A stretch of 64,000 nt of DNA from an uncultured Tateyamaria sp. GTDB lineage: Bacteria; Pseudomonadota; Alphaproteobacteria; Rhodobacterales; Rhodobacteraceae. The position numbers and the translations under genes are program-made. The notes under the pieces are model-generated. The model worked only from the letters and a program-made list of their open reading frames with translations, was not told where the DNA came from and did no database searches. Shown one piece after another: positions 1 through 64,000 of this stretch. Where the stretch lies: NCBI RefSeq assembly GCF_947494755.1, contig NZ_CANLVZ010000004.1:186001-250000 (forward strand), in the 5' to 3' direction. The number at the start of each line of letters is the position of its first letter. Position 1 is the stretch's first letter.

Positions 1-1151
1 GTCCACCCTTCGATGCCCACACGCATTTCCTGATCGCCGATTTCAAGCACCACGGCGGGGCGCCAGACGCCGTTCAGATCGACGTCACGCGCAACCGGCA
101 GATTGGCGAGCACCTCGGCCCAGTCCTCGAGCTGCTCCGCTTCGATCTTGCGCCCTGTGCCGCGCCAGACCCCGCGCCCGCGATCAAACAGTTCCAGCTG
201 CGTGCGCATGGCACGCGCCGCGACGGGCTGCATTTCGGCGTCGATCGTGGCGCGCACGGTGTAGCCGCCGGTAAAGAACTCGCCTTCGCCGAAATCTTCG
301 CTCAACTGGCGGCGGATTTCGTCGGTGAAGTAGTCGCGCGGCGGCAACTCGCCCTTGAAGCTCTCGAAATCGCCATTCTGGACCGAACGCAGCGGCATCT
401 GCACCTCTGAGCCGTATTCCGCCTCGTCGAGATACCCATTTTCCATCATTTCCTTGAGCACGAAGTTGCGGCGCGCCAGCAGGCGTTCCTTGCGGCGCAC
501 CGGATGGTAGTCGGAGGGCGCCTTGGGCAGGGACGCAAGAAAGGCGGCCTCGTGTGGTTTGAGTTCGCTCAGCGTCTTGTTGAAATAGGTCTGGCTTGCC
601 GCGGCCACGCCATAGGAGTTCTGACCCAGAAAGATCTCGTTGAGGTATAGTTCGAGGATCTTTTCCTTGCTCATCGCCTCCTCGACGCGGGCGGCGAGGA
701 TGATTTCCTTGATCTTGCGTTCGGCCTGGCGGTCGCCCGACAGCAAGAAGTTCTTCATCACCTGCTGCGTGATGGTCGAAGCCCCGCGCACGTCGCGCCC
801 GCGCGAGCGGATGGCGTCATAGGCGGCCGAGCCAATGCCGCGCAGATCATAGCCGTCATGGGTGTAGAAATTCTTGTCCTCGGCGCTGATGAACGCCTGT
901 TTGACCAGTGGCGGGATCGTGTCGGCGGGCGCAAACAGCCGGCGTTCCTGCGCGAACTCGTCGATGATCTGCCCTTCGCCGGAATAGATGCGGCTGATGG
1001 TAGCGGGTTGATACTGCGCCAGCGACTCGTGGCTGGGCAGGTCACGCCCATACATCCAGAAGATCGCACCAACAGACAGCGCAACCATCGCGATGCCCAT
1101 CGTAATCGTTGTGAATATCCCACCAAAGAAGGAAAGAATGAACCGAAACAT
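1..1151 (-). CDS. mrcA: Penicillin-binding protein 1A, N-terminal part (cut by window edge)
   Basis: Bifunctional peptidoglycan glycosyltransferase/transpeptidase of the inner membrane. About 383 N-terminal residues are visible; the gene runs off the left edge, so the transpeptidase active site is outside. A membrane anchor spans about residues 5-33. The GT51 domain follows with the EDKNFYTHDG motif (catalytic Glu91) and RGASTITQQ near 123-131. ATG at 1151 gives the usual short cytoplasmic start. The amidase gene amiC lies 113 bp upstream on the same strand, so the two probably form a cell-wall operon. The family call is firm; the gene name could equally be written ponA. Confidence 0.95.
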   Translation of the reverse strand, partial: MFRFILSFFGGIFTTITMGIAMVALSVGAIFWMYGRDLPSHESLAQYQPATISRIYSGEGQIIDEFAQERRLFAPADTIPPLVKQAFISAEDKNFYTHDGYDLRGIGSAAYDAIRSRGRDVRGASTITQQVMKNFLLSGDRQAERKIKEIILAARVEEAMSKEKILELYLNEIFLGQNSYGVAAASQTYFNKTLSELKPHEAAFLASLPKAPSDYHPVRRKERLLARRNFVLKEMMENGYLDEAEYGSEVQMPLRSVQNGDFESFKGELPPRDYFTDEIRRQLSEDFGEGEFFTGGYTVRATIDAEMQPVAARAMRTQLELFDRGRGVWRGTGRKIEAEQLEDWAEVLANLPVARDVDLNGVWRPAVVLEIGDQEMRVGIEGW

Positions 1152-1264
1152 GACCGCCCGCACCTGATTGCCAAAGGTTGCTTTGAGGCTTTGGTATACG
1201 CCACCTCGCAGGGAGGGTCAAAACACAACTCGGGCGCTATGTCGCTGACGTGATCGCCTTGGCC

Positions 1265-2473
1265 TTACTGACGGATCAGCGGTTGCAGCGCCAGATCATC
1301 GTCCCGCCATTGCAGGATACCTGCCGCAAGCGCCTCGACCATGACCGCGCGCCAGACCGGGTCGCGCAGGTTGGCCAGATCACGTTCGTCCGACAGGAAC
1401 CCCACCTCGACCAGAACCGACGGGATGTCGGCGCTTTTGAGGACGGAAAACCCCGCCTCACGACGCGGGCGCCGATTCATCGGCCCACCCGCCGTGTCCA
1501 TCGCCTCGATCAAGGCGGTGGCGAGCGTGTCGGTGCGCGGCATGGTTTCGGTGCGCGCCAGATCCATTAGAACCGTGGCCACCTCATCATCCGTGCCGGA
1601 CAGGTCTACCCCCGCCAGAATGTCAGCCCGATCATGTTGGGCAGCAAGTTGGGCCGAAGCTTCATCGCTCGCCTGATCCGACAGTGTATAAACTGTGGCC
1701 CCCCGCGCGCGCCCTTGGCTAAGCGCATCCGCATGAAGCGACAAAAACGCATCTGCACCCACCTGATGGGCCAGCGCAACCCGCCCCGGCAGCGACACGA
1801 ACACGTCGGTATCGCGCGTCATCACCACCTCGATATCGCCCGATCGGCGCAGCACATCGCGCAAGGCCAGCCCGATCCCCAGCATCAGGTCCTTTTCAGT
1901 GGTGGTGTCGCGCACGGCACCGGGATCAACCCCGCCATGGCCCGGATCAATCACCAGCACAAAGCTGTCCTCGGCGACCTGCGGCGGCGCGGCCGCCTGT
2001 ATCCCCCAATCTGGATCAATCGCGCGCGTGGTGGCGGCGGCAAAAGCCTCGGCATCGGCCTCTGTCATCTCGATCCGCAGGGTCGCCCGGCCCGATGCCG
2101 TGTCCACCGGCATTTCGATCTCGCGCGGCACCATGGGGGCGGACAGGTCAGCCACCAGCCGCGACCAGCCCGGCTTGAACGTGCCAAAGCGGATGTCATC
2201 CACCCGCTCGGTTCCGCCCAGAAGGGCGTCGGCCCGCAACCCCTGAAAATCGACCTCGCGGAAATCCACGACAAGGCGCGCGGGCTCATCCAGCACAAAC
2301 ACGCGGAAGGGCACGCCCTGGCTCAGCGACAGGGTCAGGGTCGTGGTGTCGAACCAGCCGTCCTCAATGCCGCTTTGCGCGCTCTCCACACGGGCCAGCC
2401 CCGACAGGTCTTGAGCCGTGGCCGCGCAAAGCCCCACCGCCCACATCAATATGCCAAAGAGGATCGCCCGCAT
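1265..2473 (-). CDS. amiC: N-acetylmuramoyl-L-alanine amidase with AMIN domain
   Basis: Periplasmic zinc amidase that cuts the bond between peptide and glycan in peptidoglycan, mostly during daughter-cell separation. The 402-residue product has a signal peptide ending at about residue 21, an AMIN domain at about 25-140 that targets it to the septum, and an Amidase_3 domain from about 172. Zinc-site motifs are VIDPGHGGVDPGA (His179), SLHADA and VEVGFLSDERD. GTG and ATG lie next to each other at the start; the ATG at 2473 has the better spacing to AAGGG. It lies downstream of the aminotransferase gene and upstream of the PBP1A gene. Confidence 0.95.
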   Translation of the reverse strand: MRAILFGILMWAVGLCAATAQDLSGLARVESAQSGIEDGWFDTTTLTLSLSQGVPFRVFVLDEPARLVVDFREVDFQGLRADALLGGTERVDDIRFGTFKPGWSRLVADLSAPMVPREIEMPVDTASGRATLRIEMTEADAEAFAAATTRAIDPDWGIQAAAPPQVAEDSFVLVIDPGHGGVDPGAVRDTTTEKDLMLGIGLALRDVLRRSGDIEVVMTRDTDVFVSLPGRVALAHQVGADAFLSLHADALSQGRARGATVYTLSDQASDEASAQLAAQHDRADILAGVDLSGTDDEVATVLMDLARTETMPRTDTLATALIEAMDTAGGPMNRRPRREAGFSVLKSADIPSVLVEVGFLSDERDLANLRDPVWRAVMVEALAAGILQWRDDDLALQPLIRQ

Positions 2474-2527
2474 CACCCTGCCCTTTTTTCGCGACCCTAG
2501 CCCAAGCGGGCGCGCTCGGGAATCCCC

Positions 2528-3673
2528 CTATCGTCGCGCCGCCATGAATTTGGTCAGACGCTCCAGCCCGTCGGCAATGTCGCGCGTGCTGCGCGCATAG
2601 GAAAAGCGCAAGGTGCGGTGGCCGCGCACGGGATCGAAATCAAGGCCGGGCGTGACGGCCACCCCGGCCTGATCCAGAATTTCGGCGGCGAAGGCGCGGG
2701 CATCATCGGTGAAGGCCGACACATCGGCATAGACATAGAACGCCCCGTCGGGCGGTGCGATATCGGTGAATCCGGCCGCGGCCAGCCCCTCAAGCATCAG
2801 GGTGCGGTTGGCGCGGTAGACGTCCATGTTGGCCTCCAACTCAGGCGTCGCATCCATCGCGGCCAAAGCGGCGACCTGGCTGGCATGGGGCGCGCAGATG
2901 AACATGTTCTGGGCAATGCGTTCGACCACGCGCACGTGGTCTTCGGGCACAACCATCCAGCCCACCCGCCAGCCGGTCATGGAAAAATACTTGGAAAACG
3001 AGTTGATCACATAAACATCGTCGCTGATTTCCAGCGCGCTGACGGCTTTGGCCTCATACTCGATGCCGTGGTAGATTTCGTCACTGATGAAGCTGGCACC
3101 GAGGTCCTGCGTCGCGGTGATCAGGTCGGACATGGCGGGGCGATCCAGCATCGTGCCAGTGGGGTTGGCGGGGGATGCGACAAGCAGTCCGGCGAGATCC
3201 AGGCCGGCAACGTCACTTGGGACGGGCTGAAACCGGTTTTCGGGCGCGGTTGGCAGATCAACGGGGGTGAAGCCCAACCCCTTTAGAATCTGGCGATAGC
3301 TGGGATAGCCCGGCGCGCCGATACCGACCCGGTCGCCACTGTCAAACAAGGCGTTGAACGCCAGAATGAACCCACCCGAGGCACCCGGCGTGATGATCAC
3401 CCGGTCAGGATTGAGATCGACACCGTACCACTCGCCATAAAGACGCGCGATGCGAGCGCGCAACTCGGGCAGCCCGAGGGCGACGGTATAGCCCAAGGGA
3501 CCTGCCTCCATCGCCCTTTCAAGTGCGCGGATCGCCACCTGGGGTGCGCCGGTTCCGGGCTGGCCGACTTCCATGTGGATAATGTGGCGTCCCCCCGCCT
3601 CGGCGGCGCGCGCGGCCTCCATCACGTCCATCACAATAAAAGGATCGACGTCGCTGCGTCTTGAGGTTCGCAT
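2528..3673 (-). CDS. Class I/II pyridoxal-phosphate aminotransferase
   Basis: Fold-type I aminotransferase of the aspartate aminotransferase superfamily; the substrate cannot be told from sequence. Visible motifs are SPANPTG (168-174), SDEIYHG with Asp198, and NSFSKYFSMTGWRVGW, where Lys228 should bind PLP. The frame is open to 3697, but ATG at 3673 is preceded by AGGAG at good spacing and avoids overlap with the divergent protease gene, so it is preferred (381 aa). It is followed after 54 bp by amiC on the same strand. It may be a general amino-acid aminotransferase rather than a pathway-specific one. Confidence 0.9.
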   Translation of the reverse strand: MRTSRRSDVDPFIVMDVMEAARAAEAGGRHIIHMEVGQPGTGAPQVAIRALERAMEAGPLGYTVALGLPELRARIARLYGEWYGVDLNPDRVIITPGASGGFILAFNALFDSGDRVGIGAPGYPSYRQILKGLGFTPVDLPTAPENRFQPVPSDVAGLDLAGLLVASPANPTGTMLDRPAMSDLITATQDLGASFISDEIYHGIEYEAKAVSALEISDDVYVINSFSKYFSMTGWRVGWMVVPEDHVRVVERIAQNMFICAPHASQVAALAAMDATPELEANMDVYRANRTLMLEGLAAAGFTDIAPPDGAFYVYADVSAFTDDARAFAAEILDQAGVAVTPGLDFDPVRGHRTLRFSYARSTRDIADGLERLTKFMAARR

Positions 3674-3695
3674 GGGCTCTCCTATGATCGGGTTC

Positions 3696-5030
3696 ATGAC
3701 CTTTCATACTGCGACGCGCATCGCGTCAATCCTGATGCTGATCTTTGCGCTGGCGCTGCCTGCGCGGGCGGTGACATTGTTGCGGGATGCGGACCTGGAA
3801 TATGCGTTGGCGCAGGTGGCCACGCCCGTGCTCAAGGCGGCGGGGCTGAGTGCGGCGCGCACCAAGATTCTGGTGGTGGATGACGGATCGCTCAACGCCT
3901 TTGTGGTGAGCAACGATGCGATTTATATCCATTCCGGTCTGATCGGGCGGATGACGAACGCGGCGATGCTGCAAGCGGTGATCGCCCATGAGGCCGCGCA
4001 TATCGCCAACGGGCATATCACGCGGCGGCTGACCAATATCGGGAATGCGCGCACAGTGGCCGGGCTTGGTACGGCGCTGGCGGTCATTGCCGCCGCTGCC
4101 GGTGCGGGCGAAGGGGCAACGGTGCTGGCGCTTGGATCACAAAGTGCGGCGCAACGCGCCTTTCTGCGCCACACCCGCGCCGAAGAAAGTGCGGCCGACC
4201 AATCTGGTGCGCGTTATTTGCGCAGCGCCGGGGTGCCTTTGTCGGGGATGCTTGATGTGTTCCGCCTGTTCCGGGGGCAAGAGGCCCTGTCAGAAAGCCG
4301 TCAGGCCCCCTACGTGCGCTCGCACCCGCTGAGCCGGGACCGCTTGCGCGCCATCGAAGGGTTCGCTGCCGCCTATGGTGAAAGCAGCGGCGACACCTCG
4401 ACCTCCGATTACTGGTTTGCCCGCGCCAAGGGCAAGTTGACCGCCTATCAGCGCAAGCCAAGCTGGACACTGAACCGGTTGGGCGAGACCGGGTATCGCG
4501 ACGTGGCACTGATGCGCGAAGCGGTGGCCCGGCATGGAAATTCGCAGACCAAACAGGCCCTCGGTGCCATTGACAAGGCCATTGCCCTGCGCCCGCAGGA
4601 TCCGTTTCTCTATGATCTCAAAGGGCAGATACTGATGGAAACCCGCCAGTTTGCCGCCGCGGCCAACATCACGGGCCGCGCTGTGCAATTGCGTCCGCGC
4701 GACGGGCTGTTGCAGGCCAGCCACGGGCGTGCCCTGTTGGCCAGCGGCAACACCACCGCCGCGCTTGGCGCGCTCGAACGGGCGCGTACGATTGATTTTC
4801 GCGACGGGTCCATGTTGCGCGACCTTTCCGTCGCCTATGCCAAAACCGGTCAGCGTGGCATGGCCTCGCTGATTACCGCCGAACGCTATGCCTTGCGCGG
4901 CCGTCTTGAGGACGCAGGCATTCACGCCAAACGCGCCACCGGCCTGCTGCCGGAAGGATCTGGCCCTTGGCAACGGGCGCATGATGTGCTCCTTGCCTCG
5001 GACCGCGCTGCCAAAAAGAAACGGAGATAA
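3696..5030 (+). CDS. Exported M48 family metalloprotease with TPR repeats (BepA-like)
   Basis: Predicted periplasmic zinc protease involved in outer-membrane protein quality control, by analogy with BepA/YfgC. Residues 1-25 form a signal peptide ending in PARA. The M48 zinc motif HEAAH is at 98-102 and the third ligand motif E163-SAA-D167 follows. The C-terminal half (about 280-440) looks like tetratricopeptide repeats. An in-frame ATG lies upstream at 3684, but ATG at 3696 begins directly at the signal peptide. It is divergent from the aminotransferase gene and followed after 5 bp by a DsbA-like gene, a sensible envelope-maintenance pair. Confidence 0.92.
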   Translation: MTFHTATRIASILMLIFALALPARAVTLLRDADLEYALAQVATPVLKAAGLSAARTKILVVDDGSLNAFVVSNDAIYIHSGLIGRMTNAAMLQAVIAHEAAHIANGHITRRLTNIGNARTVAGLGTALAVIAAAAGAGEGATVLALGSQSAAQRAFLRHTRAEESAADQSGARYLRSAGVPLSGMLDVFRLFRGQEALSESRQAPYVRSHPLSRDRLRAIEGFAAAYGESSGDTSTSDYWFARAKGKLTAYQRKPSWTLNRLGETGYRDVALMREAVARHGNSQTKQALGAIDKAIALRPQDPFLYDLKGQILMETRQFAAAANITGRAVQLRPRDGLLQASHGRALLASGNTTAALGALERARTIDFRDGSMLRDLSVAYAKTGQRGMASLITAERYALRGRLEDAGIHAKRATGLLPEGSGPWQRAHDVLLASDRAAKKKRR

Positions 5031-5035
5031 CCCCC

Positions 5036-5779
5036 ATGTTTCGTATGTTTGCCCCTGCTGCCCTCGTCGCGGCGCTCGCCCTGCCCGCCGCCGCCCTTGA
5101 TCTGAGCAACATGACCGAAGAGGAGCGCGCCAACTTTCGCGAGGAAATCCGCGCCTATCTGCTGGAGAATCCGCAGATCATCATGGAGGCCGTCGCCGTT
5201 CTGGAAGAGCGTCAGCAAGCCGAGCAGGCCCAAGCCGATCTGAACCTTGTGGCGAACAATACCGAGGCCCTTTTCAACGACGGCTACAGCTATGTGGGCG
5301 GTAACCCGGATGGGGACATCACGATGGTCGAGTTCCTCGATTACCGCTGTGGATTTTGCAAACGCGCCCACACCGAAGTAGCCAAGATGCTGGAAACCGA
5401 CGGCAATATCCGTCTGATCGTCAAGGAATTCCCGATTCTGGGAGAGCAATCTCTGCTGGCGTCCCGTTTTGCGGTGGCGACCAAGCAGGTTGCGGGTGAC
5501 GAAGCCTACAAAGGGTTGACGGACGCGCTGATGACGATGACCGGCGACGTCACCCTGCGCAGCTTGCGCCGGATGGCCTCGACCTTTGGTCTGGATGCCG
5601 ATGCGATCGAGGCGCGGATGGACAGTGATGAGGTGACCGAAGAGATCGCCCAAACCCACGCGCTGGCGCAGCGCTTGCAGATCACCGGCACGCCCACATT
5701 CGTTTTGCAGGACGAGCTGTTGCGGGGATTTTTGCCTTACGACGAGATGATGGCGCTGGTGGATGAAAAGCGCCGGTGA
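5036..5779 (+). CDS. Periplasmic DsbA-family thiol:disulfide protein (Com1/ScsC type)
   Basis: Thioredoxin-fold oxidoreductase or disulfide isomerase for the periplasm. The 247-residue product has a signal peptide ending at about residue 20, then a charged helical stalk (about 25-80) of the kind that oligomerises ScsC/Com1 proteins, then the thioredoxin fold with CGFC (Cys105, Cys108) and a TGTPTF loop holding the cis-proline. It follows the M48 protease gene by 5 bp and is probably cotranscribed. Whether it acts as an oxidase or isomerase cannot be decided here. Confidence 0.92.
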   Translation: MFRMFAPAALVAALALPAAALDLSNMTEEERANFREEIRAYLLENPQIIMEAVAVLEERQQAEQAQADLNLVANNTEALFNDGYSYVGGNPDGDITMVEFLDYRCGFCKRAHTEVAKMLETDGNIRLIVKEFPILGEQSLLASRFAVATKQVAGDEAYKGLTDALMTMTGDVTLRSLRRMASTFGLDADAIEARMDSDEVTEEIAQTHALAQRLQITGTPTFVLQDELLRGFLPYDEMMALVDEKRR

Positions 5780-5795
5780 GAGCGTCGTGACTTAG

Positions 5796-5871
5796 GGTCG
5801 CCGCGCTGGCGCTGCGGCGACCGACCGGGGGCCAGCCCCCGGACCCCCGCGGTTTATTTGGCGAAATGAAG
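5796..5871 (+). repeat. Double-hairpin intergenic repeat between convergent genes
   Basis: Perfect hairpin 5796-5822 (arms GGTCGCCGC/GCGGCGACC), then a second at 5825-5842 (arms CCGGGGG/CCCCCGG), then a 19-base tail at 5853-5871 (TTTATTTGGCGAAATGAAG). The same tail recurs inside the GTA cluster at 61666-61684 on the opposite strand. There is no long U tract, so it is not a classic terminator, but it sits between convergent dsbA-like and ispG genes and could end transcription from both sides. It resembles GC-rich intergenic repeats of roseobacters (from memory). Confidence 0.7.
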
Positions 5872-5882
5872 AGGGATCGCGA

Positions 5883-7016
5883 CTATTCAGCGGCGTGTGG
5901 TTCTGCTTTGGCAACCGCGTCAAGTTCAGCCGCTTTCTTTTCCACCTGTTCGACGATGTGATCGACCATGCTGGCATTGTCCTGTTTGTGGCTTTGCTTA
6001 CCCGCCAGATACACCATGCCGTGCCCGGCACCCCCGCCGGTGAAACCCACATCCGTCATCAACGCCTCGCCGGGGCCGTTGACCACGCAGCCGATGATGC
6101 TGAGGCTCATCGGGGTCTTGATGTGGGCGAGCCGTTCTTCGAGTCTCTCGACCGTCTTGATCACGTCGAACCCCTGCCGCGCGCAGGAGGGGCACGAGAT
6201 AATGTTCACACCGCGGTGGCGCAGCCCTAGGGATTTGAGGATTTCATAGCCCACCTTCACCTCTTCGACCGGATCGGCGGAGAGGCTGACGCGGATCGTG
6301 TCACCGATCCCCATCCAGAGCAGTTGGCCAAGCCCGATGGCGGATTTAATGGTGCCCGAGGTCAGACCGCCGGCTTCGGTGATGCCGAGGTGAATGGGCG
6401 CATCCGTGGCTTCGGCCAATTGCTGATAGGCGGCAGCAGCCATGAAGACGTCGGAGGCCTTGCAGCTGATCTTGAACTCGTGAAAGTCGTTATCCTGCAG
6501 GATCTTGATGTGATCGAGACCGGACTCGACCATCGCATCGGGCGTTGGTTCGCCATATTTGTCGAGCAGGTGTTTTTCGAGGCTGCCTGCATTCACCCCG
6601 ATGCGGATCGAACAGTTGTGATCGCGCGCGGCCTTGATGACCTCGCGCACCCGTTTTTCATCGCCGATATTGCCCGGATTGATGCGCAGGCAGGCGGCGC
6701 CCGCCTCAGCTGCCTCGATCCCGCGTTTGTAGTGGAAATGGATGTCAGCGACGAGCGGCACCGGACTTTCGCGCACGATCTCTTTCATGGCGATGCCCGA
6801 GTCCTGATCCGGCACCGAGACCCGCACGATATCCGCTCCCGCCTCGGCAGCGGCCTGCACCTGCGCGATGGTCGCGCGGGCATCCGTCGTCAGTGTGTTG
6901 GTCATGGTCTGCACCGTGATCGGCGCGTCGCCCCCGACAGGCACGTTGCCCACCATGATCTGACGGCTTTTGCGCCGATAGATATTGCGCCACGGACGGA
7001 TGTGGTTCAGCGACAT
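5883..7016 (-). CDS. ispG: 4-hydroxy-3-methylbut-2-enyl-diphosphate synthase
   Basis: Penultimate enzyme of the MEP isoprenoid pathway; reduces MEcPP to HMBPP with a [4Fe-4S] cluster. Product 377 aa. Cluster ligands are Cys275 and Cys278 in SCPSC and Cys310 in [12 protein letters not shown], with Glu317 after the NGPG loop, matching the bacterial pattern. The frame is open to a TTG at 7043, but ATG at 7016 has AGAGG eight bases upstream and gives the standard N terminus. The rodZ-like gene ends 80 bp upstream on the same strand. Confidence 0.97.
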
Positions 7017-7096
7017 GTCAGCGACCTCTGAAAAAGGGGACAATTGTCAATCAAGATAGACAGTTGCGCCCGGCCCGGCAATGGGGTGCGGTACGC

Positions 7097-8323
7097 TTAT
7101 TCGCCCGCGTCAGGCAGGGCGGCGGCCTGCGCCTCAGCGTAGCGGACAAGGCCCTGATCGGTGTTCACATCCACCGGCAGATAGGTTTCCTGAAGGCCTG
7201 CGATTTCAAGCGGCAGGTTGGAGGTGACCGAACCGGTCTCACCCACGGGGCCGTAGAACTTGTCGTTCATCGCAAAATAGATCGCGCCACTTTCGCCGGT
7301 GCGCAATGTCGGGGCCTCTTCGGTCAGGGGAGCCTCCCACGTGTCGCCGGCCTGCATCGTGGCCTCGTAAATCACCGTGCCGTCCGCGGCGCGCACACGC
7401 ACCCAGGAGGGACGCACAGCAACCATCGTCAAGGCCGGCGCGCTGTCTTCGACAACCTGCGGGATCGGCGCGCCTATGATGGTATCGGCCTCGGCCAGGG
7501 CCGGCGCGACGCCCTCGGCAATCACGCGGTCACCGCGAGGGGCCGCAAAGTTGCCGAGATCGCGCGGATCCAGCGTTGCAATCGGGCCGTCGCGGGCGAC
7601 AAGCACGGGCACATCCAATGCCTGAGGCCGGTAGAGACGGTCAAGCGCGTCGGCGCGGGGTGTCTGAATGCTGGGACCAGCGGCAATGTCCGTGCCTTCA
7701 GGGGCCAGCGGGGTCGCCCCGGTCAGTGGGTCCAGATCCGAGAGCACCACGGGGGTCTGATCCACCGGGGCCACCTGCACGCGCTGCACTTCCTGCAGCA
7801 CCGAATAACCGCCAAAGCCGATGCCGCCAATCAAGGCCAGCAAGACCAAGGACGAGCCGATGGCCCGCGGTTCGATACGTGACCAGATCGCTTCGCCCGC
7901 AGGGGTGAAGGGGGTCGCGGGGGCTGCAAAGATATCGGTGCCGGGGCCACGGCCAAGCCGTTCCTCGCGGGTCGGCTTCTTGACGACGGAGGCCTCGGCG
8001 GACATGCCGTGGGCGACCGAGAACCCGCTTTCGAGGCAGAAGCCCGCAAAAGCACGGTCGGGGTCCATATTAAGGTAACGCGCGTAGGAGCGCACATAGC
8101 CTGCAATAAAGCCGGGGGTATCAAAGGCATCGGGGTCGCAGGCTTCGATCGCGGCAATATAGCTTGCCTTGATCCGCAATTCGCGCTGCACATCCAACAG
8201 GGATTTACCGAGCGTCGCCCGCTCGCCGCGCATAATGTCGCCCAAACGCAATTCGAAGTCGTCGAACCCCTTTTGCTCGACCACCTCGGCTGTATCGCTG
8301 CTGTCGGATTTACGCCCGATCAT
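7097..8323 (-). CDS. RodZ-like helix-turn-helix membrane protein (DUF4115)
   Basis: Cytoplasmic HTH_25 (Xre-like) domain, one transmembrane segment and a periplasmic DUF4115 domain, the architecture of the MreB-binding shape protein RodZ. The HTH lies in about the first 100 residues (GERATLGKSLLDVQRELRI onward), the membrane helix is VLLALIGGIGFGGYSV, and the C-terminal domain includes PSWVRVRAADGTVIYE. The long Pro/Ala/Asp-rich linker is typical of alphaproteobacteria. ATG at 8323 (408 aa) follows an AGGGG; a GTG at 8365 would add 14 residues and cannot be excluded. It precedes ispG. Confidence 0.85.
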   Translation of the reverse strand: MIGRKSDSSDTAEVVEQKGFDDFELRLGDIMRGERATLGKSLLDVQRELRIKASYIAAIEACDPDAFDTPGFIAGYVRSYARYLNMDPDRAFAGFCLESGFSVAHGMSAEASVVKKPTREERLGRGPGTDIFAAPATPFTPAGEAIWSRIEPRAIGSSLVLLALIGGIGFGGYSVLQEVQRVQVAPVDQTPVVLSDLDPLTGATPLAPEGTDIAAGPSIQTPRADALDRLYRPQALDVPVLVARDGPIATLDPRDLGNFAAPRGDRVIAEGVAPALAEADTIIGAPIPQVVEDSAPALTMVAVRPSWVRVRAADGTVIYEATMQAGDTWEAPLTEEAPTLRTGESGAIYFAMNDKFYGPVGETGSVTSNLPLEIAGLQETYLPVDVNTDQGLVRYAEAQAAALPDAGE

Positions 8324-8435
8324 GCCCCATGCCCCTGCTTTCACGTGTTCACGAACCAGTCCCACTTGATTCGCTTCACCGCTGTTGTTGAACAGACGCT
8401 AACATATCGCAACGCCAATTGCGAATTTTAGTGAG

Positions 8436-9659
8436 TTACCCCGCGCTCTCGGCGCGATTTAGCGCACAATGAGACCACAAATTGTCCATCGCGTTGACCA
8501 GCGCGTCAATCTCGCCGGGACCGTGCACAGGCGATGGCGTAAAGCGCAGCCGTTCAGTGCCGCGCGGCACCGTGGGGAAGTTGATGGGCTGGACATAAAT
8601 GCCGTGATCTTCCAACAGCATATCGCTCAACATCTTGGTGTGGACTGGATTGCCGACCATCACTGGAACGATGTGGCTGCCATGGTCAATAATCGGCAGG
8701 CCCATCCCCTTAAGCCGCAGCTTGAGTGCCTTGGCCTGCGCCTGATGATCGGCGCGCAAATTTTCTGCCGTCTTCAAAAACGCGACCGAGGCCGCCGCAC
8801 CAGCGGCAACGGCCGGGGGCAAGGATGTTGTAAAGATGAAGCCCGGCGCGTAAGACCTTATGGCATCACACATCTTGGCAGTTGCGGTGATATAGCCACC
8901 CATCACCCCATAAGCCTTGGCCAATGTGCCGTTGATGATGTCGATGCGGTGCATCAGCCCGTCCCGTTCGGCCACACCGGCCCCGCGCGGGCCGTACATA
9001 CCCACCGCGTGGACCTCGTCGATATAGGTCAGCGCGCCAAATTCATCCGCCAGATCACAAATCTCGGCGATGGGGCCGAAATCACCGTCCATGGAGTAGA
9101 TCGATTCGAAGGCGATCAGCTTGGGCGCATCCGGATCATCGGCAGCCAGCAATTCGCGCAGGTGATCGACGTCATTGTGGCGGAACACACGCTTGGCCCC
9201 GCCATTGCGGCGCACCCCTTCGATCATCGAGGCATGGTTCAACGCATCAGAGTAAATAATGAGGCCTGGGAACAGCTTGGGCAACGTACTTAATGTCGCA
9301 TCATTGGCGATATAGGCACTGGTAAACAGCAGCGCTGCCTCTTTGGCATGCAAATCCGCAAGTTCGGCCTCAAGCCGCTTGTGATACACGGTGGTGCCCG
9401 AAATGTTGCGCGTGCCGCCCGATCCGGCCCCTGTTGCATCAATCGCGTCGTGCATGGCCTGCAACACAACCGGATTTTGCCCCATGCCGAGATAGTCGTT
9501 GCCGCACCACACCGTGATCGGTTTCTGCGTTCCATCTTCGCGGGTCCACATCGCGTGGGGGAACTGACCTTTTTGCCGCTCGACATCGATAAAGGTGCGA
9601 TAGCGCCCTTCGTCATGCAGGCGTTGCAGGGCGGTGTCCAATTTGGCGGTATAGTCCAC
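8436..9659 (-). CDS. hemA: 5-aminolevulinate synthase
   Basis: Condenses glycine and succinyl-CoA to 5-aminolevulinate, the first step of tetrapyrrole synthesis by the C4 (Shemin) route used by alphaproteobacteria. With GTG at 9659 as start (GGAG six bases upstream) the protein has 407 residues and its PLP residues fall at Asp214 (TYIDEVH) and Lys248 (NGTLAKAYG), the same numbers as in the R. capsulatus enzyme. The ATG at 9671 lacks a ribosome-binding site. The upstream region holds an FNR-type box (9824-9837), consistent with oxygen control of haem synthesis. Confidence 0.97.
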
Positions 9660-9823
9660 GCGTGGCTCCATATTGGTCTTTGGCCGGTGCGGTACAGCGC
9701 ACCTGACGCGATTGTTTAGAATGAATATAGACTGCGGAATGCACCTTCAATGCTAATCAAAAGGGCGTCATGTCGCAGGTCCGGTATTCCCCACCCGTCT
9801 GACAGGACCGTCTCCGCGTGACC

Positions 9824-9837
9824 TTGATGCAGATCAA
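9824..9837. promoter_or_regulatory. FNR/FnrL-type binding site
   Basis: TTGATGCAGATCAA is a perfect TTGAT-N4-ATCAA palindrome. It lies 165 bp upstream of hemA (minus strand) and 72 bp upstream of the M20 peptidase gene (plus strand). FnrL control of hemA is established in Rhodobacter. The site could act on either divergent gene; hemA is the natural target. Confidence 0.75.
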
Positions 9838-9908
9838 TCCCGCCTCTAGACACCCCGGGCGCACGGCGTACTCTGTCCCGACACCTCTCATTTGCCCGGA
9901 GCCTCCCC

Positions 9909-11279
9909 ATGACCCTCGACGCCGTCCTCGCCCGCATTGACGCCGATCTGCCCGACGCCACCGAGCGGCTGCTTGATCTGCTGCGCATTCCGTCGATTTC
10001 CACGGATCCGGCCTTTGCGCAGCACTGTCAGACAGCGGCGGACTGGTTGGTGAACGATCTGAAAACACTGGGGATTGATGCGGAAAAGCGCGACACGCCC
10101 GGGCACCCCATGGTCATCGGCCATATGCCGGGTGACGGGCCGCACCTATTGTTTTACGGCCATTACGACGTCCAGCCGGTTGATCCGCTCGAGCTCTGGG
10201 ATAATGACCCGTTCGACCCCGAAATTCAGGACACCCCCAAGGGCCGCGTGATCCGGGGGCGCGGATCATCCGACGACAAGGGCCAGCTTATGACATTCGT
10301 CGAGGCCTGCCGCGCGTGGAAGGCCGAACATGGCACCCTTCCCTGCGCCATCACCTTCTTTTTCGAAGGCGAAGAGGAATCGGGTTCGCCCTCGCTTGTC
10401 CCCTTTATGAAAGAGAATGCGGAGGAGTTGAAATCCGACCTCGCCCTGATCTGCGACACGGGCATGTTCGAATCCCGCGTGCCTTCCATCGTGACAATGC
10501 TGCGTGGGCTATTGGGTGAAGAAATCACGATCACCGCCGCCAACAAGGACCTGCATTCGGGCATGTTTGGTGGGGTCGCGATGAACCCGATCCGGGTGCT
10601 GACCAAAATCCTCGCCTCCCTGCATGACGATCAGGGGCGTATCACGGTGCCGGGGTTCTATGATGGTGTCCCTGAACTGCCCGACGACATCCGCAGCCAG
10701 TGGCAGGGGCTCGCCTTTGATCACGCCAGCTTCCTCGGTGATGTGGGTTTGTCAGACCCCGCCGGCGAACAGGACCGCACCCCGATCGAGATGATCTGGT
10801 CGCGCCCCACCGCCGACGTCAACGGCATCTGGGGCGGCTATACGGGCGACGGGTTCAAGACCGTGCTGCCCTCTCAGGCCCATGCCAAGGTCAGCTTTCG
10901 CCTTGTCGGAGATCAGGACCCGCACAAGATCCGCGAGAGTTTCCGCCAAATGGTCCAAAACGCCCTGCCCGCCGATTGCGAGGTGTCGTTCAAGGGGCAC
11001 GGGGCCGGTCGGGCCTCGGTCACCGAAACCTCCGATCCGGCCTTCGAGGCGGCGCGCGCGGCCCTCAGCGCCGAGTGGGGCATTCCGGCGGCCTATGTGG
11101 GCTGCGGCGGGTCAATCCCGATTGCCGGGCATTTTCAGGACATCTTAGGCACCACGCCCATGCTGGTGGGCTTCGGCAAGGATGATGATCAAATCCACTC
11201 GCCCAACGAAAAATACGACGTCGAAAGCTTCCATAAAGGTATCCGAAGCTGGGCGCGCATCCTCGATGCGCTGAGCTGA
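9909..11279 (+). CDS. M20 family dipeptidase/metallopeptidase
   Basis: Cytosolic dizinc peptidase of the M20/M25/M40 family, 456 aa, close in length to carnosinase-like dipeptidases. Zinc motifs visible are GHYDVQPVDP and GRGSSDDKGQ, and FEGEEESGS carries the catalytic glutamate. The dimerisation domain lies roughly at 200-350 (HSGMFGGVAMNP). GGAG lies seven bases before ATG. Peptide substrate unknown. The next gene starts 4 bp after its stop, so the two are probably cotranscribed. Confidence 0.92.
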   Translation: MTLDAVLARIDADLPDATERLLDLLRIPSISTDPAFAQHCQTAADWLVNDLKTLGIDAEKRDTPGHPMVIGHMPGDGPHLLFYGHYDVQPVDPLELWDNDPFDPEIQDTPKGRVIRGRGSSDDKGQLMTFVEACRAWKAEHGTLPCAITFFFEGEEESGSPSLVPFMKENAEELKSDLALICDTGMFESRVPSIVTMLRGLLGEEITITAANKDLHSGMFGGVAMNPIRVLTKILASLHDDQGRITVPGFYDGVPELPDDIRSQWQGLAFDHASFLGDVGLSDPAGEQDRTPIEMIWSRPTADVNGIWGGYTGDGFKTVLPSQAHAKVSFRLVGDQDPHKIRESFRQMVQNALPADCEVSFKGHGAGRASVTETSDPAFEAARAALSAEWGIPAAYVGCGGSIPIAGHFQDILGTTPMLVGFGKDDDQIHSPNEKYDVESFHKGIRSWARILDALS

Positions 11280-11282
11280 GCG

Positions 11283-12137
11283 GTGCCGGTCTTCACCGCC
11301 CCGGGCGGCATCGACATCGCCTATGACGCGCAAGGCAGCGGCGCACCCGTCCTGCTGCTGCACGGCTTTCCACAGACCCGCGCGATGTGGCACGCCATTG
11401 CGCCCGCGCTGGCGCAAGAATTCACCGTCGTGACCGCCGACCTGCGCGGCTATGGGGCCAGCACGAAACCCGCGCAGATGCAGGATATGAGTTTTCGTGC
11501 CATGGCAGATGATCAGCGCGCGCTGATGGCGCATCTGGGGCATGACAGCTTTCATCTCGTTGGCCACGACCGGGGTGCGCGTACGGCCCATCGGCTGGCG
11601 CTGGACGCGCCCGAAGCAGTGCGCACGCTCACGCTGATGGATATCGTGCCCACGCATCTGTTGCTCGATGATTTGAGCCAACAGGTCGCGCGCGCCTATT
11701 ACCACTGGTTCTTTCTGGCCCAACCCAGCCCCCTTCCCGAGACCCTGATTGGGCACGACCCTGACGCCTATTTCCAAAGCTGCCTTGCCGGATGGGGTGG
11801 CGACATCGACCAGTTCGATGCCCAGGCACTAGAGGCCTACCGCACCGCATGGCGCGACCCGGACTGCATCCGCGCGATGTGCCACGACTACCGCGCGGCC
11901 ATTGATGTGGATTTCACACTTGATACCACAGACTTGTGGCGCACTGTTAATGTGATTTCGTTAGTGCTTTTCGGGACGGATGGCATCATGGGCCGCGCCT
12001 ATGACGTGGGTGCGACCTGGGCGGACCGGCTGTCGGACATGCAATGCCATGGGCTTCCGGGTGGGCACTTCTTTCCCGACACACATCCGCGCGAAACAAC
12101 TGATGCGCTGCTTGGATTTCTAAAGCAACAGGTCTGA
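11283..12137 (+). CDS. Alpha/beta hydrolase, haloacetate (fluoroacetate) dehalogenase type
   Basis: 284-residue alpha/beta hydrolase with a GTG start. It has a LLLHGFPQT oxyanion motif and GHDRGAR at the nucleophile elbow. Putative catalytic residues are Asp96 (nucleophile), Asp120 (LMDIVPT) and His262 (GGHFFP). The fluoroacetate dehalogenase pocket is complete: Arg97 and Arg100 for the carboxylate, and His141, Trp142 (YHWFFLAQP) and Tyr203 for the halide, plus Trp171. Spacings match those recalled for RPA1163 (D110, R111, R114, D134, H155, W156, W185, Y219, H280) to within a residue or two. A general epoxide hydrolase is less likely because the canonical lid tyrosines are not apparent. The natural substrate is inferred only. 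Confidence 0.8.
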   Translation: MPVFTAPGGIDIAYDAQGSGAPVLLLHGFPQTRAMWHAIAPALAQEFTVVTADLRGYGASTKPAQMQDMSFRAMADDQRALMAHLGHDSFHLVGHDRGARTAHRLALDAPEAVRTLTLMDIVPTHLLLDDLSQQVARAYYHWFFLAQPSPLPETLIGHDPDAYFQSCLAGWGGDIDQFDAQALEAYRTAWRDPDCIRAMCHDYRAAIDVDFTLDTTDLWRTVNVISLVLFGTDGIMGRAYDVGATWADRLSDMQCHGLPGGHFFPDTHPRETTDALLGFLKQQV

Positions 12138-12146
12138 GGCCGACGC

Positions 12147-13019
12147 TTAGATCACGCCGAAAAACCGCTCGGGCAGCTCATATTGGGTACCATAGTCGGG
12201 CCGGTCAAAGTGGTAAAACCCGGTCGTTCCGCGTGGTTTGAAACTACGGCGCATCCGTCGGCGCAGCGGAGTCATGTCAAACCCCTCCACCATGCGCAGG
12301 TCGGCGAACCCCTCAAAGACCGCGCGATCCTCTCCGCGCGCTTCAGCAAACCAGTGGCGGCCAATCGCTGCTTCTTTCACACCCGCCTGCACCTCTTCGG
12401 TCACTTTGTTGCGGTGGTCCATCACGCCGACATAGGCCCCGAAATCGCAGAATTTGAGGTGCATGAGATAGAGGTCATCGGGTGCAAAAATCTTGTCGAA
12501 CTGGGTGAAATGGCCACCGCGCGCGACCTTGACGGGGGCCGAAATGATGCACGGTTTGGAATAGTGCGGCGCGGGGCGCACATGGCGACGCGGGCCAAGG
12601 ATGTGATCCTCAATCGGGTCAGGCTCCAGATCGATGCGGTGGATAACCTCAAAGCCCAGAGGCGTCAGCACCCGCCCCTCCGGCGCGTCCTCAAGATAGT
12701 CCAGCAGCGTGCCGCCCGCGTCCGGGTCACGGATCACCAGTTCATCCACATCGCCCACAATCACATGGCGATAATAGCGGCGCAAACCGCCCATGATGTT
12801 ATTCAGCAGGCCCCACCGTTTGACGTCGAAATTCTTGTGTGGATCTCCGGGAATGCCGATGATGTTGCACCCCTCGGCCAGGGCGGCCACCTCGGCCCCG
12901 CGGCCATGGTTGACGATGTAGCAGTTTTCGCGCCCGAACATCTCGCCGTAATGGCGCAGCCACGCCTTCAGAAAAAACGCGTCATCGCGCACCATGGTGA
13001 CGGCGGCCACTGTCTGCAT
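12147..13019 (-). CDS. Glycosyltransferase family 2-like protein
   Basis: 290-residue protein of the Glyco_tranf_2_4 type, probably cytosolic and using a nucleotide sugar. It opens with VAAVTMVRDDAFFLKAWLRHY, typical of the family, and has a DVDELVI metal-binding motif. The frame is open to 13076, but ATG at 13019 begins right at the conserved beta strand. It is divergent from a sulfotransferase-like gene 79 bp away. Both could act on a surface or capsular polysaccharide, but no other polysaccharide genes are nearby. Confidence 0.8.
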   Translation of the reverse strand: MQTVAAVTMVRDDAFFLKAWLRHYGEMFGRENCYIVNHGRGAEVAALAEGCNIIGIPGDPHKNFDVKRWGLLNNIMGGLRRYYRHVIVGDVDELVIRDPDAGGTLLDYLEDAPEGRVLTPLGFEVIHRIDLEPDPIEDHILGPRRHVRPAPHYSKPCIISAPVKVARGGHFTQFDKIFAPDDLYLMHLKFCDFGAYVGVMDHRNKVTEEVQAGVKEAAIGRHWFAEARGEDRAVFEGFADLRMVEGFDMTPLRRRMRRSFKPRGTTGFYHFDRPDYGTQYELPERFFGVI

Positions 13020-13098
13020 ATCGAAAAAACCTGTTTCTTGTCCTCTGGCGCAAAGGTTACCCTCTCGCGACTGCAAAGAGAATCGAAAAGGGCAGAAT

Positions 13099-13869
13099 AT
13101 GTCACTTGATCAACCGGGTGCCGCGATGAGCCAGACAGGCTGGCTCATGCATCGACATACCGAGACCGAGTGCGACATGTTTCAGGTGCTGGGCGAACGG
13201 GGCTGTGGCACCAATGTGGTGCGCAAAACCATCACGAAATCCGTCAGGCTGCACCGTACCGAAGCACTGGGTTGGAAGCATGGATTTCCGGCCATGGTGG
13301 CCATTCCACGCTCCATGGTCGTGGTCTGCGCCTTCAGAAACGCCTTTGATTGGGCGGCCTCGCTTTATAAGCGCCCATGGCACGCCGACGACGCCATGCA
13401 ATCGCTGTCCTTTTCCGAATTCCTGCGCGCCCCATGGGACGGGGTTGTTGATCGCACCACAGATTTCGAGATGATCCACCCCGAGCTGCAAGTCGATGGG
13501 CATATGCTGCAATTTGACCGCCACCCGATCCACGGCACCCGGTTTTCGAACATCTTCGAGATGAGGGCGCTCAAGGCCCGGAGCCTTCTGGGAATGTTGC
13601 AACGGGAGTCCAATATTGTGCTGGTCCGCTTTGAAGCGTTTCGCGACCAGCCCGAGGCCTTTGTGAACGATCTGAGCACCGTCTTTGATCTGGCCCCCAC
13701 CGAACGCGGCTATCGCCCCATCACCCGCAACATGGGCAATCGGTTTCGCCCGACGGTGAGGGGACGTGAAAAGCCGCCCGAGGTGTGGTCGGATGAGGAC
13801 AAGGCCTGGGCCATGTCGCAACTGGACTCCGAACTTGAGGCGGCTCTTGGATACCACTACGCTGTTTGA
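13099..13869 (+). CDS. Sulfotransferase-like protein
   Basis: 256-residue protein resembling PAPS-dependent sulfotransferases. FQVLGERGCGTNVVRKTI is at the position of the 5'-phosphosulfate loop, and VVVCAFRNAFDWAASLY matches the R-(N/D)-P-x(D/W) region that binds the 3'-phosphate. ATG at 13099 follows AAGGG at six bases. The acceptor substrate is unknown; the divergent glycosyltransferase suggests a glycan. The catalytic base is not obvious, so the activity is inferred from fold-level motifs only. Confidence 0.7.
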   Translation: MSLDQPGAAMSQTGWLMHRHTETECDMFQVLGERGCGTNVVRKTITKSVRLHRTEALGWKHGFPAMVAIPRSMVVVCAFRNAFDWAASLYKRPWHADDAMQSLSFSEFLRAPWDGVVDRTTDFEMIHPELQVDGHMLQFDRHPIHGTRFSNIFEMRALKARSLLGMLQRESNIVLVRFEAFRDQPEAFVNDLSTVFDLAPTERGYRPITRNMGNRFRPTVRGREKPPEVWSDEDKAWAMSQLDSELEAALGYHYAV

Positions 13870-13901
13870 GGGGCTGTGGGTCGTTTGACAACTAAGGGAA
13901 A

Positions 13902-13978
13902 TGGCGCGGTTGACGGGGCTCGAACCCGCGACCCCCGGCGTGACAGGCCGGTACTCTAACCAACTGAGCTACAACCGC
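13902..13978 (-). tRNA. tRNA-Asp (GTC), copy 1
   Basis: Full 77-base cloverleaf on the minus strand: acceptor arms GCGGTTG/CAACCGC, D arm AGCTCAGTTGGTTAGAGT, anticodon loop CTGTCAC with anticodon GTC, T arm GGGTTCGAGCCCC, encoded CCA. Identical over its length to the second copy 65 bp away. Confidence 0.97.
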
Positions 13979-14043
13979 GCATCTGTTGCCGGGTTAACGC
14001 CGGGGCCGGCGGTCATCTCAAAGCCATGACAGGCTGGCAGCAG

Positions 14044-14120
14044 TGGCGCGGTTGACGGGGCTCGAACCCGCGACCCCCGGCGTGACAGGCCGGTACTCTA
14101 ACCAACTGAGCTACAACCGC
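14044..14120 (-). tRNA. tRNA-Asp (GTC), copy 2
   Basis: Second 77-base tRNA-Asp on the minus strand, with the same acceptor arms, anticodon GTC and encoded CCA as the first. Being upstream on the minus strand, it would be transcribed first, and both are probably processed from one precursor. Confidence 0.97.
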
Positions 14121-14251
14121 CCGCTGCGTTTTGCGGTCATATGTGGCCCGCCCTGCCCCGTCAAGCAGGGTTTTGAGGTTATTGCGCCAAATTGTGCAAT
14201 CGACAAAGCGGTCACACCCGCGCCGCTGCGGGACGACGGCGCGAGGACGCT

Positions 14252-15190
14252 TCAGTTGGCCGGTGCCGGGATAAATTCATCCTCGTCACCGGGCGGCAAT
14301 CGGAAGCGGCCATGGGCCCAGTCCCCTGCGCGCCACGCCTCTTTGGCCGCCTCGATCCGTTCCTTTGAGGAGGCCACGAAATTCCACCAGATATGGCGGG
14401 ACCCTTCCAATGTCGCCCCGCCCAGCATCATCAGGCGCGCGCCCTGTGCGCCGGCCTTCAGGCTGAGCGCGTCACCGGGGCGAAACACCATCATTTTGCC
14501 CGCCTCGAACACCTCACCGCCCACGGAAATCTTGCCTTGAACGACATATACCCCGCGATCCTCGTGGTTGTCAGGCAGCGGAATGCTGGCCCCCGCCTCA
14601 AGGATCGCATCGGCATAGAACATCTCGGACGCGGTCTTGACCGGTGCCCGCTCGCCCCAGGCATCCCCGAGGATGAGGCGTACCTCTTTGCCCTCGCCTT
14701 GCAGATACGGGAGCGCATCCTTTGGCGCGTGCTCAAAATCGGCCGGATCGTCCTCGGCATCCTTGGGCAGCGCGACCCACGTCTGGATGCCAAACAGATC
14801 ATGGGGCCGCTCCCGGATCTCGCCGTCGGTACGTTCGGAATGGGTGATGCCATGGCCCGCCACCATCCAGTTGACCGCCCCCGGCTCGATCCACTGATCC
14901 GTGCCCAGACTGTCACGGTGATGGATCTTGCCCTTGTAAAGATAGGTCACCGTCGCCAGCCCGATATGGGGATGCGGGCGCACGTCGATGCCTTTACCTG
15001 TCACGAACTCAGCCGGACCCATCTGGTCGAAAAAGATAAACGGTCCAACCATCTGGCGCTTGGGCGCAGGCAAGGCGCGGCGCACCTCGAACCCGCCCAG
15101 ATCGCGGGCACGCGGGACAATCACCATCTCAATCGCATCCACCGCATCACCTTTGGGGCAATCAGGATCAAGGGCGGGATTCCAGCTCAT
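14252..15190 (-). CDS. Pirin family protein
   Basis: 312-residue bicupin protein. The N-terminal cupin has the metal site RPHPHIGL, HHRDSLG and HSERT, as in pirin/YhaK proteins, some of which have quercetinase activity. The C-terminal cupin lacks an obvious metal site. The frame is open to 15466, but ATG at 15190 has GGAG eight bases upstream and gives the usual pirin length. It stands alone between the tRNA-Asp pair and an AT-richer patch. The cellular role is not known. Confidence 0.9.
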   Translation of the reverse strand: MSWNPALDPDCPKGDAVDAIEMVIVPRARDLGGFEVRRALPAPKRQMVGPFIFFDQMGPAEFVTGKGIDVRPHPHIGLATVTYLYKGKIHHRDSLGTDQWIEPGAVNWMVAGHGITHSERTDGEIRERPHDLFGIQTWVALPKDAEDDPADFEHAPKDALPYLQGEGKEVRLILGDAWGERAPVKTASEMFYADAILEAGASIPLPDNHEDRGVYVVQGKISVGGEVFEAGKMMVFRPGDALSLKAGAQGARLMMLGGATLEGSRHIWWNFVASSKERIEAAKEAWRAGDWAHGRFRLPPGDEDEFIPAPAN

Positions 15191-15531
15191 CTCGGGCGCT
15201 CCATGTATGCGACGGTGCCAGAACAATACCGCAATGGCGAGGGCACACAATCCGCGAATAATGGCGGGGGTGGGTGCAGCGGTGCACAGACTGTCCGCTC
15301 GCGGGTTGGTATGAATGGTAGGGGTGATCGGCGAGAGCTTTAGGGTGAGTATTAGGTGCGTCCGAGATGGGCAGGTTTTGTGCGGGAAGGTCGGGTTTGA
15401 GCCCATTCTACGGATGCTGCGTTGTGATTGAATGTCCGCTTTGCGTGCCGTAGGCCAGCATTTCAAAACGCCTCTTGTAGGACTGTTGTAGTTACGGTCT
15501 CCCAGTTACAATGTTGCCTCTATGGACTTGG
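15191..15531. other. 341-bp gene-free spacer, lower GC
   Basis: No convincing reading frame, RNA fold or terminator. The base composition falls from the pirin gene toward the orphan gene at 15532. Short frames here (for example 15428-15634) have no ribosome-binding site and no protein character. It may hold remnants of a foreign insertion. Confidence 0.5.
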
Positions 15532-16077
15532 CTACAGCCAGTCTGCCACGGTTTCTTTGAGTGCATTGGTATCGGCATTTTCGCCGTGCACTGCGATCAA
15601 CTGTTCAACCACGTCAAATTGTGAAACGGCATGACCCAAATCCCAAACCCCCAACAGGTCGGCGTAGATCGGCACATAACGCTTGTCTGCTGACGCAAGA
15701 TAGGATGCTGGCACCTCGCCGAATTGGGCTTCGTCGTGCTCGCTGATACAGCTCATTTGGTTGTCTTGATTTTCCTTGATCAGAGAAACGACGCTACCAA
15801 GCCAAGCGGCAAGCGGTTCGCGCATCGCCGGTATAGATATGAGTTTTTGCCACGCGGAGCTGAAGGGTTCGTCCCAGGAGTCAAGTTCGCAATCACCGGG
15901 ACGCCACGTTCCAGACAAATCAATGGTAGAGTAATACAGGTCATCGTCGCTCAGACTCTCCCGAACAAGCGTTAGCGCATCATTAAGGTCTTTGCTCATT
16001 TGAGCGACGGAACCATCGTTTTGAACGCTGATAATGAGCGTCATGCTGCTTGCGTCAGCGTAGGGTGTCAAAGCCAT
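15532..16077 (-). CDS. Hypothetical acidic protein, orphan
   Basis: Up to 181 residues; an internal ATG at 16044 (MTLIISVQNDG) is an equally good start, and neither has a clear ribosome-binding site. Acidic, rich in Asp/Glu/Trp, without signal peptide, membrane helix or recognised motif. The coding strand is clearly poorer in GC than its neighbours and uses A/T-ending codons, suggesting transfer. It lies between the pirin gene and coaD with AT-rich flanks on both sides and no operon partner. The even amino-acid composition argues for a real gene. No function can be given; a cytosolic immunity-like role is only a guess. Confidence 0.6.
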   Translation of the reverse strand: MALTPYADASSMTLIISVQNDGSVAQMSKDLNDALTLVRESLSDDDLYYSTIDLSGTWRPGDCELDSWDEPFSSAWQKLISIPAMREPLAAWLGSVVSLIKENQDNQMSCISEHDEAQFGEVPASYLASADKRYVPIYADLLGVWDLGHAVSQFDVVEQLIAVHGENADTNALKETVADWL

Positions 16078-16271
16078 GAGAGGTCGTCGTCTAGAGCCAG
16101 TTTTGTAATTCCGACATTAAGTTCCTACATTCCAGCCTTTGTTGGGCGAAACCGTGTCGGAAAAATTACGTCGGTGATCACGATTGGTTAATTTGTTGGC
16201 AGACATTCGTCAGAAGCTTACGAATGATAGCTTCGTCCGCCAAACAACCCCCAAAAAACCCTGTCCAACCC

Positions 16272-16763
16272 TCACCCAAACCGCTTGCGCATCGCGTCAT
16301 TCACCAGCGGGGTCACGAACTTGCTCACATCTCCGCCTAGGCGCGCGATTTCCTTGACCAGTTTCGACGCAATCGCCTGATGTTCGGCTTCGGCCATCAG
16401 AAACACCGTCTCGATACTGTCATTGAGTTGCCGGTTCATGCCGACCATCTGGAATTCATACTCGAAATCCGCAACCGCGCGCAGGCCGCGAAAGATAATC
16501 CGCGCACCCACATCCGCGGCACAGTCAATCAGCAGGTTTTCGAACGGGTGCGCTATGATCTCGGTGCCGGTCTGCTCGCTCAGCTTGGCGCATTCGGCCT
16601 CGATCATGGCCACGCGTTCTTCGAGCGAAAACAGTGGCCCCTTGTCGCGGTTGATGGCGACCCCGATAACAAGGCGGTCGACCATTGGACTGGCGCGGCG
16701 GATGATGTCGATATGGCCCAACGTGATCGGGTCGAATGTGCCAGGGTACAGGCCGATGCGCAT
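16272..16763 (-). CDS. coaD: Phosphopantetheine adenylyltransferase
   Basis: Fourth step of coenzyme A synthesis: transfers AMP from ATP to 4'-phosphopantetheine. 163 aa, the normal length. The nucleotidyltransferase motif is YPGTFDPITLGHIDII (TxGH variant) and the second is FRGLRAVADFEYEFQM; the C-terminal IASKLVKEIA replaces the usual ISSxxVR. Cytosolic. A CBS-domain gene ends 64 bp upstream on the same strand. Confidence 0.97.
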   Translation of the reverse strand: MRIGLYPGTFDPITLGHIDIIRRASPMVDRLVIGVAINRDKGPLFSLEERVAMIEAECAKLSEQTGTEIIAHPFENLLIDCAADVGARIIFRGLRAVADFEYEFQMVGMNRQLNDSIETVFLMAEAEHQAIASKLVKEIARLGGDVSKFVTPLVNDAMRKRFG

Positions 16764-16827
16764 GGGACGCCTCCGTCAGTCTTGATCGTTGCACTGCACC
16801 ATTAACGCTGGCGGAACGCAAGTCGGC

Positions 16828-17262
16828 TCAGTGGCCCATGATCATGCCCTGAAGGGCGTCTTTTTCCATCGCCAACTCGGTCAGCCGGGCCTTGACCACA
16901 TCACCAAGCGTGATGAGGCCGACAAGCTGGCCCTCCTCGACCACAGGCATGTGGCGGAACCGGCCTTCGGTCATTTGCTGCAACACATCATCGGCGCTGT
17001 CATTGCGCTGGCAGGTGACCAGTTTGGAAGTCATGAATTTTTCAACCGGGTCGTTCAGGATCGCCCCGCCCCGTTTGGCCAGCACCCGCACGATATCGCG
17101 CTCTGACAGGATGCCTTGGGCGTTGTGCCCGTCTGCGGAGACAACCACGGTCCCGATCTTGCGCTCGGCCAGGATTTGCACCGCTTCAGACACCTTTGTG
17201 GCGGGTTTGACGGTGACAACTGCATCGTCGGATTTCGACTTGAGAATCTGGTGGACGAGCAT
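16828..17262 (-). CDS. Two-CBS-domain protein
   Basis: 144-residue protein made of two CBS domains (about 8-65 and 75-130), a module that binds adenosine nucleotides. Motifs GILSERDIVRVLA and RHMPVVEEGQLVGLITLGDVV mark the two. No enzyme domain is attached, as in many stand-alone CBS proteins of alphaproteobacteria, so the partner is unknown. The frame is open to 17514, but ATG at 17262 has GGAG six bases upstream and starts right before the first domain. Confidence 0.9.
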   Translation of the reverse strand: MLVHQILKSKSDDAVVTVKPATKVSEAVQILAERKIGTVVVSADGHNAQGILSERDIVRVLAKRGGAILNDPVEKFMTSKLVTCQRNDSADDVLQQMTEGRFRHMPVVEEGQLVGLITLGDVVKARLTELAMEKDALQGMIMGH

Positions 17263-17440
17263 CGGAGGCTCCTTCAATTTGGCCTGGTCACCACCAGCGT
17301 CGTGTCCTGACCCGGTCGGTGTCAAGCCCGTCGTGGGCGCGGTGCGGTCTGTCGCCGATCCAAGTCCCTCACGGCAGGCAGAGACGTGATACCAGTGACC
17401 GACTTGAAGTATCGACCGCAACCATCTGCAAAAAATAGAT

Positions 17441-18373
17441 TTAAACGCAGTCCACCGCCGCTTTTTCCAACCGTGCAACCTCTGCGCGCAAACCCTGCGT
17501 GAGCAGAGTCGCAAAACGGCTTAATCGCCCCTGGCCTTGATCTGCGGAGTGCCGGATCAGGAAAAAGCTGCGTGTGATCGAAAACGCATCCATCAAAATG
17601 CGCCGCACGTCGGGGGCCGCATCAAGCGCGAAATCATGCACGACCCCGACCCCGCCGCCCTGACGCAGCAGGTTCAACTGCACCGAGACCGAATTGGAGG
17701 TCAGCGCCACACGCGGCAAGCCTGCATCCGCAAGGTAGTCCAGCTCGCGGTCAAAGATCATGTCGGGGATGTAGCCGATGATCCGGTGGCCTTGCAGATC
17801 GCGCAGGGTGCGGATCGGGGGCGCGCTGGCCAAATATTGAGCCCCCGCCGCAAAGTGCAGCTTGTAATCCGTGATCCGCTGCACCGTCAGACGCCCCGCC
17901 GTGGGCGCGCTGACTGCAATGGCCAGGTCCGCCTCGCGGCGCGACAGGTTGAACACACGCGGCAGCGCCACGATCTGAATGTCCAGATCCGGGTGGCGCG
18001 CGCTGAGATCGGCGCAGACTTGCGGCAGCAGAAAATTCGCACAGCCATCCGGGGCACCAATGCGGATCTGCCCGCTCAGCGCGGCAGAACGCGCATTGCC
18101 TGCGGCCCCGTCATGCCCGGCCACGTCATCGGTCGCGGCCCGCATCGCCACCTCGGCCGCCTGGGCGCGTACCATCAACCGCTCTCCCATATCGGTAAGC
18201 GCGTAGCCCTGCGGCGATTTCACGAACAAGACCGTGTTCAAATCCCGCTCAAGCCGGGCCACGCGTCGCCCAAGTGTCGCGGCATCCAAGCGCACGGCCT
18301 TGCTGGCCCCTGACAGTGTTTCGGCACGCGCCACGGCGAGAAACAGGCGCAGATCATCCCATCGCGTTTGCAA
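17441..18373 (-). CDS. LysR family transcriptional regulator
   Basis: 310-residue regulator with an N-terminal winged HTH (about 5-65, FLAVARAETLSGASKAVRLD) and a periplasmic-binding-protein-like effector domain. The preferred start is TTG at 18373, six bases after AAGGG; the longer frame to 18550 lacks family similarity. It is divergent from mmsA, separated by 163 bp holding palindromic sites, so it probably controls the valine-catabolic operon and its own gene. The effector is likely a pathway intermediate (inference). Confidence 0.88.
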   Translation of the reverse strand: MQTRWDDLRLFLAVARAETLSGASKAVRLDAATLGRRVARLERDLNTVLFVKSPQGYALTDMGERLMVRAQAAEVAMRAATDDVAGHDGAAGNARSAALSGQIRIGAPDGCANFLLPQVCADLSARHPDLDIQIVALPRVFNLSRREADLAIAVSAPTAGRLTVQRITDYKLHFAAGAQYLASAPPIRTLRDLQGHRIIGYIPDMIFDRELDYLADAGLPRVALTSNSVSVQLNLLRQGGGVGVVHDFALDAAPDVRRILMDAFSITRSFFLIRHSADQGQGRLSRFATLLTQGLRAEVARLEKAAVDCV

Positions 18374-18400
18374 ATCCAGCCCTTTCTGACATCTTCCATT

Positions 18401-18465
18401 CTGCAAAAATGCAAAACGGTTTTGCTCAGTTGCCTCTTTTACACCGCATTTTGCAAGACTATCAT
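18401..18465 (+). promoter_or_regulatory. mmsA promoter with candidate LysR operators
   Basis: Perfect palindrome at 18411-18425 (arms GCAAAAC/GTTTTGC around one G), preceded by GCAAAAATGC at 18403 and followed by the inverted GCATTTTGC at 18446-18454. A possible -35 TTTACA (18438-18443) and -10 TATCAT (18460-18465) with a 16-base spacer face mmsA. The palindrome ends just upstream of the -35, as expected for a LysR activator site. Confidence 0.5.
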
Positions 18466-18536
18466 TGGCCCAACACGGATCGCACAGATATCGGTCCTTA
18501 CCGTCACACGCGCACCCGCGCACCGCAGGAGACATC

Positions 18537-20036
18537 ATGCAAGAACTCACCCATTACATCGGCGGCGCGCACGTCAAAGGCACATCAGGTCGGTTCGCGG
18601 ATGTGATGAACCCGGCCACAGGCGAGGTGCAGGCCAAGGTCCCGCTCGCGTCGGCTGACGAAGTGGCGCACGCGGTTGAGGTTGCGGCAAAGGCGCAGGT
18701 GGCGTGGGCTGCTGTCAATCCACAACGCCGAGCGCGGGTGATGATGAAATTTGTCGATCTGCTCAACCGCGACATGGACAAGCTGGCCGAGGCGCTTAGC
18801 CGCGAACATGGCAAGACGCTGCCGGATGCCGCCGGTGACGTGCAGCGCGGGCTTGAGGTTGTGGAGTACTGCATCGGCGCGCCCCACCTGCTGAAAGGCG
18901 AATATACCGACAGCGCGGGCCCCGGCATCGACATGTACTCCATGCGTCAGGCGCTTGGGGTGACGGCTGGCATCACACCCTTCAACTTCCCCGCCATGAT
19001 CCCGATGTGGATGTTTGCGCCCGCCATTGCGTGCGGCAACGCCTTTATCCTGAAACCCTCCGAACGTGACCCGTCCGTGCCTCTGATGCTGGCCGAGTTG
19101 ATGGAGGAAGCGGGACTGCCGCCCGGCATCCTGCAAGTCGTGAACGGCGACAAGGAAGCCGTGGATGCGATCCTGCATCACGATGTGATCCAATCGATCG
19201 GCTTTGTCGGATCGACCCCGATTGCGGAATACATCTATGCCACGGGCTGTGCGAACGGCAAACGCGTGCAGTGTTTCGGCGGGGCCAAGAACCACATGAT
19301 CATCATGCCTGATGCAGACATGGATCAGGCCGCCGACGCCCTTGTCGGCGCTGGATACGGTGCCGCAGGTGAGCGGTGCATGGCGATCTCGGTGGCCGTG
19401 CCCGTGGGGGATGAGACCGCCGACCGCCTGATCGAAAAGCTGGTGCCGCGCATCGAAAAGCTGAAAGTCGGCCCCTACACCTCGGGCAATGACGTGGATT
19501 ACGGGCCCGTTGTGACGGCTGCGGCCAAGGCCAATATCGAACGGCTTGTGCAATCGGGCGTCGATCAGGGGGCCAAGCTGGTTGTTGACGGGCGTGACTT
19601 CAAATTGCAGGGCTATGAGGACGGATATTTCGTTGGCCCGCACCTCTTCGATAACGTGACCAAGGACATGGACATCTACACCCAAGAGATCTTTGGCCCC
19701 GTCCTGTCGACCGTGCGCGCCCAAAGCTACGAAGAGGCGCTTGGCCTTGCGATGGACCACGAATATGGCAATGGCACCGCGATCTTTACCCGCGATGGGG
19801 ATGCGGCGCGGGACTTTGCAAACCGGATCAACATCGGCATGGTGGGGATCAACGTACCAATCCCGGTGCCGTTGGCCTATCACACCTTCGGGGGCTGGAA
19901 GAAATCGGTGTTTGGCGATCTGAACCAGCACGGGCCCGACGCCTTCAAGTTCTACACCCGCACCAAAACCGTCACCGCACGCTGGCCGTCCGGCATCAAA
20001 GAAGGCGGCGAATTTTCGATCCCTGTCATGGAGTAA
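18537..20036 (+). CDS. mmsA: CoA-acylating methylmalonate-semialdehyde dehydrogenase
   Basis: Converts methylmalonate semialdehyde, NAD and CoA to propionyl-CoA and CO2, the last step of distal valine (and thymine/inositol) breakdown. 499 aa, normal for MmsA. Motifs: GITPFNFPAMIPMWM near 145-160, GFVGSTPIAEYI, and catalytic Cys in GAAGERCMAISV. The glutamate base of ordinary aldehyde dehydrogenases is replaced in the FGGAKNHMI motif, as expected for CoA-acylating members. AGGAG lies five bases before ATG at 18537. First gene of a four-gene operon. Confidence 0.96.
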   Translation: MQELTHYIGGAHVKGTSGRFADVMNPATGEVQAKVPLASADEVAHAVEVAAKAQVAWAAVNPQRRARVMMKFVDLLNRDMDKLAEALSREHGKTLPDAAGDVQRGLEVVEYCIGAPHLLKGEYTDSAGPGIDMYSMRQALGVTAGITPFNFPAMIPMWMFAPAIACGNAFILKPSERDPSVPLMLAELMEEAGLPPGILQVVNGDKEAVDAILHHDVIQSIGFVGSTPIAEYIYATGCANGKRVQCFGGAKNHMIIMPDADMDQAADALVGAGYGAAGERCMAISVAVPVGDETADRLIEKLVPRIEKLKVGPYTSGNDVDYGPVVTAAAKANIERLVQSGVDQGAKLVVDGRDFKLQGYEDGYFVGPHLFDNVTKDMDIYTQEIFGPVLSTVRAQSYEEALGLAMDHEYGNGTAIFTRDGDAARDFANRINIGMVGINVPIPVPLAYHTFGGWKKSVFGDLNQHGPDAFKFYTRTKTVTARWPSGIKEGGEFSIPVME

Positions 20037-20037
20037 T

Positions 20038-20472
20038 ATGCCCGTTTCCTTCCGCATTTTCCCGAGACGCGGCCTTGTCGTGGTCCGGTATGCCGGCTTT
20101 GCCACCATCGATGAAACGGTGGCGGCGTCGCGCGCCTATGTGGGGGATCGCCATTATGCGGCGGGGCAAAAGCAACTTGTCGACATGACCGACATCACCG
20201 GCTTTGAAAAGGACTATGTGCGGTTCATGGAGTTGCAGGCGACCAAGGCCGAACGGCTGGCCGGGGCGGGTGTGCAATCGCTCGTCGTCTATATTGCCCC
20301 CACCCCGATCAGCAAAGAGGTCAGCGCGATGTTCATGCGATCCTGGGCGGATGTGGACGCGGTTGTGCCGCTTGTGCAGGACAGTGAGGCCAACGCGCTT
20401 GCCTTGCTCGGCCAGTCCGAAACCAGCATCGCCTCGCTCCTGCCCTGCGTCGATGGTCCGGCCTTGCAATAG
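20038..20472 (+). CDS. Small STAS/SEC14-like (SpoIIAA-like) protein
   Basis: 144-residue soluble protein starting one base after the mmsA stop, so translationally coupled. The pattern of MPVSFRIFPRRGLVVVRYAGF, a central VDMTDITGFEKDY and a helical C terminus resembles SpoIIAA/STAS-like proteins found widely in alphaproteobacteria. No enzyme motif. Its place between mmsA and the acyl-CoA dehydrogenase gene suggests a link to valine breakdown or simple hitch-hiking. Confidence 0.7.
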   Translation: MPVSFRIFPRRGLVVVRYAGFATIDETVAASRAYVGDRHYAAGQKQLVDMTDITGFEKDYVRFMELQATKAERLAGAGVQSLVVYIAPTPISKEVSAMFMRSWADVDAVVPLVQDSEANALALLGQSETSIASLLPCVDGPALQ

Positions 20473-20533
20473 TCTGGCAAGGATCGAAACTTAACGTGCG
20501 TTCAATTGGAAAAGTTACCAAACCGGAGGCGTC

Positions 20534-21676
20534 ATGGACTTTGCCCTGACAGAGGAACAGATCGCGATTTTCGACATGGCATATGCCTTCGGGCAAGAGC
20601 AGATCGCGCCCTTCGCCCGCGAATGGGAAGCGGCGGGCACCATCCCCAAGACGCTCTGGCCCGAGGTTGGCGCGTTGGGCTTTGCGGGGCTGTATGTGCC
20701 CGAGACATCGGGTGGCGCGGGTCTGGGTCGTCTGGATGCAACACTGGTCTTCGAAGCGCTCAGCATGGCTTGCCCGTCGGTCGCCGCCTTTCTGTCGATC
20801 CACAACATGTGTGCCAAGATGATCGACAGTTTCGGCAGCGACGAAATGAAGGCGCGGGTGATGCCGGATGTGCTGACCATGCAAACCGTGCTCAGCTATT
20901 GCCTGACCGAACCCGGCAGCGGGTCCGACGCGGCCGCCCTGCGCACAAAGGCCGAGCGCACGAACGAGGGTTATATCCTCAACGGGACCAAGGCGTTCAT
21001 CTCGGGCGGGGGCTATTCCGACGCTTATGTCTGCATGGTTCGCACTGGCGAGGATGGTCCCAAGGGTGTGTCCACCGTGCTGGTCGAGGACGGCACAGAC
21101 GGCCTGAGTTTCGGCGCGCTTGAGGACAAGATGGGCTGGCGCAGCCAACCGACCGCTCAAGTCCAGTTTGACAATTGCAACATTTCCAGCGCCAATCTGG
21201 TAGGTGAAGAGGGTCAAGGTTTCAAATATGCGATGATGGGCCTGGATGGGGGCCGTCTGAACATTGCGGCCTGTTCGCTTGGGGCGGCGCAGACGGCCCT
21301 GAACAGCACATTGCTGTATATGGGCGAACGCAAGGCCTTTGGTCAGCCCATCGACCAGTTCCAGGGGTTGCAATTTCGCCTTGCCGATATGGAGATAGAG
21401 TTGCAGGCCGCGCGCACTTTTTTGCGTCAGGCGGCGTGGAAGCTGGATCAGGGGGCACCGGACGCCACCAAATTCTGCGCGATGGCCAAGAAGTTCGTGA
21501 CCGAGGCGGGATCGAAAGTCGTCGATCAATGCCTGCAACTCCATGGCGGCTACGGCTATCTCGCCGATTACGGGATCGAAAAACTCGTGCGCGATCTGCG
21601 CGTCCACCAGATCCTCGAAGGCACAAACGAGATCATGCGCGTCATCGTCGCCCGCGACATGCTGAAAAACCGATGA
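20534..21676 (+). CDS. Acyl-CoA dehydrogenase, probably isobutyryl-CoA dehydrogenase
   Basis: FAD enzyme of 380 aa that would oxidise isobutyryl-CoA to methacrylyl-CoA. Family motifs: YCLTEPGSGSDAA, FISGGGYSDAYVCMVRTG, and the C-terminal QLHGGYGYLADYGIEKLVRD followed by EGTNEIMRVI. The catalytic glutamate of the family is expected at EGTNE. Substrate is inferred from operon context with mmsA and the hydrolase/dehydrogenase fusion. GGAGG lies shortly before ATG; its stop overlaps the next start (ATGA). Confidence 0.9.
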   Translation: MDFALTEEQIAIFDMAYAFGQEQIAPFAREWEAAGTIPKTLWPEVGALGFAGLYVPETSGGAGLGRLDATLVFEALSMACPSVAAFLSIHNMCAKMIDSFGSDEMKARVMPDVLTMQTVLSYCLTEPGSGSDAAALRTKAERTNEGYILNGTKAFISGGGYSDAYVCMVRTGEDGPKGVSTVLVEDGTDGLSFGALEDKMGWRSQPTAQVQFDNCNISSANLVGEEGQGFKYAMMGLDGGRLNIAACSLGAAQTALNSTLLYMGERKAFGQPIDQFQGLQFRLADMEIELQAARTFLRQAAWKLDQGAPDATKFCAMAKKFVTEAGSKVVDQCLQLHGGYGYLADYGIEKLVRDLRVHQILEGTNEIMRVIVARDMLKNR

Positions 21677-23586
21677 GCGATATTTCGATCCGCATCACAG
21701 GCCGCGCGGGCCGCATCACCCTGCAACGCCCGCAGGCGCTGAACGCGATGACCTACGAGATGTGTCTGGCCATCGAAGCCGCACTGGATACATGGCGGAC
21801 GAACCCGGCCGTGGACCTCATCGTGTTCGACGCCGAAGGCGAGCGTGCGTTCTGCTCGGGCGGCGACATTGCCGAACTCTATGCCACGGGCACCCAAGGC
21901 GATTACGCCTATGGCCAGAAGTTCTGGGCCGATGAATACCGGCTGAACCACAAGATTTTTCAGTACCCCAAACCCGTCGTGAGCTTCCTGCAAGGCTTTA
22001 CCATGGGTGGCGGTGTCGGCATCGGCTGTCACGGATCACACCGGGTCGTGGGCGAAAGCAGCCAGATCGCGATGCCCGAATGCGGCATCGGTCTGGTGCC
22101 CGATGTGGGTGGCAGCCTAATGCTGGCCCTCGCGCCGGACCGGCTTGGTGAATATCTCGGCACGACGGGCGCGCGGATGAACGGGTCGGACGCGATATTT
22201 GCAGGATTCGCAGACGTTTACGTGCCCGAAGCTGGCTGGCCGGACCTCATCGCAGGGCTTGAGACAACCGGGGACGTCTCCGCCCTCGACGCAGCGGCGA
22301 TCACCCCTGCCCCCGGCCCCATCCAGAACCGCATGGGCGACATCGACCGCCACTTTCACGGGCGCACCCTGGGCGATGTGCTGACGACCCTGCGGCAGGA
22401 CGACAGCGATTTCGCGCGCGACACCCTGAAGGCGATGGGGCGCAACAGCCCGCTGTCGATGGCCTGCGCGATCGAGATCCTGCACCGGCTGCGCGGCCCG
22501 TCGCTCAGCATGGAGAAGGCGCTGGATCTGGAATACCGCTTTACCGCGCGCGCGATGGAACATGGCGACTTCCTCGAAGGGATCAGGGCCGCGATCATCG
22601 ACAAGGACCGCAGCCCGAAATGGCAGTTCGCAGACATGCTCGTACCCACCAGCGCGGTCAGCAAGATGTTGATGCCGCTCAAGGAAATGGCCCTGAAACT
22701 CGGAGGAACGGGAATGAAGATCGGCTTTATTGGACTGGGCAATATGGGCGCGCCGATGGCCGCCAACCTCGCCGCCGCCGGGCATAGCGTGACCGGCTTC
22801 GACGTGGCGGGCACCACCGCGAAAGGCGTGGCCCAGGCCCCCGATGCAGAGGCGGCTGCGCGGGACATGGATGTGGTAATTACCATGCTGCCCAATGGCA
22901 CCATCCTGCGCGATGTGACGGCCACGATCATCCCGGCCATGCGTTCAGGTGCGACATTGATCGACTGTTCGACCGTGGATGTGGAAAGCGCGCGGGCCGT
23001 GGCCGAGCAAGCCTACGCCGCGGGGCTGTTGGCCGTTGATGCGCCGGTGTCGGGCGGGATCGGCGGGGCGGCGGGCGGCACACTGACCTTCATGGCCGGG
23101 GGCAGCGCGGACGCCTTTGCCACCGCAGAACCCCTGTTCGACATCATGGGCCAGAAGGCCGTGCATTGCGGCGATGCGGGTGCGGGGCAAGCGGCGAAGA
23201 TCTGCAACAACATGATCCTCGGGGCCACCATGATCGCCACCTGCGAAGCCTTTGCTTTGGCCGACAAATTGGGGCTGGATCGGCAAAAGATGTTCGATGT
23301 GGCCAGCACATCCTCGGGCAATAGCTGGTCGATGAACGCCTATTGTCCGGCCCCCGGTGTGGGCCCGCAAAGCCCGGCGGACAATGACTATCAACCCGGT
23401 TTTGCGGCTGAATTGATGCTCAAAGACCTCGGCCTAAGCCAGCAGGCCGCCGAGGCGGTCGATGCGGACACACCCATGGGCGCACGCGCGCTCGAACTTT
23501 ACCGTGCCTTCGTCGAGGACGAAGACGGGCGGGGGCGCGATTTCAGCGCAATGCTGCCCCGGTTCGAGCGGCGCGGACGGGGCTGA
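21673..23586 (+). CDS. 3-hydroxyisobutyryl-CoA hydrolase fused in frame to 3-hydroxyisobutyrate dehydrogenase
   Basis: One 637-codon frame covers two valine-pathway enzymes. Residues 1-347 are a crotonase-fold hydrolase with FCSGGDIAELY and MPECGIGLVPDVGGS, as in HIBCH. Residues 348-637 are MmsB-like: Rossmann motif GFIGLGNMGAPMAANL, substrate motif DAPVSGGIGGAAGGT and catalytic Lys in GAGQAAKICNNMI. No stop separates them; the join reads LKLGGTGMKIG. An internal GGAGG sits seven bases before the ATG at 22714, so free dehydrogenase may also be made from the same mRNA. In other bacteria these are usually separate genes, so a stop codon seems to have been lost. The enoyl-CoA hydratase step is not in this operon. 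Confidence 0.9.
   Translation: MSDISIRITGRAGRITLQRPQALNAMTYEMCLAIEAALDTWRTNPAVDLIVFDAEGERAFCSGGDIAELYATGTQGDYAYGQKFWADEYRLNHKIFQYPKPVVSFLQGFTMGGGVGIGCHGSHRVVGESSQIAMPECGIGLVPDVGGSLMLALAPDRLGEYLGTTGARMNGSDAIFAGFADVYVPEAGWPDLIAGLETTGDVSALDAAAITPAPGPIQNRMGDIDRHFHGRTLGDVLTTLRQDDSDFARDTLKAMGRNSPLSMACAIEILHRLRGPSLSMEKALDLEYRFTARAMEHGDFLEGIRAAIIDKDRSPKWQFADMLVPTSAVSKMLMPLKEMALKLGGTGMKIGFIGLGNMGAPMAANLAAAGHSVTGFDVAGTTAKGVAQAPDAEAAARDMDVVITMLPNGTILRDVTATIIPAMRSGATLIDCSTVDVESARAVAEQAYAAGLLAVDAPVSGGIGGAAGGTLTFMAGGSADAFATAEPLFDIMGQKAVHCGDAGAGQAAKICNNMILGATMIATCEAFALADKLGLDRQKMFDVASTSSGNSWSMNAYCPAPGVGPQSPADNDYQPGFAAELMLKDLGLSQQAAEAVDADTPMGARALELYRAFVEDEDGRGRDFSAMLPRFERRGRG
22714..23586 (+). CDS. mmsB: 3-hydroxyisobutyrate dehydrogenase, possible internal translation product
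   Basis: The C-terminal part of the fusion frame can also be translated alone from ATG at 22714, preceded by GGAGG at seven bases. It would give a normal-length 290-residue NAD-dependent 3-hydroxyisobutyrate dehydrogenase that makes methylmalonate semialdehyde for MmsA. Whether the cell makes the fusion, the short form or both is not visible from sequence. Confidence 0.6.
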   Translation: MKIGFIGLGNMGAPMAANLAAAGHSVTGFDVAGTTAKGVAQAPDAEAAARDMDVVITMLPNGTILRDVTATIIPAMRSGATLIDCSTVDVESARAVAEQAYAAGLLAVDAPVSGGIGGAAGGTLTFMAGGSADAFATAEPLFDIMGQKAVHCGDAGAGQAAKICNNMILGATMIATCEAFALADKLGLDRQKMFDVASTSSGNSWSMNAYCPAPGVGPQSPADNDYQPGFAAELMLKDLGLSQQAAEAVDADTPMGARALELYRAFVEDEDGRGRDFSAMLPRFERRGRG

Positions 23587-23591
23587 CGCCC

Positions 23592-26477
23592 CTACTCTGC
23601 CGCGACCTTCTTGGGCTTGGGGGCCAGCATCGGCTTGAGGTAGTGACCGGTGTGGCTTTCGGCGACCTCGGCGACCGCTTCGGGCGTACCAGTCGCGACA
23701 ACCTTACCACCCCCATCGCCTCCTTCGGGGCCGATATCGATGATCCAATCGGCGGTTTTCACCACGTCCAGATTGTGTTCGATCACGATCACCGAATTGC
23801 CCTGATCGACCAATTCATGCAGCACTTCCAATAGCTTGCGTACATCTTCGAAGTGGAGGCCCGTCGTAGGCTCGTCCAGAATATAAAGCGTGCGACCCGT
23901 CGAGCGTTTGGACAGTTCCTTGGACAATTTGACCCGCTGCGCCTCGCCCCCCGACAGGGTCGTGGCCTGCTGGCCGACCTTGATGTACCCTAGTCCAACC
24001 CGCATCAGCGCATCCATCTTTTCGCGGATCGACGGCACAGCGGCAAAGAAGGTCTGCGCATCCTCCACCGTCATGTCGAGCACGTCGGCAATGGACTTGC
24101 CCTTGAACTTGATCTCGAGCGTTTCGCGGTTGTAGCGCGCGCCCTTGCAGGTCTCGCATTCCACATAGACATCCGGCAGGAAGTGCATCTCGATCTTGAT
24201 GACACCGTCGCCCTGACAGGCCTCGCAGCGCCCGCCCTTGACGTTGAACGAAAAACGCCCAGGCTTGTAGCCACGCGCCTTGGACTCGGGCAGGCCGGAA
24301 AACCAGTCGCGAATGGGGGTAAAGGCACCGGTATAGGTCGCCGGGTTCGAGCGCGGCGTGCGCCCGATGGGCCGTTGGTCGATGTCTATGACCTTGTCGA
24401 GATGTTCGAGCCCCTTGATCGTCTCGCAAGGCGCGGGCGTCTGGCGCGCCCCGTTCAGGCGCATCGAGGCGGTCTTGAACAGCGTCTCGATGGTGAGCGT
24501 GGATTTGCCCCCGCCCGACACCCCGGTCACGCAGACGAACTTGCCAAGCGGGAAGTCGACCGTCACGTTTTGGAGGTTGTTGCCGGTCGCCTTGACCACC
24601 TTCAGTGTCTTCTTCTTGCCCTTGCGCCGGGTCGTCGGCACTGCAATCTCGCGCACGCCCGTCAGGTATTGGCCAGTGATTGAGTCTGCGTGGGCCGCGA
24701 TCGCGTCGGGCGTGCCGTGTGCCACCACCTGCCCGCCATGCACCCCTGCGCCGGGGCCAATGTCAAAGACATAGTCCGCCTCGCGGATCGCTTCCTCGTC
24801 ATGTTCGACCACGATCACGGTGTTGCCTTGATCGCGCAGGTTCTTGAGTGTGCCAAGAAGCCGGTCATTGTCGCGTTGGTGCAGGCCGATGGATGGTTCA
24901 TCAAGGACGTAGAGAACCCCGGTCAGCCCCGACCCGATTTGGCTGGCCAGACGAATACGCTGGCTCTCGCCACCACTTAAAGTACCACTTGAACGTGAGA
25001 GCGTAAGATACTCCAAACCCACGTTATTCAGGAATCCAAGACGCTCACGAATTTCCTTCAGGATCGCCCGCGCGATCTCGTTTTTCTGCTGTGTCAGGTG
25101 TTCGGGCACCGTATTGCACCATTCAAACGCCTCACGGATCGACATTTCGACCACCTGGCCCGCGTGCAGCAATTCATCCGGCTTGTCTGATGGGCCAATT
25201 TTCACGGCCAGGGCCTCGGGACGAAGCCGATAGCCCTCGCAGACGCCGCACGGGCGGTTGTTTTGGTAACGCTCGAACTCTTCGCGGATCCAGTTGCTGT
25301 CCGTCTCGCGGTAGCGGCGCTCCATGTTGGGAATGACGCCTTCGAACACGCGCGTGACCTGATAGACGCGCCCGCCCTCGTCATAGCGGAACGGCAATTC
25401 CTCGTCGCCCGAGCCGTATAGAAACACCTGTTTCACATGCGCGGGCAGGTCTTTCCACTTGGTCTGGGCGTCAAATTCATAATGTTTTGCAATGGCTTCG
25501 ATGGTTTGCAGGAAATAAGGCGATTTGCCCTTGCGCCACGGGGCCAGCGCGCCGTCATAGACCTTGAGGTTCTGATCGGGCACCACAAGCCGTTCGTCAA
25601 AGAATAACTCGTGCCCCAGACCGTCACAGGCCGGGCAAGCCCCGAAGGGCGCGTTGAAGGAAAACAGGCGCGGTTCGATCTCTGGGATGGTGAAGCCGCT
25701 AACAGGGCAGGCAAATTTCTCAGAAAACGTCATGCGTTCCGGCTCGCCCTCGGTCGGGGCGGTTTCGAGGATCGCGATGCCGTCCGCCAAATCGAGCGCG
25801 GTGCGCAAGCTGTCGGCAAGCCGCGTTTCCAACCCCTCGCGGATCACGATCCGATCTACCACAACGTCGATATCATGGCGGAATTTCTTGTCGAGCGTGG
25901 GCGGCTCGTCCAACTCGTAGAACTGCCCGTCGACCTTGACCCGCTGGAACCCCTGCTTGCGCAACTCGATGAATTCCTTGCGGTATTCGCCCTTGCGGTC
26001 GCGGATTATGGGGGCCAGCAGATAGCCGCGCGTACCCTCCTCCAGCGCCATGATCCGGTCCACCATATCCTGCACCTGTTGCGCCTCGATGGGCTTGCCG
26101 GTTTCAGGCGAATAGGGCGTACCGACGCGCGCGAACAGCAGGCGCATGTAGTCATAAATCTCGGTCACGGTGCCGACGGTCGAACGGGGGTTTTTCGACG
26201 TCGTCTTTTGTTCGATGGAAATGGCGGGCGACAGGCCCGTGATGTGATCCACATCCGGTTTCTGCATCATGTCAAGGAACTGACGCGCATAGGCCGACAG
26301 CGATTCCACATAGCGGCGCTGCCCCTCGGCATAGATCGTATCAAAGGCGAGGCTGGATTTGCCCGACCCCGAAAGCCCGGTGATTACAACCAGTTGGTCG
26401 CGCGGAATGTCCACGTCGATGGATTTGAGGTTGTGCTCGCGCGCGCCGCGCACCTCGATATTCTTTTGCTCGGCCAT
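23592..26477 (-). CDS. uvrA: Excinuclease ABC subunit A
   Basis: DNA-damage recognition ATPase of nucleotide excision repair, 961 aa. Two ABC modules are visible: Walker [15 protein letters not shown] near the N terminus and [14 protein letters not shown] in the second half, with signatures [12 protein letters not shown] and [15 protein letters not shown]. The second zinc finger is intact ([11 protein letters not shown] and [10 protein letters not shown]). The first is degenerate: FACPVSG has one Cys where CxxC is usual, with CPACDG remaining. A LexA box lies 67 bp upstream. Convergent with the valine operon, with 5 bp between stops. Confidence 0.98.
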
Positions 26478-26543
26478 GTCAGCCCCCCGGAATTAACCTG
26501 TCATACATAGTCCCACAGGACGCGCCCGCCAACGGAAAAACGA

Positions 26544-26558
26544 GAACAAGATGTGAAC
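26544..26558. promoter_or_regulatory. LexA (SOS) box of uvrA
   Basis: GAACAAGATGTGAAC fits the alphaproteobacterial LexA consensus GAAC-N7-GAAC (GTTC-N7-GTTC on the uvrA strand) exactly. It is 67 bp upstream of the uvrA ATG and 23 bp beyond the end of the MFS gene, so uvrA should have its own SOS-inducible promoter. Confidence 0.85.
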
Positions 26559-26581
26559 ATGCGTTCTGTTGCCACAAACTG

Positions 26582-27736
26582 TCAGCGCATCCGCCGCCGT
26601 GCCATCCATGCGTGCACAGTCAAGCCACCGCCAAGCACCGCAATGCAGGTCCAGATTAACCCCGGAAACCCTGCGACCCCCAACACAACCAGCAAGACAG
26701 GTGTGCCAAGCGTGTTGCCCAGATTGCCCGTCTGCGCAAGCGCGCCGTAGGCTTGGGATTGGTGCGCTGCACTCTCGTTCAGCTGCGGGACAGCGGCGAA
26801 ACTGGCCCCCTGCACCAGCCCCAATGCGCCCGCCAAGGCGAGGCAGGCCGCAGGCAGCCCCGGCGCGATCCAGAGCCACAACAGCGACGCGATACAGAGC
26901 GCAAAACCGATCTGCACCAAGGCCACCGCGCTGATCACCCGCAGCGCCAGCACCCCAAGCGTCATCGACACCGCAATCGACATCAGCGGCATCGCCCCCA
27001 TCACCCAAGCCCGCCATTCGGGCGCGATGTAGGGCGGCAGGACCGTCAAAATGGCCAGAAAGCAGAACGTGTAGAACAGCCACCCTGCCCCCGGTGCCGC
27101 GATGCGCGGGGACCGATAGATGGTGAGGTGGTCTTGGATGATCCCACTGAGGGACAGCGCGCCTTCGGGTGGCACCTCGATTGGCCTCAGGATCAGCGCC
27201 AGCAGCACGGCAAACCCGGCCATCCAGAGCGCATGGGCCAGAAACAGCGCCTCGATCCCGTGGGCATCGGCCAAGGGCAGCCCAAAGGCGACCAGCAGGG
27301 TGAAGGCGACCCCGAAGAATGTGCTCCAGAGCGTCAGGGTCAGGCCGCGATCCTTGGGGGCGCTGAGTTGCGCGATCAACGTGGGTGCGGCGACGACGAT
27401 GGCCAGATGCGACATGCCTTCGATCACGCGGCTGGCCAGCATCCATGGCAGGCCGGGCAAGGTCGCCTGAAACACCGACACGGCCGCCCCGACCCACAGC
27501 GCCCACAACATCGCGCGGCGATAGCGGATGCGCGCCACGGCCAGCCCCGCAACAACCCCAAGCAGGATGCCCACAAAGCCAACCAGCGAGACGATAAAGC
27601 CCAGGGCCGCGCCAGCGTCCGGATAGGCCGCGCCGAGCCGGTCAAAGATCACGCTGATCTTGGCATATTGGCCTGCCGCACCCAGACCAGCGCCCCAAAG
27701 GGCGAGGACAAGGGGAAAGGAGGTGCGCACGGTCAT
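26582..27736 (-). CDS. MFS transporter (12-TM, YbfB/NarK-like fold)
   Basis: 384-residue integral membrane protein with about 12 hydrophobic helices. The conserved loop after helix 2 reads AGLAVARIRYRRAM. Small for the superfamily, with no periplasmic insert. Substrate unknown. CAGGGGG lies directly before the ATG. It is upstream of uvrA on the same strand but uvrA has its own SOS site. Confidence 0.85.
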   Translation of the reverse strand: MTVRTSFPLVLALWGAGLGAAGQYAKISVIFDRLGAAYPDAGAALGFIVSLVGFVGILLGVVAGLAVARIRYRRAMLWALWVGAAVSVFQATLPGLPWMLASRVIEGMSHLAIVVAAPTLIAQLSAPKDRGLTLTLWSTFFGVAFTLLVAFGLPLADAHGIEALFLAHALWMAGFAVLLALILRPIEVPPEGALSLSGIIQDHLTIYRSPRIAAPGAGWLFYTFCFLAILTVLPPYIAPEWRAWVMGAMPLMSIAVSMTLGVLALRVISAVALVQIGFALCIASLLWLWIAPGLPAACLALAGALGLVQGASFAAVPQLNESAAHQSQAYGALAQTGNLGNTLGTPVLLVVLGVAGFPGLIWTCIAVLGGGLTVHAWMARRRMR

Positions 27737-27862
27737 CCCCCTGCGCTATCCCCGAACGGGGCGCGCCGCAACCCGCCCGCGTAATTGCCTTATTGCCGTC
27801 GATCTGAGGTCACAAAGCCCCGCCATACGTGCCCCAGCCACCACGTGTGAAAGGCATGGGCC

Positions 27863-28735
27863 ATGGAAATCCTGAACGACATCGCGAACGTGTTCAACGG
27901 CAATATGCTGATCAACGTGATCCTCGTGCCCTTCCTGATGTGCGCCATCGTCTATACGGTCTACAAAAAGCGCGACGCCTTTGGCCGGGACGCCGTGCAG
28001 AACACTGCCGCCACGCTGCTGGTCGGATGCATGAATTTTGGCGTCGCCTTGCTTTTCTACAAGGATATCAACGCCTTTGCCCAATCCGCCTATGACGCGT
28101 TGCACATCCCCACCCTGCCCGAGACGCTATGGACAAGTGTACCCTTGTGGCTGGTCTGTATCATCGGGATCGTGGCCAAGGATTTCGTCGATTACTGGAA
28201 CCACCGGCTGATGCACACCCGGTGGGCCTGGCCCACGCACGCAGCGCATCATTCGGACACCCATGTGAACGCCTTTACCGCCTATCGCGTCCATTTCTTC
28301 GAGGCGGTCCTGATGTCGCTGAGCTATATCCTGCTGCTGACATGGATGCAGATCCCCCATGCGATCCCCGTCGTGGTGATGCTGAGTTCGATCCACAACA
28401 TGTATGTGCACATGGACCTCGACTATGATCACGGGCGGCTGAAATACCTGATCGCCTCGCCCGTGTTTCACCGCTGGCATCATGCGGATGTGCCCGAGGC
28501 CCATGGCAAGAATATTGCAAACGTGATGCCGCTCTGGGATGTGCTGTTCGGCACCTACTACTATCCCGGCGTCTGCCGCGAAAAGATGGGCGCGCTGGAG
28601 TCCGGCATCGCCGACAAGAACCCGCTGCTGATCTACATCTATCCGATCCAGGAATGGACGCGGCTGGTGCGCACCGCGCTTGGTGGTGCACCGCGCCAGG
28701 TTGAACCGGCGCAGAACGCCCCCGTCCAGAACTGA
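27863..28735 (+). CDS. Sterol desaturase / fatty acid hydroxylase family membrane protein
   Basis: 290-residue membrane di-iron oxygenase of the FA_hydroxylase superfamily. Three or four hydrophobic segments surround the histidine clusters HRLMH, HAAHH and HRWHH, which would bind the two irons on the cytosolic face. Substrate (lipid, carotenoid or sterol-like) cannot be told. It stands alone, convergent with lpd across a shared terminator. Confidence 0.88.
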   Translation: MEILNDIANVFNGNMLINVILVPFLMCAIVYTVYKKRDAFGRDAVQNTAATLLVGCMNFGVALLFYKDINAFAQSAYDALHIPTLPETLWTSVPLWLVCIIGIVAKDFVDYWNHRLMHTRWAWPTHAAHHSDTHVNAFTAYRVHFFEAVLMSLSYILLLTWMQIPHAIPVVVMLSSIHNMYVHMDLDYDHGRLKYLIASPVFHRWHHADVPEAHGKNIANVMPLWDVLFGTYYYPGVCREKMGALESGIADKNPLLIYIYPIQEWTRLVRTALGGAPRQVEPAQNAPVQN

Positions 28736-28736
28736 A

Positions 28737-28766
28737 AAAGGCACGCGCGGTGTCGCACGTGCCTTT
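28737..28766. terminator. Hairpin between convergent hydroxylase and lpd genes
   Basis: Stem AAAGGCACG (28737-28745) and CGTGCCTTT (28758-28766). The AAA/TTT ends make it usable in both directions, though the U run is short (U3). Confidence 0.7.
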
Positions 28767-28793
28767 GTCTTTCGCCCTGTCGCAAGGGCCGTC

Positions 28794-30191
28794 TTACATG
28801 TGAATGACGCGGTCGTAGGCGTCGAGCACCGACTCGTGCATCATTTCCGACAAAGTCGGGTGCGGGAAGACGGTGTGCATCAGGTCTTCTTCCGTGGTTT
28901 CGAGCGCCTGGCCCACCACATAGCCCTGGATCAGTTCGGTCACTTCGGCCCCGATCATGTGCGCGCCCAGCAACTCGCCGGTCTTAGCATCGAAGATGGT
29001 CTTGATCATCCCCTCAGGCTCACCCAAAGCGATGGCCTTGCCGTTGCCGATGAAGGGGAATTTGCCGACCTTGATCTCATAGCCGGCTTCCTTGGCCTTG
29101 GCCTCGGTCAGACCGACGCTGGCGACCTGAGGGTGGCAATAGGTGCAACCCGCAATCGAGTTCGGTTTGATCGGGTGGACGTCATTCTTGCCCGCGATCA
29201 ATTCGGCGACCATCGTACCCTCGTGGCTGGCCTTGTGGGCAAGCCATGGCGCGCCCGCGATGTCGCCAATGGCATAGAGGCCGTCGACGCCCGTGCGGCA
29301 ATATTCGTCCGTGACCACATGGGTGCGATCGATCTTTACGCCCAGTCCTTCGAGGCCAAGATTTTCGACATTGCCGACAATGCCCACGGCAGAAATTACC
29401 GTGTCAAAGTCATGTTTCTCGACCTTGCCGCCCACTTCGATATGGGCCGTCACCTTGCCTTTGGCGCGGTCAAGCTGTTTGACCATCGCCTTCTGCATGA
29501 TCTTCATGCCCTGCTTTTCAAAGGACTTCTTGGCAAAGGCCGAAATCTCGGCATCCTCGACCGGCAGCACGCGGTCCATAACCTCTACCACCGTCGTGTC
29601 GGCCCCCAAAGTATTGTAAAAGCTGGCAAATTCGATGCCGATGGCACCGGAGCCGATGACCAGCAATTTCCGGGGCATGCGCTTGGGCGTCAGGGCCGCC
29701 TTGTAGGTCCAGACCAATTCGCCATCCGCCTCAAGCCCCGGCAATTCGCGGGCGCGCGCACCGGTGGCGAGGATGATGTTCTTGGCTGTCACCTCTTCGG
29801 TGCCCTTGTCGGTCTTGACGCTGACCTTGCCCTTGGACGGGATCGTGCCCTCGCCCATGATGACGGTCACCTTGTTCTTTTTCAGCAGATGGCCGATGCC
29901 GCCCGAAAGTTGCCCCGCCACATCGCGCGAGCGTTTGACGACCGCGTCCAGATCATAGTCGATGCCGTCGGCTTTCAGACCGAATTCCTTGGCGCGGTGC
30001 ATGAGGTGGAACACTTCGGACGAACGCAGCATGGCCTTGGTCGGGATGCAGCCCCAGTTGAGGCAGATGCCGCCCAGATGTTCGCGTTCGACCACGCAGG
30101 TGCTGAGGCCCAGTTGGGCCGCGCGGATCGCAGCCACATAGCCCCCGGGACCAGAGCCAACCACCACTACGTCAAAAGATTTCGCTGCCAT
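28794..30191 (-). CDS. lpd: Dihydrolipoyl dehydrogenase (E3)
   Basis: FAD enzyme that reoxidises lipoyl groups of 2-oxoacid dehydrogenases. 465 aa. FAD-binding VVVGSGPGGYVAAIRAAQLG, redox pair GGICLNWGC (Cys43, Cys48), NAD motif VIGSGAIGIEFASF, and C-terminal HPTLSEMMHE with the catalytic His-Glu pair. It has no gene neighbours of a 2-oxoacid complex, but the operator upstream (30221-30244) closely matches one upstream of pdhA, so it is probably the E3 of pyruvate dehydrogenase (inference). Confidence 0.96.
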   Translation of the reverse strand: MAAKSFDVVVVGSGPGGYVAAIRAAQLGLSTCVVEREHLGGICLNWGCIPTKAMLRSSEVFHLMHRAKEFGLKADGIDYDLDAVVKRSRDVAGQLSGGIGHLLKKNKVTVIMGEGTIPSKGKVSVKTDKGTEEVTAKNIILATGARARELPGLEADGELVWTYKAALTPKRMPRKLLVIGSGAIGIEFASFYNTLGADTTVVEVMDRVLPVEDAEISAFAKKSFEKQGMKIMQKAMVKQLDRAKGKVTAHIEVGGKVEKHDFDTVISAVGIVGNVENLGLEGLGVKIDRTHVVTDEYCRTGVDGLYAIGDIAGAPWLAHKASHEGTMVAELIAGKNDVHPIKPNSIAGCTYCHPQVASVGLTEAKAKEAGYEIKVGKFPFIGNGKAIALGEPEGMIKTIFDAKTGELLGAHMIGAEVTELIQGYVVGQALETTEEDLMHTVFPHPTLSEMMHESVLDAYDRVIHM

Positions 30192-30220
30192 TTCGATGTC
30201 CTCGCGTTATGCTGCATGAG

Positions 30221-30244
30221 AATTAGTTTACCGTTAAACTAATT
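30221..30244. promoter_or_regulatory. Palindromic operator upstream of lpd
   Basis: Perfect 10-base inverted repeat (arms AATTAGTTTA/TAAACTAATT, spacer CCGT), 29 bp upstream of the lpd start. A core TAGTTTA-N4-TAAACTA recurs at 44066-44085 upstream of pdhA, and nowhere else that was found in the window. The regulator is not encoded nearby. Confidence 0.75.
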
Positions 30245-30339
30245 CCACGGCTTTCTCAACGCGAGCTTGGCGCGACACAACGTCTGACGCAAGGGCAGTC
30301 TGCGCCTGATCAGCGGTTTCGGGCGCAGGCGGGCCGGTC

Positions 30340-30918
30340 TCAGGCGGCCTTGTCAGTCTGAAGGCTGCGCAGCACGGCACCGTAGCCACCCGCATCCAGA
30401 TGCGCCTGTTCGGCCCCTGTGGTCTTGCGCCCAAGGGCGGCGTTGCGATGCGGGAAGCGCCCGAACTGGCGGATCACCTCGCGGTGCGCGCGGGCATGAA
30501 GCAGGAATGTCTCGTCCTCCATCCGCTCGCAGGCCAGGCGCACGGCCCGGTCCTGATCACAGAGGTTTTCGGAGTGTTCGAGCGGCATATAAAAGAACTG
30601 GCGCGCCGGGGGATCGATGCGCAAATCCCACCCTTTGGCGATGGCGGATTTCGCCGCTGCCAAAGCGGCCTTGTCCATCGAGAACGCGCGCGGATCATCG
30701 CGGAACATGTTGCGCGAAAACTGGTCGGCCAAAATGATGTAGGCAAGTGCTCCATTGGGATAGGTCAGCCAAAGTGCAAACTTGCCCTCGGAGGCGGCCT
30801 GCCATGTCGGTTGAAAGCGATCGCGCAACTCGGCATCAAAGGCCGCGTCGTCTTGATACCACTGCTCTGGATCGCATTCATCCAGCCAGAATTTCAGAAT
30901 ATCGTCCGGACCCACCAT
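30340..30918 (-). CDS. DUF924 family protein
   Basis: 192-residue soluble alpha-helical protein of the DUF924 family. Typical segments are DDILKFWLDE at the N terminus, ILADQFSRNMFRDDPRAF in the middle and QFFYMPLEHSENL. No catalytic residues are known for the family. AGGAGAG lies before the ATG. It lies between an MFS gene and lpd on the same strand. Confidence 0.88.
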   Translation of the reverse strand: MVGPDDILKFWLDECDPEQWYQDDAAFDAELRDRFQPTWQAASEGKFALWLTYPNGALAYIILADQFSRNMFRDDPRAFSMDKAALAAAKSAIAKGWDLRIDPPARQFFYMPLEHSENLCDQDRAVRLACERMEDETFLLHARAHREVIRQFGRFPHRNAALGRKTTGAEQAHLDAGGYGAVLRSLQTDKAA

Positions 30919-31008
30919 GGTTTCTCTCCTGTTCCCATGCCCCGTTACGCCATCGTTACATCCGTTTTACAGGTCTACCCAATCACGAAATACAACAGCC
31001 GCGACACA

Positions 31009-32277
31009 TTACGCGACCCGGCTGTCGTCCTCGGACTCTTCGTAAGTGTCGATGACGTGTTCCTGCGCGATCTCCCAGGCGACCGGCGTGGTCGACGTTT
31101 GCGACATCGCCACGTAGGCCCCGCGTTCGTCCACAGGCACCGAGGGGCGCTGCGTCATGCGATACATGCTGTAGGCCAGCAAAATCACGAACAGTACGGC
31201 GGTAAAGAGGTAGAAGCCGGCGGGGCCGATGCTTTCCATGATCGCGCCCACAACCAGCGGCCCGAACACCGCCCCCAGCCCGTTCACAAAGATCAGCCCG
31301 CCGGACGCGGCGGCCATGTCATCATGTTCGAGGTAGTCATTGGTGTGCGCGATCAGCAATGAATAAAGTGGGTTGGACACGCCCCCTACCACAAAGGCCG
31401 ACAGCAACAGGAACGCAAAAGAGCCGCCCAGCACCATCCCCATAAAGGAGCCCGCAACCCCGGTGGCCGAGGCCAGCACGATCACCCGCCGCCGATCCGC
31501 CCGGTCCGACAGCCACCCAATGGGATATTGCAGGATCACCGCCCCCACAAAGAAGGTCGCCACAAATGTCGAAATCTGCGCTACGCTCAGCCCCGCCTGC
31601 GCCCCGTAGACCGCCGACATCCCGAACTGCGCCGAAAACACGCCGCCAAGGATCAGCATCCCGAACACTCCGAGAGGCGAGAATTTGGCAAGGGCTGCAA
31701 GGCTCATCGGCTTGGTGGTGTCAAAGGCGGGCGTGGGGCTGATCGACAGCAGGATCGGCGTGACCGCGATGCTCACGAGCACCGATGGGATCACGAACAG
31801 CACAAAGCCCGACGGGTCCGCTGTCAGCAGCAGCGCCTGACTGGCTACGATCCCAAGCGTCTGCACGATCATGTAAAGTGACAGTGCCTGCCCCCGGTTC
31901 GAATTGTCCGCTGCGTCATTCAGCCAGCTTTCCGCCGTCACATAGACAGCTGAAAAACAGAACCCGATGATCACACGCCCAATCGCCCAAAGCCATGGAT
32001 CGGCAAATGTCGGATAAAGGATCATCACTGCCGAAATCAGTGACGCAAGGGCTGCAAACACCCGCACATGCCCCACCCGCCGGATCATCCGGGGTGCCAT
32101 GCGGCTGCCCCCCAGAAACCCTGCGAAATAGGCGGACATCACGATGGACATCTCGAAGGTCGAGAACCCTTCGATCTCGCCCCTGACGCCGAGCAATGTG
32201 CCTTGCATGCCGTTGCCGACCATCAACAGGAACATGCCCAGCAAAAGCGCCCAAGCGCTGGTCAAAACCTGGATCAT
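31009..32277 (-). CDS. MFS transporter (YcaD-like)
   Basis: 422-residue, 12-helix major facilitator. The sequence VRGEIEGFSTFEMSIVMSAYFAGFLGG and VYVTAESWLNDAADNSNRG is typical of the YcaD-like group found widely in roseobacters. Motif A-like GWLSDRADRRRVIV lies in the second half. Substrate unknown. AAGGAG precedes the ATG. It follows queA by 80 bp on the same strand. Confidence 0.87.
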   Translation of the reverse strand: MIQVLTSAWALLLGMFLLMVGNGMQGTLLGVRGEIEGFSTFEMSIVMSAYFAGFLGGSRMAPRMIRRVGHVRVFAALASLISAVMILYPTFADPWLWAIGRVIIGFCFSAVYVTAESWLNDAADNSNRGQALSLYMIVQTLGIVASQALLLTADPSGFVLFVIPSVLVSIAVTPILLSISPTPAFDTTKPMSLAALAKFSPLGVFGMLILGGVFSAQFGMSAVYGAQAGLSVAQISTFVATFFVGAVILQYPIGWLSDRADRRRVIVLASATGVAGSFMGMVLGGSFAFLLLSAFVVGGVSNPLYSLLIAHTNDYLEHDDMAAASGGLIFVNGLGAVFGPLVVGAIMESIGPAGFYLFTAVLFVILLAYSMYRMTQRPSVPVDERGAYVAMSQTSTTPVAWEIAQEHVIDTYEESEDDSRVA

Positions 32278-32357
32278 GGCTGAGGTCTCCTTGGGAGGGG
32301 GTCTATGCCAGCCGTCGCACGGGCTTTGGCGGCCTGTCTAGCGAAGGTTACGACGCC

Positions 32358-33428
32358 TCATGTCGATTTTGACCCATTTGCCCGCGGCAGCAGCAATGAT
32401 GCATCTCCATAGGAGAAAAAGCGATATTTTTGCGCGATGGCGTGCGCATAGATTTCGCGGATGCGGTCCTGTCCCATCAACGCGGACACCAGCATCATAA
32501 GCGTGGATTTAGGCAGGTGAAAGTTGGTCATCAGCCCATCGGTGACTTGCATTTCGAAACCTGGATAGATGAAGATATCCGTCTCGCCTTCCCACGCCGC
32601 GATCCTGCCGTCGCGCGCCATCGTCTCGATCAGGCGCAGCGCGGTGGTGCCGACCGGAATGACCCGCCCGCCGCGCTGTTTGGCCTGGGCGATATCATTT
32701 GCGGCCTGCGCGCTCACCTGCCCCCATTCGGCGTGCATCTTGTGGGTCGTCACATCCTCGACCTTCACAGGCAGGAAAGTCCCCGCCCCGACATGCAGGG
32801 TCACGTGGGTCATCGCCACGCCGCGCGCTGTCAGCGCCTCCAATAGCGCCTCATCGAAATGCAGCGAGGCGGTGGGGGCGGCAACCGCGCCACTGTTGCG
32901 CGCCCAGACTGTTTGATAGTCGGTCTTGTCCTGCTCATCGGCGGCTCGCTTGGCTGCGATATAGGGCGGCAGTGGCATCGCCCCCGCCTGCGCCAAGGCC
33001 GCGTCGAAATCCTCACCCGTCAGGTTAAAGCGCAAGAGCCCCTGCCCCTCGTGCGTGCCTGTCAGCGTCGCGGACAGATCAGGGGAAAACATCACCTCTT
33101 CGCCCGGCTTCACTTTCTTGAGCGGTTTGATCAGCGCGGACCACGTCCCGTCCGACTGCGGCTCAAGCAGGGTGACTTCGATCCGCGCGGTCGTCTCGCC
33201 CTGCGCGCTGCTGCGGGCGCGCGTCCCGAACAGGCGGGCCGGAATGACGCGGGTGTCGTTCAGCACCAGCAGATCACCGGGGCGCAGCCAGTCCACCAGA
33301 TCGGTCACGACGGCATCATGGGTGTCGCCCCCATCCGCCACCAGCAAACGGGCCGAGGATCGCGGCACCGCAGGGCGGGTCGCAATCAATGCTTCGGGCA
33401 GGTGGAAATCAAAATCGCTCAGACGCAT
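32358..33428 (-). CDS. queA: S-adenosylmethionine:tRNA ribosyltransferase-isomerase
   Basis: Adds the ribosyl group of SAM to preQ1 at position 34 of tRNA, making epoxyqueuosine. 356 aa, the usual length, from [20 protein letters not shown] to the conserved C terminus [25 protein letters not shown] and [11 protein letters not shown] are family signatures. The frame is open to 33527; ATG at 33428 with AGGGG seven bases upstream is the family start. It follows the AsmA-like gene by 22 bp. Confidence 0.97.
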
Positions 33429-33450
33429 GGCGCGTCCCCTACCGCGCGCC

Positions 33451-36400
33451 CTAGCGCTCATCAAGCCGTTCCTGACGCTCGCGCAGACGACGCTGCGCAC
33501 GGGTTTCGCCTTGGGGTTCAGGCGCAAAGGCTTCGGGTTGCGCGGGGCTCGCCAGGCCGCCCTGAACCTCGGGCAGTTCGGGAGCCGGTGCGCGGAAAAT
33601 CTCGCGGAACATGCCGGGCGTCAGCGCCGAAAGCGGGTTCACCTGCACCTGCGGATTGGCCGCAGGGCCACGCAGGCGATAGTTGAACCCGATCAGCCCC
33701 TCGCCCTTGCGGGTAAAGATGCTGCCAAGCCCGTTAAGGATGAAAATGGGCGAGATCACCCCCTGCATATCAAGGATCGAGCGGGTCACATCATAAGTGC
33801 CGTCCATCGACAGGCCCATGGACGGGCCGACCGCACTGGCCTGGGTCAGCGCCATGGTCGACGGGGTCAGACGGAACGCCGCCTCGACCTCCTGAAAGTG
33901 GATACCGTTGCCGCCCAACTGTTCCAGCAGGCCCACAATGCTGATCGCGTTCAGCAGCGCGGCAATGGCCGGCGCGTCCTGTATCCGCGTTTCCGTAATG
34001 CGCAGGCTGCCGTCAAAGCTGGCCGCACCGACGGGCAGCAAGGTCAGCGACAGATCCCCGCCCCGCGCCTGTTTCAGAATACCGGCAGAGCGGGCCACGC
34101 CGCCTGCGTCCTGCCCGGTGATGCGGATCGCGCTGCGCCCGTTTTGCGGCAATACCTGCCCCCGGATCGCGGTGCCGCCGTTCACCTGCGCGTTGAAGGA
34201 TCCATCCAGCCCGCGCGCCATGTTGAACTCACCGCTCATGCCCGTCAGCGCAATACTGTCGGTGATGGTCAGCCGGTCGAGCGCCAGTGACAGCGGCCCG
34301 CCCCCCTGCTGCCCGCCGGTGCCCGACCCCGACCCGCCAAAGTCAGCGCGGCGCAGATCGAGCGTGCCGCCGCGCACCGCTACCGCCGGGGCCGCATTGC
34401 GTCCGCGCCCGACCAGATCGACAGGGGCGCGCAGCCAGTCACCCACGCGGACATCCGTGAACCGCGCCAGCTCCAACCCGCCCGCCGGCGTCAGCGTGAT
34501 CGAGCCCGTCGCCCGCAAGCCCGGTGCATCCAGCGTCAGTTGATCCACACGTGGCGTTGCGCCAAGGGTGCCTGCCAGTGACAGCGATCCGGCGGCGTTG
34601 GCTGATTTGCTCCACCCCAGGGGCGGTGAAGACAGGCGCAGCCCGCGCAGGTTCGTGGCCAACGTAAACCGGGGCACAGCCCCACCAAGGGGCAGATCGA
34701 CGGTGATGTTGCCGACCCCCTGCCCGCGCACGAGGCCGGCAGGCAGGCCGATCCGGAAGGCGTCGATTGTGCGCTCGGACAGCTCGATCGTGCCTTCGAC
34801 CCGACTGGGCTGCGGCGTGTCGGCCAGCGGTTGCGTCCAGGCGGCATCATAGGGCACCCCATCCAGCGTGCCCTTGCCCGAGATCGTCACGCCCGCATTC
34901 GACGCGACAACACGCAGCGTGTCCGATGCCAGCTTGCGCCCCTCAATCAGCGTCGTGCTGACCACATTCCGCGCGGTGCCGGTCGCGTCAAAGTCAATAT
35001 CGGCCGTTTTGACACCCGGTCGTAGCGGCAGCGCAAGCGTGCCCGCCAGTTGCAGGCGCCCATCCGCGAGGCTGGGCGACAATCCGGCCTTTTCCATGAT
35101 GTTGAGCGGCTTTTGATCCAGCAACGACAGTGCGGCTGTGACGGTGCCCGCCGCCTCGACCCGGACCACTGCTGGTGCGCCCTCGCGCGCGGTCACATCG
35201 GGAATGATAAAGGATGACCCGCCCACCTCGACAATCCCGCCCTGGGGCGCGCGCACTTGTCCGGCATCCACCGACACCACAAACCGATTGCCAAGCAGGC
35301 TGGCCGTGCCCCGCGCGCCGGTCACAGGCGGCAGGGTTTTGACATAGCGCACATGTGCCTCGTCATAGTCAAAGCTGGCATAGGCGGTGGTCGGGGTCGA
35401 GGGCGTGTCGCGCAACGCCACGTCCAGATTGCTCAGCCGACCGCCCGTGAGGTTCTCGGCCAGCCACTTGCGCGTTGGCGGGATGACGCGTTCTGGCCAA
35501 AGCGCCAGCAGACGCTCGGGTGACAGCCCGTCCATCTGCGCGTCCAGCCCGTAACTCCACCCTTCGCCGCCTGCGGTGAGGGTGCCGCGCGCCAGCAACA
35601 TCTGCCCCTGATCCTGAAACAGCGCCTGCCCCACATCCAGCCGGAAGGGATTGAGGGCGAGGCGAAAGTCCATCTCGGCGGCATCAAAGCTGACAGGCTC
35701 GGCATAGATATCATCAGGATTGGCCGACAGGACGCTGGCCTGAAACTGGCCCACCAGATCGTCCAACTGCCCGTCCGCCCCAATGCCCAGAACCGTCTGG
35801 CCGTCAAGGCGCGCGGTAATCCACGCGCTTTCGACGGACAACTCGTCAAAGGCCAGCACCCCCTCGGCAGGGTCATAGTTGAAATAGGTGCGTGCGGACT
35901 GGAATGGCACGGGACGGGCGGCGTCATTGGGCTGCACCACCCCTTCGCCGATCGTCAGCGACACGTTCAGCGGTGCCAGCTTACCTTGGGCATTCACCCC
36001 GCCCCGCATCGCCCCCGAAATCGGCGCGCGCAACACATCAAGCCATGCAAAGGCGGGCGCGAGGGTTGCGATGTCGCCCGATGAAATGTCGGCGACGGCC
36101 ATGCCGAATATCGCCTCGGTCGCGCCGACCTCACTTTCATAATTCGCCGCCAGCGTGGCCACACCCTGCCCGCCGCTGAGCAAGGCCAGATCAGAGGTGA
36201 TGCGCACCGTGTCATCCGTGCGCAGCAGGCGCATCCGGCCCCCGTCGATGGTCCAGGCACGGCCTGACTGGATATCCTCGACCCGCAGGGTGAGCGCGCG
36301 AATGTCCGCCTCGGTCAGCGCATCAAGACCGTCGCGGGTCAGCAACTGGTCTATGCCGCCGATCAGTTGGGCCAGCGTGGCCGCCTCGCGGGTGGGGGCC

Positions 36401-36873
36401 GACAGATCAAGCCCGCCTGACAGGCGCACGGAGCCATCGGCCTGCCGTTGCAGGTTCACGAAAATACCGCTGATGCTCAGGCGCGCGGGGCGGATCTGAC
36501 CGCGCAGCAGATCGGTCAGCGACAGGCCAGCCGTCAACTCGCCAAAGGCGACGATCTCGGCCCCTGTTTCCGTGACGAGCTTCACATTGCTCATCCGGAT
36601 CTGAGGCATCATCCCGTCGACAACCACCAGATCCAGCGTGTCAAAACGCAGTTGCCCTTCGTTGATCGCCTCGTCCGCACGCAGTTCGATCTGATCACGC
36701 AGCCACGCGGGGGCCGATACGGGCCGCCCCGTTGCCATGTAGATCAGCGCCCCAAGCACCACGGCTGTCATCAGTGACATCAGCAGACTGCCCAAGCCAA
36801 GCCGCCGCCACAGGGGTTTGCGCCGCACCGGTTTGGCTGCGGGGGGCTGATTTATCGGATCGGCACTGCTCAT
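33451..36873 (-). CDS. Large AsmA-like/YhdP-type envelope protein
   Basis: 1140 aa. One N-terminal membrane helix (about 30-47) follows a basic cytosolic tail, and the remaining 1,090 residues are predicted periplasmic, rich in beta-strand repeats, as in YhdP/AsmA-like bridge proteins thought to move phospholipids to the outer membrane. The C-terminal AsmA-like part includes [20 protein letters not shown]. The tail past 1,110 is Arg/Gln/Glu-rich ([16 protein letters not shown]). It probably starts an operon with queA, and is divergent from bcp. Confidence 0.88.
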
Positions 36874-36945
36874 GTCTTTATTCTTGCTGGCTCCGCCCTA
36901 TCATGCCAGTCACAACTTTCCGATATGTGACGAAAAGGCCAAATG

Positions 36946-37407
36946 ATGCTGGACATTGCGACCCCTGCCCCCGATTTCACGCTGCCCGATGGCACTGGTG
37001 AGGATGTGACCCTGTCCGCGCTCAAGGGCGGCCCGGTGGTGCTGTACTTTTATCCGCGTGATGACACGCCCGGCTGTACCAAGGAATCGATTGCATTTTC
37101 CGAACATCTCGAAGCCTTCGAAGCGGCCGGTGCCAAGGTCTTTGGGATCTCCAAGGACAGCGTGGCGAGCCATGCCAAATTCGCCGCCAAGCGCGATCTG
37201 TCCGTGCCCTTGCTGTCGGATGAAAATGGCACGGTCTGCGAGGACTATGGCGTGTGGAAGGAAAAGAACATGTACGGCAAGACGTACATGGGCATCGAGC
37301 GCACGACCTATCTGATCGACGCCAATGGGGATGTGGCCATGGTCTGGCCCAAGGTCAAAGTGCCCAACCACGCCGAGGCGGTTCTGGCGGCGGTGCAGGC
37401 CCTGTGA
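36946..37407 (+). CDS. bcp: Thioredoxin-dependent thiol peroxidase (peroxiredoxin)
   Basis: Bcp/PrxQ peroxiredoxin that removes H2O2 and organic peroxides in the cytosol. 153 aa. Peroxidatic Cys44 is in YPRDDTPGCTKESIAF; the resolving Cys five residues later (CxxxxC of E. coli Bcp) is missing (Ile49), so resolution uses another Cys (such as the one in TVCEDYG) or an outside thiol. Two ATG codons in a row start the frame; the second (36946) has better spacing to AAGG. Its stop overlaps the next start. Confidence 0.93.
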   Translation: MLDIATPAPDFTLPDGTGEDVTLSALKGGPVVLYFYPRDDTPGCTKESIAFSEHLEAFEAAGAKVFGISKDSVASHAKFAAKRDLSVPLLSDENGTVCEDYGVWKEKNMYGKTYMGIERTTYLIDANGDVAMVWPKVKVPNHAEAVLAAVQAL

Positions 37408-38216
37408 TGATGCCACTTGCGCAGATGGCCGAGGCTGTGCTGCGCACTGCGGAGGGGCGCGAAAAGACCGCCCTGTCGCGCGAATATGCGGCCCAATGGC
37501 AAGCGGCGCGCGCCGCGGGAGAGGTGCCCGAGATCGGCAGTGCTGACCCGCCGCGGCACCCGGCCCGCCCCGCCGCGCCCGAATTGCTGAGCCCGCGCGA
37601 CGTGCCCCGCCGCCGTCCCGGCAGCCCCGAGGGGCGCATCGCGCTGCTGCACGCTGTGGCACATATCGAGCTGAACGCGGTCGATCTGCACTGGGACATC
37701 ATCGCGCGATTCACGAATGTGCCCATGCCCATCGGCTTCTATGACGACTGGGTGAAGGCTGCGGACGAGGAGTCCAAGCATTTCGGGCTGATGTGCGACT
37801 GCCTTGAGGCCTTGGGCAGTTTCTATGGGGCCCTGCCCGCCCATGCGGGCATGTGGCGCGCCGCCGAAGACACCAAGGACGATTTCATGGGCCGGCTCGC
37901 GGTTGTGCCAATGGTGCTCGAGGCGCGCGGGCTGGACGTCACACCGGGTATGATCGAGGTGTTCAAAAAGGCAAAACTGGATCAGGCGGTCTCGGCTCTT
38001 GAGACGATCTACGCTGAGGAAGTGGCCCATGTGGCCTATGGATCAAAATGGTTTCACTTCCTGTGCGGACGGCACGAGATGGACCCGAAAGTCGCCTTTC
38101 ACGGGCTGGTGCAGCAATATTTCCACAGCCCCCTCAAGCCCCCCTTCAACGAGGAAAAAAGGGCTGACGCAGGGTTACCCCCTGATTTCTATTGGCCTTT
38201 GGCAATAGCAGACTGA
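37407..38216 (+). CDS. DUF455 ferritin-like protein
   Basis: 269-residue COG2833-type protein. Glu/His motifs in HIELNAVDLHWD, KAADEESKHF and YAEEVAHVAYG fit a di-metal ferritin-like four-helix bundle. Function unknown; some relatives resemble tRNA hydroxylase MiaE. ATGATG at 37407 overlaps the bcp stop (TGATG), so the two are translationally coupled, suggesting an oxidative-stress or metal role. Confidence 0.88.
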   Translation: MMPLAQMAEAVLRTAEGREKTALSREYAAQWQAARAAGEVPEIGSADPPRHPARPAAPELLSPRDVPRRRPGSPEGRIALLHAVAHIELNAVDLHWDIIARFTNVPMPIGFYDDWVKAADEESKHFGLMCDCLEALGSFYGALPAHAGMWRAAEDTKDDFMGRLAVVPMVLEARGLDVTPGMIEVFKKAKLDQAVSALETIYAEEVAHVAYGSKWFHFLCGRHEMDPKVAFHGLVQQYFHSPLKPPFNEEKRADAGLPPDFYWPLAIAD

Positions 38217-38392
38217 GTTGTATGGACTCGATGCGCGGTTTTTCGCCACTTTGACGTAAATCCGCGCCACTTGGTCGCGCAATATTCGATCAGGCTTGCC
38301 GCGACAGCGCGAGGCCCTTATGCACAGACCTTAAGGCACCGCGTTGGGGGACGCGAGGGCCGCGATTGAGATGGGACAAGGGACGGGACGCA

Positions 38393-39724
38393 GTGCGAAC
38401 ACGCCTCGGGATTAAGTGGCATGGCCTGCTGGAGCACTATTTTCCAGAACGCCGTGTGTTTTTGAAATCTGATACGGACACGCGATTCATTCGCTTGCGC
38501 TCTGGCACACAGCTTATCGCCTTTGCGGGCAGTTCGTTTTTGGTGGCCTGGGCCATTGTCGCCACCGCCATCCTTTTGATGGACAGCATCGGGGCCGGAA
38601 ATTTCCGCGAACAGGCCAAGCGCGATCAAAAGACCTACCAAGCCCGCCTGAATGATCTGTCTTCGCAGCGCGACGCCCGCGCCGAAGAGGCCCTGGCCGC
38701 CCAGGAACGCTTTAACGCCGCCCTCACTCAGATTTCCGTGATGCAGTCCGAACTGCTCGAATCGGAAACGCGCCGTCGCGAGGTCGAGACCGGGATTGAC
38801 GTGATCCAATCCACATTGCGCGACACGATGCAGGCCCGCGAAGAGGCCCGCACCGAATTGGCCGCCTTGCAGGAAAACCTCGAAGCCGGAACTGGTGGCA
38901 CCGCGCTGGCAGCGGCGGGCGGCGGGGCTCCGATGGATTTCGTCGCCGAGGCCCTCGCCAAAACAGCCGCCGAACGTGACAAAGTGGTGCAGGATGCACA
39001 GGACGCGCTGCTCGCTGCCGATGAGATGGCGACCGAGATCGCCCTGATGCGCGAGCAAAACGATCAGATTTTCCGCCAACTCGAAGAAGCGATGAGCGTG
39101 TCCGTCTCGCCACTGGACAAGATGTTCCGCGCAGCAGGCATGCCCACGGATCGCATCATCGAGCAGGTCCGCCAGGGCTATTCCGGTCAGGGCGGCCCAT
39201 TGACCCCGATTTCCTTCTCGACCCGTGGCGAAGAACCGAGCCCGGATGAGCTGCGCGCCAACCGGTTGCTGAACCAGATGGATCAGCTGAACCTTTATCG
39301 GATCGCGGCCCAAAAGGCACCCTTTGCCACTCCTGTCAAAAACGCATTCCGCTTCACCTCGTCCTTCGGGTTCCGCCGTGATCCCAAGACGGGCGGGCGC
39401 CGGATGCACAATGGCGTGGATTTCGCAGCCTCTCTAGGCACGCCGCTTTATGCGACCGCTGATGGTGTCGTGACCCATGCAGGCTGGCAGTCAGGCTATG
39501 GCCGTCTGGTCAAAATCCAGCACGAGTTTGGCATCGAGACCCGCTATGCCCACCTGTCGCAACTCCGCGTGAAAGTTGGCCAAAGGGTCTCGCGCGGGGA
39601 TCGGATTGGTGATATGGGAGCCTCTGGACGGGTCACTGGCGTCCACCTCCACTATGAAGTGCGTGTTGGCGGCAGAGCCGTAAATCCCATGATCTATATC
39701 AAGGCAGCGAACGATGTTTTCTAA
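38393..39724 (+). CDS. M23 (LytM) family peptidase with coiled coil
   Basis: 443-residue envelope protein: short cytosolic N terminus, one membrane helix (about 50-72), periplasmic coiled coil (about 85-190) and a C-terminal LytM domain with HNGVDFAASLGTP and HLHYEVRVGGR, which hold the zinc ligands. It cleaves, or regulates the cleavage of, peptidoglycan cross-bridges. The frame is open to a TTG at 38366, but GTG at 38393 gives MRTRLG, the family's usual start. It overlaps the bactofilin gene by 11 bp; LytM-bactofilin pairs are common and shape cells. Confidence 0.92.
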   Translation: MRTRLGIKWHGLLEHYFPERRVFLKSDTDTRFIRLRSGTQLIAFAGSSFLVAWAIVATAILLMDSIGAGNFREQAKRDQKTYQARLNDLSSQRDARAEEALAAQERFNAALTQISVMQSELLESETRRREVETGIDVIQSTLRDTMQAREEARTELAALQENLEAGTGGTALAAAGGGAPMDFVAEALAKTAAERDKVVQDAQDALLAADEMATEIALMREQNDQIFRQLEEAMSVSVSPLDKMFRAAGMPTDRIIEQVRQGYSGQGGPLTPISFSTRGEEPSPDELRANRLLNQMDQLNLYRIAAQKAPFATPVKNAFRFTSSFGFRRDPKTGGRRMHNGVDFAASLGTPLYATADGVVTHAGWQSGYGRLVKIQHEFGIETRYAHLSQLRVKVGQRVSRGDRIGDMGASGRVTGVHLHYEVRVGGRAVNPMIYIKAANDVF

Positions 39725-40226
39725 GAGCAAAATCAACGAACCGGGCCCCAATGCGGATGCAGCCAAGCCTGCGGCCCCCGCAGCCCCCGCCCCGTCTTCG
39801 GCCCCCAAGTCGAGCGAATTCAAGGCCAGCGCCCCCAAGGCCAAGCCGCCCGCTTCGATCCTGTCGGCAGACCTGCACGTCACCGGCAATATGAAAACCA
39901 CCGGCGACATTCAGGTCGAAGGCACGGTGGAAGGCGACATTCGCGCTCACCTGCTGACCATCGGCGAAAGCGCCACCATCAAAGGCGAAGTGGTCGCCGA
40001 TGATGTGGTGATTAATGGCCGGATCGTGGGCCGTGTGCGCGGCCTCAAGGTGCGTCTGACATCGACGGCACGGGTCGAGGGTGACATCATCCACAAGACC
40101 ATCGCGATCGAAAGCGGTGCCCATTTTGAAGGCTCCGTGCAACGTCAGGATGATCCGCTGAATTCAAGCGGCAAGCAGCCTGCCCGTCAGCCCTCACCAC
40201 AAGCTGCTGCCCCCAAGGCGGACTGA
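39714..40226 (+). CDS. Bactofilin (polymer-forming cytoskeletal protein)
   Basis: 170 aa. Pro/Ala-rich disordered N terminus (about 1-47), bactofilin beta-helix core (ILSADLHVTGNMKTTGDIQV to about residue 140) and a disordered C-terminal tail. It forms nucleotide-free filaments at the membrane. The 11-bp overlap with the M23 peptidase gene supports a joint role in placing peptidoglycan hydrolysis. An intrinsic terminator follows. Confidence 0.95.
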   Translation: MFSKSKINEPGPNADAAKPAAPAAPAPSSAPKSSEFKASAPKAKPPASILSADLHVTGNMKTTGDIQVEGTVEGDIRAHLLTIGESATIKGEVVADDVVINGRIVGRVRGLKVRLTSTARVEGDIIHKTIAIESGAHFEGSVQRQDDPLNSSGKQPARQPSPQAAAPKAD

Positions 40227-40252
40227 TCTGCGCCACTAGGCACCAAGTTTTT

Positions 40253-40290
40253 AAAAGGGCGTCGCACATCGGTGTGACGCCCTTTTTTTT
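40253..40290 (+). terminator. Intrinsic terminator after bactofilin
   Basis: Long hairpin AAAAGGGCGTCGCAC / GTGTGACGCCCTTTT (one G-U pair) with loop ATCG and an 8-base T run at 40283-40290. The A run on the left lets it also serve the convergent cyclophilin operon. Confidence 0.95.
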
Positions 40291-40373
40291 AGTGTCTGTG
40301 GCCCTGTTCGCGCCGCGCAAAAATGCCCGCAGCGATTGCGCGCTGCGGGCTTCCTAAACGAACTTCGTCGCGC

Positions 40374-40928
40374 TTAGTCCGTGACGGACACCTTCGTCAT
40401 CACATCCGGCGCGCCGGTGATTGCGCCCGAACGCGGGTTGCCCCGTTTGATGGCGTCTACCACATCCATGCCCGACGTCACCTCGCCCACAACCGTGTAG
40501 TCCCCGTTCAGGAACGGACCCGGTGCGAACATGATAAAGAACTGGCTGTTGGCCGAATCCGGATCGCTGCTGCGCGCCATGCCGACGACACCGCGATCAA
40601 AATCCACTTCAGAGAATTCGGCGGGCAGGTTGCCAAGGTCCGAGCCGCCGGTGCCCGCCCGGCGCGCGTCATAGCCATCGATCTGGCCGAACTGCACATC
40701 ACCTGTCTGGGCCATGAACCCCTCGATCACACGGTGAAAGACGACACCGTCATAGGCCCCGTTTTCCGCCAGCGTCGTGATCCGTTCGACATGCCCGGGG
40801 GCGACGTCTTCGAACAGGTTGACCGAGATCACACCGTTGGCCTCGCCCGCCACGGTGATGTCGATGCCTGAGGCAAAGGCGGGTGCTGCGGCCAGAACCG
40901 CGAGGGCGGCAAAAGCGTTACGTCGCAT
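40374..40928 (-). CDS. Periplasmic cyclophilin-type peptidyl-prolyl isomerase
   Basis: 184 aa with a signal peptide ending in APAFA (about residue 19). Core motifs are VVFHRVIEGFMAQTGDVQFG and SANSQFFIMFAPGPFLNGDYTVVG; the Arg of FHRV is the catalytic arginine. Cyclophilins speed cis-trans isomerisation of prolyl bonds. It overlaps the end of the cytosolic paralogue by 11 bp, forming a two-gene operon. Confidence 0.95.
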   Translation of the reverse strand: MRRNAFAALAVLAAAPAFASGIDITVAGEANGVISVNLFEDVAPGHVERITTLAENGAYDGVVFHRVIEGFMAQTGDVQFGQIDGYDARRAGTGGSDLGNLPAEFSEVDFDRGVVGMARSSDPDSANSQFFIMFAPGPFLNGDYTVVGEVTSGMDVVDAIKRGNPRSGAITGAPDVMTKVSVTD

Positions 40929-41427
40929 CTGCAGCCACCTTGACGCTGATCATCCGGTCCGGCTCGGCAGGTGGCTCGCCGCGCGTGATCGCATCGACAT
41001 GCTCCATGCCGGACGTCACCTGCCCGTAGACGGTGTACTGCCCGTTCAGGAAGTCATTGTCCGAGAAGTTGATGAAAAACTGGCTGTTGGCGCTGTTGGG
41101 GTTCGCAGAGCGCGCCGCCCCGATGGACCCACGCGAATGCGGGATCTTGGAGAACTCGGCAGGGACATCGGGCTTGTCTGACCCGCCGGTGCCCGCCATG
41201 CGGATGTTGAACCCGTCTTCCATGTCACCGTGCTGTACGTCGCCGGTCTGGGCCATGAACCCGTCGATCACGCGGTGAAAGGCGACGTTGTCATATTCGC
41301 CCGCGCGTACCAGCTCTTTCATCCGCTCGACATGCTTTGGGGCCACATCCGGCATCAGCTCAATCGTGACGGTGCCACCTTTGAGTTCCATCAGGATTGT
41401 GTTTTCGGGGTCTTTGATCTCGGCCAT
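40918..41427 (-). CDS. Cytosolic cyclophilin-type peptidyl-prolyl isomerase
   Basis: 169 aa, no signal peptide. Motifs VAFHRVIDGFMAQTGDVQHG and SANSQFFINFSDNDFLNGQYTVYG. GAGG lies five bases before ATG at 41427; the frame is open to 41448 but that start would add seven unlike residues. It is the first gene of the cyclophilin pair and divergent from pgk. The two are clearly paralogues, one for each compartment. Confidence 0.95.
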   Translation of the reverse strand: MAEIKDPENTILMELKGGTVTIELMPDVAPKHVERMKELVRAGEYDNVAFHRVIDGFMAQTGDVQHGDMEDGFNIRMAGTGGSDKPDVPAEFSKIPHSRGSIGAARSANPNSANSQFFINFSDNDFLNGQYTVYGQVTSGMEHVDAITRGEPPAEPDRMISVKVAADAT

Positions 41428-41557
41428 ATACGCCTCTTTCGGTTTCATGTTGCCCGACTACCTATGCCGACCAGCGCCATGGGACAAGTCGTGCATTGAC
41501 CGAAGCCGGAATTGAGGCGATGCAGGGGGCGATATCACGCATAAAGGAGCACGGGCG

Positions 41558-42745
41558 ATGGGCTGGAAAACGCTGGACGATATGGATCTGGGCGGCAAGC
41601 GGGTGCTCACGCGCGTCGACATCAACGTGCCGATGGAGGATGGCCAAGTCACCGACGCCACCCGGATCGAACGGATCGTGCCCACCGTGACAGATATCCG
41701 CGCCAAGGGGGGCAGCCCGGTGCTGTTGGCCCACTTTGGCCGGCCCAAGGGCCAGTTTGTTCCCGAGATGTCCCTCAGGCCGCTGGTCCCTGCCCTTGAG
41801 GCGGCGTTCGGCTGCCCCGTGACCTTTGTGGAGCGCCCCTCGCGGGAATGGATCGATGCCCAGGCCAGCGACGCGGTGATCCTGGTCGAAAATACGCGCT
41901 TTACCTCGATGGAAGAAGCGAACGATCCACAAATGGCGGGCTTTCTGGCGACGCTTGGGGATGTGTTCTGCAACGATGCGTTTTCCGCCGCCCACCGCGC
42001 GCACGCCTCGACCACGGGGGTCGCGCACCTGCTCCCCGCATGTGCGGGGCGTCTGATGGCTGCCGAGTTGCAGGCGCTTGAGGCGGCCTTGTCCAATCCC
42101 AAGCGCCCTGTGGGTGCAGTCGTGGGCGGGGCCAAGGTCTCGACGAAGCTGGACTTGTTACAGAACCTCGTCAAAAAGATCGACGTGCTGGTGATTGGTG
42201 GGGGCATGGCCAACACCTTTCTGGCCGCACAAGGCGCTCAGATGGGGGCCTCTCTGCAAGAAGCGGACCTGCATGACACGGCGCGCGCGATCATGGATGC
42301 GGCCAGCGATGCGGGCTGCACCGTGATCCTGCCCACCGATGGGCGGGTCGCGCGGGAGTTCAAGGCGGGTGCGGCGCATGAGGTGATCGCGCTGAATGGC
42401 GATACGGTGCTGGAGAGTGATCAAATGGTGCTGGACGCAGGTGACGCTTCGGCCACAGCCATCGCGGACGCTTTCGCAAATCTCAAAACTCTGATCTGGA
42501 ACGGCCCCCTTGGTGCTTTCGAGATCGCGCCCTTTGACACTGCCACCGTTGCGACCGCCAAGGCCGCTGCGGCCCTCACCGCATCGGGCGAGCTGATCAC
42601 GGTTGCGGGGGGCGGTGACACGGTCGCAGCGCTTAACCAGGCGGGTGTGGCGGATGATTTCACCTACATCTCGACCGCGGGCGGCGCGTTTCTGGAGTGG
42701 ATGGAAGGCAAGGAATTGCCCGGCGTCGCGGCCCTGATGTCATAA
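41558..42745 (+). CDS. pgk: Phosphoglycerate kinase
   Basis: Glycolytic/gluconeogenic enzyme interconverting 1,3-bisphosphoglycerate and 3-phosphoglycerate with ADP/ATP. 395 aa. Signatures [15 protein letters not shown] at the N terminus, LAHFGRPKG for the substrate, and [13 protein letters not shown] for nucleotide binding. AAGGAG lies about ten bases before the ATG. It stands alone. Confidence 0.98.
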
Positions 42746-42817
42746 GCGGCCAAATCGGTTGGAATAGCGAAAAGCGGCCCCATATAGAGCGTCAGGCATC
42801 TGATGGGAGCATACAGC

Positions 42818-43591
42818 ATGGCATGGACACTGATCACAGGCGCATCCGAAGGGCTGGGCGTTGAGTTCGCACATATCGCCGCCAAGGAAGGACGCAACCT
42901 GATCCTTGCCGCACGCTCCAAGGACAAGCTGGAAAGGGTCGCGAGCGACGCGCGCACTGCTGGTGTCGAGGTGGTCGTAATCCCCGCCGATCTGTCGGAC
43001 ATGGCCGAAGTGGACCGTCTGTGGGCCGAAGCCACGGATGGGCGCGAGATTGATGTGCTCGTGAACAATGCAGGGCTTGGCTATAACGGCCCCTTTGATG
43101 CCGGTCAGGGTTGGGAGCGTGAGTTAAGCTCGATCAACGTCAACATGCTGGCGCTCACGCGACTGATGAAGCTGGCGATCCCGCACATGCAGGCTCTGCC
43201 CAAGGGGCGCGTGCTGAACGTGGCCTCGGTTGCCGGGTTCACGCCGGGGCCGCACATGGCTGTCTACCACGCCACCAAAGCCTATGTACTGTCCCTCTCC
43301 GAAGCGGTCGCCGAAGAGTTGCGCGGCACGAACGTGACGATCACCGCCCTCTGCCCTGGCGCGACGGCGACCAACTTCTTTGAGGAGGCGGACATGTCCG
43401 GGGTACGCCTGCTGAAACTGGCCAAGCCCATGAAAGCCTCCGACGTTGCGGAACTGGGATGGCTCGAGGCGCGCATCGGCAAACGGATCGTGGTGCCCGG
43501 CGCGATGAACAAAGTGTTCGCGTTTTTGCCCCGCGTTTCACCGCGCGCGCTGACAACGCGATTTGCCGCAGAAATCATGGGAAAACATTAG
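42818..43591 (+). CDS. Short-chain dehydrogenase/reductase
   Basis: 257-residue classical SDR. NAD(P) motif TGASEGLG, NNAGLG, and the catalytic pair in YHATK with the Ser upstream in NVASVAG. GGGAG precedes ATG at 42818; a longer frame starts at 42803. Similar to DltE/YqjQ-type SDRs (SDR family with substrate unknown). Confidence 0.9.
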   Translation: MAWTLITGASEGLGVEFAHIAAKEGRNLILAARSKDKLERVASDARTAGVEVVVIPADLSDMAEVDRLWAEATDGREIDVLVNNAGLGYNGPFDAGQGWERELSSINVNMLALTRLMKLAIPHMQALPKGRVLNVASVAGFTPGPHMAVYHATKAYVLSLSEAVAEELRGTNVTITALCPGATATNFFEEADMSGVRLLKLAKPMKASDVAELGWLEARIGKRIVVPGAMNKVFAFLPRVSPRALTTRFAAEIMGKH

Positions 43592-43610
43592 GCCCTTGTA
43601 ACAAAAGGGA

Positions 43611-43639
43611 TTCACACGGCGAATCACCTGTGCCATACT
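43611..43639 (+). promoter_or_regulatory. Possible ftsB promoter
   Basis: TTCACA (43611-43616) and CATACT (43634-43639) with a 17-base spacer, 44 bp ahead of the ftsB start. Plausible sigma-70 match, unproven. Confidence 0.35.
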
Positions 43640-43682
43640 GTCTTCAGTCGCCCGTCAGAGGCGGCATGACAGGCAGACCAGC

Positions 43683-43982
43683 ATGACCCGCACCGCACGG
43701 CCCGCATTGGGCACATTCATCTTTTTCGCCGTGGCCTTCGCCTTGGGGACCTATTTCACCTTTGCCGCCGTGCAAGGAGATTACGGGTTGTTCCGCCGGG
43801 CCGAGATCGACGCCGAGGCGCGCGCGCTGTCGGACCAGTTGATGCGTGTGCAGGCCGATGTCGCGCGGATGGAGAACCTGACCAAGCGGCTGTCGGACGA
43901 CTACCTTGATCTTGATCTGCTGGACGAGCAGGCCCGCAGCATCCTTGGCATGTTGCGCAGCGACGAGATCGTGATCCGCTAA
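43683..43982 (+). CDS. ftsB: Cell-division septum protein, FtsB/DivIC family
   Basis: 99-residue bitopic membrane protein: membrane helix about 9-31 (TFIFFAVAFALGTYFTFAAV), then a leucine-zipper-like coiled coil (about 40-85) as in FtsB, which bridges FtsQ and FtsL and activates septal wall synthesis. Length is typical. Its place just upstream of the pdh operon is common in alphaproteobacteria. Confidence 0.88.
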   Translation: MTRTARPALGTFIFFAVAFALGTYFTFAAVQGDYGLFRRAEIDAEARALSDQLMRVQADVARMENLTKRLSDDYLDLDLLDEQARSILGMLRSDEIVIR

Positions 43983-44065
43983 CCCCTCGTTTTCAGTCGG
44001 AAACCTGCCCAAGTTGCCGTTGCGGCAGATTGACACTCGCGTGGCGGAACCGAATCCTATAAAGA

Positions 44066-44085
44066 ATAGTTTAACGCTAAACTAT
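44066..44085. promoter_or_regulatory. Palindromic operator upstream of pdhA
   Basis: ATAGTTTA/TAAACTAT arms around ACGC, 25 bp upstream of pdhA. It shares TAGTTTA-nCGn-TAAACTA with the site upstream of lpd. TATAAA at 44058-44063 next to it could be the -10, which would place the operator over the transcription start. Confidence 0.75.
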
Positions 44086-44110
44086 CCCGTTTTCGAGGAG
44101 GACGCCCCCT

Positions 44111-45127
44111 ATGGCCGCACGCAAAGCCGCTAAAAAACCGAACGTGTCAGCGGAGGAGTTAAAGACCTTTTACCGCGACATGCTTTTGATCCGCCGCTTT
44201 GAGGAAAAGGCGGGGCAGCTTTACGGGATGGGGCTTATCGGCGGTTTTTGTCACCTCTATATCGGACAAGAGGCGGTGGTTGTCGGCCTTGAGGCGGCCG
44301 CCAAGGAAGGCGACAAGCGCATCACGTCCTATCGAGATCACGGGCACATGCTCGCCTGTGGCATGGACCCCAAAGGCGTCATGGCCGAGTTGACAGGCCG
44401 CGAGGGCGGCTATTCCAAGGGCAAGGGCGGCTCGATGCACATGTTCTCCAAAGAAAAGCACTTTTATGGGGGCCACGGCATCGTAGCCGCTCAGGTGCCA
44501 CTTGGCGCGGGCCTTGCCTTTTCGGACATGTACAAGGGCAATGACAACGTCACCTTCACCTATTTCGGCGACGGGGCGGCGAACCAGGGCCAGGTTTATG
44601 AATCCTACAACATGGCGGAGTTGTGGATGCTGCCGGTCGTATTCGTGATCGAAAACAACCAATACGCCATGGGCACCTCCACCAAACGCTCCACAAAATC
44701 CCCCAGCTATTGGGAACGCGGTGCCGCCTATGGCATCCCGGGCGAAGAGGTGGACGGCATGGATGTGCTGGCCGTCAAGGAAGCCGGTCAAAAGGCGGTC
44801 GAACACTGCCGCGCGGGCAAGGGCCCCTACATTCTTGAGATCAAGACCTACCGCTATCGCGGCCACTCCATGTCGGACCCGGCCAAGTACCGCACCCGCG
44901 AAGAGGTCCAGAAAATGCGCGACGAACGCGACCCGATCGAGGCTGTGCGCTCCATGCTGCTGACGGGCAAACACGCCAGCGAGGATGACCTCAAGGCCAT
45001 TGACAAGGAAATCAAGGAGATCGTGAACGCCTCCGCCGAGTTCGCGAAGGAAAGCCCCGAGCCAGCGCCCGAAGAGCTGTGGACTGACATCTATGCCGAC
45101 GAAGTGCCACAGGAGGAAACCGCCTGA
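44111..45127 (+). CDS. pdhA: Pyruvate dehydrogenase E1 alpha subunit
   Basis: TPP-dependent decarboxylase subunit, 338 aa. TPP motif GDGAANQGQVYESYNMAELW ending in ENNQ; substrate-side GHGIVAAQVPLGAGLAF; the phosphorylation-loop region YRYRGHSMSDP is conserved. A strong GAGGAGG lies before the ATG. First gene of the operon; its stop overlaps the next start by one base. Confidence 0.97.
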   Translation: MAARKAAKKPNVSAEELKTFYRDMLLIRRFEEKAGQLYGMGLIGGFCHLYIGQEAVVVGLEAAAKEGDKRITSYRDHGHMLACGMDPKGVMAELTGREGGYSKGKGGSMHMFSKEKHFYGGHGIVAAQVPLGAGLAFSDMYKGNDNVTFTYFGDGAANQGQVYESYNMAELWMLPVVFVIENNQYAMGTSTKRSTKSPSYWERGAAYGIPGEEVDGMDVLAVKEAGQKAVEHCRAGKGPYILEIKTYRYRGHSMSDPAKYRTREEVQKMRDERDPIEAVRSMLLTGKHASEDDLKAIDKEIKEIVNASAEFAKESPEPAPEELWTDIYADEVPQEETA

Positions 45128-45513
45128 TGCCGCATTTCGAGATACATGCAGATGATGTGTCCGCCGCCAAGACCTTCTACAAGGGGCTGTTTTCGTGGGA
45201 GTTTTCCGCGATGCCGGGTGGTGAGGATATGGACTACGTCCTGATCGAAGGCCGCGACATCGGTATGGACAAGGGCGTGACAGCCGGTCTGATGCGCCGC
45301 ATGGACGGCCCGGCCTCAAGTGGCGGCCCCATCCGCGGCGGCACCATGACGTTCGCAGTCGCCGATTGCGACGAACGCTATCAATGGGCACTGGCCAATG
45401 GCGGCGCCGAAGCCATGCCCCCCCAAGACTTCCCCGGCATCGGGCGCTGCGCCTATGTCGAAGACGGCCAAGGCAATGTCGTCGGAATGATCACACCAGC
45501 AGAGAGCACCTGA
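45127..45513 (+). CDS. VOC/glyoxalase-fold protein inside the pdh operon
   Basis: 128-residue single vicinal-oxygen-chelate domain: [23 protein letters not shown] at the start, [18 protein letters not shown] in the second half and [12 protein letters not shown] at the end. Some VOC proteins are metal enzymes, others bind drugs or small ligands; only part of the metal ligands are visible. It is wedged between pdhA (one-base overlap) and pdhB (one-base gap), so it is translationally coupled to both. Function unknown. Confidence 0.85.
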
Positions 45514-45514
45514 T

Positions 45515-46897
45515 ATGGCCACCGAAATTCTCATGCCCGCCCTGTCCCCCACGATGGAGGAAGGCACGCTCGCCAAATGGCTCGTCAAGGAAGGCGACAC
45601 CGTCTCGTCCGGCGACATCATGGCCGAGATTGAAACCGACAAGGCCACGATGGAATTCGAAGCCGTGGATGAAGGCATTGTCGGCAAGATCCTGATCGAG
45701 GAAGGTACTGAGGGCGTCAAGGTGAACACCCCCATCGCCGTGCTGATCGAAGAAGGCGAAAGTGCCGACGACATCAAAACGTCAAGCGCCCCGGCCCCCG
45801 CCGCGCTGAATGACAGCGAAGGCAAGGCCGCAGCGCCCGACACCGGCTCCACCCCCGACACGCCCCCGACACAGCCTCAGGTCGACACCAGCCCCGACTG
45901 GCCGGAAGGCACCGCGATGAAGCAGCAGACGGTGCGCGAAGCGTTGCGCGACGGTATGGCCGAGGAAATGCGCAAGGACGACACAGTGTTCCTGATGGGG
46001 GAAGAGGTGGCCGAGTACCAGGGTGCCTACAAAATCTCCCAAGGGATGCTGGATGAATTTGGCGACAAGCGCGTGATAGACACCCCCATCACCGAACACG
46101 GCTTTGCCGGGATCGGGGTCGGCGCGGCCTTTGGCGGTCTGCGCCCCATCGTCGAGTTCATGACCTTCAACTTCGCGATGCAGGCCATTGACCACATCAT
46201 CAACTCTGCGGCCAAGACGCTTTATATGTCGGGCGGCCAAATGGGCGCGCCCATGGTCTTCCGCGGCCCCAACGGTGCGGCGGCCCGCGTTGGTGCGCAG
46301 CACTCTCAGGACTATGCCGCCTGGTACATGCAGATTCCCGGTCTCAAGGTCGCGATGCCCTATGCGGCCTCCGACTATAAGGGGTTGATGAAGACAGCGA
46401 TCCGCGATCCGAACCCGGTCATCTTCCTCGAAAACGAGATCCTCTACGGGCGCACCTTCGACGTGCCGGATCTGGAGGATTACACGGTGCCGTTCGGCAA
46501 GGCGCGCATCTGGCGCGAGGGCGATGATGTCACCATCGTCTCCTTCGGGATCGGGATGCAGTACGCGCTCGAAGCGGCTGAAAAGCTGGCCGAGGATGGC
46601 ATCAACGCCGAGGTCATCGACCTGCGCACCCTGCGCCCGATGGACACCGGCGCAATCCTGAAATCTGTCATGAAAACCAACCGTTGCGTGACAGTCGAAG
46701 AAGGCTGGCCGCAAGGCTCCGTTGGCAACTACATCAGCTCGGTCATCATGCAGGAGGCGTTTGATTATCTCGACGCGCCGGTCATCAACTGCACCGGCAA
46801 GGACGTCCCGATGCCCTATGCCGCCAACCTCGAAAAGCACGCGCTGCTGACCACCCAAGAGGTCATCGACGCCGTCAAACAAGTCACCTACCGGTAA
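45515..46897 (+). CDS. pdhB: Pyruvate dehydrogenase E1 beta subunit with lipoyl domain
   Basis: 460 aa. Residues 1-80 form a lipoyl domain with the lipoylation motif [11 protein letters not shown], then an Ala/Pro-rich hinge (about 90-128), then the E1 beta domain ([20 protein letters not shown] onward, with transketolase C-terminal domain). The extra lipoyl domain on E1 beta is known from alphaproteobacteria. The domain is very like that of PdhC in protein and DNA, a sign of duplication or conversion. Confidence 0.97.
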
Positions 46898-46909
46898 GGA
46901 GCCGCAGAC

Positions 46910-48229
46910 ATGCCGACAGAAATTCTCATGCCCGCGCTGTCTCCGACGATGGAGGAAGGCACGCTTGCGAAATGGCTGGTGAAAGAGGGGGATACGGTGG
47001 CGTCCGGTGACCTGCTCGCCGAGATCGAAACCGACAAGGCCACGATGGAATTCGAAGCCGTGGACGAAGGGGTCGTGGGCAAGATCCTCGTGGCCGAAGG
47101 CTCCGAAGGGGTCAAGGTGAACACCCCTATCGCAGTGCTGCTTGAAGAGGGCGAAAGCGCCGATGATATTGGCGAAACCTCAGCGCCCAAGGCCGACGCG
47201 TCCTCAAGCGCTGCCCCTGCCGAAGCGTCCGAGGCCACCGAACCCGCCGAAGGTCATGGTCGGGGTGCGACCGATGCCTCCCCTGCCCCCGCAGCCTCCA
47301 CAGGCAGCGATGGCAAACGCATCTTCGCCTCGCCCCTCGCCCGGCGCATCGCGTCGCAAAAGGGTCTGGACCTCTCTGATATCAAAGGCTCCGGCCCCCA
47401 CGGTCGCATTGTGAAGGCAGATGTCGAAAACGCCGAAAGCAAACCCGCAGACAAACCCGCCGCCTCTGCACCCACCGCATCCGCTGCGGCACCTTCTGGT
47501 TCTTCCTCGGATGCCATCGCCAAGATGTACCAAGGGCGCGACTACGAAGAGGTCAAGCTCGACGGAATGCGCAAGACCATCGCCGCGCGCCTCACCGAAG
47601 CCAAGCAAACCGTCCCGCACTTCTATCTGCGCCGCGATATCAAGCTGGACGCGCTGCTGGAATTCCGGGGCACGCTCAACGGGCAACTGGCGGATCGGGG
47701 GGTCAAACTCTCGGTCAACGACTTCATCATCAAGGCCTGCGCGCTGGCGCTGCAAGCCGTGCCGGAGGCGAACGCCGTATGGGCCGGAGACAAGGTGCTG
47801 AAACTGACTCCCTCGGACGTCGCCGTCGCCGTCGCCATCGAAGGCGGGCTGTTCACGCCCGTGCTTCAGGACGCGCACCAGAAGTCGCTATCCACACTGT
47901 CTGCCGAGATGAAAGACCTCGCCAGCCGTGCTCGCGACCGCAAGCTCGCACCGCACGAATATCAGGGCGGCAGCTTCGCGATCTCGAACCTCGGCATGTT
48001 CGGCATCGACAACTTCGACGCCGTGATCAACCCGCCCCACGGCGCGATTCTGGCTGTTGGTGCGGGGGTCAAGAAACCCATCGTCGGCAAGGACGGCGAG
48101 TTGACAGCGGCAACGGTGATGTCCGTCACGCTCTCGGTCGATCACCGGGTCATTGACGGGGCACTCGGTGCGCAACTGTTGAACGCGATTGTCGAGAACC
48201 TCGAGAACCCGCTCGCCATGTTGGCCTGA
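46910..48229 (+). CDS. pdhC: Dihydrolipoamide acetyltransferase (PDH E2)
   Basis: 439 aa. Lipoyl domain (1-80, [11 protein letters not shown]), hinge, peripheral subunit-binding domain (about 140-175, [19 protein letters not shown]), second Pro/Ala-rich hinge, and catalytic acetyltransferase domain from about 215 with the active-site motif SVDHRVIDG. It forms the core of the PDH complex. GGAG lies before the ATG, 12 bp after the pdhB stop. A strong terminator follows. Confidence 0.97.
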
Positions 48230-48246
48230 GCTGACCCATCAAACCA

Positions 48247-48278
48247 AAAAAGGCCGGAGCGTGTGCTCCGGCCTTTTT
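48247..48278 (+). terminator. Intrinsic terminator after pdhC
   Basis: AAAAAGGCCGGAGC / GCTCCGGCCTTTTT, 9-bp GC stem plus A-U extension, loop GTGT, T5 tail. It ends the pdh operon and can also serve the convergent cysE. Confidence 0.95.
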
Positions 48279-48299
48279 AATTCAGATTGTCTGCGCGCT

Positions 48300-49109
48300 C
48301 TATTGATCCTTGCCGAGCATATGGTTCATCGACACCGCCGGCTGATCACACCCCGCTTCGCCCACGATCCGCGCCGGAATTCCAGCAACCGTCTTACAAG
48401 GCGGCACCTCTTCCAGCACCACGGAGCCCGCCGCGATCCGGCTGCAATTCCCGATGCGGATGTTGCCCAAAATTTTGGCCCCCGCCCCGATCAGCACACC
48501 ATCGCCAATCTTGGGATGGCGGTCCTCTTCTTCCTTGCCGGTCCCGCCAAGCGTCACCGAATGCAGCATTGACACATTGTCGCCCACCACGGCCGTCTCA
48601 CCGATGACGATGGAATGGGCGTGGTCGATCATGATGCCTTTGCCGATCTTGGCCGCAGGGTGAATATCGACCCCAAAAATCTCCGACACACGCATCTGGA
48701 AGAAATAGGCCAGATCATGATGGCCTTCACTCCAAAGGAAGTGGCCGACGCGGTAGGCCTGCATCGCCTGATATCCCTTGAAGTACAGAATAGGCTGCAC
48801 AAGGCGGTGGCAGGCCGGATCGCGCTCATAGACGGCGACCAGATCAGCGCGCGCCGCTTCAACCAAAGCAGGCGACTTCTGATAAGCCTCCTCGACAATC
48901 TCACGCACCACGACCATCGACATCTCGTTGGACGCCAGCTTGGCCGCGATCCGGTATGACAGCGCCTTTTCCACCGATTTGTGATGCAAAATACAGGCAT
49001 GAACAAAGCCACCAATCAACGGCTCGTCCGAAACCGCCTGACGGGCCTCTTCGGTGATTTGATCCCAGATCGGATCAATCGCTGCGATGTTCGTTCTCAG
49101 ATCAGCCAT
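48300..49109 (-). CDS. cysE: Serine O-acetyltransferase
   Basis: First step of cysteine synthesis: acetyl-CoA + L-serine to O-acetylserine. 269 aa. N-terminal helical SATase_N domain (about 1-130) and a left-handed beta helix of hexapeptide repeats (DIHPAAKIGKGIMIDHAHSI onward). GAGAGG lies before the ATG at 49109. Two palindromes lie upstream (49135-49148 and 49182-49196). It lies directly downstream of GTA gene g15 on the same strand. Confidence 0.97.
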   Translation of the reverse strand: MADLRTNIAAIDPIWDQITEEARQAVSDEPLIGGFVHACILHHKSVEKALSYRIAAKLASNEMSMVVVREIVEEAYQKSPALVEAARADLVAVYERDPACHRLVQPILYFKGYQAMQAYRVGHFLWSEGHHDLAYFFQMRVSEIFGVDIHPAAKIGKGIMIDHAHSIVIGETAVVGDNVSMLHSVTLGGTGKEEEDRHPKIGDGVLIGAGAKILGNIRIGNCSRIAAGSVVLEEVPPCKTVAGIPARIVGEAGCDQPAVSMNHMLGKDQ

Positions 49110-49134
49110 GATATGTCCTCTCGGGTGGCTACTT

Positions 49135-49148
49135 ACCTTACATAAGGT
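49135..49148. promoter_or_regulatory. Palindrome upstream of cysE
   Basis: ACCTTA-CA-TAAGGT, a perfect inverted repeat 25 bp before the cysE ATG. The position suggests an operator near the transcription start. Rrf2-type regulators bind sites of similar shape, but no regulator gene is nearby. Confidence 0.45.
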
Positions 49149-49181
49149 CCATTCGCCAAACGCAAACCTGTGATTGACATA

Positions 49182-49196
49182 ATCGCGGTTCGCGAT
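49182..49196. promoter_or_regulatory. Second palindrome upstream of cysE
   Basis: ATCGCG-GTT-CGCGAT, perfect six-base arms, in the 126-bp gap between GTA g15 and cysE. It may be a regulator site or a weak hairpin ending GTA transcription; it has no T run. Confidence 0.4.
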
Positions 49197-49235
49197 GGAT
49201 TCATGATAAAGAAACCCAATGACCCAAAAGCGTGT

Positions 49236-52200
49236 TTATGCAACCAGATCAATCGATTGAAACGGGCCTGGGCCATATCGCGCCGAATTTTGAGCAACAA
49301 CAATCTGATAGGACCCGCTTAGACCATCAGACGATTGCATGGCCGCAGTATAGGTCCAAGCCGCCGAGTTGACGACCTCTTCCCGCAACGCTTGCGCGCC
49401 TTGCATGACGCGCACGGTATAGGCTTCCCCTTCTTCGGCCAGCGGTACATCCGGCAATTCCCAATCATCACCATCAAGCCGTGTGCGCCGTATCCACTGC
49501 ACCGAAAGATCAGCACCATCGGCAAACGCCCGGAGATAGACGGGGCGATAGGGGCGCAACCCGTTTCCGTCAAAGGCGTGCACGCATTCCTCATAAGACG
49601 GATCATCATAGGGCCTGCGGGCCGGGCCGATGCGGAAGGTCTGCGACACCCGGCGCAAGTTCCGTTTGAGGCTGATCTGCGACGGCAAACCATTCATCAC
49701 AACGACCCAGGACCCTGTCGGCCAAACATCTGCCGTCGTCGCATCCGACCCCAACTGGCCGCGCAACCGGTGGCTCAGCAGGTATTGGCCCGGTGCGATC
49801 AGTTCAGCATCACGAAACTGCATCAGTTCCCAGTTGTTCGGGGTCCCATCCCCAACCGCGATCAGATTTGCACCATTCAGCAGCGCGGCATCCGACACCG
49901 AAGAAAGGGTTCCATTCAACACCGTAACCTCAAGCGCATCGCCACGATCAATCACACCGGGTTTTGCAGCGACCAGCGGGGTCTGCGTAAAGCCGACGAT
50001 GGCGCGCGCCGCGACAACCGAATTCAAGGCAAAGCCGGAGTCGGTCGGTGATTGATAAATCGCCACGCTTCCGGGCCACGGGGTTCCCGTCACCGCGACA
50101 TGCGGGGCATGTTCCACCTCGTCACCCGTCATTAACGGCAAATCGAGAAACACGGATGTGAGCGGTACGGGCGGGATAAACTCCTTCACGGTTGCCAACT
50201 CGTCCGACAGGTCGGACGGCTGATAGACCTCGCGCTCAATTCGGACAGCTTCGATCAACTGCATCGCACCCTGTTCGACGCGATCCACACGGTACTTGCC
50301 CGGCCCTTCAGCCTGATCGGCGGCCACCTCAATGATATCCCCCACGCCGACACCAATCAATGAAGGCGGCAACGCCAAACGCACGGACTCGCGAGAGATG
50401 CGGGACTCTGACAGCCACCTTTCAGTGATCTGCCGACCCTCCGCACGGGTCAGGGCCATCGGCAATTCGCTTGTCGATACCGAATGGGTCGCATCATCCG
50501 GAAGAACAGCCTCCTCCGACAGAATGTCGAAATTCCCGTCCGTTTGCACAAACCGTAACCGCACGCGGCCCGCCAATTCGGCGTTGGACTCACGCGACTG
50601 CTCAAGCCGCCCCTCAAGGTCGGAATGGATCGCCAATTGCTCGGGGGCCAAAGCGACCTCGTCCTCGCCGGTCCGCGAAATGAACTTCAGCACACCGTCC
50701 CGCTCGACCGCGTCAAAGGCATTTTGCAGCATCAGGGGCTGCAAGGCACTACGTGCATCCGACACGTCGTCGATCACATATCCACGCACATAACCATAAA
50801 GGCGGGTTGTGTCATAATCGGACAGCCCCGCCCGATCACAGATCTCACCAACCACAGACGCCAGGCTACGCGATGATGTGCGCCCGTTGATCCAATGGCC
50901 CCGCGTGTAGTTGTCGCCATCGGACCATTGCTCGACATTGTTGGGAAAGAACGGATAGGGGCGCGTATCCCAGGCCCAAACGAACGCGCGCGACATATTC
51001 ACCATCGGTGCGTCATAGACTTCCGAGATCGGATTATTGGCGACGTCCCCCCAATAGCTGTGCATGGCGCGCAGATACTGCTTTTGGATCAGATCGTCAC
51101 GCGCACCGCTCGAATATTTGGGCAAGCTGCTCTCGGACGATTTCTGATCCAGAAACTTGTTGGGCTGGTTCGTGCCCTTATCAATTGCAGCGCATCCCAT
51201 TTCGGTGAACCAGACCGGCTTGGACCCAGGCACCCAGTCAGTGGGTAAATCCTCCCGCATACCGCCAACGCGATTGTGGTGCGCATTGGACCACCAATTG
51301 CGAATGTCTTTAAAGCGCCAGATCCACGGCTCACCATATGCATCATCCGTGATCGGTGTGCGGATTTGCGCGGCACTGGCCTCCTCTGAATGATAGAACC
51401 AGTCATACCCCTCACCGCCCGCCACATTCGCGCGCAGATAGTCGAGGTTGTAGATGCTGTCCCACTCCGCATCCACATGCTCAACGCCGTCGCGCCAATC
51501 CGACAGCGGCATGTAATTGTCGATCCCTACGAAATCGATGTTGGCGTCTGCCCAAAGCGGGTCCAGATTAAAATACCGATCTCCGGTCCCGTCCTGCGGC
51601 TGAAAACCGAAATATTCAGTCCAGTCAGCGGCGTAGCTGATCTTGGTGTCGGGACCCAGCAGTGCACGCGCCTGAGCCGCCAGCTGGCGGAGCCTTTCGA
51701 CAGCCACAAACACGTTCCCCGCACCCCGGATTTGGGTCAGGCCACGCATCTCCGAGCCTATACAGAATGAATCCACGCCGCCCGCAGCCCGGCACAAGGC
51801 CGCATAGTGCAGAATGAAGCGCGACAGCGACCACTCATTGGCCGGTCCAGTGTACTGAACACTCGATCCAACGCTGAAATCCGAGGCCGTCACCGTGCCG
51901 AAAAAGGCGTCCACTTCTGCGTCCGCAACCGCCGTGCCATCGGGCGAACCGGCAACGCCAGGGGCTTTGGACAGCGTGATGCGGCCGCGCCATGGCAGAT
52001 GCGGCTGGCCAGTGGTGTCGTTGTAGGGATCAGGCAACGTGTTGCCTTCCATCTGGTCCATCAAAATAAACGGATAGAACATGACCGCCTGACCGGCGGC
52101 GCGCATGCCGCGAATGGCTTCGATCACCGCGCCATCCGCAGGCGTGCCCCCATAGACGGGGCGACCATCCAGCAGCGCAATCCGCTCCGCAGCGGACCGG

Positions 52201-53249
52201 TTTATGCCACCAGCGCGCCACGAAAACTTTTCGCCCTCAACGTCCTTACGCTCGACCTTCGGCTTGACGGTGCAGGATCCGCACCGCAAGTCACTGCCAA
52301 ACCAGGACACGATCAGGGAGGCGGCCTCGCAATTGGGCAACTCGTCCTGCAACGCATCCAGCGACACCGAAAAATCGGACCGGCCCGCAGGCGTGTTCAC
52401 ATTGGCGCTCCAGCGCCCTTTTCTGGCGTTGATGTAATTCACCGCGCGGGTCGCAAGAGCATATTCCCCGGTCCCCGGCATCAACGCGACCGCACGCACA
52501 GCGCGGGTGATTTCTTCGTCAGCGCCCTCCTGGTCAACCTGTTCAGGCCGGATCACCTCAAAGGAAAACTGCGGAACCCGATTGCCATAGGTCTGCAGGG
52601 CCAAGTTTTCAATGACGACATAGGCCGTGCCGCGATATGCCGGGACGAGACCCTGCCCCTCGGTCGCTTCAATCAGCGGATCGGGCAACTGATCAGCCGT
52701 GCCGGTATAAACGCGCATGTTAAGGTCATAGGGCGATATCTCATCACCGTCCGCCCAGACCCGACCGATGCGGCTGATCTCACCTTCGCACACGGCAAGA
52801 GCCAAACTGACCGAGTAGTGGTATTCGCGGGTGATGGGCGTTGCGGGAGTGCTGGGCGCAGGCGTACCGCCACCGCCGCCCCCTTTACCTCCGCCACCGC
52901 CCGTACCGCCACCGCCTCCACCGCCACCGCCGCCGGTAACGGTCACAGTCTCAAGAAAATCTGACGCCCAGATCACATGCCCACCCATACGCATGCGACC
53001 ATAAAGCTGCGCAATCGCCGCCCCCTCACCCGAATTGGTCAGGCGCAGCCGGTCGACCTTGCCGGTCTCGACAATCTCCGCACCCTGCCCACTGACACGC
53101 TGGTCGGTCCCGCTTTGGCGCTGATCAATGACGCGCCCCAATGTGGCACCCACGGCCCGACCGATGGCAACCGACGACAGGCCAAGGACAGAGCCACCGA
53201 TCGAGCCGCCAATGGCCGCCCCGGCAGCCGAAAGAACAACAGTAGCCAT
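49236..53249 (-). CDS. GTA tail tip/host-specificity protein (g15, 'megatron')
   Basis: 1337-residue tail-tip protein. The N terminus is hydrophobic and Gly/Ala-rich; residues 106-127 are nearly all Gly, followed by a Pro/Thr linker to about 137. The middle contains the GTA TIM-barrel-like (glycoside-hydrolase-like) domain, visible in ISYAADWTEYFGFQPQDG, DFVGIDNYMPLSDWRDG and WFTEMGCAAIDKGTNQPNKF, then the Phage-tail_3 region and C-terminal beta domains. It would contact the cell envelope of the recipient. Start overlaps the g14 stop by one base. Confidence 0.95.
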   Translation of the reverse strand: MATVVLSAAGAAIGGSIGGSVLGLSSVAIGRAVGATLGRVIDQRQSGTDQRVSGQGAEIVETGKVDRLRLTNSGEGAAIAQLYGRMRMGGHVIWASDFLETVTVTGGGGGGGGGGTGGGGGKGGGGGGTPAPSTPATPITREYHYSVSLALAVCEGEISRIGRVWADGDEISPYDLNMRVYTGTADQLPDPLIEATEGQGLVPAYRGTAYVVIENLALQTYGNRVPQFSFEVIRPEQVDQEGADEEITRAVRAVALMPGTGEYALATRAVNYINARKGRWSANVNTPAGRSDFSVSLDALQDELPNCEAASLIVSWFGSDLRCGSCTVKPKVERKDVEGEKFSWRAGGINRSAAERIALLDGRPVYGGTPADGAVIEAIRGMRAAGQAVMFYPFILMDQMEGNTLPDPYNDTTGQPHLPWRGRITLSKAPGVAGSPDGTAVADAEVDAFFGTVTASDFSVGSSVQYTGPANEWSLSRFILHYAALCRAAGGVDSFCIGSEMRGLTQIRGAGNVFVAVERLRQLAAQARALLGPDTKISYAADWTEYFGFQPQDGTGDRYFNLDPLWADANIDFVGIDNYMPLSDWRDGVEHVDAEWDSIYNLDYLRANVAGGEGYDWFYHSEEASAAQIRTPITDDAYGEPWIWRFKDIRNWWSNAHHNRVGGMREDLPTDWVPGSKPVWFTEMGCAAIDKGTNQPNKFLDQKSSESSLPKYSSGARDDLIQKQYLRAMHSYWGDVANNPISEVYDAPMVNMSRAFVWAWDTRPYPFFPNNVEQWSDGDNYTRGHWINGRTSSRSLASVVGEICDRAGLSDYDTTRLYGYVRGYVIDDVSDARSALQPLMLQNAFDAVERDGVLKFISRTGEDEVALAPEQLAIHSDLEGRLEQSRESNAELAGRVRLRFVQTDGNFDILSEEAVLPDDATHSVSTSELPMALTRAEGRQITERWLSESRISRESVRLALPPSLIGVGVGDIIEVAADQAEGPGKYRVDRVEQGAMQLIEAVRIEREVYQPSDLSDELATVKEFIPPVPLTSVFLDLPLMTGDEVEHAPHVAVTGTPWPGSVAIYQSPTDSGFALNSVVAARAIVGFTQTPLVAAKPGVIDRGDALEVTVLNGTLSSVSDAALLNGANLIAVGDGTPNNWELMQFRDAELIAPGQYLLSHRLRGQLGSDATTADVWPTGSWVVVMNGLPSQISLKRNLRRVSQTFRIGPARRPYDDPSYEECVHAFDGNGLRPYRPVYLRAFADGADLSVQWIRRTRLDGDDWELPDVPLAEEGEAYTVRVMQGAQALREEVVNSAAWTYTAAMQSSDGLSGSYQIVVAQNSARYGPGPFQSIDLVA

Positions 53250-53698
53250 CAGCAGGTCTCCTCAAATGGGAACTCAAAGCGGGCCACGATCCGGCGCGCC
53301 CACGGCACACTCATCGGGCTTTCGACAACGCCGTGCCCGTTATAGGCATGGATGAACCGGGCATCGGGTCCGGTGGCCGATTGAATGCCAAGATGTTTGG
53401 CAACCGCGTCCGCACGCATGCGAAACAGCACCACGTCGCCCACCGCCGGAGCATCCAGCGGCTTGGCGCGCAAATGACGCAAGGCCGCCGCCCAAAGGCG
53501 CTCTTCCCCCTGCGGCTCGGACCAATCCATCGAATAGGCCGGTGGACGTTCAGGCTCCGCACCAAAGACGTCGCGCCACACACCGCGCACCAGGCCCAGA
53601 CAGTCGCATCCGGCCCCCTTGGCCGCCATCTGATGGACATAGGGCGTTCCGACCCACGTGCGGGCCTCTGTGATGATCTGATCAACACGCACGTTCAT
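53249..53698 (-). CDS. GTA NlpC/P60 cell-wall peptidase (g14)
   Basis: 149-residue NlpC/P60 cysteine peptidase. Catalytic Cys33 in GAGCDCLGLVRGVW; catalytic His candidates in AVAKHLGI and FIHAYNGHGV. At the tail tip it would cut recipient peptidoglycan to let DNA through. Four-base overlap (ATGA) with g13 upstream and a one-base overlap with g15 show tight coupling. Confidence 0.95.
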   Translation of the reverse strand: MNVRVDQIITEARTWVGTPYVHQMAAKGAGCDCLGLVRGVWRDVFGAEPERPPAYSMDWSEPQGEERLWAAALRHLRAKPLDAPAVGDVVLFRMRADAVAKHLGIQSATGPDARFIHAYNGHGVVESPMSVPWARRIVARFEFPFEETC

Positions 53699-54582
53699 CG
53701 CAGGCTCCCCCCACTGTTCGTGCCACCACTCGTGGGATAGGCCATGACCCAGTCATCACTTGGCAAATCGGGAAAGCCCTGAAAATTGAGCAGGTTGTTG
53801 AACTTCAAACGACAGGTATCAAACCGCTTGTCGCACCCTGCCGTCAGGCGCATGGACGAGCCATCCGCGATCAAACCGCGAATAGGCTCCCACAGCTCGA
53901 CCTGGCGTACACCGTCCACAAACGTATCGCGCTTGATCATGCCCCATAGGCCAGCGGCGGCACCGTCCAGGACATCCAAACGCCCGCGCGTGAACCAATT
54001 GGGCTCAAACCCATTCAGGGCAGCCCATTCAAACACACGCCCGTCACGCACACGATCAACAGGACCTTCGAACCGGTAACCCGGCGCGGACACGTCAAAG
54101 CCGCACGCGCGATCACCCAGAACAGCCGTGCAAGGCTTTTGATAGATGCGGCCCAAAGGACGGTTCAACGCCTCCGTCAGACCGCGCAATTCAGCATGAA
54201 ACGCACCGCCCGAGCGGCGGATCTCACCAATGGTGCCGCGAAACTGCAACCAACGCACATCCGGGTCCGCCCAATTGACCAACCACGCACGCACTTCGGC
54301 ACTGTCAAAGCGGCCCGCTTCAATGTCGTCCTCGCGGATGGCGGCATCCGACAGCGCGCCAAGCGCCTCGGTATTGTCAACGCTCAAGCCCGTGCTTTGG
54401 GCCAAGGCGGATGCGGTCAACCCGGTGTCAGCACGAAACGTAATCCCGTCAAATTCGAGATTGCCGTCATGATCGGTGAACCCATAATTCGTACCATCCA
54501 CGCGCGTGATGGCCCACGCACGACACAACGTCGTCAGCCCTTGGGCCGCATGATCCAGAAACTCTTTGCTTTGCCCCGCCAT
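53695..54582 (-). CDS. GTA hub protein (g13, DUF2163)
   Basis: 295-residue DUF2163/phage BR0599-like protein forming the tail hub. Cysteines in GDRACGFDV and AGCDKRFDTCRLKFNNLLNF resemble the iron-sulfur or metal site known in lambda gpL-type hub proteins (family knowledge). One-base overlap with g12. Confidence 0.93.
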   Translation of the reverse strand: MAGQSKEFLDHAAQGLTTLCRAWAITRVDGTNYGFTDHDGNLEFDGITFRADTGLTASALAQSTGLSVDNTEALGALSDAAIREDDIEAGRFDSAEVRAWLVNWADPDVRWLQFRGTIGEIRRSGGAFHAELRGLTEALNRPLGRIYQKPCTAVLGDRACGFDVSAPGYRFEGPVDRVRDGRVFEWAALNGFEPNWFTRGRLDVLDGAAAGLWGMIKRDTFVDGVRQVELWEPIRGLIADGSSMRLTAGCDKRFDTCRLKFNNLLNFQGFPDLPSDDWVMAYPTSGGTNSGGSLR

Positions 54583-55214
54583 CAGACCCGCACCTCAACC
54601 ACGGGTACATTAGGCACACTGCCCGCCTGAAAGCTGGCAACGGAGGTCTGGATCTGGTCCGTATCAAAGCGGACAGGCACGTCAAACTCGAACCCGGCAG
54701 TCACATCCACATCCTGTTCGGGCGCATGGGCAAAGGTGATTAGACCTGTGTTGATATCCAGCGTGTAATCCACACCCTCCTGCATCTCATCCGCAGCGAC
54801 ACCCACACGCACGGTGCCAAGCACAGGCTTGGTGACGGGGCGGGCATAGCTGTGAGGACCGGACTGATAGGTCTTGATAAGTGAGAACGACAGCGTCTCA
54901 CCATCGCCCACCGCTATGATCTGATCATCAAACAACGGTTCGGCACTGGACACGCCGGATTTGTAATCCGACCAATCTTTCCAGCGAAACCCGTACATCT
55001 GGCCGCGGCGCGCCTCGAAAAAGGCGATCAGCGTCTCGATATCGTCCAGCGAGCGCATGCCAAGTCCCGCATCGTAGCGGCGACGCGAATGCGCCCAGGG
55101 CGTGTTGCGCTCCTCAAAACCGTTGGCGAGCGTGACCACTTCAGTGCGCCGCTCAGGGCCACCGACGGACCCAAAGCTCAGCGATGCCGGAAATCGAACC
55201 TCGTGAAATTGCAT
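54582..55214 (-). CDS. GTA distal tail protein (g12, DUF2460)
   Basis: 210-residue DUF2460 protein, the Dit-like ring joining tail tube and hub. Motif FEERNTPWAHSRRRYDAG and RRGQMYGFRWKDWSDYKSG are typical. GGGGAG precedes the ATG. It follows the tape measure gene by 21 bp. Confidence 0.93.
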   Translation of the reverse strand: MQFHEVRFPASLSFGSVGGPERRTEVVTLANGFEERNTPWAHSRRRYDAGLGMRSLDDIETLIAFFEARRGQMYGFRWKDWSDYKSGVSSAEPLFDDQIIAVGDGETLSFSLIKTYQSGPHSYARPVTKPVLGTVRVGVAADEMQEGVDYTLDINTGLITFAHAPEQDVDVTAGFEFDVPVRFDTDQIQTSVASFQAGSVPNVPVVEVRV

Positions 55215-55235
55215 GTTGTTAGCTCCCCTAACGTC

Positions 55236-55901
55236 TTAGCGATTGCGATTGGCGCGCCCCAGGGCGCGGTTCATTTGTGCTGCAATCTGGTTTTGCGAAC
55301 GGGCAAAGCCCTGCACGTCCGGCGTTGTGATGTTCATCACCACTGTGGGGGAACCGGCCCCGCCGCCCCCACGCACGCCCAACTTGCCATCCGGGCCACG
55401 GGCCAGCGGCATGATGGCCTCCGGCCCCGCCTCGCCCATCACGCCCATGCCACCACGCATCCCAAAGGGCGTGGCCGAACTGACAATGCCACCAGTGGCA
55501 AACGGCATCACCCGGCCCTGACTGAACGGGGCCCCGTCAGCAAAAGGCAGTAAACCGCCCACGAGGCTGTTCACGCCGGAAGACAGCAAACCACCGACAT
55601 GATTGGTGACCGGCTTGATCGAAGCATTATAGGTCGCGTTGATCATCGAATTGCCAACGGTCTCGAGCGCGCTAGACAGGCTCAACCCATCAAAGACCAA
55701 ACCGTCAAAGGCCTTGCGCAGCCCGCGCGACATGCCCTTTTCGAGGGTCGCTACGTCCATTCCCGTCGCCGCGAGGCTCTCACGCATCCGGCGCAATTCA
55801 CTGTCAAAACCCGTCACCATGGTCGAGGTCGCATCAAGGGTCTGGCGCAACCCGTCTGTCTGGTCCTCCAGCTCCTCGATCTCGTCTCTGTAATCACTCA
55901 T
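55236..55901 (-). CDS. GTA tape measure protein (g11)
   Basis: 221 residues, short for a tape measure, as in RcGTA, and consistent with a short tail. N-terminal helical part (about 1-100, DEIEELEDQTDGLRQTLDATS) with heptad character; central Gly-rich segment and MGEAGPEAIMPLARGPDGKLGV, typical of tape-measure C termini. Overlaps g10.1 by four bases. Confidence 0.93.
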   Translation of the reverse strand: MSDYRDEIEELEDQTDGLRQTLDATSTMVTGFDSELRRMRESLAATGMDVATLEKGMSRGLRKAFDGLVFDGLSLSSALETVGNSMINATYNASIKPVTNHVGGLLSSGVNSLVGGLLPFADGAPFSQGRVMPFATGGIVSSATPFGMRGGMGVMGEAGPEAIMPLARGPDGKLGVRGGGGAGSPTVVMNITTPDVQGFARSQNQIAAQMNRALGRANRNR

Positions 55902-56113
55902 GTCTGACCCCCTTCCGGTGTCGTGTCGGTGCTGTCAGGCCAGGCGGCCATTAGCGCGTCCAAACCCTTGCTCAGCAGCGGCGCAGAGGCCGCGGGATCG
56001 CCCAGCATCACTTGCAACTCGGCAGGGGTCAGCGCCCAGAACGCATCCGGTGTCAGGCGCAACCCCTGCATTCCGGCCCGCATCAAGGCGGGCCAGTCGA
56101 GGCCCGCTCTCAT
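55898..56113 (-). CDS. GTA small tail assembly protein (g10.1)
   Basis: 71-residue protein, probably the tail assembly chaperone partner. Segment LRLTPDAFWALTPAELQVML is the phage TAC-like helix pair found after g10 in GTA clusters. Overlaps g10 and g11 by four bases at each end. Confidence 0.88.
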   Translation of the reverse strand: MRAGLDWPALMRAGMQGLRLTPDAFWALTPAELQVMLGDPAASAPLLSKGLDALMAAWPDSTDTTPEGGQT

Positions 56114-56427
56114 GGCTCAGGCACCACAAATGTGCGGGCGATCAATTCCGCCGCCGCACGGGCTGCAGTCATCGGCCCACCCTCAATCTCAGCATGATCA
56201 AGGGCTTGGGCTGCGTCCTTAAACCCCGCTCCGGTCAATCCGGCCTTGAGCAGGGCCAGCACATCGGCGCTCGAAAAACGGCTCTGTTCGAACCGCTCAA
56301 CCAGCGCAATCATCGACGGCTCAGCCAACGCCACCTCAAGCCCGGCAAGGGCCCCAAGGGTCAGGCGCATCACGCAAGGCTCACCGTTGACCACCAGCGC
56401 GACCTCTCCCCTCCAAGGATTGACCAT
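56110..56427 (-). CDS. GTA g10 protein (tail chaperone-like)
   Basis: 105-residue GTA family protein: VNPWRGEVALVVNGEPCVMRLTLGALAGLE is the family start. It corresponds in position to the first tail assembly chaperone of lambdoid phages (gpG), with g10.1 as its extension partner. Two bp after the g9 stop. Confidence 0.9.
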   Translation of the reverse strand: MVNPWRGEVALVVNGEPCVMRLTLGALAGLEVALAEPSMIALVERFEQSRFSSADVLALLKAGLTGAGFKDAAQALDHAEIEGGPMTAARAAAELIARTFVVPEP

Positions 56428-56429
56428 GC

Positions 56430-56843
56430 TCAGATCGCAGTGAACGCAAGCGCGCCCGCCGAAGCCATGGTGACCTCATAGGTCGCCTCGCCATTGTGGC
56501 TGCCGCTGTATTCCAGCGCCGACACCTGAAACGGGCCTTCGACAATGCCGAAATCGGGGATGATCACCTGAAAATTCGGGGTCTCACCGTCGAAAAAGAT
56601 CTGGCGCGCCCGCTCGTCCGTGCCCTCATCCTTGAACACACCCGAGCCCGAGATGTTGGCCGAGCGCACGCCCGCACCCGACAGCAGCTCCCGCCACCCG
56701 CCCTGGCTTTCGAGGCTGGTCACATCAACAGTCTCAGCGTTGAAGCTGACCCGCGTAGCGCGCAGGCCCGCAATCGTCTCAAACTGTCCATCCGAGGTCA
56801 TGTCGACCTTGATCAACAGGTCTTTTCCGTTCTGAGCACCCAT
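56430..56843 (-). CDS. GTA major tail protein (g9)
   Basis: 137-residue tail tube protein of the phage TP901-1 family: AQNGKDLLIKVD start, SLESQGGWRELLSGAGVRSANISGSGVF, and a C-terminal YEVTMASAGALAFTAI. It would polymerise into the tail tube. 27 bp after the g8 stop. Confidence 0.94.
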   Translation of the reverse strand: MGAQNGKDLLIKVDMTSDGQFETIAGLRATRVSFNAETVDVTSLESQGGWRELLSGAGVRSANISGSGVFKDEGTDERARQIFFDGETPNFQVIIPDFGIVEGPFQVSALEYSGSHNGEATYEVTMASAGALAFTAI

Positions 56844-56870
56844 AGGTATTCTCCGTTCAATAGTAAGGAT

Positions 56871-57281
56871 TTAGGTTTCTTCAGTCCGCGCTCGGAACGT
56901 CAGATCGATCCGGCGACGCGCGCCGTTGTCGATCTTGAGGGCGCGGGCACGATCAAAGCGTAACGACACAAGCCGACCCCGTGTCAGGGGCAGATCCACC
57001 TCGTGCAACGCGTCACAAACAGCACCCGCAGCAACCTTGGCCGCGTAAAAGCCGGGCACATCGGTGACGACGGATACGATGAAACGATTGGTCGCCCCGC
57101 GTCCGGTGTTGTCGTCCTGTTCAAACACCGTTTCGGGGCCGAGGCTGACATAGATCGACGGCAAGGCCCCACTGGGCAGCGCGTCATAGACGGCGCTGCC
57201 AACCGAGGCGACAACCGCCGGATCAGCGCTCAGCGCGGCGAAGACAGCCGACTGAAGGGCAGCAGACATGGCATAGCTCAT
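56871..57281 (-). CDS. GTA tail terminator (g8, DUF3168)
   Basis: 136-residue DUF3168 protein closing the head-proximal end of the tail. Motif DALPSGALPSIYVSLGPE and FIVSVVTDVPGFYAAKVAAGAV. Four-base overlap with g7. A second in-frame ATG lies four codons later. Confidence 0.92.
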   Translation of the reverse strand: MSYAMSAALQSAVFAALSADPAVVASVGSAVYDALPSGALPSIYVSLGPETVFEQDDNTGRGATNRFIVSVVTDVPGFYAAKVAAGAVCDALHEVDLPLTRGRLVSLRFDRARALKIDNGARRRIDLTFRARTEET

Positions 57282-57616
57282 ACGACCACCTGCTCATCCG
57301 CCGTACACACCAGATAGCGGCCCTCAGGGTCGCGCTCGGCCACGGACCGGATGTGAAACACCCGGTTGCCGTCGCGAAAACGCTGGTTCGGCACCGGACG
57401 CTCAGGATGCCCCACAGGCGCGGCCCGCACGATGATCGAAAACGGCACGCGCGACACCGCAGCACCACCGCGAAACGTCTCGCGGCCAGTCCGAGCGGTC
57501 AGATCGGCCCACACCACGCCAAGCGCGGTCCAGACCTCGGCAAATCCCCCTGCCCCGTCCGGGGCATGGGCAGGTGCCTCAAGCGTCAGGCGCCAGTTCA
57601 GGCGCGGCACGCTCAT
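57278..57616 (-). CDS. GTA head-tail stopper (g7)
   Basis: 112-residue phage head-tail joining protein (gp16/SPP1-like): WTALGVVWADLTARTGRE and FRDGNRVFHIRSVAERD. It caps the adaptor ring after DNA filling. Overlaps g6 and g8 by four bases each. Confidence 0.92.
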   Translation of the reverse strand: MSVPRLNWRLTLEAPAHAPDGAGGFAEVWTALGVVWADLTARTGRETFRGGAAVSRVPFSIIVRAAPVGHPERPVPNQRFRDGNRVFHIRSVAERDPEGRYLVCTADEQVVV

Positions 57617-58206
57617 CGCGCACCGCCCAGGCGAAACACCTTGTAGCGCTCAATCAGGCTGGTCACGCCAAAGGGCATGCAGCCCTCGCTCAGCGTGGTC
57701 TCGTGGCGGAATTCGTAATAGTGGGCGGCCAGCAACATGACAGCCTGCACCAGATCAACGGGCGCGCCGCTTAATGCAGGGGCAAACCCCGCGCGAAAAG
57801 TGACATCCACATGACCCGCGGCGGGGATACCGGGCAAGGCCGCACCAACAGCGCGCACACGCGGGCGATGGGCGTCGCGTTCAAGCCAGTACACCGCACC
57901 ATCGACGGGCGTCTCAACACCGGCACGATCCACAAGGCTCAACCCCGTCAGGGCCTGCACCGGAGCCACCGGCAAAGGTTGCGCGTCGCCCGACTGCCAG
58001 TCATTCACCGACAGCTTGAAATCACGCTCGATCAGCACCTTGTTCGTGCGCGCCTCAATAGCGGCCACAGCCGCCCGCAGAAAGCCCGTCAAAACAGCGT
58101 CTTGCACGCTGTCATTGCCGAACCCGCTGCCCAGACGCAGATGCGCCTTGAATTCCTCAACCGGCAGCGCCGCATCGGGCACCGTGGTTTCTTCGATCAA
58201 CATCAT
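57613..58206 (-). CDS. GTA head-tail adaptor (g6)
   Basis: About 197-residue head-tail connector (DUF/phage gp6-like): EEFKAHLRLGSGFGNDSVQDAVL and a C-terminal VMLLAAHYYEFRHET. It docks on the portal. GGAG lies eight bases before ATGATG at 58206. It is the first gene after the 165-bp structured spacer. Confidence 0.92.
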   Translation of the reverse strand: MMLIEETTVPDAALPVEEFKAHLRLGSGFGNDSVQDAVLTGFLRAAVAAIEARTNKVLIERDFKLSVNDWQSGDAQPLPVAPVQALTGLSLVDRAGVETPVDGAVYWLERDAHRPRVRAVGAALPGIPAAGHVDVTFRAGFAPALSGAPVDLVQAVMLLAAHYYEFRHETTLSEGCMPFGVTSLIERYKVFRLGGAR

Positions 58207-58371
58207 GGAACATCTCCACACGACTTATGGCCCCTCTTCCCGTTGGTCCGGGCGCGCGCCAGTCCGCATTGCTCGGACGGAGGGGAGCAGCTAGACAACA
58301 CGGCGCACTTCCAGCGCGCACCCGGCACCGGGGAAAGGCGCTCGCCCCTCCCCGATGATCCGCTCTTGCCC
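58207..58371 (-). other. Structured spacer between GTA capsid (g5) and adaptor (g6) genes
   Basis: 165-bp gap, the longest in the GTA cluster. Minus-strand RNA can fold CGGGGA/TCCCCG around GGCGAGCGCC just after the capsid stop, and a second hairpin GTCCG/CGGAC (58262-58278) inside outer arms CCCCTC/GAGGGG. No T run follows either, so they look like mRNA-stability or processing elements rather than terminators. Confidence 0.55.
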
Positions 58372-59550
58372 TTAGGCAGTCGCGAATTTCAGCAGCTTGA
58401 TGGCCGCAAAGTCGCTCACGTCACCGCCCACGCGCTTGGTGGCATAGAACAGCACGTGAGGCTTGGCGCTGAAGGGATCACGCAGCACGCGCAGATCAGG
58501 GCGCTCGGCCACGGTATAACCGGCGGCGAAATCACCAAAGGCGATGGCATCAGCGCCGGTCGTGGCATCAGGCATGTCCTCGGCGATCAGAACGGGATAG
58601 CCCATCAGAACCGCAGGCTGACCCGCCGCCAGACCGTCCGTCCACAAGAAGCGACCGTCATTGTCCTTGAGCTTGCGCACCAGACCGGCCGTCTTTGAGT
58701 TCATCACGAACGTCGCATTTGCGCGGTACTCGGCACCAAGCGCATAGACCACGTCGATGATCGCTTCGGCCGTCACATCGCCATCCGCACCCGTGGGCAC
58801 ATAGCCAAGGTTGCCCCAGGTCCAGACGTCATTGTCGACGGATGTGTGGGCCAAAAAGCCCTTGGGCTTGTCGATACCGTCACCCGTCACAAAGGACGCA
58901 GCCTCGGCACGCGAGAACTTGTCGGCAATGCGACCCGCAAGCCAGCCTTCGATATCGAATGCGGCATCATCCAGCAGACGCTGCGACGCCTTGGGCAAGG
59001 CCGACAGCTCGTGCAGCGGGATGGTGATGCGGTCGATCTGCGGGGTGTCGGTCTCGGTCAGGTTGGCCGTTTCCGTGGCCCAGCCCGTGCCGATGTCACC
59101 GTGATCGACCAGCACATCGTAGGATGTCGCCTCGACATTCACCACAGAGGCGATCGAGCGGATGGAGGCGGTCGCATTCAGCGCCGACTTCACCGTGTCC
59201 GAGGTCTGCGGATCGACAAGATAGCCACCATCGGAATTCACAGCCGTGGACAGGGATTTGCCATCCAGCTCAAGGCCACGCAGGCCATCATCATCACCCG
59301 CACGCAGATAGGCATTGAACGCCTTCTGATGAGGCGCGCCAAGATCGACGGCACCAGCCAAAGGGGTGCGCGCCGCAGTCATATTTTTCCGATCCAGCAT
59401 GGTCAGTCGCTCTTCCGTTTGTTGAAGTTTGGTTTGAATGTCGGCCTTGAAGCCTTTGATTTCCATCACGAAACCCATCATGGCCTCCGCAACATCCTGG
59501 ACGGGGGACAAACCTTCCCCGGCCCGAGCCTTGATCTCGGTCTTGCTCAT
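58372..59550 (-). CDS. GTA major capsid protein (g5, HK97 fold)
   Basis: 392-residue HK97-family capsid protein. Residues about 1-60 are a helical delta/scaffold segment (VMEIKGFKADIQTKLQQTEERL), removed by the protease in related particles; the mature part includes AVNSDGGYLVDPQTSD and YGPVL-type shell strands. ATG at 59550 has AAGGA at seven bases; another ATG lies two codons earlier. 40 bp after the protease gene. Confidence 0.95.
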   Translation of the reverse strand: MSKTEIKARAGEGLSPVQDVAEAMMGFVMEIKGFKADIQTKLQQTEERLTMLDRKNMTAARTPLAGAVDLGAPHQKAFNAYLRAGDDDGLRGLELDGKSLSTAVNSDGGYLVDPQTSDTVKSALNATASIRSIASVVNVEATSYDVLVDHGDIGTGWATETANLTETDTPQIDRITIPLHELSALPKASQRLLDDAAFDIEGWLAGRIADKFSRAEAASFVTGDGIDKPKGFLAHTSVDNDVWTWGNLGYVPTGADGDVTAEAIIDVVYALGAEYRANATFVMNSKTAGLVRKLKDNDGRFLWTDGLAAGQPAVLMGYPVLIAEDMPDATTGADAIAFGDFAAGYTVAERPDLRVLRDPFSAKPHVLFYATKRVGGDVSDFAAIKLLKFATA

Positions 59551-59590
59551 CAGCATGTCCTTGATTTGTGGTCGTTAACGGCCCCGCGCC

Positions 59591-60154
59591 TCAGCGCTGT
59601 GCCAAGCTTTCGCGGGCAAGCCAAAGGGCCTCCGCCATGTCGCGCAGCATGGCATCGTGATCCAGGACCACCTCGTCGGCCTTGGCCGCCACGCGCGCAC
59701 TGGGCAGCATCGGGAAAGTGACAAGCGACACCTCCCAAAGCTCCAGTTCGGTCAAGAGCCGCTGGCCCTTGGTGTTCTTTGTCGATTTGACGGTACGATA
59801 GCCGATAGACAGCCCGTCAATGGCGCCCGCCGCAATCAGTTCCAGCGCCTCCCGGCCCTTGGCCACCTCGGGCAGCAACCGGCCCTTGACCCACAGACCC
59901 TTGGCATCCTCACGCACCTCGTCCCACACGCCAATGGGACAGGCAGGATCATGCTGCCACAGCATCTTGACGCGCCGCCCCTCTGCCTTGATCGCGCCAA
60001 GCGAAGCGGCATAGGCCCCCGCACTGACCACATCTCCGCCCTGATCGCAGGCACCAAACAGACTGGCATAGCCCTCAATCACATGATCGTCCTGCACTTT
60101 GATCCCTTCACCAAAGCGCGCGAATTTTGTCTCAAGACCGGTCTCCGCCTGCAT
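59591..60154 (-). CDS. GTA prohead protease (g4)
   Basis: 187-residue HK97 prohead protease (U35 family). The start MQAETGLETKFARF, VIEGYASLFG, LWQHDPACPIG (catalytic His) and GAIDGLSIGYRT (catalytic Ser) fit the family. GAGGAGAG lies before ATG at 60154; the frame is open to 60250. It matures the capsid of the next gene. Confidence 0.94.
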   Translation of the reverse strand: MQAETGLETKFARFGEGIKVQDDHVIEGYASLFGACDQGGDVVSAGAYAASLGAIKAEGRRVKMLWQHDPACPIGVWDEVREDAKGLWVKGRLLPEVAKGREALELIAAGAIDGLSIGYRTVKSTKNTKGQRLLTELELWEVSLVTFPMLPSARVAAKADEVVLDHDAMLRDMAEALWLARESLAQR

Positions 60155-60171
60155 CTCTACTCTCCTCAGAT

Positions 60172-60396
60172 TTAGTGTGGGATGGCCGCCATGATGGATT
60201 GGAACCCGGTGGCCAGCACCGCTGCGACCACCCCGTAAACGGTGAGCCACAGCCGCTTTTCCAGCCGCTCCATCAGCTCCTCAAGACGATCCAGACGCTT
60301 GCATAGGTTGTCGAAATGCACCGCCGTCAGCCGCTCATGGGCCTCAAGGCGCAAACCTGGCGCACAGGCAAATCGCTCAAATGTTGTGTCATCCAT
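60172..60396 (-). CDS. GTA g3.5 small membrane-like protein
   Basis: 74 residues; N-terminal helix with charged RLDRLEELMERLEKRLW coiled coil, then one hydrophobic segment (LTVYGVVAAVLATGFQSI). Conserved between portal and protease in GTA clusters; role unknown, possibly membrane-associated or involved in assembly. It overlaps the portal stop by eight bases. Confidence 0.88.
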   Translation of the reverse strand: MDDTTFERFACAPGLRLEAHERLTAVHFDNLCKRLDRLEELMERLEKRLWLTVYGVVAAVLATGFQSIMAAIPH

Positions 60397-61576
60397 CCGC
60401 GCCCTCCTCGGCCAGCGCGGGCAAGCCCAGCATCCGGCGCTTTTCAGCGGCACTCAGGAAATCGGCACCCGACACGCGGGCCCACTGGGCATCCCGCTCA
60501 GCGGACAAGGCCGACACCTGATCCAGATCCGGGGTCAGGATCAAATCCTCGCCCGTATGGGCCCCAAGCCAATCGGCAAGCCCCGCCGCCACTCGCGTCG
60601 CCAGCGGCAAAACCGTCAACCGATAAAACGCTCGGTTCGCCTCCTGATAGTTGGCATAGGTGGCGTCCCCTTGAATCCCCAGCAACATCGGGGGCACGCC
60701 AAAGGCCAGAGCAATCTCGCGCGCCGCCGCTTCCTTCGTCTTCTGAAATTCCATATCCGAGGGCGAAAAGCCCATCGGCTTCCAATCCAGACCACCCTCC
60801 AGCAACATCGGACGGCCCGCATTGCGCGCGCCCGAGTGATTGGTCTCGATCTCCGACACAAGGCGGTCGTATTGATCGTTGCTCAACTGCGACTGACCCT
60901 CTTGGCCCCGATACACAATGGCCCCCGATGGGCGCGCCGCATTATCCAGCAACGACTTCGACCAGCGCGACGCTGCGGTATGGACATCCAGCGCCATGGC
61001 CGCCGCCTGCATCGGCGAAAAGCCGTAATGATCGTCCTGCGGATGAAACGACTTGATATGACAAATCGGGCTGATCGGCCCTGACGCGTCAAACCGATGT
61101 GTCTTGCCGCCCACCGCGTAGTCATAGGCGACAGGCCAACCATCCGCCCCCGGAACCACCGACATCCGATCCGAGCGCAGCACATGTAATTCCAGCGGTG
61201 GACCACTCTCGCCCGCGACGGCCTCGACATAGGCGTTGCCCGACAACAAAAGCTGCGCAAACAGCGCCTCCAGCAACTCCGCCCGGCCCTGTCCCGGATT
61301 GGGGCGCTTGATCAGGGCGAGCAAAGGATGCGCCTCAAACCGCCGCTCGGCATCCTGCAACACCAAGGGCAATGCGGCAGCGGCTTCCGCGATCAGCTTG
61401 ACCGACCGAAACCCCACCGGATTGCCCGAAAACCCCGACCGGGTCAGCGACACCGCATCGCGCGGGCTCCAGGCCACCCGGCCGCCCGTTTGCCAGGCCA
61501 CAACCTTGCCCGTGGCACTTGCCTTCTGCTCTGGTACATCCGCCACAGCGCGGCTCCGAAAGAAATCAAACACCAT
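60389..61576 (-). CDS. GTA portal protein (g3)
   Basis: 395-residue HK97-type portal: FDFFRSRAVADV start, LLEALFAQLLLSGNAYVEAV and EKRRMLGLPAL at the C terminus. Forms the ring through which DNA enters the head. The ribosome-binding site is AAGGAG, ten bases upstream of ATG at 61576 with a second, out-of-frame ATG in between. It follows the terminator at 61628-61664. Confidence 0.95.
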   Translation of the reverse strand: MVFDFFRSRAVADVPEQKASATGKVVAWQTGGRVAWSPRDAVSLTRSGFSGNPVGFRSVKLIAEAAAALPLVLQDAERRFEAHPLLALIKRPNPGQGRAELLEALFAQLLLSGNAYVEAVAGESGPPLELHVLRSDRMSVVPGADGWPVAYDYAVGGKTHRFDASGPISPICHIKSFHPQDDHYGFSPMQAAAMALDVHTAASRWSKSLLDNAARPSGAIVYRGQEGQSQLSNDQYDRLVSEIETNHSGARNAGRPMLLEGGLDWKPMGFSPSDMEFQKTKEAAAREIALAFGVPPMLLGIQGDATYANYQEANRAFYRLTVLPLATRVAAGLADWLGAHTGEDLILTPDLDQVSALSAERDAQWARVSGADFLSAAEKRRMLGLPALAEEGADG

Positions 61577-61627
61577 GTTTCATGGTCTCCTTCACGTGTT
61601 CCCCACAAAGCCACCGCCTTGCGTCCA

Positions 61628-61664
61628 ACAAAAAAGGGCGTGCGCTGTTGCCAGCGCCGCCCTT
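61628..61664 (-). terminator. Intrinsic terminator between GTA g2 (terminase) and g3 (portal)
   Basis: On the minus strand the stem AAGGGCGGCGCTG pairs with CAGCGCACGCCCTT (one bulge), closed by a GCAA tetraloop and followed by a T6 run (TTTTTTGTTGG). All requirements for an intrinsic terminator are met, yet it lies inside the GTA transcription unit, 52 bp before the portal ATG. Confidence 0.85.
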
Positions 61665-61665
61665 G

Positions 61666-61684
61666 CTTCATTTCGCCAAATAAA
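61666..61684 (-). repeat. Second copy of the TTTATTTGGCGAAATGAAG repeat
   Basis: Exact 19-base copy of the tail of the repeat at 5853-5871, in the opposite orientation, lying between the terminase stop and the g2/g3 terminator. Confidence 0.8.
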
Positions 61685-61705
61685 TCGCGCGCCCCGGCGG
61701 GTCGC

Positions 61706-63076
61706 CTACAACCCGCGCACCCCTGGCCTGCGATATTCCCGCGCCGGGTCAATCATCAACTCATGGAACGCCCACACCAGCGCATCCACTCGGTCGGGCG
61801 AGCCAGAACCGACAAACCCACGCCGCGTCATCGCCACCATCTGATCCTCGAGCGCCCCCAGATCCGGCGCGTGGGTCACACGGCCCTGTTCGTACAACGC
61901 AGCCACGGGCTCCGCCCGCGCCACCTTGCCCCGCGTCGCATGGACCGCGCGGTAGGGCACCAGCGGATCAATCTGACGGACCACCTCGCCCACCATCTGA
62001 CCGCCCTGGTTGACCTCAGCGACCAGCCGATCCGCCTGAAACTGATCCACAGCCCCCACAGCAGCGCGCGCCCACTCCGAGGGGCGCGCGCCCTGCACGG
62101 ACACATCCGCAATCACGTGCGCGGTCCAATCCTGCGGCGAGCCCTGCATATGGGCTCCCACCACAACAATCCCGCATTCGTCCGCCGACGACCCGCTGGT
62201 CACCGCCGGGTCCAACCCGACAACAATGCGATCAAACCCGGCCACCTCCCTGCGATGACAAGCTTCCAGCATCTCGGTCGTCCAGAGCGCACCTTCCGCA
62301 TCGCTCAACAACACCCCGTCCAACTCCTGACGGCCCAGCCGGGTGCCATGATAGCGGGCCCGCACCTCCTCCAGAAACGAGGCCGCCAGGTTGGCCGCAT
62401 TGGCCTCCGTCGCTGCATGGGTCGTCACGGTCGAGGGCATCTGCAGCAGATCCTTCAAAACGCCGACATTGCGCGGCGTGGTCGTCACACACACCCGCGG
62501 ATCGTCGCCCAGCCGCAACGCGAACTGCAACATATCCCATGTCTCGCGACCCTTCTTCCACTTGGCCAACTCATCAACCCAAGCCGCATCGAATTGCGGG
62601 CCCCGCAAGCCTTCGGGGTCAAAGGCGGTATGGACAGTCGCCACGGCCCCGTTGGGCCACTCAAGACGCTTGCGCCCCGCAACCCAGGTCGGGCGACGGT
62701 CCGGGGGCGAGCAGGCGAGAATACCGCTCTCGCCAAAAATCATCACTTCGCGGACCTGCTCAATGGTCTCACCGACCAAAGCCACGCGACGGGCCGTGCC
62801 ATGATCAAACGGTGTCGGCCCCTCAACCTTCGAACGGACCCACTCGGCCCCGGCGCGGGTCTTGCCCGCACCACGCCCCCCCATAATGACCCATGTACGC
62901 CAGTCGCCCTCAGGTGGCAGCTGGTGATCCAGCGCCCAGAACTCGAACAGAAAAGGGAGGGCGCCCAGGGCGCCCTCGTCCAACTCATTCAGAAACTGCT
63001 CCTGCACCGCAACAGGGGCGGATGCGAGCAAGCGCGCACCGTATGTCAGCGCGGGCGCGGTCGAGGTCGATAGCAT
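61706..63076 (-). CDS. GTA large terminase subunit (g2)
   Basis: 456-residue packaging ATPase/nuclease. Walker A VIMGGRGAGKTRAGAEW (Lys72), Walker B VAAWVDE-like DAAWVDELAKW, and C-terminal RNase-H-like nuclease with VGLDPAVTSGSSADE. It would package host DNA without a specific start site. ATG at 63076 follows AAGGGGG; a TTG at 63121 is less likely. It overlaps the end of g1 by 92 bp in another frame. Confidence 0.95.
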   Translation of the reverse strand: MLSTSTAPALTYGARLLASAPVAVQEQFLNELDEGALGALPFLFEFWALDHQLPPEGDWRTWVIMGGRGAGKTRAGAEWVRSKVEGPTPFDHGTARRVALVGETIEQVREVMIFGESGILACSPPDRRPTWVAGRKRLEWPNGAVATVHTAFDPEGLRGPQFDAAWVDELAKWKKGRETWDMLQFALRLGDDPRVCVTTTPRNVGVLKDLLQMPSTVTTHAATEANAANLAASFLEEVRARYHGTRLGRQELDGVLLSDAEGALWTTEMLEACHRREVAGFDRIVVGLDPAVTSGSSADECGIVVVGAHMQGSPQDWTAHVIADVSVQGARPSEWARAAVGAVDQFQADRLVAEVNQGGQMVGEVVRQIDPLVPYRAVHATRGKVARAEPVAALYEQGRVTHAPDLGALEDQMVAMTRRGFVGSGSPDRVDALVWAFHELMIDPAREYRRPGVRGL

Positions 63077-63329
63077 AGCCCCCTTGCGCGATCCGGCTTT
63101 GCTTTTGTCGGATGTCAGCAAGCGATACCTCCAGCTTCTGGCAATTGATCATGACAGAATTCATCTCCGAGATCTTGGATTTGATTTCTGCGGCTTTGAC
63201 GTCCTCCCCCTGTGCGACCCTTTCTCTGAGGGCTTCGAATTCGTGACGCAAATGGCGCACCGAATCCTGCACCGAGGAAAACAGCTCCTCGACGCGAGCT
63301 TCTTCAAGCTCCGGGGTGATTAGTGTCAT
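62985..63329 (-). CDS. GTA g1 (small-terminase-like)
   Basis: 114 residues, helical and charged: MTLITPELEEARVEELFSS then a long helix with HEFEALRERVAQGEDVKAAEIKSKI. Corresponds to RcGTA orfg1, thought to be the small terminase. GAGAGG lies ten bases before ATG at 63329. The longer frame to 63467 starts in the -35 box and is not real. The last 92 bp overlap g2. Confidence 0.92.
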   Translation of the reverse strand: MTLITPELEEARVEELFSSVQDSVRHLRHEFEALRERVAQGEDVKAAEIKSKISEMNSVMINCQKLEVSLADIRQKQSRIAQGGYAIDLDRARADIRCALARIRPCCGAGAVSE

Positions 63330-63373
63330 ATGTGCATAACCTCTCATGCGTTGGGTTAAGTCCCCGCACGAGC

Positions 63374-63412
63374 AAAATGAAAAAGCGACCCCGGATTGCT
63401 CCGACGGTCGCT
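63374..63412 (-). terminator. Intrinsic terminator in the leader of GTA g1
   Basis: Minus-strand hairpin: outer stem AGCGACC/GGTCGCT, inner stem CGGA/TCCG, GCAA tetraloop, then TTTTTCATTTT. It starts about 20 bases after the predicted transcript start and lies 45 bp before the g1 ATG. Together with the promoter it would yield an RNA of roughly 50-60 nt. Confidence 0.85.
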
Positions 63413-63438
63413 GACCCACTTTTCCTAGCTTGTCACAA

Positions 63439-63467
63439 GTTATACGTGCAACCGTTCGCAGAGTCAA
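63439..63467 (-). promoter_or_regulatory. Sigma-70-type promoter upstream of GTA g1
   Basis: -35 TTGACT (63462-63467) and -10 TATAAC (63439-63444), spacer exactly 17. This is one of the best sigma-70 matches in the window. Predicted transcript start is near 63432. Confidence 0.7.
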
Positions 63468-63532
63468 GTGGTTTGATGGGGCGACGCGCCCGCTAAGCGT
63501 ACGGTATGATTAATAAATTCCTACATTCCGGG

Positions 63533-63548
63533 TTAATGTCGGGTTAAC
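63533..63548. promoter_or_regulatory. CtrA binding site upstream of GTA g1
   Basis: TTAATGTCGGGTTAAC fits the CtrA consensus TTAA-N7-TTAAC. On the minus strand it also reads TTAA-N7-TTAAC, so it is a two-sided full site. It lies about 66 bp upstream of the -35 and 100 bp upstream of the predicted transcript start. Confidence 0.75.
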
Positions 63549-63606
63549 CTGCGGGTAAGCCACTGATGTCACGAAACAACTCACGCGTGTCTTTCAGCGT
63601 CACGCG

Positions 63607-63671
63607 GGCGGAGGACACCTCCGCCTTACACCCACACCGTTTCGCTACGTAAGGCGCAGGTGTCCTGCGCC
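63607..63671. repeat. REP-like hairpin pair downstream of mltG
   Basis: Two perfect 8-bp hairpins, 63607-63625 (arms GGCGGAGG/CCTCCGCC) and 63653-63671 (arms GGCGCAGG/CCTGCGCC), in head-to-head arrangement with shared GTAAGGCG edges. The second abuts the mltG stop. The pattern matches REP/BIME elements of Rhodobacteraceae; it may stop mltG transcription from entering the GTA cluster. Confidence 0.75.
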
Positions 63672-64000
63672 CTACCCGCCATCCGTTTCATTGGCCCGCT
63701 CCGCCTCGATCTCACGCCAGCGCGCCACATTGCGGTTGTGCTCGTCCAGCGTCTCGGCAAACGCGTGGCCGCCCGTGCCATCGGCAACAAAGAACACATA
63801 GTTCGTGTCCTCCGGCTGCCCCGCCGCCATCAGGCTCGCGCGCCCGGGGTTCGCAATCGGGGTCGGCGGCAGCCCTTCGATCACATAGGTGTTCCACGGC
63901 GTCGCCTCACGCAGCTCGGACCGACGCAGGCCACGACCCAAGACACCCTGCCCCTTGGTCACACCATAAATGACGGTCGGGTCCGTCTGCAGGCGCATCC
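63672..64000 (-). CDS. mltG: Endolytic murein transglycosylase MltG, C-terminal part (cut by window edge)
   Basis: About 109 C-terminal residues of the YceG/MltG family: MRLQTDPTVIYGVTKGQG, NTYVIEGLPPTPIANPGRASL and the terminal YVFFVADGTGGHAFAETLDEHNRNVARW. MltG cuts nascent glycan strands at the inner membrane. The catalytic Glu region lies outside the window. The frame remains open to the right edge. It lies upstream of the GTA cluster on the same strand. Confidence 0.95.
   Translation of the reverse strand, partial: MRLQTDPTVIYGVTKGQGVLGRGLRRSELREATPWNTYVIEGLPPTPIANPGRASLMAAGQPEDTNYVFFVADGTGGHAFAETLDEHNRNVARWREIEAERANETDGG

Follow-up and report, generated by a model that had tools for sequence, protein, structure and literature searches.

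A Conserved Promoter and Early Terminator Ahead of the GTA Genes of Tateyamaria and Related Rhodobacteraceae, with a Possible Role for GafA in Antitermination

Gene order and leader elements at the locus

The DNA analysed (the window) is a 64,000-nucleotide stretch from an uncultured Tateyamaria sp. All positions given below refer to it, and the features described are on its minus strand. The window carries the beginning of a gene transfer agent (GTA) cluster. The first gene, g1 (positions 62985–63329, 114 aa, with its ATG at 63329), matches no Pfam family above cut-off; its name comes from its place ahead of g2 (positions 61706–63076), the terminase large subunit (PF03237, PF17289), which serves as the anchor of the comparison. 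The g1 reading frame is open upstream as far as a TTG that is part of the −35 element itself (62985–63467), thus automatic annotation may place the g1 start too early. A start annotated too early has been reported for gtaT of Caulobacter (PMC11150451), and the same may apply to g1.

The promoter consists of a −35 hexamer TTGACT (63462–63467) and a −10 hexamer TATAAC (63439–63444) separated by a 17-nt spacer. The spacer reads CTGCGAACGGTTGCACG and contains the sequence GCGAACGGT (63451–63459), with the core CGNNCG; its conservation, together with binding data in published work on other species, makes it a candidate site for the C-terminal domain of GafA. Transcription is predicted to start near 63432, which is 103 bp upstream of the g1 start. 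A second −10-like sequence, CAAGCT (63427–63432; CAWGCT in the family), lies at about +1 to +6 and, from its conservation, is a candidate sigma-dependent pause element.

A 29-nt hairpin with a GCAA loop (termed H1, 63384–63412) begins 20 nt past the predicted start and ends 55 nt before the g1 start codon. It is followed by the U-rich tail TTTTTCATTTT (63374–63384). The 37-nt hairpin region has a predicted folding energy of −19.4 kcal/mol (z = −4.3), and none of 200 shuffled sequences folds as well. The locus thus displays a stable, G+C-rich hairpin with a T-tract directly after it, the arrangement of an intrinsic terminator. If transcription stopped near 63378, the RNA would have a length of about 55 nt; its predicted folding energy is −20.2 kcal/mol (z = −2.4), and 5 of 200 shuffles fold equally well. 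Folding of the plus strand is uninformative. These positions agree with a preliminary description of this DNA, which had pointed out the TTGACT-17-TATAAC promoter, the hairpin about 20 nt past the start and its U-rich tail ahead of g1, and had predicted a short RNA of about 50–60 nt. A simple scanner applied to positions 58000–64000 reported only the upper part of the hairpin and missed the promoter, because its −10 rule requires T as the last base and the base here is C.

Two further helices are predicted in the leader. An outer helix around H1 (63374–63422, with arms at 63422–63415 and 63381–63374) can form only once the first part of the U-tract has been transcribed. A second hairpin, H2 (63343–63372, CTCGTGCG ... 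CGCATGAG; −16.0 kcal/mol, z = −2.9, 3 of 200 shuffles equally good), overlaps with its 3′ arm the purine run GAGAGG (63345–63340) ahead of the g1 start.

Upstream of the promoter, between it and a gene of the YceG family, there is also an imperfect inverted repeat (63607–63671). An Rfam search with this repeat gave only sub-threshold matches to microRNA models, which are taken as chance.

Conservation in the genus and the family

Upstream regions of 148 GTA loci were compared, with g2 as the anchor: 19 from Tateyamaria, where g2 is present in 19 of 20 genomes, and 129 from other genera. A g2 match is found in 218 of 248 family genomes; the 129 loci are a manual selection from the 216 in other genera, in which the better matches predominate. 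L021, a second hit in the genome of L018, was removed, and genome G060 was excluded because its match begins at a contig end. In the genome that carries L018 and L021 (G018), the match to g2 is broken, near residues 65–70, into two parts that lie in different frames; the promoter and hairpin there are intact.

In Tateyamaria the promoter and the hairpin are present in register in all 19 GTA loci. A strict rule that uses the promoter and terminator alone finds the pair in 87 of the 148 loci, including the 19 of the genus. A profile of the promoter block matches 121 of the 148 loci, 117 of them with E < 1e-3, and all matches are on the coding strand; this profile was seeded with 98 loci that had been selected by a motif containing CAWGCT, and it is not independent of that motif. 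Among the 117 loci bearing the block, −35 hexamer included, the hairpin and T-tract are kept in 114 (hairpin of −12 kcal/mol or better, in a region that starts at about +1), with the T-tract starting 43–59 nt into the tested region. The same criterion is satisfied by 58 of 351 dinucleotide shuffles and by 17 of 117 regions of equal size taken upstream of the −35 element. The three block-bearing loci without it are L114, L122 and L147. The block is absent at the chosen cut-off in 31 of the 148 loci, of which 16 still have a strong hairpin and T-tract nearby.

A set of 80 loci from genome contigs of named organisms gives a comparable result. The block is found in 62 of them, among these loci of Ruegeria, Sulfitobacter, Rhodovulum, Paracoccus and Thioclava; of these 62, all but L222 (61 loci) also have the terminator. 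It should be noted that 14 of the 62 distinct sequences are already present in the family set, therefore this sample is not wholly independent. A strong hairpin with a T-tract is present in 11 of the 18 named-organism loci without the block; two Leisingera loci among the 18 show, by eye, a diverged form of the block.

Covariation in the leader

The preliminary description had named lack of conservation of the hairpin in relatives as evidence against its proposal, and had looked to compensatory changes in the stem for support. The hairpin is conserved, as given above, and compensatory changes are present. Among 117 aligned leaders, 116 of them distinct, the eight lower pairs of the H1 stem are paired in 87.3% of cells, and two-sided changes occur at all eight. 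The number of cells with two-sided changes is 55, compared with 18.1 in shuffles (0 of 500 shuffles reach this value). Related sequences can exceed shuffles without any structure, therefore the covariation of H1 is support rather than proof.

For the outer helix, the same 117 leaders show pairing in 86.3% of cells and two-sided changes in 21 cells, versus 8.8 in shuffles; its number of two-sided pairs and of pair types is no higher than in shuffles. The covariation of this helix is thus partial. At the site of H2 an inverted repeat is found in 83 of 117 loci (shuffle mean 23.9), and a looser test gives 87 of 117 as against 36 in one shuffle each. H2 overlaps or abuts a purine run resembling a ribosome-binding site in 71 loci. 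With the arms of H2 anchored without demanding pairing, 61 of 64 cases show a match at the two inner bases, but 58 of these are GC/GC and 3 are AC/GT, so that the covariation evidence for H2 is thin.

Elements within and around the promoter

Since the seeds of the profile were picked with CAWGCT, the frequency of this motif was taken from 83 loci selected by promoter and terminator only, where neither the −10-like element nor the spacer element had been used. CANGCT follows the −10 hexamer in 76 of the 83 loci (335 of 29600 random 12-mers), and CGNNCG is present in the spacer in 72 of the 83 (3652 of 29600 random 17-mers). CAWGCT has A as its second and T as its sixth base. A −10-like element is thus found in the first transcribed bases, and a role in pausing is a candidate function for it. 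The CGNNCG element is a candidate GafA site by analogy, from the region bound in R. capsulatus EMSA experiments and from the spacer element of Caulobacter.

Two other sequences lie further upstream. A TTAAT-N-ACCGTACGSTTAGC-like stretch at about 63490–63515 (minus strand) appears by eye to be conserved in relatives of the genus, and is possibly the site of the N-terminal part of GafA. A CtrA-like sequence, TTAA-N7-TTAA, is present upstream of the −35 element at 63533–63547 (minus strand). Of 117 loci, 27 have TTAA-N6/7-TTAA no more than 160 nt upstream (shuffle mean 0.65); in 11 of 19 Tateyamaria loci it is at −80. The CtrA protein of R. capsulatus is reported not to bind the RcGTA promoter (PMC6363796, PMC9638019).

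Association with GTA clusters and occurrence outside the family

A search with the motif CAWGCTRGAAGAARTGGGCAA as the sole query, no gene being included, yielded 38 matches among viral contigs. In 36 of the 38, g2 is located 336–437 nt downstream; a terminator is present in 37, with the T-tract at 46–57 nt, and the promoter matches at 8 or more of 12 positions in 34. L284 looks like a chance match to the motif. L281 is below the cut-off for g2 and retains about 40 residues from the start of g2, located where they would be expected, together with part of g5; from its sequence it looks like a decayed GTA cluster. A second pattern yielded 8 loci, each of which has both g2 and the terminator; three are repeats. 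In the genome from which the window comes, the promoter pattern is found once with up to three mismatches allowed.

The hairpin after the GTA promoter is not a product of chance: the folding energy relative to shuffles, the conservation in the family and the motif-only search together rule this out.

A comparison of g2 with a phage collection gave 325 records, all with less than 60% identity. In a sample of the class, g2 is present in 110 of 385 genomes. None of 40 upstream regions from outside the family passed with the block profile (best E = 0.025). Looser patterns show, in three of these (L162, L165 and L169), a TTGAC followed after 17–18 nt by TA and then by CAYGCT and GAATTG, and AACGGT is present in the spacer of L165 and L169. 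No terminator is found in the three at the distance seen in the family; L169 has one about 70 nt further on. From these sequences the early terminator seems to be characteristic of this family, and there are weak hints that the promoter elements are older than the family. The R. capsulatus leader, sought by a published primer sequence, was found in none of 394 family genomes and in no viral contig.

The candidate factor GafA

Family PF20057 (DUF6456) has one match in the genome of the window (G000:C1:288487-288897, E = 1.8e-62); among 14 control genomes, only Caulobacter was matched. The domain occupies residues 231–367 of a 378-aa open reading frame that has a helix-turn-helix near its N-terminus. 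Fragments of R. capsulatus GafA are numbered to 382 (PMC6363796, PMC9638019). Upstream of the candidate gafA gene is the CtrA-type site TTAAC-N6-GTAAC, the site described for gafA in the same papers.

DUF6456 is found in 224 of 248 family genomes. In 20 of the 30 genomes without g2 the domain was compared: 7 have DUF6456 and 13 have neither. Likewise, among 20 of the 24 genomes without DUF6456, 7 carry g2, some of them being incomplete assemblies. Two genomes, G133 (L097) and G215 (L095), have no DUF6456 match, with g2 present and the block kept. Judged from sequence matches, the tie between GafA and the GTA across family genomes is strong, though not strict.

Comparison with known antitermination systems

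As read from the sequence, the promoter block together with the early terminator matches the set of cis elements of Q- and AlpA-type antitermination, the spacer site being a candidate. Q proteins require two features of the promoter, a site located between its −35 and −10 elements and, where transcription has just begun, a −10-like sequence (PMC6606751). The phage Q system (PR′/tR′) resembles the locus described here in its late promoter with a spacer site (a candidate one in the GTA leader), its −10-like sequence, its downstream terminator and the phage-type structural genes beyond. It differs in the factor, GafA having DUF6456 and a helix-turn-helix.

The alpBCDE operon of Pseudomonas aeruginosa, controlled by AlpA, has a binding element between −35 and −10, where the present locus has its candidate site, and likewise an intrinsic terminator located after the promoter and ahead of the first gene, and its product appears in a subset of cells (PMC7969949, PMC9371919). 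The alpB promoter displays CACGAT at −1 to +5, placed like CAWGCT here, and altering its A or T impaired antitermination by AlpA. The AlpA system differs in that it has another factor, with the binding sequence GGGACG-N5-GGTA, and in that alpBCDE is a host lysis operon and not a GTA; read-through was shown for AlpA, whereas for the GTA leader it is proposed (PMC7969949, PMC9371919).

The closest comparison in gene content is the GTA of Caulobacter crescentus, where GafZ is an antiterminator loaded at the promoter (Tran and Le 2024, PMC11150451). The GafY/GafZ system shares with the present locus a GTA cluster, a DUF6456 regulator and an element between −35 and −10, which is essential in Caulobacter. 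Antitermination is known there and would be the corresponding function here. It differs in its weak −35 element (AATCAT), in its described terminator, which consists of three GC-rich repeats after the first gene, and in its spacer palindrome GCGCCCG-CTGGCGC (PMC11150451). A loose pattern of this palindrome is absent from the 40 loci of the class, and the palindrome is absent from the spacer of the window; therefore membership in the Caulobacter variant is not claimed. The Caulobacter paper has no wording on pauses or attenuators, and it reports no structural similarity of GafZ to Q or AlpA. The same authors suggest that R. capsulatus GafA might have unrecognised antitermination activity (PMC11150451).

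In R. capsulatus the cluster and the type of regulator are the same as here, and GafA as well as its C-terminal domain bind a region 76–125 bp upstream of g1 that includes the −35 and −10 elements and the start site (PMC6363796, PMC9638019); the predicted start in the window, 103 bp upstream of g1, falls at a corresponding distance. It differs in that GafA is described there as activating via the omega subunit. The main texts of these two papers contain neither “terminat-” nor “hairpin”.

The preliminary description had stated that no such leader was known in GTA clusters. This still holds for the leader itself: a non-exhaustive search, mostly of non-subscription literature, found no description of a terminator placed after a GTA promoter and ahead of the first gene. 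It does not hold for the principle, as antitermination is already in print for the Caulobacter GTA and, by its title, for the Bartonella BaGTA (eLife 2025).

Proposed mechanism and alternative explanations

The analysis shows the promoter and leader elements with their conserved spacing, a stem that covaries, a link to GTA clusters and a gafA gene in the genome. From these we infer a series of events in the cell: termination, pausing, loading of GafA and read-through. We consider it probable that the promoter and the early intrinsic terminator act as a gate on the GTA cluster, one that is passed by a polymerase loaded with GafA. Unaided RNA polymerase would initiate at the near-consensus promoter and stop at H1, leaving the leader RNA of about 55 nt. 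The C-terminal DUF6456 domain of GafA would bind the conserved element between −35 and −10, meet there a polymerase that sigma holds at the −10-like CAWGCT, and load onto it. The modified polymerase would then pass H1 into g1 and the remaining cluster. GafA may additionally activate initiation, as reported for R. capsulatus. The sequence evidence suggests that the GTA genes are transcribed only when a dedicated regulator carries RNA polymerase past a stop signal.

The strength of the core promoter fits this arrangement. A near-consensus −35 element makes the Caulobacter promoter independent of GafYZ, though about sixfold weaker (PMC11150451), thus a strong core promoter such as that in the window would need another gate, and the early terminator would explain how a near-consensus promoter is silent in most cells. 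Several observations are counted against a gate operated by GafA: the block is absent in 31 of 148 loci and was not found in the 40 regions outside the family, the 7 genomes mentioned above carry g2 with no DUF6456 match, 7 others have DUF6456 with no g2, and no structural similarity of GafZ to Q or AlpA is reported. The reported action of R. capsulatus GafA as an activator that contacts omega, which needs no terminator, is counted against it also.

This last observation leads to the alternative that survives best, in which GafA activates initiation only and the hairpin is a structured 5′ untranslated region that serves the stability or translation of g1, being a weak terminator and no gate. 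The further conserved leader helices, one of them over the purine run ahead of g1, are in keeping with such a function. However, a stabilising hairpin needs no T-tract straight after its stem, and 114 of 117 loci keep one; the −10-like element is also left without an explanation. Activation alone is judged unlikely.

The hairpin might instead insulate the cluster from read-through out of the upstream gene, or terminate the transcript of that gene. A YceG-family gene is located upstream on the same strand in the window and in 85 of 117 block loci, and is never in the opposite orientation (in the other 32 loci it was not seen, partly owing to short upstream sequence). A pure insulator would be expected ahead of the promoter and not 20 nt past the start of transcription. 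Moreover, when 48 loci were searched over about 1.5 kb, nine gave no match to YceG, yet keep the block and terminator. These nine loci lead us to reject termination of the YceG transcript as the sole role, and insulation as such is improbable.

A third explanation, one branch of the preliminary description, is that promoter and terminator constitute an independent gene, the product of which is a small regulatory RNA of about 55 nt. The size and shape fit, and the first 20 transcribed nt are well conserved, but a conserved 5′ part is equally compatible with a pause element. The motif is nearly always directly before g1–g2 (36/38 and 8/8 in the two motif searches) and occurs once in its own genome. 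A known Rfam RNA is rejected, as no family matched in the leader up to E = 10. Nothing specific was found for the small RNA branch, which we regard as very improbable; the other branch, attenuation or antitermination, gains from the hairpin and T-tract being kept in place, the covariation, the Q/AlpA-like elements and a conserved candidate factor.

An attenuator in which translation of a leader peptide or a small molecule decides whether H1 forms, to which the position of the terminator and the conserved helices beyond H1 might point, is barely credible, because the outer helix surrounds H1 rather than competing with it, and because a leader peptide is rejected by the lack of a constant open reading frame (4 to 130 codons in 48 CATGCT loci, open to the end of the stretch in 5) and of a constant frame to the next conserved block (29/21/19 over 69 loci).

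The gate passed by GafA-loaded polymerase may be part of a wider scheme, to which we give about even chances. The GTA cluster would keep a complete phage-style late promoter, with a factor site in the spacer, a −10-like pause and an early terminator, and whether particles are made would be decided after initiation, by the loading of GafA: the short leader would be made, and only loaded polymerases would pass. The read-through RNA would then fold the outer helix, and H2 over the purine run, as a further layer of control.

The leader bears on how GafA turns on RcGTA-type clusters, and on why this occurs in few cells only. It offers a concrete conserved site, with named bases, for testing the idea of antitermination by GafA, in a family that includes laboratory GTA producers. 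If the proposal is true, domesticated GTAs have retained a phage-type control of late genes, in which the factor has no known resemblance to Q or AlpA.
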